Shown: positions 1 through 64,000 of the stretch, piece after piece
How the letters are laid out: each line of letters starts with the position of its first letter
Numbering within the stretch: position 1 is the stretch's first letter
Source of the DNA: a virus
DNA length: 64,000 bases
Virus record (IMG/VR): IMGVR_UViG_3300021142_000012
Coordinates: 1 to 64,000 of that record
Reading direction: 5' to 3' (one strand)
The notes under the pieces: generated by a model
The model's input: only the letters and a program-made list of their open reading frames with translations
Database searches by the model: none
What the model was told of the DNA's origin: nothing
Position numbers and translations under genes: made by a program

Positions 1-2
1 GT

Positions 3-668
3 AGTAGTGGACAAGTCAAAACTCAACTGACTTTGATCAACACAGCTGGCAATGCTAATACTGGCAGTGCTATCGATTTCTTTACCTATACTGGTGCAGG
101 TAATGGTGTTCCTGGAGCTAGAATACAGTCTGTAGACGATGGCAATTTTAGTAGCAATTTCAGTATTGCATTAAAAACCACAGGTGGTAACGGCAACGGT
201 AGTCTAACAACACTGTGGACATTTGGCAGTGATGGAAATCTAACATTCCCAGACAACACAGTACAGACCACAGCGCCATTACCGTATGTAAAAACTGCTT
301 ATAATGCTGCCAATGCAACAGCAACCATGGGTACTGTTACAGCCTCGTGGGTAATTGTTGGCTTAGGCTATCATGTAGTATATAGTACCCTGAGCTCCTC
401 TGATGTTACTTACGCTTATTCGGGTATGAATATTATTGCAGGTGTCACTACTTCGTTTAACAGCAGCGGAACGTATGTTATGAACGCGGCAAACAATCCT
501 AATCCGCCATGGTTCGTTGGCATTCTAAATACTATAGGCGATGTACAAATTGTTTACATACAAGATATAACTAACAGCAAAGTATATAGAGTGACAGCTA
601 TAGCTACTACAACATATGCTGGATACAGCCCGGTTCCTGGTAGCATACTGATTGAACAAATCATTTAA
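3..668 (+). CDS. Tail-fibre-like virion protein, C-terminal part (5' partial)
   Basis: The reading frame is open to the left edge, so the gene starts outside the window; an internal TTG at 33 is not a convincing start. The visible 222 codons are rich in Gly, Thr, Asn and Ser. They carry the phrase FGSDGNLTFPDNTVQ, common in phage tail-fibre and tail-collar proteins next to repeated beta-structure. No enzyme motif is visible. It heads a plus-strand block of virion-type genes. I infer an adhesin or fibre component; the exact role (long fibre, short fibre, baseplate) cannot be told from this fragment. The minus-strand partial gene at the right edge has a similar style but a different sequence. 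Confidence 0.7.
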   Translation, partial: SSGQVKTQLTLINTAGNANTGSAIDFFTYTGAGNGVPGARIQSVDDGNFSSNFSIALKTTGGNGNGSLTTLWTFGSDGNLTFPDNTVQTTAPLPYVKTAYNAANATATMGTVTASWVIVGLGYHVVYSTLSSSDVTYAYSGMNIIAGVTTSFNSSGTYVMNAANNPNPPWFVGILNTIGDVQIVYIQDITNSKVYRVTAIATTTYAGYSPVPGSILIEQII

Positions 669-670
669 CG

Positions 671-677
671 GTAAATA
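671..677 (+). promoter_or_regulatory. Possible late promoter (GTAAATA)
   Basis: GTAAATA lies 19 bp upstream of the ATG at 696 and just after the preceding stop. It is one base off the ATAAATA motif found before several other genes here and resembles the T4 late -10 element TATAAATA. With so short a leader the assignment is tentative. Confidence 0.35.
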
Positions 678-695
678 TACTAAAGAGAGCAGATT

Positions 696-1277
696 ATGTC
701 AATACAACCAATACTTATAGGTAACTACGCAAACGATGGCACAGGTGATGATCTGCGTACCGCATTTCAAAAAGTAAATGCTAATTTTGCTGCCCTAAAT
801 ACCGGACTGGTTGCTGTAACATCTGGTGCTAATGTAGGTGCAGGTACTGGCATTTACAAGGACGTTAACCTAACAACACTAGAATTTAAAAGTTTAACCA
901 GTGCTAATAATTCTGTTATTATCAGTGATCAAGGTAACACTATCGACCTAGCTAGTAGTTCTGCACTACACACTGATCCAACTCCTTATCTAACTGCTGA
1001 CCTAGATATCCAAGGTCATCGTATTATTGATTCTCTACACACTGGAGATGTACAAGCAACAGTGTATGGAATTAATATTCCTAACTTGTCTGCAATATTT
1101 GGACTAGTATTTGCCGCTAATAAGTTATCAATTGACTTCGGTGTTACTGGTAATATGGTAGCAACAGGATCTGCAAATCCAGCGACAGATACTAAAGGTA
1201 TTAATCTTGACTGCGTTGGTGTGAATTTTAGCGATGCACTCTTGAACAATCCATTAGATTTTGGCACATTCGTCTAA
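696..1277 (+). CDS. Virion-associated protein with NDGTGDDLRTAF motif
   Basis: 193 residues, Asn/Thr/Ala-rich, without enzyme motifs. The N-terminus (GNYANDGTGDDLRTAFQKVN) is a module typical of structural proteins of T4-like marine phages. A related form (DNDTQGFRDNFNNI) begins the gene at 3917. The shared module suggests a common assembly or attachment role in tail-fibre or baseplate proteins. It sits between two fibre-like genes on the same strand. Structural role inferred; specific function unknown. Confidence 0.6.
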   Translation: MSIQPILIGNYANDGTGDDLRTAFQKVNANFAALNTGLVAVTSGANVGAGTGIYKDVNLTTLEFKSLTSANNSVIISDQGNTIDLASSSALHTDPTPYLTADLDIQGHRIIDSLHTGDVQATVYGINIPNLSAIFGLVFAANKLSIDFGVTGNMVATGSANPATDTKGINLDCVGVNFSDALLNNPLDFGTFV

Positions 1278-1289
1278 TCGAGGAACAAT

Positions 1290-3920
1290 ATGGCCTTAAC
1301 CGTATGGACACAACCCTCAGGCTATAGTCTAGGATCATTTCCAGAAAATACAAAATTTAATCAAAGTTTACCTGTAAGTAATGATACAGGAGTTGCCTAC
1401 TCTATCATCAGTGGAAAACTACCTCCTGGGCTAAATCTTGTAGGAAACCACATTTCCGGAACACCGTACGAAGTTGCTAGAACTACTACATTTGAGTTCT
1501 GTATTCGAGCTAGCCTTAATGGTCAATTTAGTGATCGAACACTAAACATAACTATTCAAAATATCGATGGGCCGGTATTCATAACATCAGCAGGTGAACT
1601 TAACATCGGGCCTGAACAACAGTATTTCCTGCAAGATAAAACTTACGTAGATTTTCAACTTAATGTATTTGATGGTAATGTTTCGGCTGGTGCTAAACTA
1701 AACTTTTTTATCGATGCCGATGGAGGCGAATTGCCTCCCGGACTATCCTTAACCGATGATGGTAGAATTACAGGTTTTGTTTTGCCGGCACTTAGCGTAA
1801 TTCCAACTACCGGTGATGGTAGTTACGATAATAGCTACTATGATAACTTTGCCTACGATTTCGGTCTACTAAGTAATAACGGCTTTGATAGTTATAACTA
1901 TGATGATGTATTTTATGACTACAATCTTAGTCAAACTGTTCCTCGCCAACTTAACAGAACCTATCAGTTTGTAGTATCAGTCACTGATGGTAATATCCTA
2001 ACCAAAAGAACATTTCAAATTTTCGTAGTAGGTGATGATTTCCTTAAAGCTGACAACACTGTTATTCGTGATGGTACTACACTGTTTACTGCTGACGTAA
2101 CATATCTACGAGCACCAGTTTGGTCTACTAGTAGTAACTTAGGTATCCATCGTGCTGACAATTATATTACAGTTCTATTAACAACATATGATGTGGAAAA
2201 TGTATTATATACTCTCGAGCTAGTTAATGCTAGAATACAAGCAACTTCAGTTCGAGTACTAACATCCGATAACAAGCAGGCCGGCACTAGCATTACAGTA
2301 TATCAAACCAGCGTGGCTCCGATTATAGGACAATATTTTACACTGACCGGACGGGTAAATGGTACTACTAGTTTACTCTATAGGATACTAGGAGTATCTC
2401 CTATTGGTAACGGATATTATAGATTAACTGTGGATCAGCAACTAGAAGTTGATATTCCGGATAACACTATCTTATTGATAGGCGATCTATGCCAATTGCC
2501 CACAGGTATGGCATTTGATCAAAACTATAATGAGATTGCCGGACGAGTCCCATATCAGCCTGCTATCACTAGATATTATAACTTTACTGTAACAGCTACT
2601 CGTATCAGTCCAAGCGGAGAAGTAGCACAATCAAGCAGATTATTTACAATAGGTATCATCGGTGAAGTTGACAGTACTATCTCATGGAATACTCCAGCTA
2701 ACTTAGGAATTATCTCAGCTAATTTTATTAGCAATTTAGTTATTAGTGCAACCACTAGTGTACCTAATGCACAATTAGTATATACTGTAGTAGGAGGAAA
2801 ATTGCCTCCGGGACTTACACTTGATGGTGATGGTGAAATTTCGGGTAAAGCTAATCAATTTGCAAATTCTAGTGCAGGTACATTGGGATTAACCACTTTT
2901 GATACTGGGTGGAATAGCACACATAATATATCAACACCGACAACATTCGATAAAAGCACAACAACATTTGATCGTGTTTATAAATTTACTATACAGGCAC
3001 AAGATCAATATGGATACAGTGCAATTACTCGCACATTTAGCTTAACGGTAAGTACACCGAATCAAGTTACATTTAGTAATATTCGTGTACAACCATATCT
3101 TAATCTAACGCAACGTGCCGCATTTAAAAACTTTATCACAAATACTGCCATCTTTACTCCGGATAGTGTCTATAGACTGAACGATCCAAACTTTGGACTG
3201 CAAACAACTCTTAGTATGATTATCTATGCTGGCATACAAACAGAAGCAGCCGCAGCTTACGTAGGGGCTATTGGACTTAATCACAAAAAGAAAAACTTCT
3301 ATTTTGGAGATATTAAAAAAGCAACAGCATTTATCCCTGGAACCAAGACAGCAGTATATGAAATACTCTATGTTGAGATGCAAGATCCATTAGAGCCAAA
3401 TGGTAAACGATTACCTAACTCGTTACCCAATCTTAGCCCAGAGGACAGTATAATTTCAGCTGACAACAGCGAAGCTTACTTTACCCGATTGGGCGGTGCT
3501 GGTAATCCAGATGAGCCTATCATAAGTGTAGATTCAACAGCATATCAAACAAGTAATCCGCAAGCTACTAAGTATTTTCCAAATAGTATTAGTAACTGGA
3601 GAGATAGAATAGCCGCAACAACAGATCATTTTGATGCTAATGGCAAATCTATTGCTGGGCAATCGGAACGTAATTATTTGCCTTTATGGATGCGTAGTAT
3701 CCAACCCGGCACTTATGAAGAATTAGGATTTACCCTAGCTGTTCCTCTCATGTATTGTAAGGTAGGAACTGCGGATAAAATTTTATTAAATATCAAAAAC
3801 CTAAGTACCTTCGACTTCAAACAGCTAAATTATACAGCAGATCGCTATATAATAGATTCTGTGCTAGGTCAATCTAGCGATAAATATCTAGTATTTAGAA
3901 ACGACAGGATAACCGTATGA
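1290..3920 (+). CDS. Large tail protein with putative Ig (He_PIG-like) repeats
   Basis: 876 residues. Four copies of a G-x-L-P-x-G-[LM] ... G-x-I-x-G pattern (about residues 41-59, 143-160, 398-418 and 501-520) match the core of putative Ig domains (He_PIG type) seen in bacterial and phage adhesins. Between the second and third copies is a Tyr/Asp/Asn-rich stretch (about residues 177-212). The C-terminal 270 residues are a distinct globular region without recognised motifs. Ig-like modules in phages usually sit in fibres, baseplates or head decorations. Its place in a fibre block favours a tail or baseplate role. The stop overlaps the next start as ATGA. No signal peptide or membrane segment. 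Confidence 0.65.
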   Translation: MALTVWTQPSGYSLGSFPENTKFNQSLPVSNDTGVAYSIISGKLPPGLNLVGNHISGTPYEVARTTTFEFCIRASLNGQFSDRTLNITIQNIDGPVFITSAGELNIGPEQQYFLQDKTYVDFQLNVFDGNVSAGAKLNFFIDADGGELPPGLSLTDDGRITGFVLPALSVIPTTGDGSYDNSYYDNFAYDFGLLSNNGFDSYNYDDVFYDYNLSQTVPRQLNRTYQFVVSVTDGNILTKRTFQIFVVGDDFLKADNTVIRDGTTLFTADVTYLRAPVWSTSSNLGIHRADNYITVLLTTYDVENVLYTLELVNARIQATSVRVLTSDNKQAGTSITVYQTSVAPIIGQYFTLTGRVNGTTSLLYRILGVSPIGNGYYRLTVDQQLEVDIPDNTILLIGDLCQLPTGMAFDQNYNEIAGRVPYQPAITRYYNFTVTATRISPSGEVAQSSRLFTIGIIGEVDSTISWNTPANLGIISANFISNLVISATTSVPNAQLVYTVVGGKLPPGLTLDGDGEISGKANQFANSSAGTLGLTTFDTGWNSTHNISTPTTFDKSTTTFDRVYKFTIQAQDQYGYSAITRTFSLTVSTPNQVTFSNIRVQPYLNLTQRAAFKNFITNTAIFTPDSVYRLNDPNFGLQTTLSMIIYAGIQTEAAAAYVGAIGLNHKKKNFYFGDIKKATAFIPGTKTAVYEILYVEMQDPLEPNGKRLPNSLPNLSPEDSIISADNSEAYFTRLGGAGNPDEPIISVDSTAYQTSNPQATKYFPNSISNWRDRIAATTDHFDANGKSIAGQSERNYLPLWMRSIQPGTYEELGFTLAVPLMYCKVGTADKILLNIKNLSTFDFKQLNYTADRYIIDSVLGQSSDKYLVFRNDRITV

Positions 3921-4723
3921 GTAATATAAACACATCAGCAATTAACGTAGCTTTCCCAGTAGCAGGGCAAGATAATGATACACAAGGATTTCGCGATAAT
4001 TTTAATAATATCGTAGGAGCACTCAGCACGGCCAAATCTGAAATTGGGCTATTGCAAACTAACAGTGTATTGACTGCTAGTTTAGATGGTCTTAATTCTA
4101 CTGTTACTAATAATCTCGGACAAAGCACATTATATAATGGCATACTACAACAAATGTATGCTACTACCTATTCTAATCAAGTTAGTGCACCAACATTTAT
4201 TGATCTAAACAATGGTGCGCTACAGTCATTTATTATGACAGCTGATGTAGCATTTACATTTACCAACTGGCCACCTAGTGGACAATTTGGTGTTGTTCGT
4301 GTTATGTTATCCAGTGATGGTACAACCGAAAGAAATGCAACATTTTATAGCGCCAATGGTGGAACAATCAAATATGGCAATGCTGGTATTAATCCTCTTG
4401 GATTCCAAACTCCATTTCCGACTCCGGCGCAGGTTTCCTACTCTACTGTAGGTACTGCACCTGCGGCTCAAGCAACACTAGTACTAGCAAGTGTAATTAA
4501 TATACAGCCTGGATTAACTGTAACAGGTACAAATATTCCAGCTAGCACTATAGTTCAAAGTGTTAATTTGAATACAAATAGTGTAACTCTTAACAATAAT
4601 ATTTCTGCTCAAATTTTAGCAGGTAATTTTATTACATTTAGTTATTCAGGACCTCGCGTTATTGAAGCATGGACCAATAACGGCGGATCTACAGTTTATC
4701 TAACTCAAGTAGCTGATTTCTAA
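3917..4723 (+). CDS. Virion structural protein with repeat module TGTNI
   Basis: 268 residues. The N-terminus (DNDTQGFRDNFNNIVGAL) is related to that of the gene at 696. Around residues 190-215 is the segment GLTVTGTNIPASTIVQS followed by NSVTLNN. Nearly the same module (GMSVAGTNIGSGAKVQS, then NTVTLTV) occurs at the N-terminus of the minus-strand fibre gene at 58394. This is a small beta module reused in tail proteins. It starts 4 bp inside the upstream gene (ATGA), so translation is probably coupled. Tail-fibre or baseplate function is inferred. Confidence 0.6.
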   Translation: MSNINTSAINVAFPVAGQDNDTQGFRDNFNNIVGALSTAKSEIGLLQTNSVLTASLDGLNSTVTNNLGQSTLYNGILQQMYATTYSNQVSAPTFIDLNNGALQSFIMTADVAFTFTNWPPSGQFGVVRVMLSSDGTTERNATFYSANGGTIKYGNAGINPLGFQTPFPTPAQVSYSTVGTAPAAQATLVLASVINIQPGLTVTGTNIPASTIVQSVNLNTNSVTLNNNISAQILAGNFITFSYSGPRVIEAWTNNGGSTVYLTQVADF

Positions 4724-4953
4724 TGCATCCATTAGTTCCAGAACTAGACAATTTAAAAACTCCTGAGATCGAAGCAAAAATTAATGATCTCACACGCAAG
4801 TATTTTATGACACAAAATGCTGATCTTCGAAATCAAATTGCCAAAGTTTTAGATGTTTACAAAGCAGAGCAACGGGTTCGCCAACAGGTAGAATACGAAA
4901 AAATGATGAATAATCGCGACAAAGGACTTGACAAACTAATCAACATCCAGTAA
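4723..4953 (+). CDS. Small charged alpha-helical protein, unknown
   Basis: 76 residues, almost wholly helical and highly charged (many Lys, Glu, Gln, Arg), starting in a TAATG overlap with the virion gene upstream. No cysteine pattern, signal peptide or membrane segment. The amphipathic pattern could form a coiled coil. Its position at the end of a structural cassette suggests an assembly factor or small virion component, but nothing proves it. I do not recognise the family. Confidence 0.6.
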   Translation: MHPLVPELDNLKTPEIEAKINDLTRKYFMTQNADLRNQIAKVLDVYKAEQRVRQQVEYEKMMNNRDKGLDKLINIQ

Positions 4954-4962
4954 AATAGTAGG

Positions 4963-5472
4963 ATGAGATTAGACAAGTTTAGCAATCCGATATTCGATGA
5001 ATTTGACATATTCGATGCTATCTATCAGGGTAAACTTACACACCTAAAGGATTTGACAGTAGATCCTAGTGATGAAATTACCAAACTAGAGACTATAGCA
5101 GAAATCCAATTTAATCAATATAATCCAGATCTAGAATCTGTTGCTATCAACGATTTCGATTCCGCACTACAAAGTGATTGGTTTATGCCCGAAGAATATA
5201 AACTGTACGATATCGTAGATTGGCTGTATTGTGAATGTCGTACTATAGAACAGAAAAATAGAGTTACAGAAGAACTTACAGCATTTGCTGAACGTGACAT
5301 GATCATGCTGTTAAAATGGCTCAAGTATTTTGTAGATACCATGAACAAAAATAACATAGTTTGGGGTGTAGGAAGAGGTAGTTCAGTAGCCAGTTATGTG
5401 CTGTATTTGATAGGTGTACACAGCATAGATAGTATGAAATATAATTTGGACTGGCAGGAATTCCTGAGATAA
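4963..5472 (+). CDS. Stand-alone fragment resembling DNA polymerase III alpha (DnaE)
   Basis: 169 residues. The C-terminal half (about 105-169) reads like the start of the C-family polymerase palm: a helical segment, then VGRGSSVASYVLYLIGV and a D-x-x-x-Y-x-L-x-W-x-x-F-L tail. This parallels bacterial DnaE (GPGRGSGAGSLVAYAL ... LLFERFLN). In DnaE the glycine-serine motif contacts the incoming triphosphate. The phage protein stops just before the region that would supply the catalytic aspartates (PDFDxDF), so it cannot be a polymerase alone. The N-terminal 100 residues are acidic and unrecognised. The phage also has a complete B-family polymerase at 26188. It may be a remnant, a decoy binding host replisome parts, or a new use of the fold. 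Confidence 0.6.
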   Translation: MRLDKFSNPIFDEFDIFDAIYQGKLTHLKDLTVDPSDEITKLETIAEIQFNQYNPDLESVAINDFDSALQSDWFMPEEYKLYDIVDWLYCECRTIEQKNRVTEELTAFAERDMIMLLKWLKYFVDTMNKNNIVWGVGRGSSVASYVLYLIGVHSIDSMKYNLDWQEFLR

Positions 5473-5499
5473 GTACTAGTATAATCCAAGGAGATTAAT

Positions 5500-5814
5500 A
5501 TGGCAATGAAAGAACAACAAAGATCAGTATATCGCTCAATGCAGGGTAAAGAGATTGATATGGGAAAACTAATGAATCAAAATGAAATGACTGTTGCTGT
5601 AGGTAACGTAAAAGTCAATGCTCGTGGTGACTTATTAGGCGCTGGCGGACAAATTATTAAAACTAGAGAAGAAGTACTTCGTGAAAGTCAGCCAAGTCAA
5701 TCAGTACCAGCTGAATCAGCAGTACCAAAAATAGTTCAACCAGCCGAAGTAGCAGGTATTGTAAAGACTGCTAAAAAGGATGTAGCTGATATGGATCCAG
5801 AGGGGCAAGAATGA
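5500..5814 (+). CDS. Hypothetical protein, low-complexity C-terminus
   Basis: 104 residues with a good ribosome site (AAGGAG 6-7 bp before ATG). The N-terminal 60 residues include VGNVKVNARGDLLGAGGQIIKTREE, broken here as VGNVKVNARGDLLGAGG followed by a charged helix. The rest is Pro/Ala/Val-rich and probably disordered. It is joined to the co-chaperonin gene by an ATGA overlap, so the two are likely translated together. Small proteins of this style lie near virion genes in T4-like marine phages. Function unknown. Confidence 0.55.
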   Translation: MAMKEQQRSVYRSMQGKEIDMGKLMNQNEMTVAVGNVKVNARGDLLGAGGQIIKTREEVLRESQPSQSVPAESAVPKIVQPAEVAGIVKTAKKDVADMDPEGQE

Positions 5815-6209
5815 TAGGACCGATCAAAGGAACATTAAAACCAATACGTGATCATGTCCTAGCTACTGATATGTATTTTGGAGATCAAAAAACCAAATCT
5901 GGTATTATTATCCTCAATGATGACGGAAAGTCCGAAGGTATCCGTCCACGCTGGTGTAAAGTATGGGCTATTGGATCAGAACAAGAAGATGTCAAAGTTG
6001 GAGATTGGATCCTAGTCGAACACGGTCGATGGACTCGAGGCGTACAGTTGGAAAACGATGACGGCTCAACGTTTGATGTTCGTAGAATTGATGCTGAAGG
6101 AATTATGGCTATTAGTGATAGTAAACCCGAAGGTGTCGAAATTGGAACATTAGCTACCGCTACTAATGGTGAAAGCTATGAGTTTAGAAGTTTGCAAGAA
6201 GCATTTTAA
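5811..6209 (+). CDS. GroES-like co-chaperonin (gp31-type)
   Basis: 132 residues with the GroES layout: an N-terminal KPIRDHVLATD strand (GroES: RPLHDRVIV), a mobile-loop-like segment TKSGIIIL (GroES: SAGGIVL), a beta core KVWAIGSEQEDVKVGDWILVE (given here only as the VKVGDWILVEHG hallmark, GroES: VKVGDIVIF), and the end strand EGIMAIS (GroES: DILAIVE). T4 gp31 replaces host GroES on GroEL so the large capsid protein can fold; the same job is likely here. It extends about 20 residues past the GroES end. An intrinsic terminator follows directly, closing the left operon. Confidence 0.75.
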   Translation: MIGPIKGTLKPIRDHVLATDMYFGDQKTKSGIIILNDDGKSEGIRPRWCKVWAIGSEQEDVKVGDWILVEHGRWTRGVQLENDDGSTFDVRRIDAEGIMAISDSKPEGVEIGTLATATNGESYEFRSLQEAF

Positions 6210-6228
6210 TATTTCCTCCTTTCGAGCA

Positions 6229-6254
6229 ACAGGGCTATTGACAAGCCCTGTTTT
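6229..6254 (+). terminator. Intrinsic terminator overlapping a promoter
   Basis: ACAGGGCT (6229-6236) pairs perfectly with AGCCCTGT (6244-6251) across a 7-base loop, followed by TTTTCTTTT. It lies 20 bp after the co-chaperonin stop. The loop and right arm are also the -35 and spacer of the promoter at 6238-6266. Confidence 0.8.
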
Positions 6255-6266
6255 CTTTTGTATAAT
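6238..6266 (+). promoter_or_regulatory. Consensus sigma70 promoter inside the terminator
   Basis: TTGACA (6238-6243), a 17-bp spacer and TATAAT (6261-6266) match the bacterial sigma70 consensus at every position. The start point would fall near 6273, just before the AAGGAG ribosome site of the gene at 6285. The -35 box is the terminator loop and the spacer holds its right arm and U-tract. Confidence 0.85.
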
Positions 6267-6284
6267 AGAAAAAAGGAGTATACC

Positions 6285-6530
6285 ATGAGTACACATGAAG
6301 AAGCAGTAAAAGATATTAAAAAAGCAAAAAGCGTCGTAGATGCTGAAATAGTTAAAGCTAAAAAGTTTTTCACGCATACCAGTGTTAGTATGCTTAAGAG
6401 TGGAGTTAGAATCGCCGCAGGATTAGCACTTGCAGGTGGTGGTTGGTTAGAAATGAATCCCTACATTCAAGGTGCTGGACTATTACTGATAGTAGCAGAG
6501 ATTCTAGGAATTTTTGAGGAATTAGTATGA
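6285..6530 (+). CDS. Small membrane protein with two hydrophobic segments
   Basis: 81 residues. The ATG at 6285 is chosen because AAGGAG lies 6 bp upstream and the promoter start point is near 6273; an earlier in-frame TTG would lie inside the promoter. Residues 1-35 are a charged helix; about 38-56 and 61-78 are hydrophobic and could form a hairpin in the inner membrane. It overlaps the clamp-loader gene by ATGA, which suggests coupled expression. I do not recognise the family; an early membrane effector is possible. Confidence 0.6.
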   Translation: MSTHEEAVKDIKKAKSVVDAEIVKAKKFFTHTSVSMLKSGVRIAAGLALAGGGWLEMNPYIQGAGLLLIVAEILGIFEELV

Positions 6531-7444
6531 AAGAACTTTGGGTAGAGAAGTATCGCCCTAGTACCATTGACGGTTATGTCTTTACCGATGATCATCAAAG
6601 AAGTCAAATAGAATCTTGGATCGCTGACAAAAGCATTCCACATTTGTTGTTCAGTGGCACAGCCGGTGTAGGTAAAACTACCTTAGCTAAGATCTTAATC
6701 GAACAAATGGATGTACAGGATTCCGATGTCTTATCTGCTAACGGATCAAAAGAAGCACGTAAGATTGAGTGGGTTGATAAATTGATCACATTCTGTCAAA
6801 CTATGCCGTTTGGTGATTTTAAGATTGTCTTGATTGACGAAGCTGACTACATGAATCCAAATTCAGTACAACCTGCACTTCGTAACCTAATGGAGGAATA
6901 TAGTCATTCGGTTCGCTTTATACTAACTTGTAACTATCCTAATAAGATATTACCGGCTATCCATAGTCGCTGTCAGCGCATCCATATTGAAAAAACTGAT
7001 CAAACAGAGTTCACTGCTCGTGTTGCAACTATACTAGTTGAAGAAAATATCGAATTTGATCTTGATACCTTAGACAGTTATGTTAAAGCAACTTATCCAG
7101 ACTTGCGTAAGTGTATTAATAATTTACAAATGAACAGCCTAGATGGTAAGTTACATGTTCCAGAAAAGGGCGGTAGCGAAGAACGCGATTATAAATTTGA
7201 AATGGTCGAATTATTTAAAGCTGGTAAGATTGCAGAAGCACGTAAATTAATCTGTAGTCAAGCAAGTACAGATGAAATGGAAGAAGTATATCGCTGGCTT
7301 TATGATAATGTTGAAGTATTCGGAGATGCGAAGAAACAGGATAACGCTATCCTTATTATTAAACAAGGACTAGTGGATCATGCTTTAGTTATTGATCCAG
7401 AGATTAATCTGGCTGCTACATTAATTAGACTAGCACATCTATAA
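6527..7444 (+). CDS. 44: Clamp loader large subunit (gp44/RFC-type AAA+ ATPase)
   Basis: 305 residues, close to T4 gp44 (319). Walker A is GTAGVGKT (about 44-51), Walker B is VLIDEAD (101-107), sensor 1 is TCNYPNKI, and the arginine-finger motif is SRCQRI, all as in RFC/gp44 clamp loaders. The C-terminal third is the helical collar. With the small subunit (gp62, not seen here) it would load the gp45 clamp (gene at 28909) onto primed DNA. It starts in an ATGA overlap with the membrane protein upstream and ends at a bidirectional terminator facing phoH. Confidence 0.92.
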   Translation: MKELWVEKYRPSTIDGYVFTDDHQRSQIESWIADKSIPHLLFSGTAGVGKTTLAKILIEQMDVQDSDVLSANGSKEARKIEWVDKLITFCQTMPFGDFKIVLIDEADYMNPNSVQPALRNLMEEYSHSVRFILTCNYPNKILPAIHSRCQRIHIEKTDQTEFTARVATILVEENIEFDLDTLDSYVKATYPDLRKCINNLQMNSLDGKLHVPEKGGSEERDYKFEMVELFKAGKIAEARKLICSQASTDEMEEVYRWLYDNVEVFGDAKKQDNAILIIKQGLVDHALVIDPEINLAATLIRLAHL

Positions 7445-7468
7445 CAGGGGGCCCGAAGGCCCCTCTGT
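7444..7468. terminator. Bidirectional terminator between convergent genes
   Basis: ACAGGGGGCC, loop CGAA, then GGCCCCTCTGT forms a 10-bp G+C-rich stem with one bulged T. It fills the whole gap between the clamp-loader stop and the phoH stop, so it can end transcripts from both sides. Confidence 0.75.
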
Positions 7469-7469
7469 A

Positions 7470-8186
7470 TTAGTCTCCATAAACTGACAACACCTCCTTC
7501 ACAGCATTATGGCGTTCGATGTCTTGTGCTTCAAACTGTACAATATCTATATGTTTGAGCTGGCTCTTGTTGGCAATTAAATTGCAAAAATCAATTAGTC
7601 CATTGTCGTTTAAACGATCTGCCTGAGCTAAATCACCTGTGACTACCATTTTACTTCCGTCTCCTAGGCGGGTTAGTAGCATCTTCATTTGATTTACTGT
7701 TGTGTTTTGACACTCGTCTGCAACGATATATGCGTTTTTAAATGTACGTCCACGCATATAGGCTAATGGTGATATCTCAATAACGCCCTCATCGAGCATT
7801 CTTGCGATATCTTTTTGTTGGTAGTACTCTCCGAATACATCAAATATAGGACGAGTCCATGGAGCCATCTTTTCATTAAGCGTACCTGGTAAAAATCCTA
7901 AATCTTCGTCTACGGAGACGGCGGGTCTTGTAACTACGATCTTGTCAACTTTACCCTCTTGAAACAATTTTATTCCATTTTGTACTGCTAACAAAGTTTT
8001 GCCTGTACCTGCAGGACCGATAGCAAATACAATGCTCTTGGTATCGTCTTGTAGTTTATTTAGGTAAATTTGTTGATTGGAATTGCGTGGATACAAACTC
8101 ACACGCTGCTTCTTTTGGGGAAGGTACGTTGGAAAATCTATTACTTGAACTTCAGATGTAAAGCGTTTTTTCACTCTTTTACTCAT
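7470..8186 (-). CDS. phoH: PhoH-like ATPase
   Basis: 238 residues. Walker A is GPAGTGKT (57-64). The family pattern VTRPAVSVDEDLGFLPGT follows, then Walker B VADECQN and the sensor VTGDLAQAD. PhoH proteins are P-loop ATPases related to helicase cores and are very common in marine T4-like phages; suggested roles in RNA metabolism or phosphate stress are unproven. It is the only minus-strand gene in the left half. The gap upstream holds a long stem-loop (8216-8260), a candidate regulatory element. Confidence 0.92.
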   Translation of the reverse strand: MSKRVKKRFTSEVQVIDFPTYLPQKKQRVSLYPRNSNQQIYLNKLQDDTKSIVFAIGPAGTGKTLLAVQNGIKLFQEGKVDKIVVTRPAVSVDEDLGFLPGTLNEKMAPWTRPIFDVFGEYYQQKDIARMLDEGVIEISPLAYMRGRTFKNAYIVADECQNTTVNQMKMLLTRLGDGSKMVVTGDLAQADRLNDNGLIDFCNLIANKSQLKHIDIVQFEAQDIERHNAVKEVLSVYGD

Positions 8187-8215
8187 CTAGTGGTCTCCTA
8201 CTCTTTGTTGTAAAA

Positions 8216-8260
8216 GTAGGACTTGTAGTGACCGCCTATTGATAACTACAGAGGTCCTAC
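8216..8260. other. Long imperfect stem-loop between divergent genes
   Basis: GTAGGAC (8216-8222) pairs with GTCCTAC (8254-8260), and TGTAGT (8224-8229) with ACTACA (8245-8250). This gives 13 bp with a small asymmetric bulge and a 15-base loop. It has no U-tract on either strand, so it is unlikely to be a simple terminator. It could be a leader element of phoH or an operator between the divergent genes. Confidence 0.5.
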
Positions 8261-8349
8261 ACTATTATTTAACGAATTGACAAAATAATAAAGTTATCAG
8301 TTATCGTTTCCAACCAGCTAAATAAGAGTAGAACTTTCTAGGACTGACT

Positions 8350-8943
8350 ATGCGCGACATTTTAGAAGTTATCAAGAATATTGACGACTTATACGAAAAT
8401 AATACTAATATGGCTATTTTAAAGGACATGGAACGTGTCTTTGATGAGCTCGATTTATACGTCTACGAGAACTGGGAAGACGGCGAACTAGCATCTGGAC
8501 CGTTCGTAGATCGTCACTGGATAACTGCTAGTTTTATGTGGCCTAAAGATAAGATGCCTAATCCTATAGCAGGTAAGCGTTTAATGGAATTAGGCTGTAA
8601 AATTAAGTACGAAAAAACTCATTTAATCGAAGTTCGTAAAGTTAAAAAACCTAGCGATCTGCGTCCAGGTACAAAGAAGGGTAAATTAGATCATAAACCA
8701 ATTTGGATCGTAGAAATACAGATGCCTAAGAAAATTGCGTTTGATATCTATCGCGGATATATGGACAGAATGAAAACAGAAATGGTTGGAACTTCTAAAG
8801 CACCGCAAGCAGGGACACCGGTTCCTGGAGGTCCTGCACCGACTACTGGAATGCCAACTCCGCCAACAGCAAGCCCAGCAGCGTCTACAGCAGGTGCTGC
8901 TCCAACAGCAGGTGCTCCAACAGCAGCCGCGGCAACAGTCTAA
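8350..8943 (+). CDS. Hypothetical protein with Ala/Pro/Thr-rich tail
   Basis: 197 residues. About 1-145 look globular (acidic, aromatic-rich; RHWITASFMWPKDKMPNPIA and a basic KVRKVKKPSDLRPGTKKGK-like stretch of charged residues). About 150-197 are low-complexity Ala/Pro/Thr/Gly. A stop-to-start gap of 8 bp and the same strand link it to the next unknown gene. T4-like marine phages carry similar pairs near virion genes, but I cannot assign a function. CTAAATAA upstream (8319-8326) is a weak late-promoter candidate. Confidence 0.6.
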   Translation: MRDILEVIKNIDDLYENNTNMAILKDMERVFDELDLYVYENWEDGELASGPFVDRHWITASFMWPKDKMPNPIAGKRLMELGCKIKYEKTHLIEVRKVKKPSDLRPGTKKGKLDHKPIWIVEIQMPKKIAFDIYRGYMDRMKTEMVGTSKAPQAGTPVPGGPAPTTGMPTPPTASPAASTAGAAPTAGAPTAAAATV

Positions 8944-8951
8944 GGATTATC

Positions 8952-9686
8952 ATGGATTTAATAGAAAGCCTTAATGCTAAAGATTTGCGAAACTTTGTTC
9001 GTAAAGTTTTTGAAATTGATAGTTTTAAAAGCAAGATTGGTAATGACGAAGATACTGTAGTATTAAGTTTCACTGTTAACCAAGCAGAGCCAGCAGACGA
9101 CTTAGAAAATTTTGTCGAGATGGGCTATTCGTTTGTATTAGATGCTGATGTAAGTCCAGGCGAAACCGATGATGGTACTTACAAAGTTTTTATAGAACTT
9201 GAACGTGATCGTCACGTTGCAGAACATATCATGGAAATCCTTGAAGGACTAAGCAAAGTTACTGGGATCGATGACTGGCGTTTTAGATATTTTAAAAGTT
9301 TTAAAAGTCAAGCAGCAACTGAAGAAAATTTAGCAGCAGCAGTTCCAACTGATAAGGAATCATATGATATCGCAACTGAGCGATTTCAGTTAGAAAATTT
9401 TAGTAATTTCTTTAAAGATAGTTATGCAGACACTGTAGAACTGTTAGACGAGTCAATTACATTTAATAGAATTTATAAAGATCCTGTATCATTTGAAGTA
9501 ATAGATAGCGGTAGTAAACAAGAAGTATACGAAAAGATGCCCGGTGCAATTATGTTAGAAAGCAATGCAATCGCAGAAGCAATTTATCTAACAAAATTTA
9601 TTGGTAATTATAATATCACTAAGATCGGTGATACATTTATCTTTGAAAATGCAGGTTGGGCAGTCGCACTTAAAAGGAAAGCATAA
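8952..9686 (+). CDS. Acidic hypothetical protein
   Basis: 244 residues, strongly acidic, with mixed alpha/beta character and no recognised motif, signal peptide or membrane segment. It overlaps the endolysin start by one base (TAATG), so it belongs to the same transcript as the lysis genes. Its partner may be the gene just upstream. Function unknown. Confidence 0.6.
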   Translation: MDLIESLNAKDLRNFVRKVFEIDSFKSKIGNDEDTVVLSFTVNQAEPADDLENFVEMGYSFVLDADVSPGETDDGTYKVFIELERDRHVAEHIMEILEGLSKVTGIDDWRFRYFKSFKSQAATEENLAAAVPTDKESYDIATERFQLENFSNFFKDSYADTVELLDESITFNRIYKDPVSFEVIDSGSKQEVYEKMPGAIMLESNAIAEAIYLTKFIGNYNITKIGDTFIFENAGWAVALKRKA

Positions 9687-10318
9687 TGGCAGACGGATTT
9701 ACATTTGATTTTAGTTTAGAAAAATGCACAGCAATTCTACAAAATAACCAATACTCACAACATTGGCATGAAGCCTTGAGTAAAATATTACCCGACTACG
9801 ATATTAACACACCAGAGCGTGTAGCCTGTTTCTTAGGACAGACTATGGTTGAATCCGCAGGTTATAACGCACTAGTAGAAAATCTAAACTATCGTCCAGA
9901 AACACTAGTTAAAATTTGGCCAAGTCATTTTCCTAATATGGAAGTTGCTAATGAATATGCACATCAACCAGAAAAGATTGCCAACAGAGCCTACGCAGGA
10001 CGTATGGGCAACGGTGACGAGGCATCAGGTGATGGTTGGAACTATTGCGGACGTGGCCTAATTCAAATTACAGGCAAAGCTAACTATGCAGCTTTTGCTG
10101 AAAGTATTGACACTCCGGTAGAACAAGTTCCAGAATTTTTAGGAACATTTGAAGGTGCTGTACAAAGTGCCTGTTGGTTCTGGGAAAATAACAATCTTAA
10201 TGCTCTAGCTGATAACGGTGATGTACTAGGCATTACTAAAAAAGTTAACGGCGGAACATTAGGCTTAGAAGAACGCCAACAACATACACAAAATGCACAT
10301 CAAGTGTTAATGGGCTAA
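9686..10318 (+). CDS. Endolysin, GH19 chitinase-like muramidase
   Basis: 210 residues. The signature FLGQTMVESAGYN (catalytic Glu about 56) and LVENLNYR (second Glu about 65), then the substrate-cleft stretch YCGRGLIQITGKANY, are typical of GH19 enzymes used as phage endolysins to cut the peptidoglycan glycan strand. No signal peptide or membrane anchor, so it needs a holin to reach the wall. It is followed at once by the spanin pair, forming a lysis cassette. Confidence 0.85.
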   Translation: MADGFTFDFSLEKCTAILQNNQYSQHWHEALSKILPDYDINTPERVACFLGQTMVESAGYNALVENLNYRPETLVKIWPSHFPNMEVANEYAHQPEKIANRAYAGRMGNGDEASGDGWNYCGRGLIQITGKANYAAFAESIDTPVEQVPEFLGTFEGAVQSACWFWENNNLNALADNGDVLGITKKVNGGTLGLEERQQHTQNAHQVLMG

Positions 10319-10319
10319 T

Positions 10320-10778
10320 ATGTTCAATTGGATAGTACAGTATGTGCTTGGAGATTTACCTACTTGGATTTGGCCGGCTGTTGCTGGTGCAGGTTTAGGA
10401 GTATATTTCCTAGCAGGTATACTTGGACATTTCCCACAAATAAAACCTTATAGTATTTTTATTAGACCCGTAGCCGGAATAGTTATAGTAATGGGTATAT
10501 TCATGTACGGCGGTGCGGGAGTTGTTAGCATTTATCAGGCACAAATTAAAGAAATGGAGCAAAAAGTTGCTATTGCTGATCAAAAAAGCAAGGATGCAAA
10601 CGCTCTACTATCTCAAGCACAGGCACAAAAAACTAAAGTAATTCACGATGTACAAATAGTATATAAAAATCAAATCAATCAATCAGCTACTAAATTAGAT
10701 GCAGACTGTAAATTTGACAAGACTGCTAGTAAAATTTTAAATGAAGCTGCAACTAATCCTGTAAAGAATACAAAATGA
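10320..10778 (+). CDS. Inner-membrane spanin-like protein (Rz-type)
   Basis: 152 residues with two hydrophobic segments (about 15-36 and 49-70), then a long charged coiled coil (about 72-130). Classical i-spanins have one N-terminal transmembrane helix and a periplasmic coiled coil; here there are two segments, so the topology is unusual. A role as a holin or combined holin/i-spanin is possible. The strongest argument is context: it follows the endolysin and overlaps (ATGA) a small lipoprotein that looks like the o-spanin. Confidence 0.6.
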   Translation: MFNWIVQYVLGDLPTWIWPAVAGAGLGVYFLAGILGHFPQIKPYSIFIRPVAGIVIVMGIFMYGGAGVVSIYQAQIKEMEQKVAIADQKSKDANALLSQAQAQKTKVIHDVQIVYKNQINQSATKLDADCKFDKTASKILNEAATNPVKNTK

Positions 10779-11044
10779 AAAAATTATTAATCATTAGTTT
10801 ATTAATTTTATCAGGGTGTGCTGCTCAAAAGACTGCGGTACTTACATCATTTCCAGAGGTTCCACAAGATTTGTTAACTGCATGTCCTGATTTAAAAACT
10901 GTAGATACTGCGACTGAAAAATTAAGTGAAGTTTTACCAATAATTGTAGATAACTACAGCACTTATTATGAATGCAAAGTCAAAGTAGATACATGGGTTG
11001 AATGGTATAATAAACAAAAAGAAATACAAGATAGCATAAAATAA
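10775..11044 (+). CDS. Outer-membrane spanin lipoprotein (Rz1-like)
   Basis: 89 residues. The N-terminus MKKLLIISLLILSGCAAQ is a lipoprotein signal with a clear lipobox (LSG-C at 15). The mature part has CPDLKTV and a ...YYECKVKVDTWVEWY pattern typical of phage Rz1-like proteins. The lipid anchor would place it in the outer membrane, where it pairs with the protein encoded just upstream to disrupt the outer membrane at lysis. The start overlaps the upstream stop (ATGA). Confidence 0.75.
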   Translation: MKKLLIISLLILSGCAAQKTAVLTSFPEVPQDLLTACPDLKTVDTATEKLSEVLPIIVDNYSTYYECKVKVDTWVEWYNKQKEIQDSIK

Positions 11045-11056
11045 AAGGAGATTGCT

Positions 11057-11557
11057 ATGGGATTTTTTACAAAAATCGAAGAGTTGGCTGCAAGTAAACT
11101 AAAAGAAATATTTTTAGACAGTCAAAAATTAGTAGATGCTAGTGAAGATGCGATTGCTAGTTTAGAGGCAAAACTACTAGCTGAAAAACAAAAAGTAGCT
11201 GACTTGGCTGCCAAGGCTCAAGCTGCTGCTGAGGCTGCTGCCGAAAAGGCCAAGAGAGAAGCAGAAGATCTAGTAGATGCTGCTTTAGATGCTGCTGCTC
11301 GTGCTGCTAAACATGCCGCTGCTGTTCCAACACCAGTTGCACCAGTAGTTACTGCTGATCCAGCACCAGTTGCACCAGTAGTTACTGCTGATCCAACACC
11401 AGTTGCACCAGTAGTTACTGCTGATCCAGCACCAGTTGCACCAGTAGTTACTGCTGATCCAGCACCTGTAGATTTAGTTGCTGACTTATCTGGCCAAGGT
11501 GTTACTGCAACTGTGACTCAAACTGACCCAAACGTAGGACCGCCGACTGCGCAATAA
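11057..11557 (+). CDS. Coiled-coil protein with Pro/Val/Ala tandem repeats
   Basis: 166 residues after an AAAGGAG ribosome site. Residues 1-90 form an Ala/Lys/Glu-rich coiled coil; about 92-140 are four copies of an 11-residue unit APVVTADP[AT]PV, encoded by a 33-bp tandem repeat; the end is short and polar. Such rod-plus-flexible-linker designs suit a spacer or scaffold. It lies within the lysis region but has no membrane segment. Function unknown. Repeat number may vary between strains. Confidence 0.6.
   Translation: MGFFTKIEELAASKLKEIFLDSQKLVDASEDAIASLEAKLLAEKQKVADLAAKAQAAAEAAAEKAKREAEDLVDAALDAAARAAKHAAAVPTPVAPVVTADPAPVAPVVTADPTPVAPVVTADPAPVAPVVTADPAPVDLVADLSGQGVTATVTQTDPNVGPPTAQ
11330..11461 (+). 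repeat. Four 33-bp direct repeats in coding sequence
   Basis: The unit, beginning ACACCAGTTGCACCAGTAG and ending CTGCTGATCCA, is repeated four times in frame with single-base differences (AACA or AGCA at the junction). It encodes the Pro-rich linker of the gene at 11057. Confidence 0.85.
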
Positions 11558-11560
11558 ATA
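11554..11560 (+). promoter_or_regulatory. Late-type promoter motif ATAAATA
   Basis: ATAAATA, 30 bp before the ATG at 11590, contains the TAA stop of the gene upstream. It matches the T4 late -10 core (TATAAATA) in seven of eight positions. Confidence 0.5.
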
Positions 11561-11589
11561 CTACTATTAAGCCAAAAGGAGCGAACTCA

Positions 11590-12174
11590 ATGGCACTATT
11601 AGATTCAATACTCGGGTTAATCACTAAAACCCCAAAAGATCCAGATGCACCAAAACCACCAGTTGGTTCACGTAGCGAACGTGAAGCCAAAATCAAAGAC
11701 AAAGCCGGTATGGTTATCAACGTTTTTGCTTTATTGCTTGCGGTTAATGTTTGGTATGGTGGTAAATTGTCTAGCACAGTATTAAACAACACAATTAAAG
11801 CTAGCGATGTTTATAATTTTTATCAAGCTAAGAGTCTTAAACAAGCCCTAGCAGAACAGAATCTCTACGATGCACAACAGCGAGGAGATCGAGTTCGTGC
11901 AGAGCAAATGCTATCTAAGATTGACAAGTATGAAAACGAACCAACCGAGGGTAAAAAAGCATTACTAGCTAAAGCTAATGCCTTAGAAGCAGAACGTGAT
12001 GATGCTAAAAAGCGTAGTCCATGGATCGGCTATGCATCAACTGCATATCAAATGGCTATTGTTATTTTATCAGCTAGTATCCTTGCTGTTAGCATGATGC
12101 TGTTTTGGAGTAGTTTTATTGTAGCGGGCTTAGGATTAGTTTTAAGTCTTAATGGAATATTTCTTTGGTTTTAA
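11590..12174 (+). CDS. Membrane protein resembling DUF4337 family
   Basis: 194 residues. A basic N-terminal stretch (SEREAKIKDKAG) leads into a first hydrophobic segment (about 38-56, VINVFALLLAVNVWYGGKL), then a charged helical middle, then two close hydrophobic helices at the C-terminus (about 152-194). This layout and the opening motif recall DUF4337 membrane proteins found in bacteria and marine phages, of unknown function. It sits between spanin and holin-like genes, so a link to membrane disruption is plausible. A late-type promoter motif and AAAGGAG precede it. Confidence 0.55.
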   Translation: MALLDSILGLITKTPKDPDAPKPPVGSRSEREAKIKDKAGMVINVFALLLAVNVWYGGKLSSTVLNNTIKASDVYNFYQAKSLKQALAEQNLYDAQQRGDRVRAEQMLSKIDKYENEPTEGKKALLAKANALEAERDDAKKRSPWIGYASTAYQMAIVILSASILAVSMMLFWSSFIVAGLGLVLSLNGIFLWF

Positions 12175-12193
12175 AATAAATTAGGAGCGAGCG

Positions 12194-12877
12194 ATGTCAA
12201 AAGAATCAAATAAAGATTGGATGCAGAAACTATGGCGTCCAATGATGGGTTGGATGTACATGCTAGTATGCGTGTGCGACATGATTGTATTTCCGGTACT
12301 GTGGGCGTTTTGGCAAGGATTTAATCATACTCCAATTACACAGTGGAATCCCTTAACACTACAAAGTGCTGGCCTGTTTCATATTGCCATGGGTGCGGTG
12401 CTAGGTATTAGTGCGTTTGGACGTACACAAGAAAAACTAGCAGGCACAGCCGCTAACCCAACTGCAACAAGTCAAACAATGACAAATAATACTAACATGT
12501 CAGGTGTTCCTGCAGGAATGGCAGGTGGCATGGGCGGTATGAACTCTGGAATGGGCGGTGGATTTGGTGGTGCTAGCTCTGGAGGATTTGGAGGAAGTAC
12601 TGGCGGGTTTGGCGGAAGTACTGGCGGGTTTGGAGGAAGTACTGGTGGATTTGGTGGAAGTACTGGCGGGTTTGGCGGAGCTCCTAGTGGTGGCTTTGGC
12701 GGAGCTCCTAGTGGTGGCTTTGGTAGTACTCCTACTACAACAACACCTCCAGCTTCGACAGGGGGATTTGGATCGGGTTTTAATAGCGGGTCAGGAACAA
12801 CACCCGCAGCACCTCCAGTAGCAGTAAATGCTAGTGGTAAGAAAGTTATTCCAACATTTAGTCAACCACCATTATAA
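12194..12877 (+). CDS. Holin-like protein (3-TM type) with Gly-rich tail
   Basis: 227 residues. The first 80 (WRPMMGWMYMLVCVCDMIVF ... ITQWNPLTLQSAGLFHIAMG) closely follow the pattern of phage 3-TM holins: a W-R-P-x-x-G/A-W start, two membrane helices, a Q-W-x-P-L-T-L link and a final AMGAVLGISAFGRTQEK. Holins form the inner-membrane lesions that release endolysin. The rest is low-complexity Gly/Phe/Ser with repeats of GGFGGST and GGFGGAPS, an unusual addition that is probably cytoplasmic or periplasmic and disordered. Confidence is good for the holin-like core and low for what the tail does. Confidence 0.65.
   Translation: MSKESNKDWMQKLWRPMMGWMYMLVCVCDMIVFPVLWAFWQGFNHTPITQWNPLTLQSAGLFHIAMGAVLGISAFGRTQEKLAGTAANPTATSQTMTNNTNMSGVPAGMAGGMGGMNSGMGGGFGGASSGGFGGSTGGFGGSTGGFGGSTGGFGGSTGGFGGAPSGGFGGAPSGGFGSTPTTTTPPASTGGFGSGFNSGSGTTPAAPPVAVNASGKKVIPTFSQPPL
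12582..12725 (+). repeat. Gly-Phe-rich short tandem repeats
   Basis: A series of 21-bp units encoding GGFGGST (four copies) followed by 24-bp units encoding GFGGAPSG (two copies), with third-base variation. They form the low-complexity tail of the holin-like protein. Confidence 0.8.
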
Positions 12878-12888
12878 GGAAAAATAAA

Positions 12889-13065
12889 ATGAAAAAACTA
12901 TTAACATTATTAGTAGCAAGTTGTTTTTTAGCTAGCCCAGTAATGGCTGCCAAGAAGCCAGCACCAGTTAAAAAAGAAGTTAAGCATCATAAGAAGTTCG
13001 ACGGCGAAAAAATGTCTGATACTAAACCAGATACTGCAAAGGCTCCTAATAAAAAGAAAAAGTAA
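12889..13065 (+). CDS. Small Lys-rich exported protein
   Basis: 58 residues. ATG follows AAGGA. The N-terminus MKKLLTLLVASCFLASPVMA is a textbook Sec signal peptide with an AxA-type cleavage site (VMA-AKK). The mature 38 residues are very basic (KKEVKHHKKF ... KKKK). A small cationic periplasmic protein at the end of the lysis region could bind LPS, peptidoglycan or nucleic acid. It has no cysteine bridge motif (the Cys lies in the signal and is not in a good lipobox). Function unknown. Confidence 0.6.
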   Translation: MKKLLTLLVASCFLASPVMAAKKPAPVKKEVKHHKKFDGEKMSDTKPDTAKAPNKKKK

Positions 13066-13080
13066 TTTTTGCTCAATCTC

Positions 13081-13109
13081 TTGACAGGTTCTCTTTAAGA
13101 TAGTATAAT
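13081..13109 (+). promoter_or_regulatory. Consensus sigma70 promoter of dnaJ
   Basis: TTGACA (13081-13086), 17-bp spacer, TATAAT (13104-13109), an exact sigma70 consensus. The start point near 13116 gives a 25-base leader to the dnaJ ATG. No clear Shine-Dalgarno sequence is visible in that leader. Confidence 0.85.
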
Positions 13110-13140
13110 TACTATATTAATTGGACCTGTTTTTACGACT

Positions 13141-13989
13141 ATGAACGATCACTATCAAACACTCGGTGTTAGCGAAGGTGCTAGCCCAGAAGAAATTAAA
13201 AAAGCCTATAGAAGCTTGGCCAATAAACATCACCCCGATAAAGGTGGTGACCAGGCTAAATTTAAAGACATTAGTGTAGCATATGAAACACTAAGTGATG
13301 CACAAAAGAAAGCCGAATACGATCAACAACGTATGTACGGTGGTGGCCAACAATTCCACTTTAATACCGGAAATATGCATGATATATTTGGAGGTATGCA
13401 TAATCCGTTTGGTGCTAATCATCCGTTTGGCGATATATTTGGCCGTCAAGTTCGCAGAAATCGCGATCTTAACATCACTTGTCAAATTAGTTTATTAGAT
13501 TCATATACCGGAAAACAATTAGAAGCAAACTATCAGCTACCAAGCGGACGTAATCAAAATGTTGTTATTAACATACCTCCCGGCATTAGTCACGGTGAAA
13601 CAATTCGGTATCAAGGACTAGGCGATGATAGCATTGCTGGTATCCAACGTGGTAATCTAAATGTTACTGTAGTGGTATTACCTGATCATGACTTTATACG
13701 TCAAGGTGATGACATTTATACTAATATTAATATTAGTCCTATTGAGGCTATGATTGGCTGCCGTAAGAAGGTTAAAACAATCACTGGTGAAGAGAAAGAA
13801 GTTGAGATACGAGCTGGAGTTGAAACCGGAACTGAATTTGCACAAGGCGGTGGTGGTTTTATTAATAATCATACCCGTAATAGAGGAAGATTTGTCAGCG
13901 TTGTTCAGATAAGAACTCCGGCAGTTACTGATCCTGTTATCATCGAACGGTTGCAACAACTGCAGAATGAACTTAGTAGTCGCTCCTAA
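13141..13989 (+). CDS. dnaJ: DnaJ/CbpA-like J-domain co-chaperone
   Basis: 282 residues. The J domain spans about 1-66 with the HPD motif (HHPDKGG, about 30-36), needed to stimulate DnaK ATPase. A Gly/Phe-rich linker follows (about 70-105), then the DnaJ C-terminal substrate-binding domains (about 108-270, with INIPPGISHGETIRYQGLGD). There is no CxxCxGxG zinc finger, so it is a type-II, CbpA-like J protein. It heads a block with peptide deformylase and ClpA, driven by its own consensus promoter. It would recruit host DnaK to phage or host proteins. Confidence 0.9.
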   Translation: MNDHYQTLGVSEGASPEEIKKAYRSLANKHHPDKGGDQAKFKDISVAYETLSDAQKKAEYDQQRMYGGGQQFHFNTGNMHDIFGGMHNPFGANHPFGDIFGRQVRRNRDLNITCQISLLDSYTGKQLEANYQLPSGRNQNVVINIPPGISHGETIRYQGLGDDSIAGIQRGNLNVTVVVLPDHDFIRQGDDIYTNINISPIEAMIGCRKKVKTITGEEKEVEIRAGVETGTEFAQGGGGFINNHTRNRGRFVSVVQIRTPAVTDPVIIERLQQLQNELSSRS

Positions 13990-14476
13990 TCCAGTTTTAC
14001 AATCTAATGCAGTTGACTGGGATTTTAAATCTGGTAACGATCCTTTTACTCTTGAAAAAGAAATGATAGAAGTTATGCAGGCTAGTAATGGTATCGGACT
14101 AGCCGCTAATCAAGTTGGTTTACTTTCTAGAGTCTTTGTCATACAATTATTACAGCATCCAGAAATAAAAGAACCCTTTGCTATGTTCAATCCACAAGTT
14201 GTAGCAACTAGTGATGAGATGCAAACAGGTGAAGAAGGGTGCTTGAGCTTTCCAGATTTATTTTTAGAAGTTAAGCGACCAAAAGAAATCGTATCGAAAT
14301 ATTTTGATAAACATGGAAAAGAGTGTATAATAACATTAACAGATATTGATGCTAGATGTTTCTTACACGAATTAGACCATTTAAATGGCGTGTGCTTTAC
14401 AGAAAAAGTCAGTGCCTTAAAATTAGCATTTGCAATTAAAAAACAAAGGAAGCAGAATGGTAGAACCAAGCGATAA
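13967..14476 (+). CDS. def: Peptide deformylase
   Basis: 169 residues carrying all three deformylase motifs: GIGLAANQ (42-49), EGCLS (90-94, Cys metal ligand) and HELDH (134-138, two His ligands and the catalytic Glu). The enzyme removes the formyl group from new N-terminal Met. Phage versions are known in marine T4-like phages and usually lack the C-terminal helix; this one keeps a short Lys/Arg-rich tail. Its ATG lies 23 bp inside dnaJ and its end overlaps clpA by 20 bp, so the three genes are translationally packed. Confidence 0.92.
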   Translation: MNLVVAPNPVLQSNAVDWDFKSGNDPFTLEKEMIEVMQASNGIGLAANQVGLLSRVFVIQLLQHPEIKEPFAMFNPQVVATSDEMQTGEEGCLSFPDLFLEVKRPKEIVSKYFDKHGKECIITLTDIDARCFLHELDHLNGVCFTEKVSALKLAFAIKKQRKQNGRTKR

Positions 14477-16745
14477 TTTACAAGCAGTATTTGAAAAAGC
14501 AATTGATACTGCTAAGAAACTACATCATGAATATTTAACAATAGAGCATCTGTTGTTTGCCATGTTGATGGAGGATACCTTTGCAAATTGCGTAACCGGA
14601 TATGGTGCTAACATCGACGAATTGAAAAAAGATCTAGCAGACTACTTACAAAATAAATGCCAAGAAATTACCGTAGAAGATGTTGTAGTTAAACCCAAAA
14701 AGACACAGGCAGTTGAACGCATTCTTAATCGTGCGTTTACACAAGTTCTATTTAATGGACGTCAACGCATTGAGCCAACTGATGCGTTCCTTGCTATGAT
14801 GGGCGAAAAACGTTCATGGGCATTATATTATATTCAAAAGGTCGGCATTGATAAAGACAAGTTTAATGACTATGTTAACAATACCGTTGAAGAAAGTCCA
14901 GAGGAAGATGGACATGAAGATAACAGTAGTAGTTCAAAGGCACTAGCTTCATATACTACTAATCTTAATGATTCAGTTAAGAAAGGTAAAGTTGATCCGG
15001 TTATAGGCCGTATAGACGAACTAGAAAATATTGCCTTGGCCCTTGGCAGACGTAGTAAAAATAACATAATTCTAGTTGGAGATCCTGGAGTAGGTAAGAC
15101 TGCCATAGCAGAGGGACTTGCCTTCAATATCGTAAAAGGTGCCGTTCCGGATTTCTTAAAGGACTATACGGTCTATAACCTAGACATTAGTGCAATGCTT
15201 GCCGGTAGTAAATATCGTGGCGATTTTGAAGAACGCTTTAAAATGGTCTTGAAAGGTCTTTCTAAGAAAGGTAAGACTGTGTTGTTCATTGATGAAGCAC
15301 ACATGATCTCCGGTGCTGGATCTGCTAGCAACTCAGCTAACGATCTCGCTAACATGATGAAACCTGCTCTAAGCAAAGGCAATATCAAAGTTGTAGCATC
15401 AACTACATGGGAAGAATATCGTAAACACTTTGAAAAGGATCGTGCTTTGATGCGCCGTTTCCAACGCATCACTGTTGACGAGCCAACTGAAGAAGTATGT
15501 TTGCAGATCCTTAAGGGTATTAAGAAATACTATGAAGGATTCCATAATGTTAAGATTGACAATGAAGCATTACAAGCCGCAATTAAGTTGTCTGTTAAAT
15601 ATCAGACTGATAAAAAATTACCAGATAAGGCTATTGACTTAATCGATTTGGCTGCTTCACGCTTTAATCTAAAACTAGCAGAAGAACGAGTTATCACATC
15701 ACGCGAGATTCAATTTGAACTTGCTAAAATGACTAACATTCCTTTAGAGCAAGTTGCAGAAACAGAAAGTGCTCAAGTTATTGGACTACAGAACAAACTA
15801 GAATTAGATGTTTATGGTCAAGATGGCGCACTACAGGAAGTAGTTGATAAGATTATTGTTGCCCAAGCAGGATTAAAATCAGAAAATAAACCAATTGGAT
15901 CATTTGTATTCATGGGCCCAACAGGTTGCGGTAAGACTGAAACTGCTAAATCTTTATCTAAAAACCTAGGTGTTAAACTTCTACGTTTTGATATGAGTGA
16001 GTACCAGGAGAAGCATAGTATCTCTAAGTTAATTGGTAGCCCTCCGGGTTATGTTGGCTTCGAAGAAAATGCAGGACTATTGATTACACAGATCCAAGAA
16101 GCTCCTAATGCTGTTCTATTGCTAGACGAAGTTGAAAAAGCACATCCAGATGTAATGACAGTGCTGTTGCAAATCATGGATAATGGATTTGTTACTGGAT
16201 CAAATGGTAAACGAGCAGACTGCCGTAACTTAATTCTTATTCTTACTACTAATGCTGGTGCCGCTGATGCTGAAAAGAATACTATTGGATTCGGTGGACA
16301 AGAAAAAGATTATAGCGATAAAGAGCTTAAGAAATTCTTTACACCAGAATTCCGTAATCGACTTGATGCTATTATTACATTCAATAAACTATCTAAAGAC
16401 GTAATGGTCAAGATTGTTGATAAGTTTATCGAAGAGATTAGAGTACAAATTAAAGATAAAGGTATTCGTATCAAGGTTGATAAAGAAGCAGTTGAATGGT
16501 TAATTACTAAAGGCTTCGATCCTAAAATGGGTGCTCGTCCGTTAGCACGTGTTATTGACAAAGAAATTAAACGTGACCTTGCTCGTATGATGCTATTTGG
16601 TGATCTTAGAGCCGGTGGTTGGTTAACTGTTACTGTTGAAGATAATAAGCTTCGCTTAGTTGGTAAACCAAAGCCAGCTAAAACAGTACCATTGTTGACT
16701 ACTGATACTGCTACCGAGACAGAAGATGGAATACAAGGTAACTAG
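14457..16745 (+). CDS. clpA: ClpA-type AAA+ unfoldase
   Basis: 762 residues, the usual ClpA length. I use the ATG at 14457 (preceded by AAGGAAG) rather than an upstream TTG. Order: Clp N-domain (about 1-145), acidic linker, AAA D1 with GDPGVGKT (about 208-215) and Walker B LFIDEAH, then D2 with GPTGCGKT (about 487-494) and LLLDEVEKAHPD. There is no ClpB-type middle coiled coil. D2 has N-T-I-G-F at about 609-613, where ClpA and ClpX carry the IGL/IGF loop that docks on ClpP. No clpP is in the window, so host ClpP is the likely partner. It may redirect host proteolysis. Confidence 0.88.
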   Translation: MVEPSDNLQAVFEKAIDTAKKLHHEYLTIEHLLFAMLMEDTFANCVTGYGANIDELKKDLADYLQNKCQEITVEDVVVKPKKTQAVERILNRAFTQVLFNGRQRIEPTDAFLAMMGEKRSWALYYIQKVGIDKDKFNDYVNNTVEESPEEDGHEDNSSSSKALASYTTNLNDSVKKGKVDPVIGRIDELENIALALGRRSKNNIILVGDPGVGKTAIAEGLAFNIVKGAVPDFLKDYTVYNLDISAMLAGSKYRGDFEERFKMVLKGLSKKGKTVLFIDEAHMISGAGSASNSANDLANMMKPALSKGNIKVVASTTWEEYRKHFEKDRALMRRFQRITVDEPTEEVCLQILKGIKKYYEGFHNVKIDNEALQAAIKLSVKYQTDKKLPDKAIDLIDLAASRFNLKLAEERVITSREIQFELAKMTNIPLEQVAETESAQVIGLQNKLELDVYGQDGALQEVVDKIIVAQAGLKSENKPIGSFVFMGPTGCGKTETAKSLSKNLGVKLLRFDMSEYQEKHSISKLIGSPPGYVGFEENAGLLITQIQEAPNAVLLLDEVEKAHPDVMTVLLQIMDNGFVTGSNGKRADCRNLILILTTNAGAADAEKNTIGFGGQEKDYSDKELKKFFTPEFRNRLDAIITFNKLSKDVMVKIVDKFIEEIRVQIKDKGIRIKVDKEAVEWLITKGFDPKMGARPLARVIDKEIKRDLARMMLFGDLRAGGWLTVTVEDNKLRLVGKPKPAKTVPLLTTDTATETEDGIQGN

Positions 16746-17379
16746 ACAGTTATTTCGGAACAAATACCAATACAAAATTGTGTTGGTATCTTCTGGTGCT
16801 CAATGTTTTAGATCGGGTGATCTTGATGCTATCTATGAACAGTTGACTAAACTTATTCCGTTAGTCGGTTCCGATCAAATTGAGCAGCGTAGTCATTACT
16901 GGGCAATTACTAAGATTAAAAGCAAGGAAGAATTGGATCACTGCTTTAAATTGCACAAACAACTATCTAAAATGTCTGATTTTGAGATCAGGATAGAAAG
17001 CCCGTGGATTACTGTTTACAGTAATAATAAAGCTGATATCGATAATCTTAAAAAAATAGATGTAACAAAAGTCAAGTATATTAGCGAGCCAGCTAAAAAT
17101 AGTGTGTTAGAGCAAGGCGTTGTAATCATGACCAGTGATGATTATGACTATAAAGTTACTATGGGTAAGACAACCAAGGAGTATTTGGCCTTTGTTGAAT
17201 GGGCTGAAACTAATAAAAAACTAAAGCTAACTAAGAGCTGTATTAGAGATCTTAGTAAAAATATGTCCTGGGGCGGAACCCATTTTTATGTAGCAGGCGA
17301 AAAAAACTTGTTGCTAGCTAAGATGCATTTAGGTGGCAGTATCAATAAAATCGAGCGTGTAGTCAAATCAGACCAATAG
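16726..17379 (+). CDS. Hypothetical protein after clpA
   Basis: 217 residues, starting 20 bp inside clpA, thus co-translated. Mixed alpha/beta, Lys-rich, with DYDYKVTMGKTTKEYLAFVEW and MSWGGTHFYVAG as notable stretches but no known motif. Given its position it could be an adaptor or partner for the ClpA-like unfoldase, but that rests on gene order only. I do not recognise it. Confidence 0.6.
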   Translation: MEYKVTRQLFRNKYQYKIVLVSSGAQCFRSGDLDAIYEQLTKLIPLVGSDQIEQRSHYWAITKIKSKEELDHCFKLHKQLSKMSDFEIRIESPWITVYSNNKADIDNLKKIDVTKVKYISEPAKNSVLEQGVVIMTSDDYDYKVTMGKTTKEYLAFVEWAETNKKLKLTKSCIRDLSKNMSWGGTHFYVAGEKNLLLAKMHLGGSINKIERVVKSDQ

Positions 17380-17397
17380 TTCGAAATTGTTATTACG

Positions 17398-17404
17398 ATA
17401 AATA
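17398..17404 (+). promoter_or_regulatory. Late-type promoter motif ATAAATA
   Basis: ATAAATA in CGATAAATAG lies 47 bp before the ATG at 17451, in one of the few gaps on this strand. It is well placed to start the block of capsid-targeting-like genes late in infection. Confidence 0.5.
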
Positions 17405-17450
17405 GTATATCCGTAGCTAACGGGCTATGCTATATTATATTGGGCTAAAA

Positions 17451-17822
17451 ATGCGTATTACAGAACTATTAGAAGGTAAAAAATTCGACGATTTAGAGTT
17501 TGTTCAAAAAACAGGCGATAAGGATGAGATCAACTTTGATCTAGTCGATGATCTAACACATTTCATGCATAATGACGATAATGTATATAGAAATCACGTT
17601 TATCCAGTTGTTGCTAAATGTATACATCTTCTAAAAACTAAACAAGATTTCAAGCCTACAGTGTTTGAAAAAGCAGCACAAGAGTGCTATAAATTATATT
17701 TACAAGAGTATCCAATTCGCCACCTTCCAGACGAACTTGATAAAGATGATTGTAAAAAAGTCTGTGAAAAACTATACAACGATTTCAAACAACATCACGC
17801 AGACGGTCTGTATAAGGACTAA
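17451..17822 (+). CDS. Unknown protein, capsid-targeting-like N-terminus MRITELLE
   Basis: 123 residues from the ATG at 17451; an ATG at 17427 would add MLYYIGLK, but the later start aligns with the MR-x-x-E-L/I-L-E openings of genes downstream. The sequence MRITELLE ends in a L-x-E site like those cut by the T4 prohead protease (gp21, consensus I/L-x-E). The body is acidic and helical (NFDLVDDLTHFMHNDDNVYR). No known fold seen. First of a run of genes with similar N-termini; possibly an internal head protein. Confidence 0.6.
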   Translation: MRITELLEGKKFDDLEFVQKTGDKDEINFDLVDDLTHFMHNDDNVYRNHVYPVVAKCIHLLKTKQDFKPTVFEKAAQECYKLYLQEYPIRHLPDELDKDDCKKVCEKLYNDFKQHHADGLYKD

Positions 17823-17824
17823 TC

Positions 17825-19018
17825 GTGCTGTTACGAGAGCTATTCCTCAGTGAAGCCGAAGTTGCGCCAGTTAAACAATTGGGCAGAACTTTTAACCACC
17901 TTGAAGATTTAGCTTTCTTACATAATTCAACGGGTGCAATTGAAGCACTAGATCATCTTAAAGAACTTACTGCCGGCAAAGGCGAACAATTAAGATTAAA
18001 GTGGGATGGTAGTCCACAGATATATTGGGGACGAGATGAACAAGGTACATTTGTTCTTGCTGGTCATAATCAATGGCTACGTAGAGTGAAACCTAGTCGC
18101 CCGGAAGATGTTCAAGATTTTATTGCTAACCAAAGCGGCAGTCCTAAGACTCCAGAAGAAAAGGCAGAACGTGATCGTTTTGCACAACACTTTTCATCAC
18201 TATGGCCAATCTTTGAATCTGCAACACCTGCTAAATTCCGTGGCTATGTTTATGCCGATGCACTATTTCTAAGCCAGCCACCGATGGATGCTAATGGTGT
18301 TTACAACTTCCATCCTAATCCGAAAAGCAAAACAGTCTATCATGTTAAGAGCAATAGTCAGTTAGGTAAAAGAATCGCCGGTGCAGAGATTATGGTTGTA
18401 GGACATGGAATTTTTGAACAGTTCGGTGCTCCGGATAATACACAACAGCCGAAAGCCAGTTTTGATGAATTTAATTCAAACCCACAATTAATTGTTATGG
18501 GGCCAGAGTATGTATCGACTCCGACTAAAGTAGATACGCAAGAAATTGATCGTGTTGAAGCAGACATTAAACAATCTGCTAGTGTTATTGATAGTTTCCT
18601 AGCAATAGCATCTACCCCAGGTGCAGGTTTGAGCAATTTAAAAGAAGGTGTACTATATCCATTTGTTAATTGGGCAGCGAAAACTAGTCAATTAGATAAT
18701 TTAAGTAGTGATTTATTTTATAGTTGGTTAGCACAACAAGATACTAAAAAAGTTAGCCAGCCTAAGAAAGATAAAATTTCAAGTCCACACTATACACCAG
18801 CACTAGATGCAATCTTTAGAATTGTGTTAGAGATCATGACACTTAAAGAACATGTAATGAGTCAAGCAGCTGAAGGTTCAACTAGCGATGTGTGGGCAAC
18901 TAACGGTGAAGGACATGTTCGTTATAAAAGTCCACATCACCAGTTTAGTCACGTTAAGTTTGTACCTCGAAGAGATATTCAAACAGCTAATGGCCATATT
19001 CCGGCTTGGACACCATAA
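17825..19018 (+). CDS. Nucleotidyltransferase/ligase-like protein (KxDG motif)
   Basis: 397 residues, GTG start preceded by AAGGA. The N-terminus MLLRELFLSE has a L-x-E prohead-protease-like site. Residues 55-70 (LRLKWDGSPQIYWGRD) hold K-W-D-G, resembling motif I (KxDG) of covalent nucleotidyltransferases such as DNA and RNA ligases. Later GYVYADALF, LKEGVLYPF (like motif IV, EGxV) and HVKFVP (like motif V) fall in the right order. Spacing and weak motif III/V leave doubt; it may be a divergent or inactive member. It is fused by TAATG to the cytidylyltransferase-like gene, suggesting a joint task in nucleotide or RNA-end chemistry. Confidence 0.5.
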   Translation: MLLRELFLSEAEVAPVKQLGRTFNHLEDLAFLHNSTGAIEALDHLKELTAGKGEQLRLKWDGSPQIYWGRDEQGTFVLAGHNQWLRRVKPSRPEDVQDFIANQSGSPKTPEEKAERDRFAQHFSSLWPIFESATPAKFRGYVYADALFLSQPPMDANGVYNFHPNPKSKTVYHVKSNSQLGKRIAGAEIMVVGHGIFEQFGAPDNTQQPKASFDEFNSNPQLIVMGPEYVSTPTKVDTQEIDRVEADIKQSASVIDSFLAIASTPGAGLSNLKEGVLYPFVNWAAKTSQLDNLSSDLFYSWLAQQDTKKVSQPKKDKISSPHYTPALDAIFRIVLEIMTLKEHVMSQAAEGSTSDVWATNGEGHVRYKSPHHQFSHVKFVPRRDIQTANGHIPAWTP

Positions 19019-19650
19019 TGCGATTAAGAGAACTATACGAATCTACTCATAAAGCTACTGTTGCTTTTTGCTTCGGCCGTTTTAATCCGCCACATCAGGG
19101 ACATGCTCGGGTATGGGAAGCAGTTAAGCATGCCGGTCAACATTGGTACATAGGAACTAATCCCGGTACTATTGGTCCTAACGATCCATTACCGTTCGAT
19201 GTTAAAACTGCTTGGATGACTGCTATCGATCCTAGTATACAAGGACACATACTAGGTGAAACAAGTATTGTTACATTGGCTGCACGAATTTATCAACAAG
19301 TAGGCGATGGCGCAACTATTGCCTACGTAACCGACGCAACTGACTGGGCATGGGCTGGCAAGTTATTGCATCAATATAACGGAAAGGAAAGTACACATGG
19401 TTACTTTAATTTTTCTAAGATTATCCATGTACCGAGCCCACGTGTAAGCAGTGCCACTGCATTACGCACTGCTGCTCGTGCAGGAGATATGAATGCATTT
19501 TATCAAGCAGCAGGTACAGATCCCAACTTAGAAGTTAATGGTCAACACTACTACGATACTGTTGTTGCCGCAGTTGGACAACAACCTGAAAAAGTTAAAA
19601 AAGTTAAAAAGGAAAAAGAAAATGGAAGAGAAATATCACCTAGCACTTAA
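19018..19650 (+). CDS. Cytidylyltransferase/NMNAT-like nucleotidyltransferase
   Basis: 210 residues. The ATG overlaps the preceding stop (TAATG) and gives MRLRELYE, another targeting-like opening ending in L-x-E. Then AFCFGRFNPPHQGHARVWE (HxGH at 26-29) and RVSSATALR (ISSTxxR-like, about 146-154) are the two signatures of the nucleotidyltransferase alpha/beta-phosphodiesterase superfamily (NMNAT, PPAT, cytidylyltransferases). Substrate cannot be told; NMN or a sugar/lipid phosphate are options. The C-terminus is Lys-rich. The next gene begins 29 bp inside it. Confidence 0.75.
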   Translation: MRLRELYESTHKATVAFCFGRFNPPHQGHARVWEAVKHAGQHWYIGTNPGTIGPNDPLPFDVKTAWMTAIDPSIQGHILGETSIVTLAARIYQQVGDGATIAYVTDATDWAWAGKLLHQYNGKESTHGYFNFSKIIHVPSPRVSSATALRTAARAGDMNAFYQAAGTDPNLEVNGQHYYDTVVAAVGQQPEKVKKVKKEKENGREISPST

Positions 19651-20059
19651 GACAGCATTTGCTAGCGAATTTAGTTTCTATCTAAAAGCACATAATTTTC
19701 ATTGGAATGTTGAAGGTCCACTATTTGCTCAGTTGCATGAATTGTTTCAAACTATCTACGAAGAAGTATATGGAGCAATAGATCCTTTTGCAGAACACCT
19801 ACGTGCTTTACAAGTATATGCTCCTGCAAGTCTGCAAAAATTCAGTATGTTGACTACTGTACAAGATGAAAATCATGTTCCGGATTGGAGCAGTATGCTA
19901 CAAGAGTTGTTATCAGATAGTGAAAAGATGGCTAACATATTCCGCATTACATTTGAAATGGCTGAACAGCACGGAGATCACGGACTTAGTAACTTTCTCG
20001 CAGATCGCCAGGATCAACATAAGAAGCATAGCTGGATGTTACGTAGTTCATTAAAATGA
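19622..20059 (+). CDS. dps: Dps-like ferritin-fold protein
   Basis: 145 residues from the ATG at 19622 (after AAAAGGAAAAAG). The Dps pattern is complete: NFHWNVEG (His 27), LHELF (His 39) and D-x-x-x-E in IDPFAEHLRAL (Asp 54, Glu 58), the inter-subunit ferroxidase ligands. Dps dodecamers oxidise and store iron and shield DNA from peroxide. There is no obvious Lys-rich DNA-binding N-tail. It overlaps the nucleotidyltransferase gene and ends with an ATGA overlap. A phage copy may protect phage DNA during infection. Confidence 0.8.
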   Translation: MEEKYHLALKTAFASEFSFYLKAHNFHWNVEGPLFAQLHELFQTIYEEVYGAIDPFAEHLRALQVYAPASLQKFSMLTTVQDENHVPDWSSMLQELLSDSEKMANIFRITFEMAEQHGDHGLSNFLADRQDQHKKHSWMLRSSLK

Positions 20060-20352
20060 AACAGTATCGTATCTCTACTGAAAATCTAAATCAAGATAGT
20101 CCAGAGGACTGTTTACTAGATCCTAACGATCCTGTAAATGAAATTAAAAGTTTACAATATCTAGCTGGACTAGGACATAGTGCCAGATTACATGAGTATA
20201 AAGTAGAGCAGGGTAGTAACATTTCAGTCACTGGAAGTGAAAAGGCACAAATACAAAGAGAGCTAAATATTAAACCGGGTGACTTAGAATGGTTTAAGTT
20301 ATGGTTTAGCCGTCCTTACTGGAATGGCACTCCTCCGGAGTTTAAAGGGTAA
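20056..20352 (+). CDS. Hypothetical 98-residue protein
   Basis: Starts in ATGA overlap with the Dps gene. Acidic N-terminus (SPEDCLLDPNDPVNEIKSLQYLAG) given here as two parts: SPEDCLLDPNDPVNEI and KSLQYLAGLG. The C-terminus is aromatic (WFKLWFSRPYWNG). No targeting-like opening and no known motif. Related small proteins occur in marine T4-like phages, as far as I can judge from style. Function unknown. Confidence 0.55.
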   Translation: MKQYRISTENLNQDSPEDCLLDPNDPVNEIKSLQYLAGLGHSARLHEYKVEQGSNISVTGSEKAQIQRELNIKPGDLEWFKLWFSRPYWNGTPPEFKG

Positions 20353-20354
20353 GT

Positions 20355-20750
20355 ATGAAAATTTTAGATATTATTTCTAAAACACCAGAAGTTATCGTCG
20401 AAAGAACTGGTAAACCGCATCCACATCATGATGCTGTGCATCAAGGATTCAGTCGCCAGCGTGATCCAGGTGGGTACTATCCTTCGTATCATCAGTACAG
20501 AACTGGTATGGCTATTAGTATGGCTGATGGCAGTAAGAAAAAATTAGATGTTGATCACGAAAGTTGGATGGGTCCATATTGGACTTTCCATCCTTATACT
20601 GACGTAGAACACGATATGATTCAACAGACAAAACGCAGTGTTCCTACAGAATACGATCAAGTCAAGCCTCGTACTCCTAGTAAAGAACCCAATGAAATAC
20701 ATAGAGTTAGCCCAGTAGCTGCTCAAAAACGAAATAAACACGGAATATAA
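20355..20750 (+). CDS. Unknown protein, paralogue of the next gene; targeting-like N-terminus
   Basis: 131 residues. Opens MKILDIISKTPEVIVE, ending in an I-x-E site. It shares a plan with the next gene, also 131 residues: a His-rich start (PHPHHDAVHQ), a tyrosine/arginine centre (YHQYRTGMA), and the end motif SPVA-x-x-K-R/K-NK-x-G-I/V. It holds KKKLDVDHESW, close to KKLDVDHDGD in the gene at 21369. Likely a tandem duplication. Possible internal head protein; function unknown. Confidence 0.6.
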   Translation: MKILDIISKTPEVIVERTGKPHPHHDAVHQGFSRQRDPGGYYPSYHQYRTGMAISMADGSKKKLDVDHESWMGPYWTFHPYTDVEHDMIQQTKRSVPTEYDQVKPRTPSKEPNEIHRVSPVAAQKRNKHGI

Positions 20751-20751
20751 T

Positions 20752-21147
20752 ATGAGAGCCAGTGAATTTATACGCAAGCAGATAGCAGAAGATGTTCCTT
20801 ATGCTGGCAAAGGTGCTAAAAAATTGCATCCACATCAATTACAAGCACTTAAAAATGCTATGAGTGTACCTAATATTAGCATGAATAAGTCCAATGGTAG
20901 TCCTTATATGCAGTATCGATTCGGTATGGCTATGGCTAATCCTAACATGGAGCCTGCTGGTCCTATGAGCGGCGATCCCTTAATCACAGCCTACACTGAT
21001 GCAGAAATGCAAAAAGTTAAAGATGCTGCTAAAACTGTAGGTGCAGGTGCTATTACTCATATTAGCGATGGTATTAGTAACGAACCTGTAGAAACAAATA
21101 AAGTAAGTCCTGTAGCTAGTCCTAAGAAGAACAAATACGGAGTATAA
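20752..21147 (+). CDS. Unknown protein, paralogue of the previous gene; MRASEFIRKQIAE opening
   Basis: 131 residues. The opening MRASEFIRKQIAE is the one most like the T4 internal-protein targeting peptide (MKTYQEFIAE), with the same E-F-I and I-A-E features. The body matches the preceding protein: LHPHQ, MQYRFGMAM, and the C-terminal SPVASPKKNKYGV. The last codons contain CGGAG, which serves as ribosome site for the next gene, as in the preceding pair. Function unknown. Confidence 0.6.
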   Translation: MRASEFIRKQIAEDVPYAGKGAKKLHPHQLQALKNAMSVPNISMNKSNGSPYMQYRFGMAMANPNMEPAGPMSGDPLITAYTDAEMQKVKDAAKTVGAGAITHISDGISNEPVETNKVSPVASPKKNKYGV

Positions 21148-21148
21148 T

Positions 21149-21340
21149 GTGAGAATCCGTGAAATATTAGAATCAGCTACAGCAGGTGCTACAAGCGCAG
21201 GAAACATTGCTAGTGTGGCTAATCCTAAGGTTGCCTATAGTAAAAAGACAGCACAACCTAAGAAAAAAGACGGTACAGCCGTGAACGCTGTAGATATGAA
21301 GGGCGTGAGTTTATTCGGCGGCCCAATGATAAAACGATAA
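21149..21340 (+). CDS. Small basic protein, MRIREILE opening
   Basis: 63 residues, GTG start 6 bp after CGGAG. MRIREILE ends in an I-x-E site; the rest is Ala/Gly/Thr/Ser then Lys-rich (KKTAQPKKKD), with no fold visible. After cleavage it would be a flexible basic peptide of about 55 residues, like T4 internal head peptides that bind DNA. The stop codon forms part of the ATAAATA late motif. Confidence 0.6.
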   Translation: MRIREILESATAGATSAGNIASVANPKVAYSKKTAQPKKKDGTAVNAVDMKGVSLFGGPMIKR

Positions 21341-21343
21341 ATA
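21337..21343 (+). promoter_or_regulatory. Late-type promoter motif ATAAATA
   Basis: CGATAAATAC, 26 bp before the ATG at 21369; its TAA is the stop of the gene upstream. Same design as at 11554 and 47362. Confidence 0.5.
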
Positions 21344-21368
21344 CATAAAGATAACGGAGTTTACCAAA

Positions 21369-22577
21369 ATGCAAGATAACATGAATCCAGCAAGCGACCC
21401 AAGTCACGTAGATCGTGAAGGTGCTATGGCCAAATCTGACTTATACAAGTTAGCTAATTATTCGCTTAAATTATTCAAAAAACTACATGACGATGATCAG
21501 TTAGAAGGTTGGGTACAAGCTAAAGTTACTAAGGCTGCTGACTATATTGCATCAGTGTACCATTATCTAGAATATGAAATGAAGTTTAGTGAATATGGTA
21601 AGCATCTTGATGATGTTGAAACACTAAGTGAAAGCCAACGTGCAGAATTAAAATCACGTTTGTTTGAAGCTAAAGAAAAAATGAAAGAGCTAAAAAAGGC
21701 TCAGGCTAAGAAAGCTCAAGGTAAAGAAGAAGTTAAAGAAGGTACAGAAATGTGCCCAACTTGCGGTACTCCACACGCTGTTGCTACACCAATTAGTGCA
21801 AAAGCAAAAGCGGCTGCTGAAAAACATAGAAAGTTACATGCATTTGTTGATAAGAAAATTAAAGATGCAAACGGCAATGGTATTCCAGACGACGAAGAAG
21901 TCGATGAGTGTGAAACTACCGCAATGCCAATGACTGTAGCTGAAACTGCTGAAAAGACCAGCGAACGTAACATTGAAATGAAAAAACAAGGTGGCGGAAC
22001 TGTTAAAGTTAAAGCTACTCAATATAAAGGTCATCAAAGCAAGGCTGCTGATAAAGAAGCTAAAAAAGATCTTGACGAAGCTGGTAAAGATCCTAAAGCT
22101 AAAAAAGATTATGATCATGATGGACATATTGAATCTGCAAAGGACGAAGTATGGGGTTCACGTGCTAAAGCTGCTGCCAAAGCGGGTAAGCCATTTAAAG
22201 AAAGTTTAAAAGGCGGACAAAAGAAATTAGATGTTGACCATGATGGCGATATCGAAGCTGATGACCTAGCAGACTTACGTGCTGGTAAGAAAGCTAAAGA
22301 AAAGAAAGTCGATGAAGCTAAACCAAGTGCCGGTCTAAGCAAGGCTAAAAAATCTTCTATTGTTAAGAAAGCTAAAGCAGGCGGCGACATTGGTAAGCCA
22401 GGTAAGAGTTTTGACAAAGTGGCTAAAGCCGCAGGTGGTGGTGAGAAAGGCGAAAAGATTGCCGCTGCTGCTATGTGGAAAAATGCTAAAGAGTCAGTTG
22501 AACTAACACCAGTTGCTATTAACGAATCATCAGATTTAAATCGTCTAAAAGCATTAACAAAACATTTACTAGGTTAA
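21369..22577 (+). CDS. Lys/Ala-rich protein with EF-hand-like loops and CxxC
   Basis: 402 residues. Residues 1-115 are helical and charged; a CPTCGTPH motif (about 130-137) looks like half a zinc ribbon. Three calcium-loop-like motifs follow: DANGNGIPDDEE, DYDHDGHIES and DVDHDGDIEADD. The rest is extremely Lys/Ala-rich. The C-terminus ESSDLNRLKALTKHLLG matches that of the next gene (ESTELDQLKELTSKILKG). High charge, low complexity and context suggest a capsid core or internal protein. AACGGAG precedes the ATG. Function inferred only loosely. Confidence 0.6.
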   Translation: MQDNMNPASDPSHVDREGAMAKSDLYKLANYSLKLFKKLHDDDQLEGWVQAKVTKAADYIASVYHYLEYEMKFSEYGKHLDDVETLSESQRAELKSRLFEAKEKMKELKKAQAKKAQGKEEVKEGTEMCPTCGTPHAVATPISAKAKAAAEKHRKLHAFVDKKIKDANGNGIPDDEEVDECETTAMPMTVAETAEKTSERNIEMKKQGGGTVKVKATQYKGHQSKAADKEAKKDLDEAGKDPKAKKDYDHDGHIESAKDEVWGSRAKAAAKAGKPFKESLKGGQKKLDVDHDGDIEADDLADLRAGKKAKEKKVDEAKPSAGLSKAKKSSIVKKAKAGGDIGKPGKSFDKVAKAAGGGEKGEKIAAAAMWKNAKESVELTPVAINESSDLNRLKALTKHLLG

Positions 22578-22581
22578 TATC

Positions 22582-23040
22582 ATGAGAATGATTGATGTTG
22601 ATTCAAGTTTGTTAGACGAAGGTGCTATAGGACAAATAGCTGCTGGGCAAACTGCTCCTCAAGAAGATCCAACAGTAGTTGATCTTAAGCAGCTATTAAC
22701 AACCGAGCAAGAACCTTGGAAGCAAAACTTAACTAAGTGGCGTATTCAATATTACTTAGATAACAAAAATGATCCAGAGAATCCAAGTATTCCATTAACC
22801 GGTCAAGGTCAGCGTAAACCAGTTGTTGATTCAATGACATGGATCAAACAAAATCCAACTCTTATACAACGTGGACTAGTACCAAATGATGCACTACCTC
22901 CAGAAGCACAACAGCCCGGTGTAGTTGATCAAATTAAGAGCGGTGCTAGTGCTATTGGTAATGCAGTTAAAGGTATATTCAAAGAAAGTACTGAATTAGA
23001 TCAACTTAAAGAACTAACAAGTAAAATTTTAAAAGGTTAA
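22582..23040 (+). CDS. Unknown protein sharing C-terminal tail with the upstream gene
   Basis: 152 residues opening MRMIDVDSSLLDE (L-x-E site). The middle holds WKQNLTKWRIQYYLDNKNDP, then a short Gly/Ala hydrophobic segment (SGASAIGNAVKGIF). The C-terminal 18 residues ESTELDQLKELTSKILKG match the tail of the preceding gene. A shared tail on two neighbouring proteins suggests binding to one partner, for example the capsid core or portal. Function unknown. Confidence 0.6.
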   Translation: MRMIDVDSSLLDEGAIGQIAAGQTAPQEDPTVVDLKQLLTTEQEPWKQNLTKWRIQYYLDNKNDPENPSIPLTGQGQRKPVVDSMTWIKQNPTLIQRGLVPNDALPPEAQQPGVVDQIKSGASAIGNAVKGIFKESTELDQLKELTSKILKG

Positions 23041-23044
23041 TACC

Positions 23045-23818
23045 ATGGACATGAAGCGCATATTGCAAGCGTTTGATGGTGTTGCTGAAAAACCTAAAGC
23101 ACAAGCAGGAGATATGGCTAAGTTTTTAGCCATTGTTGACTCAGCTGTTAAAGAACCCCAATCAGAAACTCTTAATGAAGGAAAAAATCCTCATAAGGTA
23201 GCATTGCCTGTACAAATGGCAATGCAACATTATCAACAAGCACCTGTAGAGAAAAAAAGAATTATTGGATCTGGTATACTAAACAAATATGTTACAGATG
23301 TAGAAGATCGTATATCTGAAGAACTACAACAACAGCAACAACGTAAACGTCAACTAGTTAATCAGTATGCACAAACTATTGCAGAACGTGTCTTAATGCG
23401 TGAAGGCAAAGAAACAGCTCTTGATAAATTCCGTAAAGGTGCAGACGAGCGTAAAGCAAAACACGATAAAATCGAAACAGATCGTAAAGCTGCGGCAGCG
23501 CAGGGCAAGACAGATGTTAAGGGTGCGATTGATCGCTTAGAAAAAAATCTTTCAGAAAATGAACATCATAGTCCAGAAGATTTAGGTAGTGCTGATGCAT
23601 ACTACGGTCGTCCTGCAGATCATAGAAAACATAATTTAGATGATCACGAACACATTCGTGCTTACTACCATGGCTATCGCAGCGGCGAAGATGCACATCA
23701 TCCAGATAACTATAATGAAAGCCTACGCACTGACAATCCGTGCTGGAAAGGTTACAAACCAGTAGGTACTAAAAAGAAGGGCGGCAAGACAGTACCTAAC
23801 TGTGTGCCAAAGGAATAA
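23045..23818 (+). CDS. Gln/Lys-rich protein ending in CWKGYKPVG...NCVP motif
   Basis: 257 residues opening MDMKRILQAFDGVAE. A long Gln/Arg/Lys helix occupies about 85-160, then a His/Asp/Tyr-rich part (DHEHIRAYYHGYRSGEDAHH). The end has NPCWKGYKPVGTKKKGG then TVPNCVPKE, a Cys-pair tail that I associate with several virion-linked proteins of marine T4-like phages. It may be a small metal- or disulfide-stabilised cap. Role unknown; placement suggests an internal or head-associated protein. Confidence 0.6.
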   Translation: MDMKRILQAFDGVAEKPKAQAGDMAKFLAIVDSAVKEPQSETLNEGKNPHKVALPVQMAMQHYQQAPVEKKRIIGSGILNKYVTDVEDRISEELQQQQQRKRQLVNQYAQTIAERVLMREGKETALDKFRKGADERKAKHDKIETDRKAAAAQGKTDVKGAIDRLEKNLSENEHHSPEDLGSADAYYGRPADHRKHNLDDHEHIRAYYHGYRSGEDAHHPDNYNESLRTDNPCWKGYKPVGTKKKGGKTVPNCVPKE

Positions 23819-23820
23819 AA

Positions 23821-25755
23821 ATGGATTTAAAATCATTAATAGCTAAAATGGATGCTATCGAGCAGTTAGACGAAAGATGGCAAGACCGTAGTAAACTAAA
23901 TTTAGATGCTGTACAGCAAGCAGTTGGTAATAATCAAGATACACAAAGTCGTTATGCTACTCTAGCTAAACTAGCCAGTGATAATGGGTTACCAGGATTG
24001 TATGATCCTGTAGAAGGCGGGTACGTTGATAATAAAGGTGGATCGCATATGACTGCACCATCAGATGTTGACGTACAACTATCTAGTTTAGGTCTACTAC
24101 CAAACAAGGCATCAACATCAACAATGCTCGGTCGTTTAAATCCGTTTGGCGACTCAAGCTCTTCTCGCGATGCACAGCTACAAGCTGCTAGCCAAGATTA
24201 CAATAAACAGCGTACTGCTGGTCTGGCACATGATGCAACTATTGATAAAGTTCAGAGTCTAATGGATAAGTTAGCAGCCGCTAAGGCAGCACATCCAGTA
24301 GGAGATACACCACCGACAGCAACACCAACTGTACAAGCTGGTAAAACTATTACTATCGGTGATGGTGTTACTATATCTCTACAAGGTGATAAACTTATTG
24401 CTAAACAGAAGGACGGAAAAACTGCCGAAGTACCTTGGGCATCAGCAGAACCTACTCTTAAGGCTCTTCTAGGTGCTGATGGTGTTACACAGTTACAACA
24501 AAAATTAAAAGAGTCTCGTAGTATTTCAGAAGATCTAGTTGAGTCATTTGGTTACACAACAGAATCAGAAGCAACACTAGGACAACAAGCCGCAGTAGGT
24601 GCAGGTACTTACGCAGGTATCAAAGGCATTGGCAAAGCATTAGGCAAAGTAGTTCCTGGTGCTGGTGCAGCATTTGGTGCAGCTGATGCTTATAATCGTT
24701 ATAAGAGTGGTGACTATCTTGGTGCCGGCCTTGCTGGGCTAAGTGGTGCACTAAGTTTAATCCCAGGTGTAGGTTGGATTCCGGCACTGGCAATTGATGC
24801 ATTTAACTTTGGTCGAGATATGACTAGTGGACCTAAAGCTAGCCCCGAAGCTGCCGAGAAACATCCACAACCAGGTGGTTCTATTGCAAAATTGCAGAAA
24901 ATGATTGGTACAGAACCAGATGGTATTTGGGGACCAAAATCTACAGAAGCACTTAAACAGTGGCAAACACAAAAAGGAATTACTGTTGACGGTATTCCTG
25001 GTCCAGAAACATTCAATGCTGCTGGCATACAACTAGCAGAAGGTATGGTTCCACGTACTACAGCTGAATTAATTAAAGAAACACAAGAACGTTTAGAAGA
25101 ATTAGAAAATCCAGATCCATTATTATTCTTATTAGAAGATGGCAGACTAATTGCTGTTCGTTCCGATAATGAGATTATTGAAATCGACGAAGGTACTGCT
25201 GGCACTCTTTTCAATCTTGGTAAAGATGCTTTTAAAGGAATTAAGAATTTGGCTAGAGGAGCACGTGCAGGGTTCAAAGCTCCTAGTTCAGCAAGAGTCG
25301 GTGCATTGAAAGGTGTTGCCGGTGCTGGCGCTAAAGCAGGAAAGTTCGCTAAACTAAACCCAGGTAAAACTGCGGCTGTAGCCGGACTAGGCGGTTTAGG
25401 TGCTGGTTATGAGTTGGGCGGTAGCGATAGTGACGATTCAGAAACTATTGCACATAATGCTAGTGGTAGTGGTTCAGAACAGGCAGCGGCACCCGCACAG
25501 CCTTCCGCAGAAGAAATTGCAGCCGCAAAAGAATTACAGCAAGCTATTACTGATATGAAGGCATTAGATCCACAAAGTCAAGATAAAGAAATCCAATTTA
25601 CTGCTAAACAAGCAGAAGCTGAATTGGCTCCATACTTGCCATTCTTAGATAGTAATCAAGCAGGTAAAGAATCTAATTCAACAAGCTCAATAAATAGTGC
25701 AAATTCTACACTCAAGGACGTTAGTGCTGCCGTAGGCAAAGCTATTAATAAGTAA
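23821..25755 (+). CDS. Peptidoglycan-binding protein with Gly-rich hydrophobic domains
   Basis: 644 residues opening MDLKSLIAKMDAIEQLDE (L-x-E site). About 260-340 hold Gly/Ala-rich hydrophobic stretches (YAGIKGIGKALGKVVPGAG, then LGAGLAGLSGALSLIPGVGW) like membrane-inserting hairpins of pore-forming proteins. Residues about 358-400 are a PG_binding_1 repeat (LQKMIGTEPDGIWGPKSTEA ... GITVDGIPGPETFNAAG). A second Gly/Ala-rich stretch lies at about 485-540. No catalytic domain is visible. A targeting-like start plus wall-binding and membrane-active parts fits a packaged protein that helps DNA cross the envelope, but this is inference. Confidence 0.65.
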   Translation: MDLKSLIAKMDAIEQLDERWQDRSKLNLDAVQQAVGNNQDTQSRYATLAKLASDNGLPGLYDPVEGGYVDNKGGSHMTAPSDVDVQLSSLGLLPNKASTSTMLGRLNPFGDSSSSRDAQLQAASQDYNKQRTAGLAHDATIDKVQSLMDKLAAAKAAHPVGDTPPTATPTVQAGKTITIGDGVTISLQGDKLIAKQKDGKTAEVPWASAEPTLKALLGADGVTQLQQKLKESRSISEDLVESFGYTTESEATLGQQAAVGAGTYAGIKGIGKALGKVVPGAGAAFGAADAYNRYKSGDYLGAGLAGLSGALSLIPGVGWIPALAIDAFNFGRDMTSGPKASPEAAEKHPQPGGSIAKLQKMIGTEPDGIWGPKSTEALKQWQTQKGITVDGIPGPETFNAAGIQLAEGMVPRTTAELIKETQERLEELENPDPLLFLLEDGRLIAVRSDNEIIEIDEGTAGTLFNLGKDAFKGIKNLARGARAGFKAPSSARVGALKGVAGAGAKAGKFAKLNPGKTAAVAGLGGLGAGYELGGSDSDDSETIAHNASGSGSEQAAAPAQPSAEEIAAAKELQQAITDMKALDPQSQDKEIQFTAKQAEAELAPYLPFLDSNQAGKESNSTSSINSANSTLKDVSAAVGKAINK

Positions 25756-25759
25756 TACA

Positions 25760-25785
25760 AAATGGCAGATTTATTTCTGCCATTT
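25760..25785. terminator. Symmetric hairpin terminator
   Basis: AAATGGCAG and CTGCCATTT form a perfect 9-bp stem with an 8-base loop just after the stop of the 644-residue gene. The A's before and T's after make it look bidirectional; the U-tract is short. Confidence 0.7.
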
Positions 25786-25798
25786 CCACCTCTAAAAT

Positions 25799-25827
25799 TT
25801 GACAATACAAGATAATTAAAGTACAAT
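25799..25827 (+). promoter_or_regulatory. Sigma70-type promoter of the dsbA-like gene
   Basis: TTGACA (25799-25804), 17-bp spacer, TACAAT (25822-25827). The start point would be near 25834, with AAGGAG and ATG just downstream. Confidence 0.8.
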
Positions 25828-25849
25828 AGGCAAATAGAAGGAGAATTTA

Positions 25850-26104
25850 ATGTCACGATCATACGGTCCAGAAGAAAAGGCAAAGTTAGAAAGATTAATC
25901 ACTGAAGGTTCAACAGTGCTACGTGAAGTAGAAGATCTATCAGAAGGCTTAAAAGAAACAGTTAAGGCAGTTGCAGAAGAGTTACAAATCAAACCATCAG
26001 TAATTAACAAAGCTATTAAGATTGCACATAAAGGCGATTGGGCTAGTCATAATGAAGATTGGGAAGAGATTCAAGCTATACTTGACATTACTAAACGTAT
26101 CTAG
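25850..26104 (+). CDS. dsbA: DsbA-like double-strand DNA-binding protein
   Basis: 84 residues. The C-terminal two thirds (VKAVAEELQIKPSVINKAI ... HKGDWASHNEDWEEIQAILD) align in pattern with T4 DsbA (RAKDELGVDGKMFNRLLAL ... HKDNRDVFEAETEEVVELYD). T4 DsbA binds double-stranded DNA and modulates late transcription; a similar role with the ATAAATA promoters is plausible. It is preceded by its own sigma70 promoter and its 3' end contains the -35 box of the polymerase promoter. Confidence 0.65.
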   Translation: MSRSYGPEEKAKLERLITEGSTVLREVEDLSEGLKETVKAVAEELQIKPSVINKAIKIAHKGDWASHNEDWEEIQAILDITKRI

Positions 26105-26110
26105 TATAGT
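26082..26110 (+). promoter_or_regulatory. Sigma70-type promoter of gene 43
   Basis: TTGACA (26082-26087), 17-bp spacer, TATAGT (26105-26110). The -35 lies inside the end of the dsbA-like gene. The predicted leader to the polymerase ATG is about 70 bases, long enough for translational control as known for T4 gene 43. Confidence 0.75.
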
Positions 26111-26187
26111 TTTAAAAAGAAAGGTCAGCTGGCCACAAACAGCATACAGGTATATGCAAGCCCTAAATTGCATGGAGAAGAAGATAT

Positions 26188-28854
26188 ATGTCTTATGTAG
26201 ACGCATGGTTTGATCGCGAAAATGATATCATTCGAGTGGTCGAGCGTAATAAAAAACAAGAACGTGAATTCCGTGACATTCCTGTCAAGCACACGTTTTA
26301 TGTAAAAGATCCACGAGGAAAGCATCAGTCGATCTATAGCGAGCCTGTTCAACGGATCGTTTGTAAGAATACCAAAGAGCTTCGCAAAGAAATGGCTATC
26401 AATTCTGGTAAGCAATTATACGAAGCCGATATCAATCCTATTTTTGTAACACTCAGTGAAAACTATCTTAATCAAGATCCTCCTAAGCTAAACACAGCAT
26501 TTTTCGATATTGAGGTAGACTTTGATCCAGAACGTGGCTATGCGTCACCCGATGATGCATTCATGCCAATTACTGCCATTGCTGTCTACCTACAATGGAT
26601 GCAAACTATGATATGTCTAGCTGTACCTCCAAAAACATTAACTATGGAGGAAGCTAAAGAACAGGTCAAAGAATTCGATAATGTAATGCTGTATGCAACA
26701 GAAGCAGAAATGCTAGATGTGTTTTTAGATTTAATTAAAGATGCTGACGTTATTAGTGGTTGGAACTCCGAAGGGTTTGACGTACCTTATACAGTTAATC
26801 GTGTAACTAAAGCTCTAAGTAAAGATGATACTAGACGGTTTTGCCTATTTGATCAATTTCCAAAAAGACGCGAATATGAAAAATATGGTCGACAATCAGT
26901 TACCTATGATTTTGTAGGTCGTGTTCACATAGATAGTTTAGAGCTGTATCGTAAATACACCTACGAAGAACGCCATTCGTATCGATTAGATGCTATTGCC
27001 GAATATGAATTAGGGCAACGTAAGACACAGTACGAAGGCACATTGGATCAGTTATATAATAATGATTTTAAAACATTCGTTGAGTATAATATCAATGACT
27101 GCCAACTGCTCGAGGATCTCGATAAGAAACTTAAATTTATCGACCTTGCTAACACACTAGCACACGAAAACACAGTGCTACTACAGACAACAATGGGTGC
27201 GGTAGCTGTTACAGAACAAGCTATTATTAATGAAGCACATCGTAGAAATATGATTGTGCCCAATCGCACTAAGATGGATGAACGCGAAGATACTCAAGCG
27301 GCTGGAGCCTATGTTGCTCATCCTAAAGAAGGACTACAAGATTGGATCGGATCTCTAGATATTAACTCACTATATCCTAGTGCGATTAGAGCACTTAACA
27401 TGGGGCCGGAGACTATTGTAGGACAGCTTCGTCCAATCCGAACTAAAGAATTTATTGAAAATCAAATGGCTAAAAGTAAAAGTTTTGCGGCTGCTTGGGA
27501 AGGTAAGTTCGGCACAGACGAATATGAAGCTGTAATGAATCAAGAAATTGGCACAGACATTACAATTGATTGGGAAAACGGTGATAGTGATATACTAAGT
27601 GCCGCAGAAGTCTATAGACTTATATTTGAAAGTAATCAACCTTGGATGTTGAGTGCTAATGGTACTATCTTTACACACGAGACAGAAGGTATTATTCCAG
27701 GGCTACTAAAACGTTGGTATGCTGAACGTAAAGAGATGCAGGCCAAACTCAAGGAGGCTATAAATGCTGGAAATAAAATTGAAGAAGAATATTGGGATAA
27801 ACGCCAATTGGTTAAAAAGATTAACCTCAATTCGCTTTACGGCGCCATCCTCAATCCTGGCTGTCGCTTTTTTGATAAGCGTATTGGCCAATCTACAACT
27901 CTTACTGGGCGTCAAATTGCCAAACACATGGCTTCTAAAGTCAATGAAATCATCACTGGTGAATACAATCACGTCGGAAAAGCAGTCATCTACGGTGATA
28001 CAGACTCCTGTTATTTTAGCGCCTACAAAACCCTTAAGAAAGAAATAGACAGTGGTGCCATTCCTTGGACGAAGGAAACTGTTATACAACTATATGATCA
28101 AATCGGTGAAGAGGTTAATCAAACCTTTCCGCAGTTTATGTTAGATGCGTTCCATGTACCAAAGGCCCGCGGTGAAGTTATTAAAGCTGGACGAGAAATT
28201 GTAGCATCAAAAGGCTTGTTCATTACTAAGAAACGATATGCTGTTCTCTATTACGATAAGGAAGGCAAGCGTGTAGACGTAGATGGTAAACCAGGTAAGA
28301 TCAAAGCCATGGGTCTAGACCTTAAGCGCAGTGATACTCCGGAGTTTATCCAAAACTTCTTAAGTGATGTACTCGAAATGGTTCTTATGGGTAAGCCCGA
28401 ACAAGAAGTACTAGATCATATTAGCGAATTCCGTATTAGATTCAAAGCTCGCCCAGGCTGGGAAAAAGGCTCGCCAAAGCGTGCTAACAATATCACAGAA
28501 TACGAAGCTAAGGAAAAGAAACAAGGTAAAGCCAATATGCCCGGACATGTCCGTGCAAGCATCAATTGGATGACATTAAAGCGAATGTTCGATGACAAGT
28601 ATTCAATGAATATTACAGACGGACAAAAGGTTATTGTTTGTAAGCTCAAGCCCAATCCTTTAGAATTTACCTCAGTGGCGTATCCAGTAGACGAATTGAG
28701 ACTACCGCAGTGGTTCAAAGACTTACCATTTGATCATTCTGAAATGGAGCAGACTATTATTGATAATAAATTAGATAATCTTATTGGAGTACTTCATTGG
28801 GATATTACCTCAACAGAAGAAAAGAATACTTTTAATAGTTTATTTGAGTTTTAA
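26188..28854 (+). CDS. 43: DNA polymerase, family B (gp43-type)
   Basis: 888 residues, like T4 gp43 (898). Proofreading exonuclease: FFDIEVDFD (Asp 107, Glu 109), SGWNSEGFDVPY and YNINDCQLLED. Polymerase: motif A LDINSLYPS (about 390), motif B KKINLNSLYG (about 543) and motif C YGDTDS (about 603). KKRYAV follows. The C-terminus KNTFNSLFEF resembles the clamp-binding tail of RB69/T4 polymerase. It is the replicative enzyme and neighbours the clamp gene. Very similar tails end DpdA (29640) and the nuclease (33095). Confidence 0.97.
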   Translation: MSYVDAWFDRENDIIRVVERNKKQEREFRDIPVKHTFYVKDPRGKHQSIYSEPVQRIVCKNTKELRKEMAINSGKQLYEADINPIFVTLSENYLNQDPPKLNTAFFDIEVDFDPERGYASPDDAFMPITAIAVYLQWMQTMICLAVPPKTLTMEEAKEQVKEFDNVMLYATEAEMLDVFLDLIKDADVISGWNSEGFDVPYTVNRVTKALSKDDTRRFCLFDQFPKRREYEKYGRQSVTYDFVGRVHIDSLELYRKYTYEERHSYRLDAIAEYELGQRKTQYEGTLDQLYNNDFKTFVEYNINDCQLLEDLDKKLKFIDLANTLAHENTVLLQTTMGAVAVTEQAIINEAHRRNMIVPNRTKMDEREDTQAAGAYVAHPKEGLQDWIGSLDINSLYPSAIRALNMGPETIVGQLRPIRTKEFIENQMAKSKSFAAAWEGKFGTDEYEAVMNQEIGTDITIDWENGDSDILSAAEVYRLIFESNQPWMLSANGTIFTHETEGIIPGLLKRWYAERKEMQAKLKEAINAGNKIEEEYWDKRQLVKKINLNSLYGAILNPGCRFFDKRIGQSTTLTGRQIAKHMASKVNEIITGEYNHVGKAVIYGDTDSCYFSAYKTLKKEIDSGAIPWTKETVIQLYDQIGEEVNQTFPQFMLDAFHVPKARGEVIKAGREIVASKGLFITKKRYAVLYYDKEGKRVDVDGKPGKIKAMGLDLKRSDTPEFIQNFLSDVLEMVLMGKPEQEVLDHISEFRIRFKARPGWEKGSPKRANNITEYEAKEKKQGKANMPGHVRASINWMTLKRMFDDKYSMNITDGQKVIVCKLKPNPLEFTSVAYPVDELRLPQWFKDLPFDHSEMEQTIIDNKLDNLIGVLHWDITSTEEKNTFNSLFEF

Positions 28855-28859
28855 ATTGC

Positions 28860-28888
28860 TTGACTTTATCCAAAAACCTAAATATAAT
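28860..28888 (+). promoter_or_regulatory. Sigma70-type promoter of gene 45
   Basis: TTGACT (28860-28865), 17-bp spacer, TATAAT (28883-28888). The start point near 28895 makes the ATG at 28897 unusable and supports the start at 28909. Confidence 0.8.
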
Positions 28889-28908
28889 CATACAACATGG
28901 AGAAACAT

Positions 28909-29640
28909 ATGAAAGATATATTACAAGACCTAGTAGCACATACACACTCACTAGGGTTTATTCCGCTAGTTAAAGTTTCTAGTACTGCATCAGCAACTGA
29001 TATCGAAGCTATGGCCGAAGATCGTTCAGTTATTGTACAGGCTAAAACAAATAGCCCAGTAGATGAGTTCGAAGGCGTATTTGGTATGCCTAACTTAAAC
29101 AAGTTAGATATTCATTTAAAGTGTCCAGAATATAAAGAAGATGCAAAGATTAGTATTGTTACAGCAGAACGTAACGGTGAAACTATTCCAACAGGTTTAC
29201 ATTTTGTAAATGCCGCAGGCGATTTTGAAAATAACTATCGTTTTATGAATACTGAAGTTATCAATGAAAAACTTCGTTCAGTTAAGATGCGTCAAGTACC
29301 TTGGGACATTGAGTTTGAACCAACTATTGCTAGTATTCAAAAATTACGCTTTCAAGCGGCGGCACACTCGGAAGAGACAGTGTTTGAAGTTAAGACAGAC
29401 GGTACTAATTTGATATTCAGCTTTGGCGATGCGTCAACACACGCTGGCTCATTTATTTTTGCATCGAATGTTGTTGGCAAATTGAAACAAACTTGGGCAT
29501 GGCCTGTTAATCAAGTTATGGCAATCTTAGCGTTAGCTGGCGACAAAACTATGCGTATTGCAGATGCAGGTGCTATGCAAATTAGTGTAAACAGTGGTTT
29601 AGCTGAGTACAACTATATTCTTCCAGCACAAAGCAAGTAA
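28909..29640 (+). CDS. 45: Sliding clamp (gp45-like)
   Basis: 243 residues. The start at 28909 is chosen over the in-frame ATG at 28897, because GGAG lies 6 bp before it and the promoter start point is near 28895. The protein shows the repeated beta-alpha-beta style of clamps (for example FEVKTDGTNLIFSFGD and MRIADAGAMQISVNSG) without catalytic motifs. It sits between gp43 and the DpdA-like gene, as in other T4-like phages where gp45 lies near the polymerase. Sequence is far from T4 gp45, so the call leans partly on context. It would tether polymerase and, in T4, activates late transcription. Confidence 0.7.
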   Translation: MKDILQDLVAHTHSLGFIPLVKVSSTASATDIEAMAEDRSVIVQAKTNSPVDEFEGVFGMPNLNKLDIHLKCPEYKEDAKISIVTAERNGETIPTGLHFVNAAGDFENNYRFMNTEVINEKLRSVKMRQVPWDIEFEPTIASIQKLRFQAAAHSEETVFEVKTDGTNLIFSFGDASTHAGSFIFASNVVGKLKQTWAWPVNQVMAILALAGDKTMRIADAGAMQISVNSGLAEYNYILPAQSK

Positions 29641-31322
29641 TGAATAAGAATCTAACTGCTACACAAAACGACTATGCCTTCTTTTTGCCGGCAACGTCTG
29701 GATTCTATAGTACTTTCATAGGCAAACAACGCTATAGTAACTATGTAGATCCTGCACGTATTCCTGCTAGTTTTACCAACGGCGTAGAAGGTTTGAACTA
29801 TCTAGAACCCGATAAAGGTATGTTTTATTTCGATCATTGTTTGTATTCGGCAGGACATGCTAACTTAGATTTGTCTAAGCCAGATGAAACCGAAGACATG
29901 TTTCGTAATAGAGATCGTACAACCAGTTGGGTATTAGGTGACTCTGGTGGTTTCCAGATCGGTAAAGGTGTGTGGGCAGGTGAATGGAAGGATCCGACCG
30001 GTCCAGAAGTGCTGGCTAAATTACAGGATTGTATTGCTAAGGGTGTTGAATTAATCCCAGTATACGATGCTAGCGGAACACAAAAAGTAGATAAGAACGG
30101 AAATCCAAAGTTTACTAAGTTTGATCATGTTAAAGATTATACTGCTAAATTAGAAGCCGCACAAAAGAAGCGTGAACAAGTATTAGCATGGATGGATGCA
30201 CTTATGGACTATGGCATGGTACTTGATATTCCAGCATGGGTAGAACGCAGTGAAGTCGGTAAGGCGGCAACCGGTATTGAAAGTTATGATCAAGCCGTAG
30301 AAGCAACCAAATACAACAATGAATACTTTATCAAGCATCGTACAGGTGCTTGCAAGTTCTTAAATGTGCTTCAAGGCGAAACACACACCCAAGCTGAAGA
30401 CTGGTATCAGAAAATGAAAGACTTTTGTGATCCTAAAGTCTATGGCGACAAGGCTTTTAATGGTTGGGCCATGGGTGGACAGAATATGTGTGACGTAGAA
30501 TTAGTTTTGAAAAGATTAGTGGCATTACGCTTTGACGGACTCCTTAAAAAGGGTCAACATGATTGGATGCACTTCCTGGGCACCTCTAAGTTAGAGTGGG
30601 CAACTTTATTAACTGACATACAACGTGCCGTAAGGAAATATCATAATGAAAACTTTACCATCTCTTTTGATTGCGCCTCACCGTTCCTTGCAACAGCAAA
30701 CGGTCAAATCTACATCAACACTGAAACAGAGCATAACGAAAAATGGGTCTACCGTATGCAGGCTAGCGCAGACGATAAAAAGTACGCACACGACACAAGA
30801 CTGTTTAAAGATGCAGTAATACAAGACAAATGGTTTGATAAGTTTGAATCTAGTCCTATTATCGATCAAGTGCAAATAAAAGATATCTGTATCTATGCGC
30901 CCGGCGACCTAAATAAGAATAGTAAAGAAGGTAAGACTAGTTGGGATAGTTTTAGCTATGCTATTATGATGGGACATAATGTGTGGATGCATATTAATGC
31001 TGTACAAGAAGCCAATCGTCAATATGATAAAGGTGTTTCTCCTGCTATGTTGATTCAAAGACTTACAGGAAAATTATTTAAAGATGTAGTAGATGAGATA
31101 TTCTCTATCAATGATAGGACTTTAGCTCTTGAAGCTGTCAACAAGTATCATAAATTTTTTGAAACTATTATTGGTACTAGAGGTGCAACAGGCAAAAAAC
31201 TCACTAATGCACATACCTATGCAGACGAACTTGACATTCCTCGAGTTGATTATAGTGATTTGAAACCTGTAAAAAAAGAAGAACCCGTAACTAACACATT
31301 TGACAGTTTATTTGAAGTATGA
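29640..31322 (+). CDS. dpdA: DpdA/TGT-like base-exchange enzyme (7-deazaguanine insertion)
   Basis: 560 residues. DSGGFQ (Asp 101) and FDCASPFLATANG (Asp 344) match the two catalytic aspartate motifs of tRNA-guanine transglycosylases (DSGGFQ; FDCVxPTRxARNG). GWAMGG and HFLGTS fit the intervening barrel strands. The zinc-binding Cys cluster of bacterial TGT is absent. Phage TGT relatives (DpdA) swap guanine for a 7-deazaguanine base in DNA, giving resistance to restriction. FolE, QueE and a QueD-like gene nearby support this. The C-terminus NTFDSLFEV nearly repeats the polymerase tail NTFNSLFEF, suggesting docking on the sliding clamp. TAATG overlap with gene 45. Confidence 0.82.
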   Translation: MNKNLTATQNDYAFFLPATSGFYSTFIGKQRYSNYVDPARIPASFTNGVEGLNYLEPDKGMFYFDHCLYSAGHANLDLSKPDETEDMFRNRDRTTSWVLGDSGGFQIGKGVWAGEWKDPTGPEVLAKLQDCIAKGVELIPVYDASGTQKVDKNGNPKFTKFDHVKDYTAKLEAAQKKREQVLAWMDALMDYGMVLDIPAWVERSEVGKAATGIESYDQAVEATKYNNEYFIKHRTGACKFLNVLQGETHTQAEDWYQKMKDFCDPKVYGDKAFNGWAMGGQNMCDVELVLKRLVALRFDGLLKKGQHDWMHFLGTSKLEWATLLTDIQRAVRKYHNENFTISFDCASPFLATANGQIYINTETEHNEKWVYRMQASADDKKYAHDTRLFKDAVIQDKWFDKFESSPIIDQVQIKDICIYAPGDLNKNSKEGKTSWDSFSYAIMMGHNVWMHINAVQEANRQYDKGVSPAMLIQRLTGKLFKDVVDEIFSINDRTLALEAVNKYHKFFETIIGTRGATGKKLTNAHTYADELDIPRVDYSDLKPVKKEEPVTNTFDSLFEV

Positions 31323-32536
31323 AAAAACGAATAGGTATCATCGGAGTCGGTACTGCTGGCATTGTTAATCTTTCTTATTTTTTAAGTTTGTTAAGCAATG
31401 ACTACGAAGTCGTATCTATATACGATCCGTCGATACCTATTCTCGGTATTGGTGAAAGTACTAATCCCGGATTTATTAGAATACTAGAGCAGGGTACTAG
31501 ATTTTCTATTTCCGAAGATACGCACCATCTTGATAGCACATACAAATTTGGAACCCAATTTATTAATTGGCGAGAGCATGATTGGCTTAATCCATTAATT
31601 GGCGGCGGTATCGCTGTGCATTTTAATAATTTTAAATTAAAAGAATTTGCTTTTGAACGATTTGCCAAATTATGGCCAAAAAAGTTTTCTGTAATTGAAG
31701 GAACAGTTAATGAAACTATTGATAAGTTTAATAGTGTTAAGCTCATCATCGATGGAAGCGAAGAACTATTTGATTATATCATAGATTGTAGCGGATTTCC
31801 CAAGGACTATTCTACAGACTATGTTCATAGTAGTTGTAGTCTGCTAAACCATTGCTATGTACATAGTTTTGAAAAATTTGATCCTATACCCTATACAGAA
31901 CATATTGCTACCCAAAACGGTTGGATGTTCGGTATTCCGTTGCAATCTAGAAAAACATATGGCTACTTATTCAATGACACTATCACTACAGAAGACGATG
32001 CCAAACAAGATATGGCAGCTACTTTAAAAATTTCAGTTAGCGAATTAAAATTAAGAGAATACAAATTCAAACCTTATTATACTACTAGACTAGTTAATAA
32101 TAATATTATGAAGAATGGTAATCAAGCATTGTTCTTTGAACCGATTAGTGCTACTTCGATTAATCAGTATGTTAGTACCTGTCATATTTTGTTTGATTAT
32201 ATTATGGAAAATATATCTGAAGAACAGGCTAATGCACAATTTATTCACGAATCGAATGTAACTGAGGATATCATAAATTATTATTATCACGGTGGTACTA
32301 ATTTTGACAGCACATTTTGGCAAGCAGCCAAAAAAAATGCCATCAATAATCTTAAAGATAACCAACGTTTTAAAACAATCTTAGACCAAAATCAAATGGC
32401 AAATGACATCGGACTTCCATATAATGGCCCCGCCCATTTGTTCACTGCTTATAGTCTACAGATTATTGATGAAGGATTTGGCTATAATTACTTCAAAGGT
32501 TCTCCAAGACCGTTTGACAATGTAGACAAATCATAG
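31319..32536 (+). CDS. Flavin-dependent halogenase-like protein, degenerate
   Basis: 405 residues. FAD motif GVGTAG (9-14) and GIGESTNPG (43-51), the halogenase form of the second FAD loop, are clear. The segment STYKFGTQFINW carries Lys 76, where tryptophan halogenases have their catalytic Lys. But the WxWxIP signature reads GWMFGIPLQ, and the PLEST catalytic-Glu segment reads EPISATS, so the Glu is lost. It may be a monooxygenase or an inactive relative rather than a halogenase. It overlaps dpdA (ATGA); its last codons contain a promoter for the next gene. A more canonical paralogue is at 44596. Confidence 0.7.
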   Translation: MKKRIGIIGVGTAGIVNLSYFLSLLSNDYEVVSIYDPSIPILGIGESTNPGFIRILEQGTRFSISEDTHHLDSTYKFGTQFINWREHDWLNPLIGGGIAVHFNNFKLKEFAFERFAKLWPKKFSVIEGTVNETIDKFNSVKLIIDGSEELFDYIIDCSGFPKDYSTDYVHSSCSLLNHCYVHSFEKFDPIPYTEHIATQNGWMFGIPLQSRKTYGYLFNDTITTEDDAKQDMAATLKISVSELKLREYKFKPYYTTRLVNNNIMKNGNQALFFEPISATSINQYVSTCHILFDYIMENISEEQANAQFIHESNVTEDIINYYYHGGTNFDSTFWQAAKKNAINNLKDNQRFKTILDQNQMANDIGLPYNGPAHLFTAYSLQIIDEGFGYNYFKGSPRPFDNVDKS

Positions 32537-32542
32537 TATAAT
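32514..32542 (+). promoter_or_regulatory. Consensus sigma70 promoter
   Basis: TTGACA (32514-32519), 17-bp spacer, TATAAT (32537-32542), exact consensus. It overlaps the last codons of the halogenase-like gene and precedes the gene at 32571 (AAGGTAA ribosome site). Confidence 0.85.
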
Positions 32543-32570
32543 CATATATAACCAAACATTAAGGTAAAGC

Positions 32571-33098
32571 ATGAAACGTAATTATAAAACAGGAGTATCA
32601 GAACAAGTTACTTTGTTTACAGGTATAGAAATTGAACGTACCCCTGCATATGGTATGAAAACATTATTTGTAGTAGGAGTACAGGATGGCGATGTATTAG
32701 GGCATATAGCTAAAATACAAAATTGTACTCACGTATATTTCGGTGCTAATCAGAGTTTTCCAAAGCTAAAAACTAATGATGCAGCCGGTTGGAAACCTTG
32801 GGAAGATATGATTCAAAGCTGTTTGGATGCAGGATTATGGTGCACCTTAGATTTTGATGTTGCCCAAGCTGAAGGATTGCTTGAAAGTGGTTTAACCGAA
32901 TGTCGTAGATTTATTCCACAAGTTAGTGTAAAATTACCTTATCTAGCACAGTTAGGTTATAATGCTACAATTAAAATCGACGATAAAGATTTTGAAGCAA
33001 GTAATCCAGGTGTATGGTGTGTACCGATTGGTGCCATTACACAACGCAAGTACTTTACCAATTGGGATGAATATGGCAAGGATGAAATCATAGCATGA
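32571..33098 (+). CDS. Unknown protein in the DNA-modification cluster
   Basis: 175 residues. Alpha/beta in character, with MKTLFVVGVQDGD, THVYFGANQSF, LWCTLDFDVAQAEGLL and a Trp/Pro-rich end; no known motif. The two short strands each followed by a helix hint at a barrel or Rossmann-like fold. It has its own consensus promoter and overlaps (ATGA) the PD-(D/E)xK nuclease gene, with QueD-like next. It may take part in 7-deazaguanine DNA chemistry or control of the nuclease. I do not recognise the family. Confidence 0.6.
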   Translation: MKRNYKTGVSEQVTLFTGIEIERTPAYGMKTLFVVGVQDGDVLGHIAKIQNCTHVYFGANQSFPKLKTNDAAGWKPWEDMIQSCLDAGLWCTLDFDVAQAEGLLESGLTECRRFIPQVSVKLPYLAQLGYNATIKIDDKDFEASNPGVWCVPIGAITQRKYFTNWDEYGKDEIIA

Positions 33099-33688
33099 AC
33101 AACCAAATTAAACAACAAATAGAAAATCTAATATGCAAGCCCTTAATAGGCATGCCAGTTCCTACTAATCAAGGCGGTCACGCCGGAAGAGAAGTTGAAA
33201 CGATTCTAGAAAATATGGGTGTTCCGATTAAAAAAGGATCAGGTGCAGATATTACAATACAGGTAACGTTGCTCGGTATAAAATATTTTATCGAAGTAAA
33301 GACACGAGATAAAGACGCAACAAGCCCACATACAGTCGGAACTATACATACAGATAATTTGTCAGTATGCTATGAAGATTCAAATATATGGGAAAAATTG
33401 CAATATCAAATTAGAATTACTACAGAAAATGGTATAATAATTAAATCTGAATTATATGATTTTACTAGAAAACATATACAAGATAAATTTAAAGAAGCAT
33501 ATGATTATGGTATAAAGTATATTATTGCTAACGAATTTTGTTCATCTACACCAATAGATGGGCATTGGGCATATTTTGAAAGAAAGGCTGCCGAATCAAA
33601 TAGTTTTCAATACCGGTTAAGCAAAAATGATATGCCTGCAATAGAAAGAATGGCCAAGACAGTTGACAATTTATTTGAAGAACTTTAA
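33095..33688 (+). CDS. PD-(D/E)xK nuclease-like protein with clamp-binding-like tail
   Basis: 197 residues. GREVETILENMG, GADI and FIEVKTRD (about 62-70) give the E ... D ... ExK order of PD-(D/E)xK nucleases, with a spacing that recalls MutH/Sau3AI-type enzymes. The C-terminus AKTVDNLFEEL resembles the tails of gp43 and DpdA. The likely role is DNA cleavage tethered to the sliding clamp, perhaps acting on unmodified host DNA or in repair. It overlaps the unknown gene upstream (ATGA) and is followed after 1 bp by the QueD-like gene. Function inferred. Confidence 0.6.
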   Translation: MNNQIKQQIENLICKPLIGMPVPTNQGGHAGREVETILENMGVPIKKGSGADITIQVTLLGIKYFIEVKTRDKDATSPHTVGTIHTDNLSVCYEDSNIWEKLQYQIRITTENGIIIKSELYDFTRKHIQDKFKEAYDYGIKYIIANEFCSSTPIDGHWAYFERKAAESNSFQYRLSKNDMPAIERMAKTVDNLFEEL

Positions 33689-33689
33689 C

Positions 33690-34079
33690 ATGATAATTCG
33701 ACAAGATATTAGACCAAACAAAATGATCTGGGTTACCTTTCGTAAAGAAGGTATTCATCGTTATCCGGCTGCCGCTACAGATCCTAACTTGTGTACCGCA
33801 GGAGAATATGATGTTAGTTTCCTAGCTAATGCACATAGACATATATTCCATTTTAAAGTTTGGATTGGTGTAGAACATAACGATCGCGATATTGAATTTA
33901 TTCAATTTAAACGCTGGTGTGAAAGTTTGTACAATCAAGATATTTTACAGCTTGATTTTCAAAGTTGCGAAATGATGAGTGATGCATTGTATGCTCAGAT
34001 TGAAGCAAGGTACCCGGGCCGTGAGGTTTGGATTGAGGTCTCCGAAGATGGAGAAAATGGTAGTTTCATCAAATATTAA
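33690..34079 (+). CDS. queD: QueD/PTPS-like T-fold protein, divergent
   Basis: 129 residues from the ATG at 33690. FRKEGIHRYP (His 23) and ANAHRHIFHFKVWI (His 49, His 51) parallel the three zinc ligands of QueD (FEAAHRLP; LHGHSF). A Cys (35) sits between them, as in QueD. FQSCEMMSDALYAQI resembles NPTSEVLAKWIW, and the end VWIEVSEDGENGSF resembles VMVKET. The catalytic Asp-His of LDHxxLN is not seen (the region reads LYNQDILQL). If active it makes 6-carboxytetrahydropterin, the step between FolE and QueE to preQ0. Divergence leaves another pterin reaction possible. Confidence 0.5.
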   Translation: MIIRQDIRPNKMIWVTFRKEGIHRYPAAATDPNLCTAGEYDVSFLANAHRHIFHFKVWIGVEHNDRDIEFIQFKRWCESLYNQDILQLDFQSCEMMSDALYAQIEARYPGREVWIEVSEDGENGSFIKY

Positions 34080-34089
34080 AGGTAAGACA

Positions 34090-34356
34090 ATGGCTCTGAA
34101 AAATTATAAAGAGTATAAGTATTTTGAAAATCGTCCTGATGTAGTAAAGATTTTTGAAGATCTTGAAAAGTTCCAAGATTTTTGTCGGTTGGAAATGGCT
34201 CCATTCGATGAAAGTCACTTGTACAACAGAGAAAGCTGGGCATGGAGAAACTATGAAAAGAGTCTTCGTCCTAAAAAGCCTTGGGATGGTCAAAAGAAGC
34301 AATGGACAGGTGAACGTAAACCTTACCAAGGAAAGAACTCAAGATATCAACAATGA
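34090..34356 (+). CDS. Small hypothetical protein, basic tail
   Basis: 88 residues, ATG at 34090 after AAAGGTAAG. The N-terminal 60 are acidic/aromatic (YFENRPDVVKIFEDLEKFQD and RESWAWRNYEK), the C-terminal 25 basic and Gln/Gly-rich (KKPWDGQKKQW). The style is familiar from small proteins of marine T4-like phages, function unknown. Its stop overlaps the glycosyltransferase start (ATGA). Confidence 0.6.
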   Translation: MALKNYKEYKYFENRPDVVKIFEDLEKFQDFCRLEMAPFDESHLYNRESWAWRNYEKSLRPKKPWDGQKKQWTGERKPYQGKNSRYQQ

Positions 34357-35447
34357 CAGTCTATATAGTTGATCTAGAAGCAGTAGAAACGAGGTACACG
34401 GGTCAGTGGAAGACTCATGTGCCTCACCTCTTACGAAAGGCAGGACACGATGTTCAAATTATCTCTGGGCCTGAGGATATTCCTAAAGCCACTACTCCTG
34501 GTGCTTTTCTTAATTTTGGTGGCACCAATATATACAAGGCTAGTCAAGTTGAAAAGATTAGTCGCTTATTTTGCGCCGGATCAATTAATCCTGGTGATCA
34601 CTTCTTGTTTACTGATGCTTGGCATCCTGGTATCATAAATTTAAAGTATATGAGTGAACTGTTACAGATTCCTGTAACAACACATGGCTTGTGGCATGCT
34701 GGATCATATGATCCTCAAGATTTCTTAGGAAGATTAATTGGCAATGCTAAATGGGTGCGACGAGCAGAACAAAGTTTTTATCACGCTTATGATCATAACT
34801 ATTTTGCTACAGAATTCCATGTGAAATTATTCTTTGACGAATTATTACACAATGGGTTGGCTAGTGAAAATCCGTGGTACGAAGAAGATTGGGCAGAACG
34901 CTATAAAGGTGGAAAGATTGTGCGCACTGGTTGGCCAATGGAATATATGGAAGATGCCTTGCTAATGTATAAAGGTATGGAAAAGCGTGATCTTATTCTT
35001 TTTCCACACAGAATCGCTCCAGAAAAGCAAGTTGAAATTTTTAGAGACTTAGCAGAACATTTACCACAATATGAATTTGTAGTGTGCCAAGATAAGCAAT
35101 TAAGTAAAAACGAATATCATAATTTGTTAGGTGAAGCGAAAATGGTATTCAGTGCCAACTTACAAGAAACGCTAGGTATTAGTTGGTATGAAGGATGCAT
35201 TGTGGGTGCTATTCCCATGGTTCCTGATAGATTGAGCTATAGTGAAATGGCATTAGATGATTTCAAATATCCTAGCGAATGGACTGAAAACTATGCAAGC
35301 TATGAAAGACACCGTGAAGAAATTATCGCTAAGATTAAAAGTCAGATGGATTCGTATCAGAGATTGGTACCGACAATTTACAAACAAACCGAAATCCTAC
35401 GCGACAATTTCTTTTCCGCAGACGTGTTACTCGACCATATCAAGTAA
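34353..35447 (+). CDS. GT-B-fold glycosyltransferase-like protein
   Basis: 364 residues. The N-terminal half lacks motifs; the C-terminal half has ILFPHRIAPEKQVEIFRDLA, the K-Q/E strand-helix of GT-B donors, then LGEAKMVFSANLQETLGISW and EGCIVGAIPMVPDRLSY, where E-x7-E-like acidic residues bind the nucleotide sugar in family GT1/GT4. It could glycosylate DNA (as T4 alpha/beta-GT do), virion or host glycans. It lies in the DNA-modification neighbourhood, which makes DNA a candidate target, but this is context only. Confidence 0.65.
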   Translation: MTVYIVDLEAVETRYTGQWKTHVPHLLRKAGHDVQIISGPEDIPKATTPGAFLNFGGTNIYKASQVEKISRLFCAGSINPGDHFLFTDAWHPGIINLKYMSELLQIPVTTHGLWHAGSYDPQDFLGRLIGNAKWVRRAEQSFYHAYDHNYFATEFHVKLFFDELLHNGLASENPWYEEDWAERYKGGKIVRTGWPMEYMEDALLMYKGMEKRDLILFPHRIAPEKQVEIFRDLAEHLPQYEFVVCQDKQLSKNEYHNLLGEAKMVFSANLQETLGISWYEGCIVGAIPMVPDRLSYSEMALDDFKYPSEWTENYASYERHREEIIAKIKSQMDSYQRLVPTIYKQTEILRDNFFSADVLLDHIK

Positions 35448-35829
35448 CGATACTATTACATTGACATCAACATCTACACAAGGACTTACAATAGGCGGTG
35501 GGTATACATCATATACTATCGGTAGTGGCATTGCAAGTCTTTCTGCTAGTAGTCCTAGTACTATTACTGTGACTGGTTTTGGTGGTGCAGGTACTACTAA
35601 TCCCTGCGTTGTCAATATCGGTGCTGGTTACAATCCGTGCTGGAATACTTCTACAGGATTTGGTGGTACAACAATATGGGGCGAAGATTTTATAGATCGT
35701 GTACCCGATATTAACCGAATCAACGACATGTGCAAGCAATATCCAGCATTAGATATTGCTTGGACCAAATTTAAAACAACTTATAGACTTGTAAAAGACG
35801 ATTATGATGCTTCAAAAACTTCTAACTAA
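35302..35829 (+). CDS. Hypothetical protein with Thr/Gly-rich beta segment
   Basis: About 175 residues; the start is uncertain because the frame runs back through the glycosyltransferase end. I take ATG 35302. A basic amphipathic N-terminus (MKDTVKKLSLRLKVRWIRIRD) given here as MKDTVKKLSLRLK is followed by a Thr/Ser/Gly-rich beta region and an acidic helical end. It overlaps the GT gene by about 145 bp, unusual in this genome, so a later start is also possible. Overlaps the cupin gene by 26 bp. Function unknown. Confidence 0.45.
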   Translation: MKDTVKKLSLRLKVRWIRIRDWYRQFTNKPKSYATISFPQTCYSTISSNDTITLTSTSTQGLTIGGGYTSYTIGSGIASLSASSPSTITVTGFGGAGTTNPCVVNIGAGYNPCWNTSTGFGGTTIWGEDFIDRVPDINRINDMCKQYPALDIAWTKFKTTYRLVKDDYDASKTSN

Positions 35830-36283
35830 ATTTTTAAATTTCCTTGATCAACACGGCCGTAAACGAATAATTATGGATCGTATTGATAATGAGCCATATC
35901 TTGAAAGATATTATGTATTGTTTAATACTAGACAACACAAAGGTTTTAACGTATACCTGCATAAATTCCTTAAAGGTGATCCAGATGATGTTCATGATCA
36001 TCCATGGCCATATGCTACCTTTATTTTGAGCGGTGGATACTATGAGTGGATTCCGCAATTTAATTCAGATGGCACAAAGAGCTGTGAGATTCGAAAGTGG
36101 CGTGGGCCCGGGCATTTCCGTATTTGTCGCCCAGATAGTTATCACAGAGTAGAACTGAAGCCGGGTGTAACTGCATGGACATTGTTTATGCCGGGGCCGC
36201 ATCGTAGACAATGGGGATTTCTTGTCAACAATAAATGGATACACAATGACGACTATCTTACAAGCCGTAAACAAAATGGCTAG
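35804..36283 (+). CDS. Cupin-fold protein
   Basis: 159 residues. DVHDHPWPYATFILSGGYYEW (first cupin motif, His 64 and His 66; shown as HDHPWPYATFILSGGYYEW) and FRICRPDSYHRVEL (second motif His about 114) indicate a metal-binding beta barrel. The HDHPW form is common among small cupins in marine phages. The substrate is not known; such enzymes may be dioxygenases, isomerases or sugar epimerases. Starts inside the upstream gene's end and overlaps the next. Confidence 0.7.
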   Translation: MMLQKLLTKFLNFLDQHGRKRIIMDRIDNEPYLERYYVLFNTRQHKGFNVYLHKFLKGDPDDVHDHPWPYATFILSGGYYEWIPQFNSDGTKSCEIRKWRGPGHFRICRPDSYHRVELKPGVTAWTLFMPGPHRRQWGFLVNNKWIHNDDYLTSRKQNG

Positions 36284-36620
36284 CAGTATAACGGTTCCAA
36301 ATGGCGGAACTACCAGCCAAATATTATATTCTACAGGTACATCAACAAATTGGTCACCTGCTCAAAATTACGAGCAAGTAATGACTGTTAATGCCGGCGA
36401 AAGCAATCCTACATTAACTGTTAAAGGTAATATGGTCATTAACGGTATTGATTTAGAAGAACGGCTAAAAACAATTGAAAAACTCTTGGCAATTCCAGAA
36501 AGAGATGCTAAAATAGAAGCTAAACATCCAAGACTTAAGAAATTATATGATGAATATATTTCAGCACTAGAGCAATATAGGACTTGGGACAAACTAAAAG
36601 GTGATGAAGATGTTACATGA
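36276..36620 (+). CDS. Structural-like protein with coiled C-terminus
   Basis: 114 residues from the ATG at 36276. The N-terminus SSITVPNGGTTSQILYSTG is like short tail-fibre entry motifs (PNGGTxGQ). The middle LTVKGNMVINGIDLEERLKT (NMVINGIDLEERL) leads into a helical coil (EKLLAIPERDAKIEAKHPRL). Marine T4-like phages have proteins of this plan; role unknown. Earlier in-frame ATGs (36222, 36246) lie inside the cupin gene. Confidence 0.5.
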   Translation: MASSITVPNGGTTSQILYSTGTSTNWSPAQNYEQVMTVNAGESNPTLTVKGNMVINGIDLEERLKTIEKLLAIPERDAKIEAKHPRLKKLYDEYISALEQYRTWDKLKGDEDVT

Positions 36621-36834
36621 ATCAGTTAAACAAAAAGAATTTGTAGTTAAAGAACGTGAAGATTATAGACTACGTGTTACACGGCACGAAGTTCTTGCAC
36701 CAAAAGGTTTGCACAGTATTGATTTTATTCAAGAAAGTTTAAAAGACGGCAAAGTTATAGCATCACAAACTTATAACTTTTTCATGACTAAGGAAGATAT
36801 TAAAATACTATGCGAAGGACTATTAAATGACTGA
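36610..36834 (+). CDS. Small hypothetical protein
   Basis: 74 residues from ATG 36610; ATG 36604 is an alternative, both after AAAAGG. Mixed alpha/beta with RLRVTRHEVLAPKGLHSIDF and IQESLKDGK. Overlaps its neighbours at both ends (11 and 8 bp), as usual here. Function unknown. Confidence 0.5.
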   Translation: MLHESVKQKEFVVKEREDYRLRVTRHEVLAPKGLHSIDFIQESLKDGKVIASQTYNFFMTKEDIKILCEGLLND

Positions 36835-37045
36835 TCGATTAGAAGAATTATATCAAGAGATGTTAAATGTAACATCGCATATGGTTGAAGAATATGGTGG
36901 TATGGAAGTTGCTGCTATTATGATGGCGCAGGCCCTTAGCATTTATAAAACTGGTTTAGATGAAATCGACTATAACAAAATGGTCGATAGTATTTCTGCT
37001 AGTCGTTCTAAGGTTCAAAAATTTACTCCAACTTTTTTACAATGA
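36827..37045 (+). CDS. Small helical hypothetical protein
   Basis: 72 residues, acidic and helical (EELYQEMLNVTSHMVEEYGG, then AAIMMAQALSIYKTGLD). Overlaps the previous gene by 8 bp and the next by 4 (ATGA). No motif seen. Confidence 0.55.
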   Translation: MTDRLEELYQEMLNVTSHMVEEYGGMEVAAIMMAQALSIYKTGLDEIDYNKMVDSISASRSKVQKFTPTFLQ

Positions 37046-37590
37046 AAAAACGTACTATTAGTAATGACGAATATAGAGGACTAGTTCAAAATATTTGTCG
37101 AGAAATCGAATTAAGCAAGTGGCGTCCAGATTATATTGTGGGTATTACTCGAGGTGGACTGGTTCCTGCTGTTATGATTAGTCAATATTTTGATATACCC
37201 ATGTGGACCTTACGAGTTAATCTGCGTGATCATGCAGAAACAGAATCAAACTCTTGGATGGCTGAAGATGCTTTCGGCTATATACCAGAGGACTGGCGTG
37301 AAGGTATTGATAAACGTGACGATCCTACATTTAGCAAAAAAATACTTGTAGTTGATGATATCAATGATACAGGTGCTACTATTAATTGGATTACAGAAGA
37401 TTGGCAATCCAACTGCTTGCCTAAGGAAGAACGTTGGAATCATGTATGGAATCAGAATGTTCGATTTGCAGTAGTCATCGATAATGTAGCTAGCAAGTGT
37501 AATGTTAAGATGGATTTTTGTGGCGAAGAAATTAACAAAGAAGAAGATCCAGTATGGATTGACTTCCCGTATGAAGGATGGTGGAAATGA
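37042..37590 (+). CDS. Type I phosphoribosyltransferase (Gpt/HPRT-like)
   Basis: 182 residues. YIVGITRGGLVPAVMIS (about 31-47) and ILVVDDINDTGAT (about 101-113, the PRPP-binding loop) define the family. They resemble xanthine/hypoxanthine-guanine phosphoribosyltransferases. A purine-salvage enzyme would convert free bases to nucleotides; in a genome that exchanges guanine for 7-deazaguanine, the released guanine could be a substrate, though this is speculation. ATGA-coupled on both sides. Confidence 0.8.
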   Translation: MKKRTISNDEYRGLVQNICREIELSKWRPDYIVGITRGGLVPAVMISQYFDIPMWTLRVNLRDHAETESNSWMAEDAFGYIPEDWREGIDKRDDPTFSKKILVVDDINDTGATINWITEDWQSNCLPKEERWNHVWNQNVRFAVVIDNVASKCNVKMDFCGEEINKEEDPVWIDFPYEGWWK

Positions 37591-37799
37591 CCTCAGCATT
37601 ATTAAAACTTATTTTAGGCGTTACATTAATTGTAATCGCTATAACACTAGGACCGCTAGCAGGTATTTGGAGTCTAAATACACTGTTTCCAATATTGGAT
37701 ATACCATATACTTTAGAAACATGGTGTGCGTACTTCTTGTTATTCGGTAGTATTACAGGACTTCGATTTGGATTGAATAGGAAAAAGAGCAATGACTGA
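37587..37799 (+). CDS. Small membrane protein, two transmembrane segments
   Basis: 70 residues from the ATG overlapping the upstream stop (ATGA). About 4-25 (LLKLILGVTLIVIAITLGPL) and 45-62 are hydrophobic, with SLNTLFPILDIPYTLETW between them, a phrase widely shared by small phage proteins. Probably an inner-membrane protein; function unknown. Confidence 0.65.
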   Translation: MTSALLKLILGVTLIVIAITLGPLAGIWSLNTLFPILDIPYTLETWCAYFLLFGSITGLRFGLNRKKSND

Positions 37800-37962
37800 A
37801 CTAACTCCTCAAGCTCTTGAAGAAAAGATTAAAAAAGTCGAAGACGATTTAAAGCTATTACGTACTACAGGTGATGCTAGTCGTAAAACTGAAGTTCTTA
37901 ACGAATATATTGAATATCTTAAAGACGAGTTAAGAGACCTACAGAGTGCTCGCCGCCCATAA
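37792..37962 (+). CDS. 56-residue coiled-coil microprotein
   Basis: MTELTPQALEEKIKKVEDDL opens a highly charged helical peptide that ends RDLQSARRP. The ATG overlaps the upstream stop by 8 bp and its end overlaps the next gene by 17 bp. Heptad-like spacing suggests a coiled coil. Function unknown. Confidence 0.6.
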   Translation: MTELTPQALEEKIKKVEDDLKLLRTTGDASRKTEVLNEYIEYLKDELRDLQSARRP

Positions 37963-38515
37963 TTTAAACTCTCTTAGTCCGTTTATTCGCGGATATTACA
38001 TAGATCCGGAGATATGCGATCGCATTGTAGCTGAATCCAATCTGCGTAAGAAAGATTTTATGCAGGGTCAACTAATCAATAATGCTGTAGAATTTACAGG
38101 TGGACGATTAGACGATTATACCCCTGCTGTCCGAGATCCATATGTCGAAGCACTGTTTGAGGTAATCGAAGAGTACAAGAAAGAGTTTAAATTTTCTTAT
38201 GAAATTATAGATATGTGGGGCTTACCTCCCGGAATGAAAGTACAATACTATACTCCAGGGCAAGCATTTAGAATATGGCATTGCGAAAGTAGTGGGGATC
38301 CTGTTTCCACATCAAGACATTTAGTCTATATGACATATCTAAATACGATTGAAGACGAAGGTGGTACTGAATTTTATCATCAACAGATAAAGGTTAAACC
38401 AGAAAAAGGATTGACCCTAATTTGGCCTGTTGATTGGACTCATACACACCGAGGAGTTCCTTCGGCTACAGAAGAAAAATATATTATTACAGGATGGTGG
38501 ACGTTTCAACGATGA
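37946..38515 (+). CDS. 2OG-Fe(II) oxygenase-like protein, copy 1
   Basis: 189 residues, GTG start inside the preceding microprotein gene. RIWHCESSGD (His 112, Glu 114) and THTHRGV (His about 168) provide a HxD/E...H iron triad on a double-stranded beta-helix pattern (YMTYLN, GGTEFYHQ, TLIWPVDW). Lys in the last strand (EEKYIITGWW) or Arg nearby may bind 2-oxoglutarate. Closely similar to the next gene, so a tandem duplicate. Substrate unknown; prolyl-hydroxylase-like. Confidence 0.75.
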   Translation: MLAAHNLNSLSPFIRGYYIDPEICDRIVAESNLRKKDFMQGQLINNAVEFTGGRLDDYTPAVRDPYVEALFEVIEEYKKEFKFSYEIIDMWGLPPGMKVQYYTPGQAFRIWHCESSGDPVSTSRHLVYMTYLNTIEDEGGTEFYHQQIKVKPEKGLTLIWPVDWTHTHRGVPSATEEKYIITGWWTFQR

Positions 38516-39075
38516 AAGAACATGTTATAAACAAAACTAACGATTTTATTCGTGGATATTACATAGATCCAGAGATATGCGATCGTATAGTATCTGAATC
38601 TAAAATACACAACTTTAGAAGTGGTGTAATGCAGTATACTGATATTAATCTAGAAGAGTTTAGTAAGGAAACTTGTGATTCATATACAAACGCCCTGTTT
38701 GAAGTTATTGAAGAATATAAAAAAGAGTTCCGGTGGAGTTATGAAAAGGTAGTCATGTGGGGATTGCCTCAAGGTATCAAAGTACAACACTATGCTCCAG
38801 GCAAATGGTACGATCAATGGCATTGCGAACGTGCAGGTGATGTACCATCACTATTTCGTCATCTAGTATACATGACATACTTAAACGATGTCGAAGATGG
38901 CGGTGGTACTGAATTCTATCATCAAAAGATTATAACTAAGGCAGAAAAAGGATTGACCCTAATTTGGCCGGTTGACTGGACTCATATGCACAGAGGCGTA
39001 GTTGCACCAACTGAAGAAAAAATGATTATTACCGGATGGTGGATGTTTAAAGGACCAGAAGATGAGATTAAGTAA
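38512..39075 (+). CDS. 2OG-Fe(II) oxygenase-like protein, copy 2
   Basis: 187 residues from the ATG overlapping the upstream stop (ATGA). Shares long stretches with the preceding protein: FIRGYYIDPEICDRIV, ALFEVIEEYKKEF, QWHCERAGD, YMTYLN, GGTEFYHQ, and KGLTLIWPVDWTHMHRGV. The iron-binding H-x-E ... H set is kept. Divergence is concentrated in the N-terminal 50 residues after FIRGYY. Probably a substrate-divergent duplicate. Confidence 0.75.
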   Translation: MKEHVINKTNDFIRGYYIDPEICDRIVSESKIHNFRSGVMQYTDINLEEFSKETCDSYTNALFEVIEEYKKEFRWSYEKVVMWGLPQGIKVQHYAPGKWYDQWHCERAGDVPSLFRHLVYMTYLNDVEDGGGTEFYHQKIITKAEKGLTLIWPVDWTHMHRGVVAPTEEKMIITGWWMFKGPEDEIK

Positions 39076-39319
39076 AAAACATCAAAATTGGGATAGTCGC
39101 ATACCTGCTCGAGATGAGGGATATGTTCATGTAGTTAGATTACCCTGGACTGGTCAATCTAGCTATTGGTGGAATGAAGCATGTGCCGATATTATGGAAG
39201 TATTTGGATTGCCCGGTGACCGATTTACCAGCCATCCTACAGCAGATTACATGGATTTTTATTTTAAATCAGAAAAGGACGCAACATTATGCAAAATACT
39301 AGTATCAGAGAAAAATTAG
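39062..39319 (+). CDS. Small hypothetical protein
   Basis: 85 residues starting 14 bp inside the oxygenase gene. Aromatic-rich (VVRLPWTGQSSYWWNEACAD; DYMDFYFKSEKDA). No membrane segment. Short proteins of this type are common in marine T4-like phages; function unknown. Confidence 0.55.
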   Translation: MRLSKKHQNWDSRIPARDEGYVHVVRLPWTGQSSYWWNEACADIMEVFGLPGDRFTSHPTADYMDFYFKSEKDATLCKILVSEKN

Positions 39320-39489
39320 AAACCTTTGTTGTTGCTATCATAGGCATCATTGGATTCGGTTTTGCCCTTTATTGGAATTATACCCATCCTCATGTTACTG
39401 TTAAGTATGATTGCTCAATAGCTGAAATTAGCCCAGACTATCCTGTACAAGTTAAAGAAGGTTGTCGTAAGCTAAATGCCAGAAAATGA
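39289..39489 (+). CDS. Single-TM small protein
   Basis: 66 residues; about 12-30 (FVVAIIGIIGFGFALYW) is a membrane helix, followed by a short soluble part with two Cys (CSIAEI, GCRKL). Overlaps the previous gene by 31 bp. Probably inner-membrane anchored with the C-terminus outside; function unknown. Confidence 0.55.
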   Translation: MQNTSIREKLETFVVAIIGIIGFGFALYWNYTHPHVTVKYDCSIAEISPDYPVQVKEGCRKLNARK

Positions 39490-39599
39490 AAAGCGATACC
39501 AGAGTACTTGTAATCATGTGGATTAGTTTGGCTATACTAGGCGGTGCATTGGGCTTAATAATCTACGGAATACAATCATTATTGTTGACAGCGACCTAA
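39486..39599 (+). CDS. 37-residue membrane microprotein
   Basis: MKSDTRVLVIMWISLAILGG begins a peptide with one transmembrane helix (about 7-33) and a short polar tail. The ATG overlaps the upstream stop (ATGA). The -35 box of the folE promoter lies in its last codons. Function unknown. Confidence 0.5.
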   Translation: MKSDTRVLVIMWISLAILGGALGLIIYGIQSLLLTAT

Positions 39600-39614
39600 A
39601 TAAACCTATATAAT
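39585..39614 (+). promoter_or_regulatory. Sigma70-type promoter of folE
   Basis: TTGACA (39585-39590), 18-bp spacer, TATAAT (39609-39614). The start point falls near 39621, ahead of the GGAG at 39643. Confidence 0.75.
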
Positions 39615-39653
39615 AACATATAGACATCCACGTCTATAACTCGGAGAACAGAT

Positions 39654-40466
39654 TTGACAACATTTACAACAGAAGACTTAAAAGCAGTATTAGAAAATAA
39701 TCCTGATCTAGTTAAAGAAGCACCATATCATCCAGGATACGAGGATGCTGCCATGAACATGGGCGATAAAGGATATGAAGAAGCAAATCTTGCTGATGCT
39801 ATCCGTTTCAATATGAAGCGTGATAAGAAACGCTTTTGGGCCGGAGACAATATTAGTGAATATGTAGTTGGGCATAGAGATGAACTAATTGCTAATGCAA
39901 CTAAAGCCTTTGAAGGAGTGTTAGACGCACTCTTGATTGATAGAGAAACAGATCCAAACTCACAAGGCACAGCACGACGCTTGGCCAAGATGTATTTTAA
40001 CGAAATTATGGGAGGTCGATATGATCCAGCACCAGATTGCACAGCTTTTCCAAATGATAGCCAAGATAGATATGAAGGTATGCTTGTTGTTCGTAGCGAG
40101 TTGCGTTCTATGTGTAGCCATCACCATCAACCTGTTAGTGGTGTTGCATACATCGGAATTATTGCAGCCAATAAACTTATTGGCTTGTCTAAATATACTA
40201 GGATTGCTCAGTGGTGTGCTCGTCGTGGCACTCTTCAAGAAGAACTCTGTAACGACATCGCCCGAGAAATAATGCGGGCAACTGATTCAGAGCATGTGGG
40301 CGTGTATATTCAGGCCACGCATGGTTGCTGTGAAAATCGTGGCATCATGGCGCATTCGAGTCTGACACAGACCACTGTGCTCAAAGGTGCATTCAACACA
40401 GACCCAGGAACCAAGAAAGAGTTCATGGACAATATCAAACTTCAACAGGACTTTGCCCCAAGATGA
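39654..40466 (+). CDS. folE: GTP cyclohydrolase I
   Basis: 270 residues with a TTG start 7 bp after GGAG. Zinc ligands fit CSHHHQP (Cys 154, His 157) and HGCCENRG (Cys 225 or 226); the latter matches H-x-C-M-x-x-RG of GCYH-I. The first ~65 residues are an extension. The enzyme turns GTP into dihydroneopterin triphosphate, the first step to folate, pterins and 7-deazaguanines. Together with QueD-like, QueE and DpdA this points to preQ0-type DNA modification rather than folate supply. Own promoter at 39585. Confidence 0.88.
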   Translation: MTTFTTEDLKAVLENNPDLVKEAPYHPGYEDAAMNMGDKGYEEANLADAIRFNMKRDKKRFWAGDNISEYVVGHRDELIANATKAFEGVLDALLIDRETDPNSQGTARRLAKMYFNEIMGGRYDPAPDCTAFPNDSQDRYEGMLVVRSELRSMCSHHHQPVSGVAYIGIIAANKLIGLSKYTRIAQWCARRGTLQEELCNDIAREIMRATDSEHVGVYIQATHGCCENRGIMAHSSLTQTTVLKGAFNTDPGTKKEFMDNIKLQQDFAPR

Positions 40467-40693
40467 TGAACGCAAAAGAACTAGCAGATCAACTAATTAA
40501 TCGAGCTAAAAATATGCAAGAATTTATAGTATTTCGTGATATGGAAAATATTGTCTTTGATGGCCGTCCATTTCCATATACTATCAATCACTCAATGGGA
40601 ATGCCCGCAGAAATACTTGTACCGGCATTGACTCAAGAAGAAGCAGAACAACAGGTCAACAATTGGTTAGACGGACAGAGAGACTCGGCATGA
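40463..40693 (+). CDS. Small hypothetical protein
   Basis: 76 residues from an ATGATG overlapping the folE stop. Mixed helix/strand (EFIVFRDMENIVFDGRPFPY, then helix EEAEQQVNNWLDG). No motif. Coupled to the next microprotein by ATGA. Confidence 0.55.
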   Translation: MMNAKELADQLINRAKNMQEFIVFRDMENIVFDGRPFPYTINHSMGMPAEILVPALTQEEAEQQVNNWLDGQRDSA

Positions 40694-40881
40694 TTATTTC
40701 TATTTTATGCTTCTTCCTAGGAATGTTAGCAGGCTACAATCTTAGTCAAACACCAAAAGATGTTGTATTGGACGATAAACTTAGAGCAAATTTAGCTGTG
40801 GCTGAAAACCTAAATACTAGTCTTAAAAAAGATTTAGAAGAAGCCAAAGAAACAATTTGGAAATTAAAACACTCTAAATGA
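40690..40881 (+). CDS. Small protein with N-terminal TM and coiled coil
   Basis: 63 residues, ATG overlapping the upstream stop. About 2-17 (IISILCFFLGMLAGYN) is a signal-anchor-like helix, then a charged coil to the end (KKDLEEAKETIWKLKHSK). Resembles an i-spanin in miniature but is far from the lysis genes. Function unknown. Confidence 0.55.
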   Translation: MIISILCFFLGMLAGYNLSQTPKDVVLDDKLRANLAVAENLNTSLKKDLEEAKETIWKLKHSK

Positions 40882-41057
40882 AAAAAATACTTGCTAGAAT
40901 AGCCAGCGAGATGTTATACTACTTAGGGCATTGGATTAGTTTTCCAATGCAGTTGTTTGATTGGGCATGGTTGTATCCAACATATAACAAACTAATGTCG
41001 TGGAGTAGTAACATACAAGACTGGGCAGGCAATGATAAACCGTGGATTAAGATATGA
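40878..41057 (+). CDS. 59-residue aromatic-rich microprotein
   Basis: MKKILARIASEMLYYLGHWI opens an amphipathic, Trp/Tyr-rich peptide (FDWAWLYPTYNKLMSW). ATGA overlaps on both sides link it to the microprotein upstream and to queE. It may be membrane-associated. Function unknown. Confidence 0.55.
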   Translation: MKKILARIASEMLYYLGHWISFPMQLFDWAWLYPTYNKLMSWSSNIQDWAGNDKPWIKI

Positions 41058-41899
41058 GTAAACTTAAAGTAGCAGAATTGTTTTATAGTATACAAGGTGA
41101 AGGACGCTTTATGGGTGTACCCAGCGTGTTCCTTAGAACTTTTGGCTGCAATTTTTCTTGTAGGGGATTTGGTATGCCCAAAGGCGAATTAAGTGAGGAA
41201 TACTTAAAAGTAGACCCAATAAATTTTAAAACGTACAATGAACTTCCACTAGTGAGTACAGGGTGTGATAGTTATGCATCATGGGATCCTAGATTTAAAG
41301 ATCTTAGCCCGATGATAGAAAGCGATGGAATTGTTGATCGCATTATGGAGATACTTCCATATAAAGGTTGGGTAGATGAACACTTGGTTATCACAGGCGG
41401 TGAACCTCTGCTAGGTTGGCAACGTGCTTATCCTGATTTGTTAGATCATACTTATATGAAACCATTGCGTGATATTACATTTGAAACAAATGGTACTCAA
41501 AAATTAACTGATGATTTTAAAGAATATTTGTTGGATTGGACTTTACGCGATCATAACTTTAAACAAATTACATTTAGCGTCAGTGCTAAATTAAGTTCAA
41601 GCGGTGAGCTTGCTAGCGATGCTATTAAACCCGAAGTCGTTAATGAGTATCAGGAAGTAGGATTTACATATCTCAAATTTGTAGTTGCTACAGAAGATGA
41701 TGCTGAAGAAGCATTAGAAACAGCAGACATTTATAGAGAAAATGGATTCACTGGGCCTGTATACTTAATGCCAGTCGGTGGCGTTGAAAGTGTGTATAGT
41801 CTCAATAATCGTCGTGTTGCAGAATTGGCTATGAAGATGGGCTTGCGTTACAGTGATCGTTTACAAGTCCCATTATTTAAAAATGAGTGGGGAACCTAA
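41054..41899 (+). CDS. queE: 7-carboxy-7-deazaguanine synthase QueE (radical SAM)
   Basis: 281 residues. FYSIQGEGRFMGVPSVFLR (11-29) and GGEPLL are QueE hallmarks. The cluster-binding cysteines are Cys 32 and 36 (GCNFSC) and most likely Cys 71 (TGCDSYASW, matching CDTxYA), giving CX3CX34C instead of the usual CX3CX2C: about 30 residues are inserted before the third Cys. QueE turns 6-carboxytetrahydropterin into CDG on the route to preQ0. ATGA overlap upstream and TAATG downstream. Confidence 0.85.
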   Translation: MSKLKVAELFYSIQGEGRFMGVPSVFLRTFGCNFSCRGFGMPKGELSEEYLKVDPINFKTYNELPLVSTGCDSYASWDPRFKDLSPMIESDGIVDRIMEILPYKGWVDEHLVITGGEPLLGWQRAYPDLLDHTYMKPLRDITFETNGTQKLTDDFKEYLLDWTLRDHNFKQITFSVSAKLSSSGELASDAIKPEVVNEYQEVGFTYLKFVVATEDDAEEALETADIYRENGFTGPVYLMPVGGVESVYSLNNRRVAELAMKMGLRYSDRLQVPLFKNEWGT

Positions 41900-42330
41900 T
41901 GAAAAAATTATTAAGAAGATGGCTAGGTATTAGTGCGTTAGAAGCTGAAAAAGAATTATTACAACAGGCTAGAGACAAAGCAGTCGCTGAAACAGTGATA
42001 GCTCAAACCAAAGAAGAACAAGCCAAAATGGATCCAAAGGATCGTGCTACTGCTCGAGGAGAGCCGTGGGTATCTGTGTTAGACACACATATTAACAAAG
42101 ATAATATTCGTAATGGATTTTTTGAGTTAGATTGGAATGATATCTTTGTTCAAGAATTGATTGCTTCCGGATATGGCTATGAAGCAGATCCGCCAGAGCA
42201 AATTGTAGATCGTTGGTTTAGAGATCTAGCAAGAAATATGTTAGCAGAAGAAGGAATGGATCCTAATAGATCTACTTCTGGATATATTAATGTATCTAAG
42301 ATCAGTAATACCAAATCGGAAATATCATGA
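41899..42330 (+). CDS. Hypothetical protein
   Basis: 143 residues from the TAATG at queE's end. A basic start (MKKLLRRWLGI), a charged coil to about 60, then a globular part with NGFFELDWNDIFVQELIASG and DRWFRDLARNML. Familiar in style from marine T4-like phages; function unknown. ATGA coupling to the oxygenase-like gene. Confidence 0.55.
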   Translation: MKKLLRRWLGISALEAEKELLQQARDKAVAETVIAQTKEEQAKMDPKDRATARGEPWVSVLDTHINKDNIRNGFFELDWNDIFVQELIASGYGYEADPPEQIVDRWFRDLARNMLAEEGMDPNRSTSGYINVSKISNTKSEIS

Positions 42331-42917
42331 CCTATAAAGTTATAGATTCGAATGAGTATATCGATACATATAATTTTAGTTCATTAATTACCAAAGCTGA
42401 TACTCAAGAAATAATGCAGATTTCTAAAAGCATTATTGACAGCGGTCTTTATTTTGAAAATAGCCCAAAATATCAAACTAAAGAAAATTTGTTTGGGCGA
42501 GATGAAAAAGTATTCTTAAAAATGCGCCAAAGTTTTATCTATAGTTGCTTTATGTATTTGGGTAAGGAAGTAAAGATTAAAGGCATCAATAGTTGGGTGT
42601 TTATGACTAAGAAAAGCGATGAACCTGATCGTGACAATCTTTGGCACAAGCATCATTACGATGAACCCTGGGGTAAATTGAGCGGCATTTTCTATTTACA
42701 TATACCAGATGATATTGTTGATAGAGAACTATGCGGTACTGAATTTAGTGAAACTAGTGAAAATGTAAGAGCCCAATTACCAACTAAAACCTTCTTTGTA
42801 AGGCCAAAAGACTTGACTTGGCACATATATCCTAGTAAAATGTGGCATAGGTCCGGAATTACCAATTCCGATGAATATCGTTTTGTTTATGCCGCAGATA
42901 TGGATTATTACGAATGA
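42327..42917 (+). CDS. 2OG-Fe(II) oxygenase-like protein, copy 3
   Basis: 196 residues. LWHKHHYDEPWGKLSGIFYL (first His/Asp set), GTEF and WHIYPSKMWHRSG (distal His), then EYRFVYAADM (Arg for 2-oxoglutarate) fit the cupin-type oxygenase fold used for protein or small-molecule hydroxylation. Different subfamily from the pair at 37946/38512. Substrate unknown. Overlaps both neighbours by ATGA. Confidence 0.65.
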   Translation: MTYKVIDSNEYIDTYNFSSLITKADTQEIMQISKSIIDSGLYFENSPKYQTKENLFGRDEKVFLKMRQSFIYSCFMYLGKEVKIKGINSWVFMTKKSDEPDRDNLWHKHHYDEPWGKLSGIFYLHIPDDIVDRELCGTEFSETSENVRAQLPTKTFFVRPKDLTWHIYPSKMWHRSGITNSDEYRFVYAADMDYYE

Positions 42918-43603
42918 TAAATCGTATTAGGAGTTTGTATCCTACAACAGAGTTTACTCCCAGTTGGAATTTTCCCATCTATACTAGTCAATGGGCTGAT
43001 ATTGAAAAAATAGACAAGATTAGAAATTGGCTACTTGAAAAAGAACAAGATTTTATTACTGCATATCCATATCATCACGATGGCGGAGCAGCCTTAGGAA
43101 AAGATAGTGTTACTAGTAGACATGGATTATATAGTCTATTTTGGTTTGAAAAAGAAATTCCAGAAATTATAGATCTATTAGAGTTTATTAGAAAATCTTA
43201 CATTGATTTTATTACAGAAGAAAATGCTAGTCCAAGAGAATCATATATTGTTTCTTGGTTTAATGTCGCTAGAAAGGGTCAAGATATTAAACAACATGCT
43301 CACGGCGCTGATCATGAATCGTATCTAAGTGGCAATATGCATCTAGATACCTATGACACATATAATGCATTTATATCACCTTATGATGATAGATCTTCTT
43401 TTATCAGAGATAATATCAAAGGCGGTATTTCTATGTTTCCAAGTTGCTTACCTCATTACAGTAGTGTGTACCAAGGCGATGAACCTCGCGTAAGTATAGC
43501 GTTTGATTTAAGAATTAAGCCAACAAAACAACATGGTTTCGGAGTTGAATCAATTCCGTTCATGAATACTAGCATTTATAATCAACTCACCGCAGAAAGT
43601 TAA
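42914..43603 (+). CDS. 2OG-Fe(II) oxygenase-like protein, copy 4
   Basis: 229 residues. VSWFNVARKGQDIKQHAHGA (His pair), GNMHLDTYDT, GGISMFPSCLPHYSSVYQGD (distal His) and PRVSIAFDLR (Arg) form the expected order for an iron/2-oxoglutarate enzyme. The FPSxLPHxVxP style is typical of phage 2OG oxygenases of unknown target. Distinct from copy 3 but adjacent and coupled. Confidence 0.7.
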   Translation: MINRIRSLYPTTEFTPSWNFPIYTSQWADIEKIDKIRNWLLEKEQDFITAYPYHHDGGAALGKDSVTSRHGLYSLFWFEKEIPEIIDLLEFIRKSYIDFITEENASPRESYIVSWFNVARKGQDIKQHAHGADHESYLSGNMHLDTYDTYNAFISPYDDRSSFIRDNIKGGISMFPSCLPHYSSVYQGDEPRVSIAFDLRIKPTKQHGFGVESIPFMNTSIYNQLTAES

Positions 43604-43604
43604 T

Positions 43605-44603
43605 ATGACATACATTTTAGTTGATACAGCTAATACATTTTTCCGTGCTAGACACGTAGTACAAGGCGATGCCGATATTAAGTTAGGTATGGCATTCCAC
43701 ATTACATTTAACAGTATTAAGAAAGCATGGCAGGACTTTGGCGGTACTCATGTGGTGTTTTGCTTAGAAGGTCGTAGTTGGCGTAAGGACTATTACAAAC
43801 CTTACAAGGCAAATCGTCAAGAAACTCGCGATGCTATGACAGTTAAACAGCAAGAAGAAGATAAATTGTTTTGGGAAGCATTTGATCAATTTAAAGACTT
43901 TATTAGTGAAAAAACTAATTGTACAGTACTACAACATAAACAACTAGAAGCAGATGATTTAATTGCAGGTTGGGTACAGGCACATCCAGATGCAAAGCAT
44001 GTTATCATTTCAACAGATGGTGACTTCGCACAACTAATCAGCCCTAATGTGAGCCAATATAACGGTGTGGGTGATTTACATATTACACACGAAGGTATCT
44101 TTGATGCTAAAGGTAAACCTGTTAAAGATAAAAAAACAGGCGAGCCCAAGCCAGCACAAGATCCAGAATGGATGCTATTCGAAAAATGCATGCGTGGTGA
44201 TACCAGTGATAATGTCTTCTCGGCGTATCCAGGTGTGCGTACTAAAGGTTCTAAAAACAAAGTTGGGTTGATGGAGGCGTTTGCTGATCGTAAGACTAAA
44301 GGATATAATTGGAATAATCTAATGCTTCAGCGTTGGGTAGATCACAATGGTGTAGAACATCGTGTCTTAGAAGATTATCAACGTAATGTACAGTTATGTG
44401 ATCTAACAGCACAACCTGATGATATTAAAGTTTTAATTAAAGAGACGATTGAAGCAGGTGCAAAACCTAAAGATATAACACAAGTAGGTATTCGTATGCT
44501 AAAGTTTTGTAATGCATGGGACATGAAAAAGATTGCAGACAATGTCCAACAATATGCAGAACCGTTACAGGCCAAATACAACAGAGAGGTAGTAATTGAT
44601 TAA
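43605..44603 (+). CDS. rnh: 5'-3' exonuclease / RNase H (FEN-type, T4 rnh-like)
   Basis: 332 residues. Acidic motifs VDTANTFFRA, EADDLIAGW, STDGDFAQL and RGDTSDNVFSAYPGV match the metal-binding centre of the FEN/5' nuclease family. T4 RNase H (305 residues) removes RNA primers at the replication fork. A helical-arch region (RKDYYKPYKANRQE) is present. Begins 2 bp after the oxygenase stop; its end overlaps the halogenase start. Confidence 0.88.
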   Translation: MTYILVDTANTFFRARHVVQGDADIKLGMAFHITFNSIKKAWQDFGGTHVVFCLEGRSWRKDYYKPYKANRQETRDAMTVKQQEEDKLFWEAFDQFKDFISEKTNCTVLQHKQLEADDLIAGWVQAHPDAKHVIISTDGDFAQLISPNVSQYNGVGDLHITHEGIFDAKGKPVKDKKTGEPKPAQDPEWMLFEKCMRGDTSDNVFSAYPGVRTKGSKNKVGLMEAFADRKTKGYNWNNLMLQRWVDHNGVEHRVLEDYQRNVQLCDLTAQPDDIKVLIKETIEAGAKPKDITQVGIRMLKFCNAWDMKKIADNVQQYAEPLQAKYNREVVID

Positions 44604-46086
44604 AGCACGTGGTGTAAAGAAAGTAGTAATTGTAGGTGGCGGCACTAGTTCATGGTTGACTGCCGCATGTTTATCATTTCAAAAACCTCACTATGAGATT
44701 ATAGTGATTGATAAAGAGGTAGGTACTCCTGTAGGGGTTGGCGAAGGAACCTTATTGGGATTTGCTGATAGCATGTCTAAAGCTGGATTTAATATAGAGG
44801 ACTGGTTTTTTGAAATTGATGCAACTTTTAAATCAGGGATATTATTTCCAGGTTGGACTAACGATGGCACAGATGTATGGCATCCATTCATGTTCCCCCA
44901 ATATACTAATATCAATATTTCAAATTTAGATTTATGGTCAAAACATCAAAATCTAGATCTTAAAACTACCGCATTAGCATTGTATGATGTGTCTGTTAAT
45001 CTTAAGAAGGTCGACCGTGATACCTTGCTTAACTATGCTTACCATATTGACTGCGGTAAATTAGTTTCTTTTATACAAAAGAAAATTGTAAACATTCGCA
45101 AAGTATCATTAATTAAATCAGAAGTAGTTGATATACAAAGAGATAATAAAGAAATATCTAAATTAGTTTTAAAAGACGGGCAAGAAATAACCGCAGATTT
45201 GTTTGTTGATTGCACAGGATTTAAAGGTATGTTAAACGAAGCACCTGATCGTGTGACATTTGAAAATCGTTTATGGTGTAATACTGCGGTTGCTGGTCAT
45301 ATTCCGTATATTGACAAAGCAACAGAGATGAATCCGTATGTTGTTAGTGAAGCTGTTGATCACGGGTGGATTTGGAATATCCCTGTACAGACACGTATCG
45401 GTTCCGGACTGGTGTTTAACAGAGATATCACTAGTGTAGAAGAAGCAAAAGAATATTTCTGTAAGTATTGGGATAACAGAATATCTCCCGAAAATCTTAA
45501 AGTAATCAACTGGACTCCATTTTATAATCGAAATATGTGGCACGGTAATGTTGTTAGTGTTGGACTAAGTGCAGGATTTATCGAACCATTAGAAAGTACT
45601 GGTGTTGCATTAATTGTTAGCGGCATATATGAAATGATTGCAAGATTGGACTTAGATTATTACACAGAAAAAGATGCTGACATGTTTAATTCAAAACTAG
45701 CAATGTTTTTCGAAGAAGCAGTTGATTTTGTAAGTATGCATTATTCTATTAGCGAAAAAGATATACCTTTCTGGAATTGGGTTAAAGAAACTAGATTTAA
45801 ATCCGATACTCAAAAAATCTTTGAAGAAAAATTAGCAAACAATTATCCATTACCGATGGTTGGCAAAGGTGCAATTTTTTCCGGAGCAAATTGGTTTGGT
45901 TGGCTAATACAATTAGGTTATCCTATGGGCAATAAGAATGTTCCATTGTCAGATGAAGAAATTGAACAACTTATATCTAGCCATAAGACTACTGAATTAA
46001 ACAAAACAACTGCTATACTACACACAGAGTATATAGAAGTATTAAGGCGTGAAGAAGAACCATTTTTAGGATTTTCAGGAACTTGA
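44596..46086 (+). CDS. Flavin-dependent tryptophan halogenase-like enzyme
   Basis: 496 residues, TTG start after AGAGAGG, no earlier ATG available. FAD motif VGGGTSSW (13-20), GVGEGT, the catalytic-Lys region DATFKSGILFPGW (Lys 79), the halogenase signature WIWNIP, and the catalytic-Glu segment EPLESTG (Glu about 333) are all intact. Such enzymes chlorinate or brominate indoles, and a cyanophage relative (VirX1) iodinates many substrates. Free FADH2 must come from a host reductase. It is the canonical partner of the degenerate copy at 31319. Confidence 0.85.
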   Translation: MIKARGVKKVVIVGGGTSSWLTAACLSFQKPHYEIIVIDKEVGTPVGVGEGTLLGFADSMSKAGFNIEDWFFEIDATFKSGILFPGWTNDGTDVWHPFMFPQYTNINISNLDLWSKHQNLDLKTTALALYDVSVNLKKVDRDTLLNYAYHIDCGKLVSFIQKKIVNIRKVSLIKSEVVDIQRDNKEISKLVLKDGQEITADLFVDCTGFKGMLNEAPDRVTFENRLWCNTAVAGHIPYIDKATEMNPYVVSEAVDHGWIWNIPVQTRIGSGLVFNRDITSVEEAKEYFCKYWDNRISPENLKVINWTPFYNRNMWHGNVVSVGLSAGFIEPLESTGVALIVSGIYEMIARLDLDYYTEKDADMFNSKLAMFFEEAVDFVSMHYSISEKDIPFWNWVKETRFKSDTQKIFEEKLANNYPLPMVGKGAIFSGANWFGWLIQLGYPMGNKNVPLSDEEIEQLISSHKTTELNKTTAILHTEYIEVLRREEEPFLGFSGT

Positions 46087-46088
46087 AT

Positions 46089-46229
46089 ATGATATATCTA
46101 TCGTTGTTTATAATATGGGCATTGGCTGTTGTATTCATCTGGTGTTTTATCAAAGGTGCATATAATGGTTGTAATGGCGGATGTATGCAAGGTCGCAAAG
46201 AATGTAATTGCAAATATGGAAAAAAATAA
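46089..46229 (+). CDS. 46-residue membrane microprotein with Cys-rich tail
   Basis: A membrane helix (about 4-21, LSLFIIWALAVVFIWCFI) precedes a tail with five Cys (NGCNGGCMQGRKECNCKYGKK in order C-x3-C-x6-C-x-C, written here by spacing). It may bind metal. The stop overlaps the next start (TAATG). No other function can be given. Confidence 0.5.
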   Translation: MIYLSLFIIWALAVVFIWCFIKGAYNGCNGGCMQGRKECNCKYGKK

Positions 46230-47365
46230 TGGCTACTAAAGAAGAAAAACAAGAACTAATAGAAATTTTAAAGTTCACTCCACGCACATACAAAATTAGT
46301 ATGTGGGGCTACGGTGGTGAAAAGGTCATGGGTCGTGTGCCACGCGAAGTCTGGGACTACTGTATGAATAACCAAGTAGACTTGCAAGACATTGCCTGGA
46401 ATTCAGAGGCGGTCGAAGACATGGATCTCGATGAAGATCTGTTGCCATTTCCTCCAGGAAGCTGGTACGAATGTGATGGTATGGCGCACTCAAATGGTGT
46501 TTCACGTAGTGCTGGTACACTACAAATTGAAGATGAAAATGATAATTCTATCGTCGAAACACCGCTTGATAATTTTAGTGGTGATAATGTAGACGACGAA
46601 AGTCCGGAATTTGATTGTACTAATGAAGCATGGATCGGCGAAGCCGCCGAAGGTGAAGTAGTGTTTGTTGGTAGCTCAAACGAAAAAGGTACATTCTTCG
46701 AGGGCGAGATTGAGCTCAAACAACCGTTTGATATCCGCAAGCTAGTTTTACAATACGAAGAAATCGACGGTGAAGAATTGGTCTACGGTGTTACCTATGA
46801 CGGTGAAGATATCGACAACTGGGGTGGTAGCACAGATGGCAAGAGTTCAGACTTTGATATGTATCTTGTAGGTAAGGATAGCACGTGGACACGCTATGCC
46901 CCAGAAGAAAAAGATTGGGGTCATCCAGAATATGGTTCAAGTCCGAGCGATTGGGAAAAGTCGCCTAAGTTTGAGTTTGCAAAACACAAGCCAGTATATC
47001 CCGGATACTACAATGCTGTATGGTCAAACTTTGGTACTACATACGGTAGCTTGTATTGGGATGGCAAAGAGTTTGGCGAGTGGGAATACGGTAAGTTCAA
47101 ACCACAATCCGGAGTACAGACCTGGCAAGGGTACAACTGGGACACTACAGATTGGTCTAATCAGCCGCCAGAGCCACCCGGTATCGCATGCGACAATAAA
47201 GAGTGTGGCTGGGTAGGAATGAGTGAAGAACGCAGGACCGACGATGACTACAACGATCATTGTCCTGAATGTGATGGCACAGAGTTTAGCTGGATTGATT
47301 ATGATCCAGACACCGAAGAAGGGTGTGCTAATCGTGCAAAGTATTGCCAACAAAATACGAGATAA
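46229..47365 (+). CDS. Acidic hypothetical protein with C-terminal zinc ribbon
   Basis: 378 residues, ATG in TAATG overlap. Very acidic and Trp/Tyr/Gly-rich (DMDLDEDLLPFPPGSWYE). The C-terminus has CDNKECGW ... CPECDG (about 330-360), a CxxxxC/CxxC zinc-ribbon pattern. Codons are more G+C-rich than in neighbours, suggesting recent transfer. May mimic or bind nucleic acid. Function unknown. Confidence 0.6.
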   Translation: MATKEEKQELIEILKFTPRTYKISMWGYGGEKVMGRVPREVWDYCMNNQVDLQDIAWNSEAVEDMDLDEDLLPFPPGSWYECDGMAHSNGVSRSAGTLQIEDENDNSIVETPLDNFSGDNVDDESPEFDCTNEAWIGEAAEGEVVFVGSSNEKGTFFEGEIELKQPFDIRKLVLQYEEIDGEELVYGVTYDGEDIDNWGGSTDGKSSDFDMYLVGKDSTWTRYAPEEKDWGHPEYGSSPSDWEKSPKFEFAKHKPVYPGYYNAVWSNFGTTYGSLYWDGKEFGEWEYGKFKPQSGVQTWQGYNWDTTDWSNQPPEPPGIACDNKECGWVGMSEERRTDDDYNDHCPECDGTEFSWIDYDPDTEEGCANRAKYCQQNTR

Positions 47366-47368
47366 ATA
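47362..47368 (+). promoter_or_regulatory. Late-type promoter motif ATAAATA
   Basis: GATAAATAC containing the stop of the acidic gene, 50 bp before the ATG at 47418; the leader has AAGGAG just before the start. Confidence 0.5.
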
Positions 47369-47417
47369 CATACATTACTATAGTGCCTTAGGGGCTTAGT
47401 AATACAAGGAGAATAAT

Positions 47418-47897
47418 ATGACAGAAATACACGCCAAGCCTATTGTGGATGGTAAGTTTTGGATTGTAGAGCAAGACGGCTCTAAAATCGCAACACTACA
47501 CAAAAAAGAAAACAACAAGTTTGTACTATCAAGTACCAACGGTGAAGTAATGTTTAACCGTAAAGATGATCTTACTAAACAGTTTGGTAAAGACTTTTTC
47601 CTAACTAGCGATAAAATTAAAGTTACTCAAGCAGAACCAAATGAGTGCTATGACTATCCTACTAGCTGCCGCCCATACAATTCAGTCTATGATGTTCAAA
47701 AACGATTGCCGTTGTTTACTAAAAGCAATCAAAGCAAGAGTAGCTATTGTGCAGGCTATTATACAATTAAATTTGATAAAGGTTGGGTCAAGAGTTTTTG
47801 TCCTAAATATATTACACTGCAACGGTATCCATATAAAGGACCATTTAAGTCAGAGTTTGAAATGAAAATGGTATTAAGTAATGCAAAATCAGATTAA
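47418..47897 (+). CDS. Hypothetical protein
   Basis: 159 residues, strong AAGGAG site. Beta-rich N-terminal half (FWIVEQDGSKIATLHKKENN) and a Cys/Tyr-rich middle (NECYDYPTSCRPYNSVYDV). Proteins of this plan occur in many marine T4-like phages, function unknown. Its end overlaps the next gene by 17 bp. Confidence 0.6.
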   Translation: MTEIHAKPIVDGKFWIVEQDGSKIATLHKKENNKFVLSSTNGEVMFNRKDDLTKQFGKDFFLTSDKIKVTQAEPNECYDYPTSCRPYNSVYDVQKRLPLFTKSNQSKSSYCAGYYTIKFDKGWVKSFCPKYITLQRYPYKGPFKSEFEMKMVLSNAKSD

Positions 47898-48126
47898 TCT
47901 TTCTCCGGTAACTCAATTTATACAGCAAGTTCGGGCTGCCGAATTGAGCCAGGGTAAGGTTATCAGTATAGACATACAAAAGGCCAGATTATTAACTCTA
48001 GCACTAGCTGAAATGATGGACAAGATGAATCAAGATTATGAAACAATGTATAATCAACTGAAAAACAGCATTGATACTGATGTAGTATCAGTTACTATGG
48101 ACGGCGGAGACTTTAACGACAAATAG
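47881..48126 (+). CDS. Small helical hypothetical protein
   Basis: 81 residues, mostly helical (IQKARLLTLALAEMMDKMNQ), acidic end. No motif. Overlaps the previous gene; a late-type motif follows directly after its stop. Confidence 0.55.
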   Translation: MQNQINLSPVTQFIQQVRAAELSQGKVISIDIQKARLLTLALAEMMDKMNQDYETMYNQLKNSIDTDVVSVTMDGGDFNDK

Positions 48127-48128
48127 TG

Positions 48129-48135
48129 ATAAATA
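48129..48135 (+). promoter_or_regulatory. Late-type promoter motif ATAAATA
   Basis: TGATAAATAT, 24 bp before the ATG at 48159; TTGGAG lies between them as ribosome site. Confidence 0.5.
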
Positions 48136-48158
48136 TACGTAGTTAATTGGAGCCTCAT

Positions 48159-48443
48159 ATGAGTAGACCTAAGCCACGTGTATTATTAGAAAACGTTAAT
48201 AAAAAGACCTACAAAGCAGAACAAATCCTAGAAGCAGAAGCTATCTGGGCAGTATTCTATAAAAATGAACCTTTTAATTTAAAGAGCTTTAATAGCCTCA
48301 CAAGTTACCCAGGCCCTAAATATAAAAAAGTATCTTTTTCAAATCCCGGTCATGCACATAATTTGGCTAAAAAATTGAACTTAACATTTGGAACCGGAGA
48401 TTTCCAAGTTGTTATGCTGACGCAGGGCACTATCATAAAATGA
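48159..48443 (+). CDS. Hypothetical protein
   Basis: 94 residues; ATG 48159 is chosen because GGAG is 8 bp upstream. Basic, alpha/beta (RVLLENVNKKTYKAEQILEA; GHAHNLAKKLNL). No motif; ATGA overlap with the next gene. Confidence 0.55.
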   Translation: MSRPKPRVLLENVNKKTYKAEQILEAEAIWAVFYKNEPFNLKSFNSLTSYPGPKYKKVSFSNPGHAHNLAKKLNLTFGTGDFQVVMLTQGTIIK

Positions 48444-48847
48444 TAACCCGTGATGCCCTGACTAAAATATTTTTACAACAATGGGGCAAGAGTGTTGACG
48501 AAGCTAATATAAATCTTTATTCTCGTCAATGGTGGCAATCAAATCGAGCAAATAAACAAACTGCATTACGACTAAGCGATGACGGTTTTGACTTTTTAAT
48601 CGATATTTTAGAAATACAGTCCTACGAAATCCCATTTACCGAACCAATTGAGCTGAGTCCTCAGACTATTATATTTTTGGAAAAATATATCGACTGCCCA
48701 TACTATCTAACACCATTGAGTATCACAGTTTTTTCCGAACGAAAAAGTTTTGAACTGATGTTGTTTTCTGACGATATTCGCAAATTTGGCTTGATTAAGG
48801 CTATAAACGAGCGTGAAAAAGATTCAGAATCTTTAAAAAAGAATTGA
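48440..48847 (+). CDS. Hypothetical protein
   Basis: 135 residues. Trp/Tyr-containing helical N-terminus (LQQWGKSVDEANINLYSRQW) and a beta-rich second half (LDCPYYLTPLS-like, IDCPYYLTPLSITVF). Its last codons overlap the promoter at 48844. Function unknown. Confidence 0.55.
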   Translation: MITRDALTKIFLQQWGKSVDEANINLYSRQWWQSNRANKQTALRLSDDGFDFLIDILEIQSYEIPFTEPIELSPQTIIFLEKYIDCPYYLTPLSITVFSERKSFELMLFSDDIRKFGLIKAINEREKDSESLKKN

Positions 48848-48872
48848 CTTTATCGCTAGTTGATAGTATAAT
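48844..48872 (+). promoter_or_regulatory. Sigma70-type promoter of the MoxR gene
   Basis: TTGACT (48844-48849), 17-bp spacer, TATAAT (48867-48872). Followed by a 40-base leader with AGAAAGG before the ATG at 48919. Confidence 0.82.
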
Positions 48873-48918
48873 AATTACATAGCGTAGTAAATTAACCCCG
48901 TAAATAGAAAGGTATTAT

Positions 48919-50007
48919 ATGAGCGAAGTATACAGCCGTTTAGTAGGCCCTAGCGGTGCTAAAAAATCATTGCGTAAGGCTTTTAAAAATCAACGTCCAA
49001 TCTTCCTCTGGGGTCCTCCAGGTATTGGCAAATCCGATATTGTCAAACAACTAGGCACAGAATTAGAAGCTCATGTAATTGACGTTCGTTTGTCACTTTG
49101 GGAACCTACTGATATCAAAGGTATTCCATATTTTGATTCAAATGATGGTACTATGCGTTGGGCCCCTCCTTCAGAATTGCCAAGTGCAGAGTTTGCCAAA
49201 CAGCACAAACAGATTATTCTTTTCTTAGATGAAATGAACTCTGCGGCTCCGTCAGTACAAGCGGCAGCTTATCAGTTAGTTTTGAATCGCCGTGTTGGCA
49301 CTTATTCATTACCAAATAATGTTGTAATTGTTGCGGCTGGTAACCGTGAAACTGACAAAGGTGTTACCTATCGCATGCCTGCTCCGTTGGCTAATCGTTT
49401 TGTACACTTAGAAATGCAAGTTAATTGGGATGACTACTTTGAATGGGCAGTTGAAAATAAAATCCATAAGGATGTTGTCGGTTACTTAACTTTTTCCAAA
49501 AAATCACTTTACGATTTTGATCCAAAATCTAGCTCGCGTGCTTTTGCTACTCCACGTTCATGGTCCTTTGTCAGCGAATTATTACACGATGACGACACTG
49601 ATGTTGAAACACTAACCGATTTAGTGTCGGGTTCAGTTGGTGAAGGTCTAGCAATTAGTTTTATGGCACATCGTAAACATGCAAGCAAGATGCCTGATCC
49701 GCGTGATATTTTAAGCGGCAAGGTTAAAAAAATGGAAACTAAAGAAATTTCAGCAATGTATTCTTTGACCGTTTCATTATGTTACGAATTAAAAGAAGCC
49801 TGCGACAAGAAAGCTAAAAATTGGAATGATCAAGTTAATAACTTCTTCCGTTTTATTATGGATAACTTTGAAACAGAATTAGTTATCATGGGTACTAAAT
49901 TGGCATTGTCTAGCTACAAACTGCCATTGGATCCGGATGAAATTAGCTGTTTTGATGAATTCCACAGCAAATTTGGAAAATACATCAGCGCCGCAACTGA
50001 GAAATAA
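48919..50007 (+). CDS. MoxR-type AAA+ ATPase
   Basis: 362 residues. Walker A WGPPGIGKS (31-39), Walker B ILFLDEMNSA (100-109) and LANRFVHLEM (sensor/arginine-finger area) are typical of MoxR ATPases. These act as chaperones that assemble or activate protein complexes, nearly always with a VWA-domain partner encoded next door, which is the case here. A separate promoter for each gene allows independent dosage. Confidence 0.85.
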   Translation: MSEVYSRLVGPSGAKKSLRKAFKNQRPIFLWGPPGIGKSDIVKQLGTELEAHVIDVRLSLWEPTDIKGIPYFDSNDGTMRWAPPSELPSAEFAKQHKQIILFLDEMNSAAPSVQAAAYQLVLNRRVGTYSLPNNVVIVAAGNRETDKGVTYRMPAPLANRFVHLEMQVNWDDYFEWAVENKIHKDVVGYLTFSKKSLYDFDPKSSSRAFATPRSWSFVSELLHDDDTDVETLTDLVSGSVGEGLAISFMAHRKHASKMPDPRDILSGKVKKMETKEISAMYSLTVSLCYELKEACDKKAKNWNDQVNNFFRFIMDNFETELVIMGTKLALSSYKLPLDPDEISCFDEFHSKFGKYISAATEK

Positions 50008-50023
50008 TTTGGTTTTGTGCCGA

Positions 50024-50052
50024 TTGACACCTCCTTCGGGAGGTGTTATAAT
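50024..50052 (+). promoter_or_regulatory. Consensus sigma70 promoter containing a hairpin
   Basis: TTGACA (50024-50029), 17-bp spacer, TATAAT (50047-50052), exact consensus. The whole spacer plus the end of the -35 is the palindrome at 50027-50046. Confidence 0.85.
50027..50046 (+). terminator. UUCG-capped hairpin inside a promoter
   Basis: ACACCTCC, loop TTCG, GGAGGTGT: a perfect 8-bp stem with a super-stable tetraloop, 19 bp after the MoxR stop. The T-tract after it is poor (TTATAAT), so it may be an attenuator or transcript-end stabiliser more than a strong terminator. Confidence 0.65.
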
Positions 50053-50082
50053 ATATACTATAGTGAACAAACAGGAGCAGAA

Positions 50083-51282
50083 ATGTCGCATACAGATCCA
50101 ATTATAGATAAAATTATTGTAGCTCGTGTAGGGCTATTGCTACGTCATCCTTTCTTTGGCAACATGGCGACACGTTTACAAATTAAAGAAGGCTCCGATT
50201 GGCTTACAACAGCCGCAACCGACGGGCGTGCTATCTATTTTAGCCGTCCATTCTTTGAAAAATTAACTACTAAACAAATCGAATTCGTTATTGCACACGA
50301 AATTATGCACAATGTATTTGATCACATGACACGTCGGGAAGGACGTGATCCTAAAATTTTTAATATTGCCGCTGACTATTGTGTAAATGGACAATTGGTC
50401 CGTGATCGTATCGGTGAGACTATTCCAGAAATTAAAATGTTCCATGATACCAAATACTATGGTTGGGGTGCCGAACAAGTTTATGATGATATCTTTGAAA
50501 AGATGGATGAGCAAGAATTAGAAGCATTGGGCCAACTTATCGACGAACACATCGATTGGGGTGATGACGGCAATGATGGTAATAATGGGCAAGGTAATAG
50601 ACCTAAATATTCTAAAGAAGAATTAAAACAAATCCGTGATGAAATTCGTGAAGCTACTATGCAGGCTGCACAGGCCGCAGGTGCAGGTAATGTACCAGCA
50701 AGTGTACAACGAATGATTAAAGAACTAACAGAACCAAAAATGAATTGGCGTCAATTGTTGCGCCAACAGATCCAAAGTATCATTAAAAATGATTATTCAT
50801 TTATGCGCCCTAATCGTAAAGGTTGGCATATGAACGCAATTTTGCCCGGTACACAATTTGACACTACTATCGATATCTGTGTAGGCATTGATATGTCAGG
50901 CAGTATCGGCGATACTCAGGCCAAAGACTTTATCGGAGAAGTCAAAGGCATTATGCAAGAGTATAAAGATTTCAATCTTAAGTTATGGTGCTTTGATACT
51001 CAGGTTTATAACGAAGCAAATTTCGACGGCTACACTGCTGATGAATTTGACAACTACGAAGTTATGGGTGGCGGCGGCACTGACTTTGACGCCAATTGGG
51101 AATACATGAAGGAAAATGATATTCAACCTAAAAAGTTTATCATGTTTACAGATGGCTATCCTTGCGGCTCTTGGGGTGATGAAAACTATTGCGAAACATT
51201 GTTTATTATTCACGGTAGTAACAGTATTGTTCCGCCTTGGGGCGAATATGCCTATTACGAAGGTGTTAAAGAAACTGCATAA
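50083..51282 (+). CDS. VWA-domain protein with HExxH motif (MoxR partner)
   Basis: 399 residues from ATG 50083 (CAGGAG upstream). The N-terminal part has AHEIMHNVFDH (His 72, Glu 73, His 76), a zincin-like motif as in DUF2201 putative metallopeptidases. The C-terminal part has the MIDAS start GIDMSGSIGD (270-274), GGGGTDFD and MFTDGYP, i.e. a VWA-like metal-ion site. An acidic, Gly/Asn-rich linker joins them. With MoxR it forms an ATPase-VWA pair; target unknown. Confidence 0.8.
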   Translation: MSHTDPIIDKIIVARVGLLLRHPFFGNMATRLQIKEGSDWLTTAATDGRAIYFSRPFFEKLTTKQIEFVIAHEIMHNVFDHMTRREGRDPKIFNIAADYCVNGQLVRDRIGETIPEIKMFHDTKYYGWGAEQVYDDIFEKMDEQELEALGQLIDEHIDWGDDGNDGNNGQGNRPKYSKEELKQIRDEIREATMQAAQAAGAGNVPASVQRMIKELTEPKMNWRQLLRQQIQSIIKNDYSFMRPNRKGWHMNAILPGTQFDTTIDICVGIDMSGSIGDTQAKDFIGEVKGIMQEYKDFNLKLWCFDTQVYNEANFDGYTADEFDNYEVMGGGGTDFDANWEYMKENDIQPKKFIMFTDGYPCGSWGDENYCETLFIIHGSNSIVPPWGEYAYYEGVKETA

Positions 51283-51569
51283 TGGCGTTAAAGAATAGTA
51301 AACCTAATCCTTTAAATTACTTTGATTTACGAAGAGTAGAATTTGCAGCCCCGCATTTTAAGTACATAATCTTAGAAAAATATACTCCAAATTATATCAA
51401 AATGATCGATGATTGGATCAGTAAAAATTTAAATAATAGGTATTACATAGGGCAGTTTTTAATGCTAGATCACAATAACGTAATAGTATACACTACTAGA
51501 GTCGGTTTTGAAAGTGAAAAAGAACTTAGCTTCTTCAATCTTGCCTGTCCAGTTTTACAACAGAGATAA
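51282..51569 (+). CDS. Hypothetical protein
   Basis: 95 residues starting in TAATG overlap with the VWA gene. Contains YIILEKYTPNYIKMIDDWIS and a beta-rich end. Coupling makes a link with the MoxR/VWA pair possible. No recognised motif. Confidence 0.55.
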   Translation: MALKNSKPNPLNYFDLRRVEFAAPHFKYIILEKYTPNYIKMIDDWISKNLNNRYYIGQFLMLDHNNVIVYTTRVGFESEKELSFFNLACPVLQQR

Positions 51570-51597
51570 TTATATACGTACATATTAAGGAGATACT

Positions 51598-51849
51598 ATG
51601 TCAGATACAGTAGATACACAAGAACAACAAACGGCTGCTCCAGAAGCACAAGCTCAACAGCCAAATCCAAATGAATTAACAATTAACGATCTTAACGCAA
51701 TGAAAGTTATTATCGATATCGCTAGTTCACGTGGTGCATTCCAACCAAAAGAAATGAAAGTAGTTGGACAAACTTATGAAAAATTAGAAGCGTTCCTAGC
51801 TGAAGTACAGAAACAAGCAGAAGCAGCGAAGGCCGCACAAGGACAATAA
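51598..51849 (+). CDS. Small Gln/Ala-rich hypothetical protein
   Basis: 83 residues, AAGGAG site. N-terminal Gln/Ala/Pro-rich 28 residues, then a helical core LTINDLNAMKVIIDIASSRG and QPKEMKVVGQTYEKLEAFL. This core is widespread in small proteins of marine T4-like phages. Function unknown. Confidence 0.6.
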   Translation: MSDTVDTQEQQTAAPEAQAQQPNPNELTINDLNAMKVIIDIASSRGAFQPKEMKVVGQTYEKLEAFLAEVQKQAEAAKAAQGQ

Positions 51850-51850
51850 A

Positions 51851-52519
51851 ATGGCTACATTAAAACATGTAGGTAGAATTAAATCAACAGGCAAACGAGT
51901 AGTCGTTGCCTATAGAACACTACCTGGTGATGCGCATCACGCATTAGTAGTACTAACAGAAGGACTAAGCGATAGTTATCACAATGCTCTTATTAGTGCT
52001 GTTGAAAGCAATGCTGGTCAAGAAGCAAACGAATTTGCTGAAGCAATGGATCGTACACAAACTCCAGATGGCTACAATATGCTACATGCATTCCATAGTC
52101 AAGGTAAACTAGTAAAACTACCTACAGCTGATGTTGAAATGTTGCCAAGTCCCGGAGTAACTGTATTGTTAAGCGAATTGAATCAGATTATTGCTGAGCA
52201 ACGCGGTGTTCCAGTAGACGAACTATCAGTTAAGCCAAGCGAAGCTGAATTAAAACGTCAAGCAAAAGCTACAGAAGCACGTACACGTGATCTCGGCGAA
52301 CCAGCGGCTGCTGAAAGTGATACATCTAAAACAACTAGCTCAAGTATTAATGAGTCAATTGATCTTGATATCCCAGATAGCCCAACTGCTACTCCAGAAT
52401 CAAGAGCAAAACAATATCGTAGTCAAGCTGACAAATTAGCTAAACAAGCGGCAGAGTTCCGTAGAAAAGCTGAAGAATTAGTTCCTACAGTTAAGAAGAA
52501 ATCTAAAGACGCTGCTTGA
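51851..52519 (+). CDS. Hypothetical protein with C-terminal coil
   Basis: 222 residues. Residues 1-115 look globular (VGRIKSTGKRVVVAYRTLPG; VTVLLSELNQIIAEQ), then a low-complexity Ser/Thr/Asp stretch and a basic coil (AKQYRSQADKLAKQAAEFRR). Conserved placement after the small gene at 51598 suggests partnership. Function unknown. Confidence 0.6.
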   Translation: MATLKHVGRIKSTGKRVVVAYRTLPGDAHHALVVLTEGLSDSYHNALISAVESNAGQEANEFAEAMDRTQTPDGYNMLHAFHSQGKLVKLPTADVEMLPSPGVTVLLSELNQIIAEQRGVPVDELSVKPSEAELKRQAKATEARTRDLGEPAAAESDTSKTTSSSINESIDLDIPDSPTATPESRAKQYRSQADKLAKQAAEFRRKAEELVPTVKKKSKDAA

Positions 52520-52521
52520 TA

Positions 52522-52842
52522 ATGACATCTAAGGGAAAAAATCTTCCCGAGGATGTCATAAAACATTGGCCAGAAATATTTGGTGAGGTTCATTTAAATG
52601 TGATGCCTCTTAGGTATCTCCATACCGTTCTGGTTAATTTTAAGGATGGCAAAACTTGGGAAATTAAAATAACAGCCGCTGCTCGTAAAGAAGGGTGGGC
52701 TACCTTTGAAAAGACCTTAAGTGAACTTTGTAGAAGTTATGAATCTAGTATCGAAGATATTGATTTTAAATTAGACACAGATTTACTTAAAAAGCATGTC
52801 GAACAAAGCACACAACAATTTTTAAAGAAAAGAAAGTTATAA
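52522..52842 (+). CDS. Hypothetical protein
   Basis: 106 residues from ATG 52522, 2 bp after the upstream stop; a TTG at 52516 would overlap it. Alpha/beta pattern with LPEDVIKHWPEIFGEVHLNV and DGKTWEIKITAAARKEG; the C-terminus is Lys/Gln-rich. Ends directly before thyX. Unknown. Confidence 0.55.
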   Translation: MTSKGKNLPEDVIKHWPEIFGEVHLNVMPLRYLHTVLVNFKDGKTWEIKITAAARKEGWATFEKTLSELCRSYESSIEDIDFKLDTDLLKKHVEQSTQQFLKKRKL

Positions 52843-53526
52843 ATGAATGTTCGATTACTCAGTTACTCCCAACCCACACAGGAATTTGCAGATTTGGGCA
52901 TCCAAGATGCGCAGGAACTCATTGCGTATTGCGCCCGTGTCAGCAATCCCAGCAATCAACTTAACACCGAAACATCAGCAAAACTCATCCAATACCTCAT
53001 CAAACACCAGCACTGGAGCCCACTCGAAATGGTCTCAGCCTGTATTGAAATCACCACAACAAGAGATATTGCAAGACAAATCCTTAGACATAGAAGCTTC
53101 AGTTTCCAAGAGTTCAGTCAGCGATATGCTGACCCTACTAAAGACTTGTCGTTTGTACTGCGAGATGCGAGAAGACAAGATCTCAAAAATAGACAAAACT
53201 CCGTAGAGCTAGACTTAACGAATGATGCAGATCGATTCCTTGCTACGCAATGGGAAGAAATGCAGAAACGAGTTACTAGAGAATCATTAAATGCATATGA
53301 ATGGGCTATTAGTGCTGGTATTGCTAAAGAGCAAGCACGTGCTGTATTGCCAGAAGGCTTAATTGAAAGTCGTTTATATATGAATGGTACACTGCGTAGC
53401 TGGATACACTTTATTGAGCTACGTTCAGCTAATGGCACACAAAAGGAACATCAAGAAGTTGCTATTGCCTGTGCAAAAGTTATTGCTGAGATCTTTCCAA
53501 TGACCACTGATCTTTTAGCCAAGTAA
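52843..53526 (+). CDS. thyX: Flavin-dependent thymidylate synthase
   Basis: 227 residues. RHRSFSFQEFSQRY (82-95) is the ThyX motif RHRx7S. It makes dTMP from dUMP with FADH2 and methylene-tetrahydrofolate. The first ~220 bp are clearly richer in C (CTC, CCC, ATC, ACC codons) than the rest of the gene and the neighbours, a sign of recombination. A strong hairpin after the stop (53546-53568) ends the transcript within the opposing glycosyltransferase gene. Confidence 0.93.
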   Translation: MNVRLLSYSQPTQEFADLGIQDAQELIAYCARVSNPSNQLNTETSAKLIQYLIKHQHWSPLEMVSACIEITTTRDIARQILRHRSFSFQEFSQRYADPTKDLSFVLRDARRQDLKNRQNSVELDLTNDADRFLATQWEEMQKRVTRESLNAYEWAISAGIAKEQARAVLPEGLIESRLYMNGTLRSWIHFIELRSANGTQKEHQEVAIACAKVIAEIFPMTTDLLAK

Positions 53527-54826
53527 AATCATTTATTTTAGAAAGTGCCACTGGATCAGTGGCATTTCTTTCACCGTATTCTCTGCCTTGAATAGCACCC
53601 ATATATGCATGAGCACCATATGGCACATCTTCATTTAATTGGCACCATGCATCTAATCGAGACAATGCTTCTTCGTTATTAATTACTGCCAATTTACAAC
53701 ACTCTCTAAATGCACTGCGCCACGTACTAAATGAACTTGTATTAAATGCAGTAATATTACTTACAGTATCAACTACTTTAAATTTATTACTAATATTCAT
53801 AGTCATATCCATCGTGCTTGTATTCATATCAATAGTAAGCTGTTTTGGAAATAACTTAACACCACCGTATCCGTATTCTAAATTGTTAATAGGATTTCGG
53901 CTGCGCCAAACATGTACCATATTTTGATCATAGTACGGAACTTGATAATTGAAATCAAAGTCTTCAACTAGTTCTGCATCTGCATCGACTACCCAAAACA
54001 TATTAGTAGTAGATAATTTAGCAGCTTCAATATGAGCATTATGTATTCCCACTACCCCGTTAATTCTGTGAATATTTCTGTGGGGTGATCTAGATTTTAA
54101 TTTTTCAAAGTTGCTATCAGCAAACTCTTCATAATATGAGATAAAAACAATATCAAATAGATTAGGATCGCTAGCTATAATATCTATTTCTTTTTTGTTT
54201 ATAAAAAATCGATTGTTTATTTCTCTACTAGTTATTTTATGTTTTTTTGGAACTAAGCATATACCGTCATAATATTCGCCATTGCGAAACACGTGTACTA
54301 CTGTTTGATCATAATACGGCACTTGATAATCAAAATTAAAAGAGCTAGATACTATTAAATCATTCCATACAACCCAAAACATATTAGTTTTAGAACTAGC
54401 TAGTGCTGTTTGATATTCTTCAAATGTACTAACATAAAAAATATTATAGGGCTTTGGTATACTTGCTAGTATATCTACTTCTTTTTTGTTGATAAAAAAT
54501 CTGTAGTCTAATTCTCTATTAGTTATTTTATTTAATTTTGGAACTAGGCATACTCCGTCGTAGTACTTGCCGTTTCGAAATACATGAATAAATTCCTGGT
54601 CCCATTCGGGAACTTTGTATTCAAAATTAAAACTGTCTAGTATTTCTAAATTATCCCACACCACCCAAAACATTTTTGTAAATGCTTTTTTAACTGCCTG
54701 ATCAAATGCTGTACGAATATTATCTGTAATTATGACACGTTTAATTAATGGAAATCTTTCTTGTAGCTTAGAAAAGGCAGCACGCGAGTGATCTGTATCA
54801 GAGCAAAGAAATATAATATCATACAC
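53480..54826 (-). CDS. Glycosyltransferase-like protein with three repeated modules
   Basis: 448 residues. A module of about 75 residues ([FN]MFWVVW... FNFxYxVPxxDQ ... HVFRNGxYYDG) occurs at 51-125, 148-225 and 275-330. Only the third copy keeps an acidic GT-A-like site (VVDADAEL, 279-286); in the first two it is VVWDNL and VVWNDL. The third module plus C-terminus (YGGVKLFPK; WRSAFRECCKL) matches the neighbouring GT at 54819. Likely an enlarged GT with two non-catalytic, perhaps sugar-binding, copies. The 3' end overlaps thyX by 47 bp. Confidence 0.65.
   Translation of the reverse strand: MYDIIFLCSDTDHSRAAFSKLQERFPLIKRVIITDNIRTAFDQAVKKAFTKMFWVVWDNLEILDSFNFEYKVPEWDQEFIHVFRNGKYYDGVCLVPKLNKITNRELDYRFFINKKEVDILASIPKPYNIFYVSTFEEYQTALASSKTNMFWVVWNDLIVSSSFNFDYQVPYYDQTVVHVFRNGEYYDGICLVPKKHKITSREINNRFFINKKEIDIIASDPNLFDIVFISYYEEFADSNFEKLKSRSPHRNIHRINGVVGIHNAHIEAAKLSTTNMFWVVDADAELVEDFDFNYQVPYYDQNMVHVWRSRNPINNLEYGYGGVKLFPKQLTIDMNTSTMDMTMNISNKFKVVDTVSNITAFNTSSFSTWRSAFRECCKLAVINNEEALSRLDAWCQLNEDVPYGAHAYMGAIQGREYGERNATDPVALSKINDFTWLKDQWSLERSQQ
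53546..53568 (+). terminator. thyX terminator inside opposing gene
   Basis: TGCCACT (53546-53552), 5-base loop, AGTGGCA (53558-53564), then TTTCTTT; A/T flanks extend the stem. It lies in the coding sequence of the minus-strand gene, whose C-terminal codons it constrains. Confidence 0.75.
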
Positions 54827-55718
54827 GACGAATTATCCTCGGAGTATTTTGATATACTGTTTTAAAAAACTTACTACTATCTGGGTCGAGATCCGATATT
54901 TCTAACTTAGAGTTCTTGATAAGTTCTCGTCCATAAAATTTACATAAGTCGATTTGTGCGTCTACGTCTTTCTGTTTATGATTATCATTCCAGTAGGTTG
55001 TTAAATATTCAAAATCGCGAACATTAGCATAGTCCCAATCCGTGCAGTTAGTTAAGTATGCACCTTCACGTGCTCCTAACATACTATAAAACCCATTTTC
55101 TACATCAGTGCCAACTGAACACCATACTAGGAGTCTATGATAATTTTGCCACCAAATAGTTTTAAGATCTTTTACCTTGGCACCTTGATCTAATGACATT
55201 TTTACACCTTCACGGAACCCTGCCCTCCATGCTTGGAATGGAGTAGCATTAGTATAACTTTCACTATAATTTTCATTAAACTGATAGTATCGATCATCAA
55301 AACAAAACTCAACTAGACCCTTAGTGTCAGAGGGATCTGAATTTTCATGGGTTCGCATTTCATTTACAAACTTACGAGTCCAAAGTTTTAAACCACCATT
55401 GCCGTACATGAGTCCGTTAACATGAACACGGCCGCACCAACTAAAAACATTTTCACTGGTTAATCCCAGTGCATCTAAGTCTATATTAACTTCTAAAAAT
55501 TTAGGATCTACAATATTATCAGCATCTACAGTGACAAAGTATTCAGTTTCGCTAAGTGCGGCACAGGCTTTATGTGCGGCATCACTGCCTTTAACTCCGT
55601 GAACACGTTTAGCCCAGGGTGCTTTTGATAATAAATCTGCATAATTTTTCTCAGCATTTGGTTCATCATAACTTAGAAATATAATGTCTTGTTCTATAAT
55701 TTTAATTGGATCACTCAT
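54819..55718 (-). CDS. GT-A-type glycosyltransferase-like protein
   Basis: 299 residues. IIFLSYDEPNAEKNY begins a nucleotide-sugar domain; VDADN (64-68) is the DxD metal site. YGNGGLKLWTRKF and AWRAGFREGVKM follow, shared with the gene at 53480. No membrane segment. In an operon with other GT-A proteins beside tail-fibre genes, it may decorate virion proteins or host surface glycans. Overlaps neighbours on both sides by 8 bp. Confidence 0.7.
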   Translation of the reverse strand: MSDPIKIIEQDIIFLSYDEPNAEKNYADLLSKAPWAKRVHGVKGSDAAHKACAALSETEYFVTVDADNIVDPKFLEVNIDLDALGLTSENVFSWCGRVHVNGLMYGNGGLKLWTRKFVNEMRTHENSDPSDTKGLVEFCFDDRYYQFNENYSESYTNATPFQAWRAGFREGVKMSLDQGAKVKDLKTIWWQNYHRLLVWCSVGTDVENGFYSMLGAREGAYLTNCTDWDYANVRDFEYLTTYWNDNHKQKDVDAQIDLCKFYGRELIKNSKLEISDLDPDSSKFFKTVYQNTPRIIRRV

Positions 55719-56304
55719 TTACTATCCTTAATTTATAGCTTCTAAAAGCTATCTTTGAGCTAATTGAAATCTTAGTTATGTCTTGTTCTAATTTACTTTC
55801 AAATGGTACTTTTATTTTATCATTATTTACTAGCAGTTGCACATCTAATGGGATTGTTCTAATTAAAAAATCAAAGTCTGTTTCCAGTGTTACAAAAAAT
55901 ATCACAGTTGAAATAATCAAATTGTCATTAATAAATTTTTTATATACAGGATCCAAACTAATATACCATGCTTGATCTGGGCTATTCCATTCAACAGTGC
56001 AATCTGTTTTTGCTTTCTTTTCTGTGATCCACTCGAATAGATTATTTTTGAAAGCATACCCTTGATCTGTTTTCTGCACAATCGCAAACTCAGTCTTTCC
56101 ATCAGCCGTACGCTTATTACCAACTAGATAATCACCAAACTTATATTCACCTGAAATAAACGGATCGGCATCCTCACGTGTAATTTCAATATAATGTTGA
56201 AAGGTAGGATTCTTTGCATTTCCGACACAGAGAATTCCACCAGATTTTTTATCGTAGTGTAGATAAAATTTTATCGGTTCGACTTTATTTTTTCTTTTTG
56301 CCAT
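55711..56304 (-). CDS. Hypothetical protein in the glycosyltransferase operon
   Basis: 197 residues, beta-rich (IKFYLHYDKKSGGILCVGN; IISTVIFFVTLETDFDFLIR), basic N-terminus. No GT motif. Placement between GT genes and tail genes suggests a virion or accessory role, perhaps the substrate to be glycosylated. Overlaps both neighbours. Confidence 0.55.
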   Translation of the reverse strand: MAKRKNKVEPIKFYLHYDKKSGGILCVGNAKNPTFQHYIEITREDADPFISGEYKFGDYLVGNKRTADGKTEFAIVQKTDQGYAFKNNLFEWITEKKAKTDCTVEWNSPDQAWYISLDPVYKKFINDNLIISTVIFFVTLETDFDFLIRTIPLDVQLLVNNDKIKVPFESKLEQDITKISISSKIAFRSYKLRIVNE

Positions 56305-57148
56305 CTAATGTATTCTCTAATCTTGTAACTATTTCTTTACTTAAAAAATCTTTCTCTACATAGTGAAATAATTTAGTCTGTTTAATATTGCCTACTATTA
56401 AATTACCCTTGGTATTTAAAACAAACGGTACAGTATCTTGCCAAGTCGCTGGCAATGGTTGCCAACCTTGTATAGCAGGTTTCATATGTATAAATTCTAA
56501 CGGGCTAGATTCGTCTATAATATGCTGATGCCCACCCATTATTTCTATTGCGACTGCCGAAGCTAAATCCATACTTAACCAATTTTGATAATCCACAGGA
56601 GCAAACTTAGTCCATGACCATTCCCAATTATTACAGACAAATTCTAATACTTTATAAAACTCTAATGCCAGTTGACTTTTCTTAAAATAATGTAATGCAA
56701 AATATGGATTAGTTAGATTATTTGAACGAAATGCTTTGCGATATACTGTATCATTTATTGTTTCTAATTTATAGTTTTTAATACGACTACAAAAGGATAA
56801 ATCATGATTGCTACAATATTCCCACCAGCCATTGATATCTTCTAGCAGTAACATATCTGTATCTAGAACAATAGTTTCATGATACGGACTAGCATGAAAT
56901 AATTTCCAACGATTCTCTACCTTCCATTTAGTATTAACTGCATCGTCACGGAATGGTATAGGAATAATTTGATCAAATAATTTTTGGTACTTTTTAGGCA
57001 CAGGATCGTTAGTAACTAGGCTAATATCAGTAACCGTTGACTGACTTATTTTTATACTAAGGGCTAATGCATAGGCCTGTTTAATATAATCAATACCTTC
57101 TGAGTTTTGTGCAAGAACTAGAAATCCTTTAGACACCATAACCTCCAT
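56285..57148 (-). CDS. GT-A-type glycosyltransferase-like protein (GT8-like)
   Basis: 287 residues; ATG 57148 or the in-frame ATG at 57139 may be used. IVLDTDMLLLED (about 93-104) carries the DxD site of GT-A enzymes; VTNDPVPKKYQKLFDQII resembles the preceding strand-helix of the family. The Trp-rich C-terminal part (NWEWSWTKFAP) may bind acceptor. Overlaps neighbours by about 20 bp. Confidence 0.65.
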   Translation of the reverse strand: MEVMVSKGFLVLAQNSEGIDYIKQAYALALSIKISQSTVTDISLVTNDPVPKKYQKLFDQIIPIPFRDDAVNTKWKVENRWKLFHASPYHETIVLDTDMLLLEDINGWWEYCSNHDLSFCSRIKNYKLETINDTVYRKAFRSNNLTNPYFALHYFKKSQLALEFYKVLEFVCNNWEWSWTKFAPVDYQNWLSMDLASAVAIEIMGGHQHIIDESSPLEFIHMKPAIQGWQPLPATWQDTVPFVLNTKGNLIVGNIKQTKLFHYVEKDFLSKEIVTRLENTLDGKKKK

Positions 57149-57974
57149 CTATATAACGTATAATGCTAGATTTGTTCATAACATGCACATCAGTATCTTC
57201 AATTTTTGCTGCTATATATTCGCCTAGATGTTTTTCTTTTTCAACTAGAAATTGCATCTTTTGATCATTAATATCTAATAGTATATCTTTATCAATTGTG
57301 TAAAACATTTGTCCAGGTAAATCAGTAACGAACTCCCCGTTGGTTTTTCCATTCATTAAATGTATAGCAATACTAAATGCTATATCATTCCTATACATTG
57401 CATTTTCTATGCTGTATAAAACTCTAAAATAAAACCAGTTTGATTTAATATAACTAATCAAATCAAAGAAAGATTTAATAATAGGATTCTTATCAAAAAC
57501 AAAAACGGTAGCCCAATAAAATGGAATCGAATAACAATTTATCCTTTCAAATGCACTAGTGTCTCTCCATCCTGCTAAATCAAAACTTTTTCGATAGATT
57601 TGAAAATCGCTATCAGTATCTAATGCTAGTTTTAATATATTAGAATTAATAATATAGTCACTATCTAATACTAAGGTACGATCGTACGGTGTCAAATCAT
57701 AAACACTATTGCGAGATAAATTTTTCCATTCTACCAGTTTAGCTGATAATGTTCCATCATAAAACTTTTTGCTTGTTGGCTTTTCCGCAGGAATTTCAAT
57801 TACTTGATCAAAGGGATGATCAGGGTACGTGTCGTTAAGATATTTTACATTATCTGTTATAAGACTAACAGGGATGTTTAAAAATTTAGTCGCACGATTG
57901 GCTGCAAATATTGCAATTTTAACATAGTCAATAATTGAATTATTTTGAGCAAAAATTACTGCACCAACAGTCAT
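57129..57974 (-). CDS. GT-A-type glycosyltransferase-like protein
   Basis: 281 residues. AVIFAQNNSIIDYVKIAIFA at the start and TLVLDSDYIINS (DxD at 104-106) match the plan of the neighbouring GT at 56285, of which it is a distant paralogue. Overlaps the gene upstream by ATGA. Target unknown. Confidence 0.65.
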   Translation of the reverse strand: MTVGAVIFAQNNSIIDYVKIAIFAANRATKFLNIPVSLITDNVKYLNDTYPDHPFDQVIEIPAEKPTSKKFYDGTLSAKLVEWKNLSRNSVYDLTPYDRTLVLDSDYIINSNILKLALDTDSDFQIYRKSFDLAGWRDTSAFERINCYSIPFYWATVFVFDKNPIIKSFFDLISYIKSNWFYFRVLYSIENAMYRNDIAFSIAIHLMNGKTNGEFVTDLPGQMFYTIDKDILLDINDQKMQFLVEKEKHLGEYIAAKIEDTDVHVMNKSSIIRYIDGGYGV

Positions 57975-58321
57975 AGCTCAACAATATCCTTAACTTTACG
58001 CTTGCTCTTTATTACTGTAAATTTAGCTGAATAATCATTTAACGCTTCAAAATATACAGCAGTTATACTATCAAAAAATTCTTGAACATTGTCAATAACA
58101 ACAGGAAAATTATTATCATCAACAAAAGGCAAATCATCAGTGTGACCTAAATCTAACGCTGTTTTAGTAAAGTTAATAAGACTAGGAGTTACTTTAAATG
58201 TTCCACCATTTTTGTAGTAGATACATTTTTGGTTAAACTCTTCTAAGATAATTCTTCTTTGATTTGATAGTGTAGCCATATAGCTAGCAACTTCAAATGC
58301 TTTTTCAATTCTTTCGTCCAT
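57971..58321 (-). CDS. Conserved hypothetical protein heading the GT operon
   Basis: 116 residues: RRIILEEFNQKCIYYKNGGT, FKVTPSLINFTKTALDLG and ALNDYSAKF mark a family I associate with tail-gene regions of T4-like marine phages. No motif of known function. First gene after the minus-strand promoter at 58342-58370, with GGAG before ATG. Confidence 0.6.
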   Translation of the reverse strand: MDERIEKAFEVASYMATLSNQRRIILEEFNQKCIYYKNGGTFKVTPSLINFTKTALDLGHTDDLPFVDDNNFPVVIDNVQEFFDSITAVYFEALNDYSAKFTVIKSKRKVKDIVEL

Positions 58322-58341
58322 AGATAACTCCGTAATGTATC

Positions 58342-58370
58342 ATTGTACACTACAGTAATTAGCTTGTCAA
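58342..58370 (-). promoter_or_regulatory. Sigma70-type promoter of the GT operon
   Basis: On the minus strand: TTGACA (58370-58365), 17-bp spacer, TACAAT (58347-58342). Start point about 58335, followed by a GGAG and the ATG at 58321. Confidence 0.82.
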
Positions 58371-58393
58371 CCTATTAGAAGAAACTAAATTGA

Positions 58394-60592
58394 TTATAAA
58401 TGGGCTGGATTCCAGGTACCAACTATTACTACAATTCCTGATCCACCAACTGATGAACTTACAGTTGCACCAGATCCGCCGCCACCGCCACCAGTATTGG
58501 CAGTACCATCGGCACCTAGACTAGTATTTGAACTAGATCCTGCGCCACCGCCATATCCACCGCTAGCACCACCTGAGTATGCTCCGCCACCGCCACCGAC
58601 GTTAAACACAGATCCGTTAAAATTATAACTTACACCTGTACCACCTGTACCACCGCTACCTTGGCCTCCAGCACCACCACCGCCGCCACCAGATCCAGTA
58701 GCTCCTGCAAAACCTTGACCACTTGTACCAGCACCTCCAGCAGTACCGGCACCACCGCCACCAGAACCACCACTCAATGCGCCACCGTCTGCACCGCCTC
58801 CACGTCCACCACCATAGGCAGTATAGCCAAAAGCTGAACTATTTCCGCCTGTGCTTGCACTTGCGCCACCATTACCAACTGTTATGGTATAGATTGTTCC
58901 CGGTGTAGCAGGAACACCAGTTTGATGTAATACGCCACCGGCGCCACCGCCGCCGCCACCACTTCCACCATTGCGACCACCACCACCACCACCTCCTACT
59001 ACTAGTATTTCAAGATTGCCAACTAGGCTAGCAGGTGCTGTCCATGCTTGTGTAGAAGCCGAAGTAAATGTCTGTACCTGTGTCGATACATTAGAAGTGA
59101 TAATATAAGAAATAGCGACTATTGCAGAGTTACCAGTTTGATCAGTCATACTTAGACTAAAATTAAAAGTACCGTAGGTCGTTGGCGTTCCGGTAATAGT
59201 TAATGTATTGATTCCCGATACAGTTGTTGGTAAGGTTATTCCCGGTGGCATTGTACCGCTAGATAATGCAAATGTATAGGGTGCTTGACCACCAGAGGGG
59301 GTAAAGGTTTGGCTACTTGATACGTAACGAACTGCATTTACCGATGTAGGAGATAATCCAGTAATAGTACTTACTGTGGTTATAAACTGAGAAGTTGTTG
59401 ATGTTGCCGGAGGTAGTGCGTGCGATACATACGAACCTGTTGAATAATAGGCTTGCACATTACTAGTAACTATTCCGTCAACTACTTCGTCAATATTATA
59501 AGGAGAATTTTCACCTATTGAATTGTCTTCAAATAATACTGTAAAATATAAATTTGGGGCGATATAATACGCTTGGATTTTATAATCATTAGCCGTGTAG
59601 GCTGCATCTGCAGAAGTACTCTTTGAAAATATTGTTTGAGCACTAGTTGTTAGCTGCTGAAAACCAATGTTAGATGTTGTACCAGATCCTGTACAGGTTG
59701 TGCTATTATAGTTAAAATATATAGTACCCATTCCAGTAAATATTGTATTCCACGATATATCTTTACGATTGCTACTAGCACTAAATCCACCACCAGGTGC
59801 GGCTAATGTGGCGCTAAATTCTATCCTAGCACCTGCATTAAAAAATCCTCTGGCAGTGTTATCATCTGCAAATGGGATCGTAACCGTATGTTGAATAGTA
59901 CTGTTCCATCCTCCTCCATTTTGCAAAGCACCAAAGCTAAATGAACTATGACTGGCCATGTTAGTAGGCGGAACTGCTAGTCTGTTCGTTATGCAATCGT
60001 TGGCCATCGATAGGTATGCAGCTCGATCGGCATCTGTAATTTTATATCCTAGTGTTGTACTAGTTGTAGTATTATACGGCTCTGTTACTGTACTTCCTAA
60101 GTCAGTACCTGTTTGGTGCCAACGGCAACGTAACAAGTCTGATCTAAGATTGTGCCACTGTAGTGCTGATATTTTTGCATTAGCAGACACTTGACTACTA
60201 CTAACTGACTGATTATAACCAAAAGTTTTATCGGCAACGCTTGTTATAGGATTAGTGCCGCCCACTCCTAATACGGCTGCTACATATTGTTGTATTGTAT
60301 TGTAATCGTTATTAACACTTGAAGATGGTACATTTCCTACTCCTGGGCCAAGTGTTGGGCCGGCGTCAGTAAATGTTATTGTTGCACCAGATGCAACAGT
60401 TCCAGCATTTACTACTGTTAGAGTTACTGTATTACCTACAATTGATTGTACTTTAGCACCAGATCCAATATTTGTACCGGCAACAGACATCCCAGGAAGA
60501 ATTGGCTGTCCCAATACCTGGTTTACATTGATTGTATTACTACCGCTAGTTGATGTTTGTGTTGTAGTAGTTGTTACTATACGTGCCGTCAT
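58394..60592 (-). CDS. Tail-fibre/adhesin with Ig-like and Gly-rich domains
   Basis: 732 residues. The N-terminal module GMSVAGTNIGSGAKVQS (about 34-50) recurs in the plus-strand gene at 3917. About 85-400 parallel the next gene (60641). Around 430-500 is one He_PIG-type Ig module (SSGTMPPGITLP). From about 530 to 725 is a very Gly-rich region (runs of G with S, A, N), as in phage tip adhesins where poly-Gly sheets bind receptors. AGGAT before ATG. Probably the receptor-binding protein or its neighbour. Confidence 0.7.
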   Translation of the reverse strand: MTARIVTTTTTQTSTSGSNTINVNQVLGQPILPGMSVAGTNIGSGAKVQSIVGNTVTLTVVNAGTVASGATITFTDAGPTLGPGVGNVPSSSVNNDYNTIQQYVAAVLGVGGTNPITSVADKTFGYNQSVSSSQVSANAKISALQWHNLRSDLLRCRWHQTGTDLGSTVTEPYNTTTSTTLGYKITDADRAAYLSMANDCITNRLAVPPTNMASHSSFSFGALQNGGGWNSTIQHTVTIPFADDNTARGFFNAGARIEFSATLAAPGGGFSASSNRKDISWNTIFTGMGTIYFNYNSTTCTGSGTTSNIGFQQLTTSAQTIFSKSTSADAAYTANDYKIQAYYIAPNLYFTVLFEDNSIGENSPYNIDEVVDGIVTSNVQAYYSTGSYVSHALPPATSTTSQFITTVSTITGLSPTSVNAVRYVSSSQTFTPSGGQAPYTFALSSGTMPPGITLPTTVSGINTLTITGTPTTYGTFNFSLSMTDQTGNSAIVAISYIITSNVSTQVQTFTSASTQAWTAPASLVGNLEILVVGGGGGGGRNGGSGGGGGGAGGVLHQTGVPATPGTIYTITVGNGGASASTGGNSSAFGYTAYGGGRGGGADGGALSGGSGGGGAGTAGGAGTSGQGFAGATGSGGGGGGAGGQGSGGTGGTGVSYNFNGSVFNVGGGGGAYSGGASGGYGGGAGSSSNTSLGADGTANTGGGGGGSGATVSSSVGGSGIVVIVGTWNPAHL

Positions 60593-60640
60593 GCGTTATC
60601 CTATACTGTCTAATTGTAGTTATCCCTGTAAAAGGATAAG

Positions 60641-61540
60641 TTAGCCTAAAGCGGTTGAGGATGCTGGTGGCAAAGGAACACTTACATAGGATCCCGAAGC
60701 GTAGTAGGCTTGTACGATACTTGTTGTTATACCATCAACATTGATATCAAAGCCATATGGTGGGGGATTACCGGTTGCATTATCTTGAAATTGGATATTT
60801 AATGTTAAGTTTCCTGTACCATCGTACTTGGCTTGTACTACATAATCGTTAGCTGAATAAACTCCAGCTGGGGCAGGTTTAACAAATATAATACTATAAA
60901 CATTATTCAGTTCATAAAACCCAATACTAGAAGTATTTCCAGTGCCAGTGCAGGTAGTACTATGAGCTTTTAGGTAAACAGTGCCCATGCCAGCAAACAT
61001 TGACTGCCATGTTATATCTTTATTATTACTAGCACCACTAAATGTTCCTGTTTGAGTTGCACTTAATTCAATCCTACTACCTGTATTAAAAAAGAATCTA
61101 GCAGCATCATGGCTTGGCCAATTTATAGTTACTGTGTGCTGTATAGTACCATTCCATGCAGCAGATCTAACTACATTGCCAAAACTAAAACTACTGCGAG
61201 AAGCCTGTAAAGTTGGAGCATCAACTAGTCTATTTGCAAGAGCATTATTACTTTGTAGCAAATATGCTGCTCTATCGCTTTCAGTAATAGTAGTACTATG
61301 AGTAGGAACTGTTAATGCACCACTGTTATCAACACCGGTCTGATGCCACAGAGCATTTAAAATATCTGTTCTTAAATTTTGCCATTGCTGAGCAGAAACT
61401 GGGTTTTTAGGTGCTACTTGACTGCTATTTACAGTTTGACCATAACCAGTATCGCCTGATCCACTGCCTAGTACTATTCCAATGTTAGATTGTATCTGGT
61501 TATAGTCTGCCGCTATTATTGCTGTGTATTGACCTGCCAT
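60641..61540 (-). CDS. Tail-fibre-like protein, paralogue of the 58394 gene's middle part
   Basis: 299 residues. Shares the order SQVxxxxxxSAxQWxNLRxD, LWHQTGxD, DRAAYL, SSFSFG, WNxTIQHTVTI and SGSYVSxxLPPA with the preceding gene, but lacks the TGTNI module, the Ig module and the Gly-rich tip. It ends where those extra domains begin. So the two are paralogues, one long and one short. Structural role in the tail inferred. Confidence 0.65.
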   Translation of the reverse strand: MAGQYTAIIAADYNQIQSNIGIVLGSGSGDTGYGQTVNSSQVAPKNPVSAQQWQNLRTDILNALWHQTGVDNSGALTVPTHSTTITESDRAAYLLQSNNALANRLVDAPTLQASRSSFSFGNVVRSAAWNGTIQHTVTINWPSHDAARFFFNTGSRIELSATQTGTFSGASNNKDITWQSMFAGMGTVYLKAHSTTCTGTGNTSSIGFYELNNVYSIIFVKPAPAGVYSANDYVVQAKYDGTGNLTLNIQFQDNATGNPPPYGFDINVDGITTSIVQAYYASGSYVSVPLPPASSTALG

Positions 61541-61549
61541 GATATACCT

Positions 61550-63091
61550 TTAAAGAATAACTGCTTCAATTACTTTTACATTCTGATCGGGATTGTCTTC
61601 TAATGCTATGGCCATTATTCCAAAAGGCGGAATAGTTTGATTTGTACCCCAATTAACTGTTACTGCGCAACCGTCTGGGCCTGCAACCAACTGGTCGCCT
61701 TTACAAACTGCTCCTAATACTTTAACTGGTACTCGTCCTTTAAGTGCAACATAAACACCGCCTACTAGTTCGCTATTCATCATAAACGCAGGATTAGTTG
61801 ATATTGCACCTAATGCATAATCACCAAACTGACAAGCTGTAATTTCTTTATCGCCGCCTACTGTAACTACAGTACCAACTTCGTATTCTGCATCTGGTAG
61901 ATATTTCTCTGCTAAGTCAGCATAGTTAGCTGCTGTAGCTGTTCCTGAGAAGAAATTAGCTAATAATGAACCTGCTGTAACTGTTACACCATTAATAACT
62001 TGATCACTTGCTGTTCTCATTGCAACTGTGTCTGCAACTGCTGTAGCACTTGGATATTTTCCAACACCACCAAGTATTAATGTCTGTGCGGATGTTGCTG
62101 TTCCAGAGAATGTGTTAGCATAAACTGTACGCCATTGATTTAAATTAGTACCGATATCATTTGTGTTGCTGGTACCTGGTTGTAATGTTGTTCCGATTAG
62201 GGCTAGTGGAGTAACTGTTGCACTATTTGATTGAGTTTGAAATACAATCTTATCATTGATAATATTTTCAACTGTAGGATACAGTGTTGCATCTCCTGTC
62301 CAGGATGCAGTATTGAATACGTGCAATCTTGCAGGATTTCCTACAGTATATCCAATATCGGCAAACTGTACTAGTGTACTAAATGTTGCATTTGAAGATA
62401 ATGTAAAGTTACTAATATCATAACCGGCTAAGCGATCACTGTTAGATGCTGTTCCCCAGAATCTATGATTACTTGTAGTTTGACCTAATTGACTATTATT
62501 ATTTGTGTAGGCCAATGTAATACCCTGATGAATGTCTGTAAATCCTGTAATAGGATTAACTGAACCATCTAGTGTGAATGTTGCATCTGGGCTAATAATA
62601 TAAACTACTTGATTATTAGCTAGTGCTTCGATGACTGCATGACTATTGCCTAATACATCACGAACGCTGACAGATTGCATCTGTGTTGTTCCAGACCCTG
62701 CAACACCCTGTGGGCCAATTAGAACATAGCTACTTCCGTTCCAAGTATATAGTTGATTATTAACACTGTCGTACCAAAAATCACCGGCAGTTAATCCTGT
62801 AGGTGCTGTAGAAGAAGTTGTCGAGCCGCCGGTTGTGCGCCAGTTACTATTTTGATCATAGAACTTTAGCTTGTTGTTTGATGTATCATACCATAATTGT
62901 CCGGGTAATGGCTTACCTGGAGCATTATTATTGGCAAAATTTTCTAACAGATAGACAAAATTTTCATTTTGGATCGCACCGTAGCCGGCATAGTTTTTAC
63001 CTACAAGTTTTAAATCAAGTGTTTGATCAACAGTTCCGTCGGCTACAACTGTAATTTGTGTTCCGTTATATCTATTAATGGTATATGGCAT
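61550..63091 (-). CDS. Tail-fibre protein with YADLAEKY-type C-terminal domain
   Basis: 513 residues. The N-terminus INRYNGTQITVVADGTVDQT and LWYDTSNNKLKFYD are fibre-attachment-like repeats (LWYDT/FWYDS). The C-terminus ANYADLAEKYLPDAEYEVGT followed by VVTVGGDKEIT is a domain found at the ends of many phage fibres, perhaps a self-cleaving or trimer-closing chaperone-like domain. A late-type motif precedes it on the minus strand. Confidence 0.65.
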   Translation of the reverse strand: MPYTINRYNGTQITVVADGTVDQTLDLKLVGKNYAGYGAIQNENFVYLLENFANNNAPGKPLPGQLWYDTSNNKLKFYDQNSNWRTTGGSTTSSTAPTGLTAGDFWYDSVNNQLYTWNGSSYVLIGPQGVAGSGTTQMQSVSVRDVLGNSHAVIEALANNQVVYIISPDATFTLDGSVNPITGFTDIHQGITLAYTNNNSQLGQTTSNHRFWGTASNSDRLAGYDISNFTLSSNATFSTLVQFADIGYTVGNPARLHVFNTASWTGDATLYPTVENIINDKIVFQTQSNSATVTPLALIGTTLQPGTSNTNDIGTNLNQWRTVYANTFSGTATSAQTLILGGVGKYPSATAVADTVAMRTASDQVINGVTVTAGSLLANFFSGTATAANYADLAEKYLPDAEYEVGTVVTVGGDKEITACQFGDYALGAISTNPAFMMNSELVGGVYVALKGRVPVKVLGAVCKGDQLVAGPDGCAVTVNWGTNQTIPPFGIMAIALEDNPDQNVKVIEAVIL

Positions 63092-63112
63092 TTGCTAAGT
63101 CCTCAGTGCTTG

Positions 63113-63119
63113 TATTTAT
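63113..63119 (-). promoter_or_regulatory. Late-type promoter motif ATAAATA (minus strand)
   Basis: On the minus strand GCATAAATAC lies 21 bp before the ATG at 63091, with GAGGAC between them. It sits after the stop of the upstream partial gene. Confidence 0.5.
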
Positions 63120-63132
63120 GCTATTTTAGCTG

Positions 63133-64000
63133 TTATAAGTTTTGTGTGAATGCCCAAGAGCCGGCAGTAAGGGTAAACAATTTTTTATAAACAACACTAC
63201 TTTGTGTGGTCCATAGACGGCAAATTACCCCGTTTTGATGTTCTGCCGGGGGGAACATTACAGTGATTACATTAGTAGCTATCTGCGCATCTGTTTGCCC
63301 TGTAGTATCGATATTTCCTAATGCCAAGGGTTGGCTGCTTGCTGTAGTATCTACGTAACTCTTGTTGGCTGCGTCGGTATTCTGTGTCGGGGTAGCTACA
63401 CTAGTAATTTTAGAACTACTTACATCAACTGTTCCTGTACCTTTAGGAGTTAGAGTAAGTGTTCCGTTAACAATACTTGGATTTGTAAAACTGATTGTGC
63501 TGCCAACAATACCAACGTTTGCTGCCTGAAGGGTGGTTAACGCACCAATACTAGTTAATCCCGGGGCACTTGTAACTGTTGGGCCTAGTTGATTATAAGA
63601 TAATACAGTAAATCCATTGATATTATAGGTTTTTGTATTAGCAACGTTAATAGTTTCTGAACTATTCCAGCTGGTAGTACTATTGCTCCATGTAATTGAT
63701 TTATCAGTAGTACCGTGTAGTACAATTCCACCACCATCTGCTGTAGTATCTGTAGGAGTAGCAACACTGCCTAATTCAATATATTTGTCACTTACTTTTA
63801 TAACTGTGGTATTAATTGCTGTCGTGGACCCTTTAACAGTTAAGCTACCTCGAATAACAGTATCACCATTAACATCTAACGCTGCTGTAGGCAACACAGT
63901 GTTGATACCGACATATTGGCTAGCAGCGTTAATGAAGAAGTTAGTCTGGACTCCGCCTGTTGTTAAAGTTTGAATTTGATAATTCTGCCCAACACTATTA
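63133..64000 (-). CDS. Tail-fibre-like protein (5' partial, open at right edge)
   Basis: The minus-strand frame is open to the window end; the GTG at 63897 is internal, since in-frame sequence upstream reads on (for example GVQTNFFINAASQYVGINT). The visible 289 codons hold AALDVNGDTVIRGSLTVKGS, a classical fibre repeat, then ITWSNSTTSWNSSE-like beta repeats and DAANKSYVDTTA. A trimeric beta-helical fibre is likely. The rest of the gene lies outside the window. Confidence 0.7.
   Translation of the reverse strand, partial: NSVGQNYQIQTLTTGGVQTNFFINAASQYVGINTVLPTAALDVNGDTVIRGSLTVKGSTTAINTTVIKVSDKYIELGSVATPTDTTADGGGIVLHGTTDKSITWSNSTTSWNSSETINVANTKTYNINGFTVLSYNQLGPTVTSAPGLTSIGALTTLQAANVGIVGSTISFTNPSIVNGTLTLTPKGTGTVDVSSSKITSVATPTQNTDAANKSYVDTTASSQPLALGNIDTTGQTDAQIATNVITVMFPPAEHQNGVICRLWTTQSSVVYKKLFTLTAGSWAFTQNL

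Follow-up and report, generated by a model that had tools for sequence, protein, structure and literature searches.

The DpdA-like DNA base exchanger and the putative nuclease encoded close to the replicative polymerase of this virus very probably carry C-terminal clamp docks of the type found on T4 gp43, gp55 and gp33. A clamp-held DpdA would exchange guanine behind the replication fork, and the endonucleases that occupy a variable slot nearby would share the dock. The first-pass annotation had likewise proposed that both enzymes dock on the clamp, which would make modification and cleavage trail the replication fork, and the sequence comparisons reported here support that reading: DpdA and the nuclease probably ride the replication machinery, although physical clamp binding and coupling to replication are what we infer. 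The features concerned lie in the window, that is, the whole analysed stretch of 64,000 nucleotides (positions 1 to 64,000 of IMG/VR record IMGVR_UViG_3300021142_000012):

26188–28854, + strand: family B DNA polymerase, gp43-like, 888 aa (Pfam DNA_pol_B, 4e-39; phrog_262, 4e-200; phmmer to RB69, Pfu and Pol delta structures, best 4e-58)
28825–28851, + strand: polymerase C-terminal clamp-binding-like peptide NTFNSLFEF (from sequence, orthologues and the T4 peptide form)
28897–29640, + strand: presumed sliding clamp of PCNA/gp45 fold, 247 aa (AlphaFold2, Foldseek, PHROG; alternative ATG at 28909)
29640–31322, + strand: DpdA2-like DNA guanine transglycosylase, 560 aa (hhalign to DpdA2; DSGGFQ at residues 101–106, ISFDC with Asp344)
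31293–31319, + strand: DpdA C-terminal clamp-binding-like peptide NTFDSLFEV (sequence and conservation in relatives)
32571–33098, + strand: orf175, conserved protein flanking the nuclease slot on the left (position kept in related loci)
33095–33688, + strand: putative PD-(D/E)xK-type nuclease, 197 aa (alignment A4; in the slot between orf175 and orf138)
33656–33685, + strand: nuclease C-terminal clamp-binding-like peptide KTVDNLFEEL (sequence and homologues)
33690–34079, + strand: orf138, conserved protein flanking the slot on the right (phrog_17812, 1e-32; conserved neighbour; ATG 33690 likely)

The polymerase ends in EEKNTFNSLFEF, DpdA in EEPVTNTFDSLFEV and the nuclease in IERMAKTVDNLFEEL, which confirms the shared tails noticed on first reading; the range then given, 28820–33688, covers all three tails but takes in just the last bit of the polymerase gene. 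The contig (108,265 bp) has 111 called genes, and of their products only these three match a strict tail pattern, [FLVYMN][DENQ]x[LF][FY][DEG].{0,4}$, at the C-terminus, against a chance expectation of 0.12 from internal pseudo-termini of the same contig's proteins, a value that is illustrative because the pattern was picked after the window and T4 tails were known. A looser expression recovered the same three proteins and one weak hydrophobic match (6258–6530). In a scan of several genomes a loose tail expression was unspecific (4–12 matches per genome versus 3–7 expected), so the stricter acidic pattern was adopted. As a guide only, the strict pattern picked out gp43 and DpdA2 and nothing else from the 295 genes of X1, DpdA alone from the 72 of 9g, and 18 proteins versus 1.9 expected over nine records, in a scan in which some genes were cut at 20-kb piece boundaries (for example, ACP17 gp43, whose tail was read separately). 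Because the pattern was chosen post hoc, the real test lies in the relatives, and it was passed, as set out below. Frame overlap was rejected as a source of the tails: dpdA shares no more than 4 bases with the downstream gene, and the nuclease reading frame stops shortly before the ATG at which the following gene probably starts.

The polymerase tail has the same form as T4 gp43 KASLDFLFG and gp55 SLDFLYEAND, and hardly varies (NTFN[SKNT]LF[ED]F) among the roughly 155 orthologues encoded on related contigs. In T4, the tails of gp43, gp55 and gp33 can replace one another as gp45-binding epitopes, their linkers being divergent, and internal placement also works (PMC2988020), in agreement with the earlier statement that the T4/RB69 polymerase tail binds the gp45 clamp. 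The window peptides likewise combine hydrophobic and acidic residues ending in LF or LY near the C-terminus, with a conserved motif and a diverging linker. The putative docking motif would thus consist of a hydrophobic anchor (F/L), two often-acidic residues, [L/F]-F and then glycine or an acidic residue, all borne by a flexible linker. The clients differ, however, being the polymerase and late-transcription factors in T4, and a DNA base exchanger and endonucleases in the window.

Conservation of the DpdA tail in related phages, which had been named as a check on the docking idea, was found in 72 of 74 distinct sequences. The motif is C-terminal in 41 of them and lies inside a different C-terminal extension in the other 31; it persists in most DpdAs at 35–58% identity, while linker positions are not kept and reach up to 3 bits of entropy. 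In all 41 distinct DpdAs with a C-terminal motif, the L and F of the tail are invariant and their codons vary by synonymous change. These observations bear on the suggestion that the tails are functionless, arising by chance or by descent from a single C-terminal segment that was once copied out of the polymerase gene. Such copying would fit the location of all three genes within 7.5 kb and the 20 bases out of 27 that the polymerase and dpdA tails share in their DNA. However, L and F remain invariant despite synonymous substitution and fast linkers, the motif stands at two different places in two DpdA clades, and it recurs in distinct DpdA families and unrelated nuclease families. Chance or simple copying was therefore rejected on conservation; it is largely refuted and hardly credible as an explanation.

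The ORF at 28897–29640 is a presumed PCNA/gp45-fold clamp, with a predicted trimeric ring and processivity role. A single-sequence model was poor (pLDDT 36), and a model based on a 46-row alignment (A1) was used instead (pLDDT 90.7, pTM 0.87); among the matches listed in a Foldseek search of the PDB with this model, all were PCNA (best E 4e-11, probability 1.0). The gene adjoins that of the gp43-like polymerase. A sequence-profile search of the PDB gave no match, and the protein belongs to phrog_12062; its Vibrio 2.275.O orthologue also matches the processivity factor phrog_223 (7e-5). The first-pass annotation had placed a clamp at 28909; the clamp assignment holds, but the first ATG of the ORF is at 28897, and 28909 (MKDIL...) is a second possible in-frame start.

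The DpdA assignment depends on profile comparison. Searches with Pfam, PHROG and PADLOC gave no DpdA family match and a PDB profile search gave none either, so homology was reached through hhalign of the window clade (A2) with the DpdA2 family of nt-1, KVP40 and Moby (A3), with probability 97.1 and E 7e-11. Because the DpdA2 proteins of nt-1 and Moby likewise lack a Pfam match, the missing match reflects the models and not the family. The A2–A3 alignment pairs both catalytic motifs, DSGG[FL]Q as well as IS[FY]D, and D101–Q106 and D344 are invariant in 34 DpdA sequences. Similar to phage DpdA and DpdA2 (9g and nt-1; Hutinet 2019, PMC6884629), the window protein is thus a candidate DNA base exchanger of the TGT superfamily; its clade, which bears a C-terminal extension of its own, is so far removed from nt-1 DpdA2 that the two give no direct match. 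It would insert a 7-deazaguanine, and the exact base is inferred. Of the preQ0 pathway, FolE was the only gene found in the contig, which is possibly incomplete; searches for QueC, QueD and the radical-SAM enzyme (QueE) gave nothing, so any DpdA activity in this phage is putative.

Cultured T4-like phages show the same arrangement, with a DpdA2 that bears a gp43-like tail. The polymerase and DpdA tails are, respectively, SLDDLFE and TLDELFE in ACP17, SLEDLFGW and SLDDLFG in Moby, SLESLFG and SLEELFG in X1, NNTDLFDW and NNNDLFGW in Vibrio 2.275.O, and HFDSLFGW and SFNSLFDV (internal) in PA5oct. Each DpdA tail resembles that of its own polymerase, a similarity of own pairs equalled in 2 of 720 permutations. 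Among the 9g-type DpdAs, 13 of 14 end in [LF]F, one of these in LFDE; their genes adjoin a beta-type processivity factor (phrog_947), and the tail of the VPv64 enzyme, NEQMELF, is near the beta-clamp consensus QLxLF (PMC4549789). The tail is inessential for some DpdAs, since it is absent from DpdA2 of nt-1 and KVP40 and from the DpdAs of two related loci (L153 and L308), and is degenerate (VTLDLMCA) in pf16 DpdA2. The DpdA of mycobacteriophage Typha also lacks a tail. No beta-clamp match to PF00712 or PF02768 was obtained in the Typha record, which means little because the same models missed the 9g and slur01 clamps.

Because the bound replisome protein cannot be read from sequence, the tails might instead recruit the enzymes to replication through another partner, such as the clamp loader, the polymerase or another hub. 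We consider this improbable: gp45 is the target of the like-formed T4 peptides, which are interchangeable, the polymerase bears the same peptide and is thus an unlikely receptor, and the 9g-type tails approach the beta-clamp consensus beside a beta-type clamp gene.

According to the proposed clamp docking, DpdA would bind a hydrophobic patch of the trimeric clamp encoded beside it, stay tethered to freshly replicated DNA and swap guanine for 7-deazaguanine behind the fork; slot endonucleases would dock by the same motif. A literature search found no paper tying DpdA to a clamp, consistent with the earlier remark that no clamp-tethered DpdA is known to have been described. A precedent is T4 alpha-glucosyltransferase, which co-purifies with gp45 and binds it (PMC13216743, with reference to Sommer 2004). 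Like the window DpdA, as judged from its tail, it is a phage DNA modifier that binds the clamp of its own phage, whereas the enzyme and its chemistry are unrelated; it ends in FDIITK with no such C-terminal tail, and an internal FYQMFDF resembles the motif. The share of modification by this enzyme is set mostly by expression, not by clamp binding (PMC13216743), and the fork step proposed for DpdA is qualified accordingly. Recombinant 9g DpdA does not need the phage clamp to modify plasmid DNA in E. coli (PMC6884629); the host clamp could stand in for it in that experiment. DNMT1 with PCNA and IS transposases with the beta clamp resemble the putative window clients in that a short clamp motif leads the enzyme to replicated DNA (PMC9690074, PMC4549789), but they involve cellular or host clamps and other enzymes.

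For the nuclease, D52 and E67-V-K69 are invariant in six homologues (alignment A4), which gives the D...(E/D)xK signature. Pfam returned a weak NOV_C match only (0.0046, below the cut-off), and a profile search of the PDB found no match to NucS or any solved nuclease. A single-sequence search found no relatives, and an alignment query found 38 loci. Of 25 distinct homologues, 23 retain the tail form S[TN][YFL]xx[LI]F[EAT]. The nuclease gene is optional, and the slot it occupies is exchangeable; unrelated slot endonucleases (HNH and the 171-aa family) bear similar tails, and the 2OG-oxygenases of the slot, as natural negative controls, do not.

These features suit a second reading, to which we give slightly less than an even chance: the nuclease may be an exchangeable homing-type or accessory endonuclease whose tail aids its own spread, by cutting the replicating DNA of co-infecting phages, with no link to DpdA. 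Of 109 loci, 58 have nothing in the slot and the others a PD-(D/E)xK, HNH, 171-aa or oxygenase gene, and IS transposases similarly dock on the host beta clamp by a C-terminal motif (PMC4549789). However, in a non-exhaustive scan with one peptide pattern, 24 of the 25 distinct homologues occupied this one slot of DpdA-bearing phages and only one (L321) lay elsewhere, a distribution narrower than expected of a mobile endonuclease. A clamp-docked repair or mismatch nuclease is unlikely. EndoMS/NucS, a mismatch endonuclease with a clamp-binding motif (PMC9690074), provides a precedent, and the invariant D52 and EVK would fit it; in contrast to that housekeeping repair enzyme, the window gene is optional, HNH or oxygenase genes can take its place, and no sequence or profile link to NucS was found.

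With less assurance than for the docking of DpdA and the nuclease, we lean towards clamp docking as a general design rule for the way in which phages insert 7-deazaguanine. The gp45-type and beta-type lineages would separately have gained clamp-fitted tails, swappable endonucleases near dpdA would share the dock, and modification, possibly with cutting of unmodified DNA, would be fork-coupled. The modified base in phage DNA is protective, and the wider question is how large stretches of DNA are modified fast enough to escape restriction, and whether bases are exchanged at the fork. A clamp dock on DpdA offers a simple mechanism that is testable in the cultured phages 9g, Moby, X1 and PA5oct, and the tail may serve as a sequence rule for spotting other replisome clients, the slot endonucleases among them. 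In addition, these results suggest a function for proteins listed as unknown: phrog_12062 can be annotated as a putative sliding clamp, a family to which the PA5oct 'structural protein' QCG76195.1 belongs.

The polymerase, DpdA and the PD-(D/E)xK-like nuclease end in NTFNSLFEF, NTFDSLFEV and KTVDNLFEEL, exactly as described in the first-pass annotation, which had proposed that DpdA and the nuclease dock on the sliding clamp through polymerase-like tails. The genes concerned are:

26188-28854, polymerase gene
start at 28897 (or 28909), clamp ORF
29640-31322, dpdA
33095-33688, nuclease gene

With the polymerase gene at these coordinates, the interval originally given for the three tails therefore holds just the last bases of that gene. 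A strict C-terminal pattern modelled on T4 clamp peptides ([FLVYMN][DENQ]x[LF][FY][DEG] with at most four residues following) matched only these three proteins among the 111 genes called in the whole contig (108,265 bp; the window covers its first 64 kb). Internal pseudo-termini of the called proteins predict 0.12 matches, a guide value only because the pattern was set after the tails had been seen. The conservation and cultured-phage tests use sequences other than the contig's own.

Docking had been tied to conservation of the DpdA tail in related phages, and the motif is indeed kept in 72 of the 74 distinct DpdAs that related contigs encode, although sequence counts in relatives do not equal independent events. 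It is C-terminal in 41 and internal in 31, where it lies at a fixed distance past the last conserved domain block and precedes an acidic extension; one sequence lacks it and one, with a broken ORF, was not judged. Among the 41 C-terminal motifs (variants include TTFDSLFE, KENNFMDLFE, LNESLFEV and LNDNLFEL), L and F never vary, and they are followed by E in 40 and by D in 1; Leu is encoded by several codons, and entropy in the linker rises as high as 3 bits per position. Most DpdAs of 35-58% identity retain some version of the motif. Such conservation on a diverging linker, terminal or internal, resembles that of T4 gp55, whose hydrophobic and acidic terminal epitope is conserved although its linker varies in both sequence and length; the epitope also works internally (PMC2988020).

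By sequence, DpdA had no match in Pfam, PHROG or PDB. A profile-profile alignment links it to the DpdA2 family, whose members include the proteins of nt-1, KVP40 and Moby (probability 97.1, E 7e-11). DSGGFQ falls opposite DSGGLQ there, and ISFDC opposite ISYDS, which justifies naming it DpdA2-like, a putative DNA base-exchange enzyme. PMC6884629 introduced this family and places dPreQ0 in the nt-1 genome; nt-1 was represented here by VPFG_00171, selected because it carries a DSGG motif and lies within the cluster of preQ0 genes. A gene for FolE (GTP cyclohydrolase I; 2.8e-40), the first step towards preQ0, lies within 39654-40466, with FolE itself placed at about 39903-40436, and no match to QueC, QueD or radical-SAM families was found in the 108-kb contig, which may be incomplete. 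Between dpdA and orf175, the conserved gene left of a variable slot, lies an FAD-dependent tryptophan halogenase-like gene (31319-32536; Pfam Trp_halogenase, 2e-37); it occurs in 11 related loci, and other genes take its place elsewhere.

The ORF previously taken as the clamp has no Pfam match and belongs to phrog_12062, annotated 'unknown function'. Its predicted fold bears out the assignment: an AlphaFold2 model built from 46 aligned orthologues (pLDDT 90.7) had PCNA chains as the best of the PDB matches listed (E 4e-11 and weaker, probability 1.0), and the Vibrio phage 2.275.O orthologue has a further match to phrog_223 (DNA polymerase processivity factor). QCG76195.1 of phage PA5oct (L163:4915-5661) is annotated 'structural protein' (ESI-MS/MS), yet is assigned to phrog_12062, the family to which the PCNA-like clamp model above belongs.

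Several cultured phages with a gp45-type clamp have similar tails. PA5oct shares the contig's gene order; its polymerase ends in AHFDSLFGW, and its DpdA contains SNSFNSLFDVD ahead of an acidic extension. The corresponding tails are NNTDLFDW and NNNDLFGW in 2.275.O. In the T4-like phages Moby, X1 and ACP17, all with gp45, the DpdA2 tails (SHNSLDDLFG, KQQSLEELFG and VTTLDELFE) are close to those of their own gp43 (SSLEDLFGW, SSLESLFG and PSLDDLFE, respectively), and in X1 the strict pattern picks only gp43 and DpdA2 out of 295 genes. Of 720 permutations of DpdA against polymerase, only 2 scored at least as well as own-phage pairing, a count that includes the true pairing itself. The DpdA2 proteins of nt-1 and KVP40 have no tail, and that of pf16 is degenerate. 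Another protein of the nt-1 preQ0 cluster, VPFG_00169 (L176:21416-22096), ends in KENSLANFF, resembling the TLESFFG tail of its own gp43; perhaps the dock has moved to this pathway enzyme from the tail-less DpdA2.

In 9g and its relatives, dpdA adjoins a gene for a beta-type processivity factor (phrog_947; one with a DNA_pol3_beta_2 match). Thirteen of 14 sampled DpdAs of this type end in [LF]F or LFDE after variable residues (NERLQDLFDE, RARIQELF, NEQMELF and TREQRLF, for example). The VPv64 tail, QMELF, is near QLxLF, the C-terminal consensus of beta-binding enzymes (PMC4549789), which most of the others fit just partly. These tails beside a beta-type clamp gene suggest that the dock evolved on more than one occasion and is matched to each phage's own clamp. 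When produced recombinantly, 9g DpdA is active even though the phage clamp is absent (PMC6884629). The DpdA of Sinorhizobium phage Phosso (L165:5425-7074), from the same family as the contig's, ends in the beta-clamp-like form IVEGLF, and a DnaE-like polymerase gene lies nearby; the only beta-clamp match in that record is a sub-threshold one to PF00712.

The nuclease, assigned as PD-(D/E)xK-like from invariant D52 and E67-V-K69 and a weak NOV_C match, has homologues in 38 related loci by an alignment-based scan. Of the 25 distinct proteins, 24 are encoded close to dpdA, in the slot between orf175 and orf138, and 23 of the 25 have a tail that fits the pattern, usually in the form S[TN][YFL]xx[LI]F. 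Of 109 loci, 58 have nothing in this slot; in the remainder it holds various genes, including HNH proteins (tails PLNNTLFEQSV, DLDPNMWETI and ELPGSLWEPA), an unrelated 171-aa protein (YFNLLFEPT) and 2OG-Fe(II) oxygenases, which have no such tail. Unrelated families in one slot therefore share the putative dock, and at least two of them are DNA-cutting as judged from their sequences. Elsewhere, the 174-aa product of a gene that separates dpdA from orf175 (L111:8813-9370; tail STWGGLFDGA) is GIY-YIG-like by eye, with no family or PDB match. A few related contigs encode, in the interval from the clamp gene to dpdA, a protein of 166-188 aa (L008:5504-6001 and L114:7010-7573; tails SLDGLFEKLEAK and SYDALFEKLETK) that is another candidate clamp client.

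DpdA and the slot endonucleases most likely bind the hydrophobic patch of the clamp and, so bound, would most likely be carried along with newly made DNA. Titles and abstracts in the open-licence literature revealed no link between DpdA and a sliding clamp, and nothing direct was found in that literature on clamp-docked phage homing endonucleases. Because clamp-docked DNA modifiers are already known (T4 alpha-glucosyltransferase, PMC13216743; DNMT1), docking of DpdA would extend a known kind. The closest functional precedent is the T4 alpha-glucosyltransferase, which co-purifies with gp45, whereas the beta-glucosyltransferase does not (PMC13216743). Since the amount of modification by the former is mostly set by expression, not clamp binding (PMC13216743), docking of DpdA may, by analogy, affect timing more than amount. 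The T4 alpha-glucosyltransferase (L167:625-1827) also has, at about residues 211-217, an internal FYQMFDF that resembles the clamp peptides and could be its contact to gp45.
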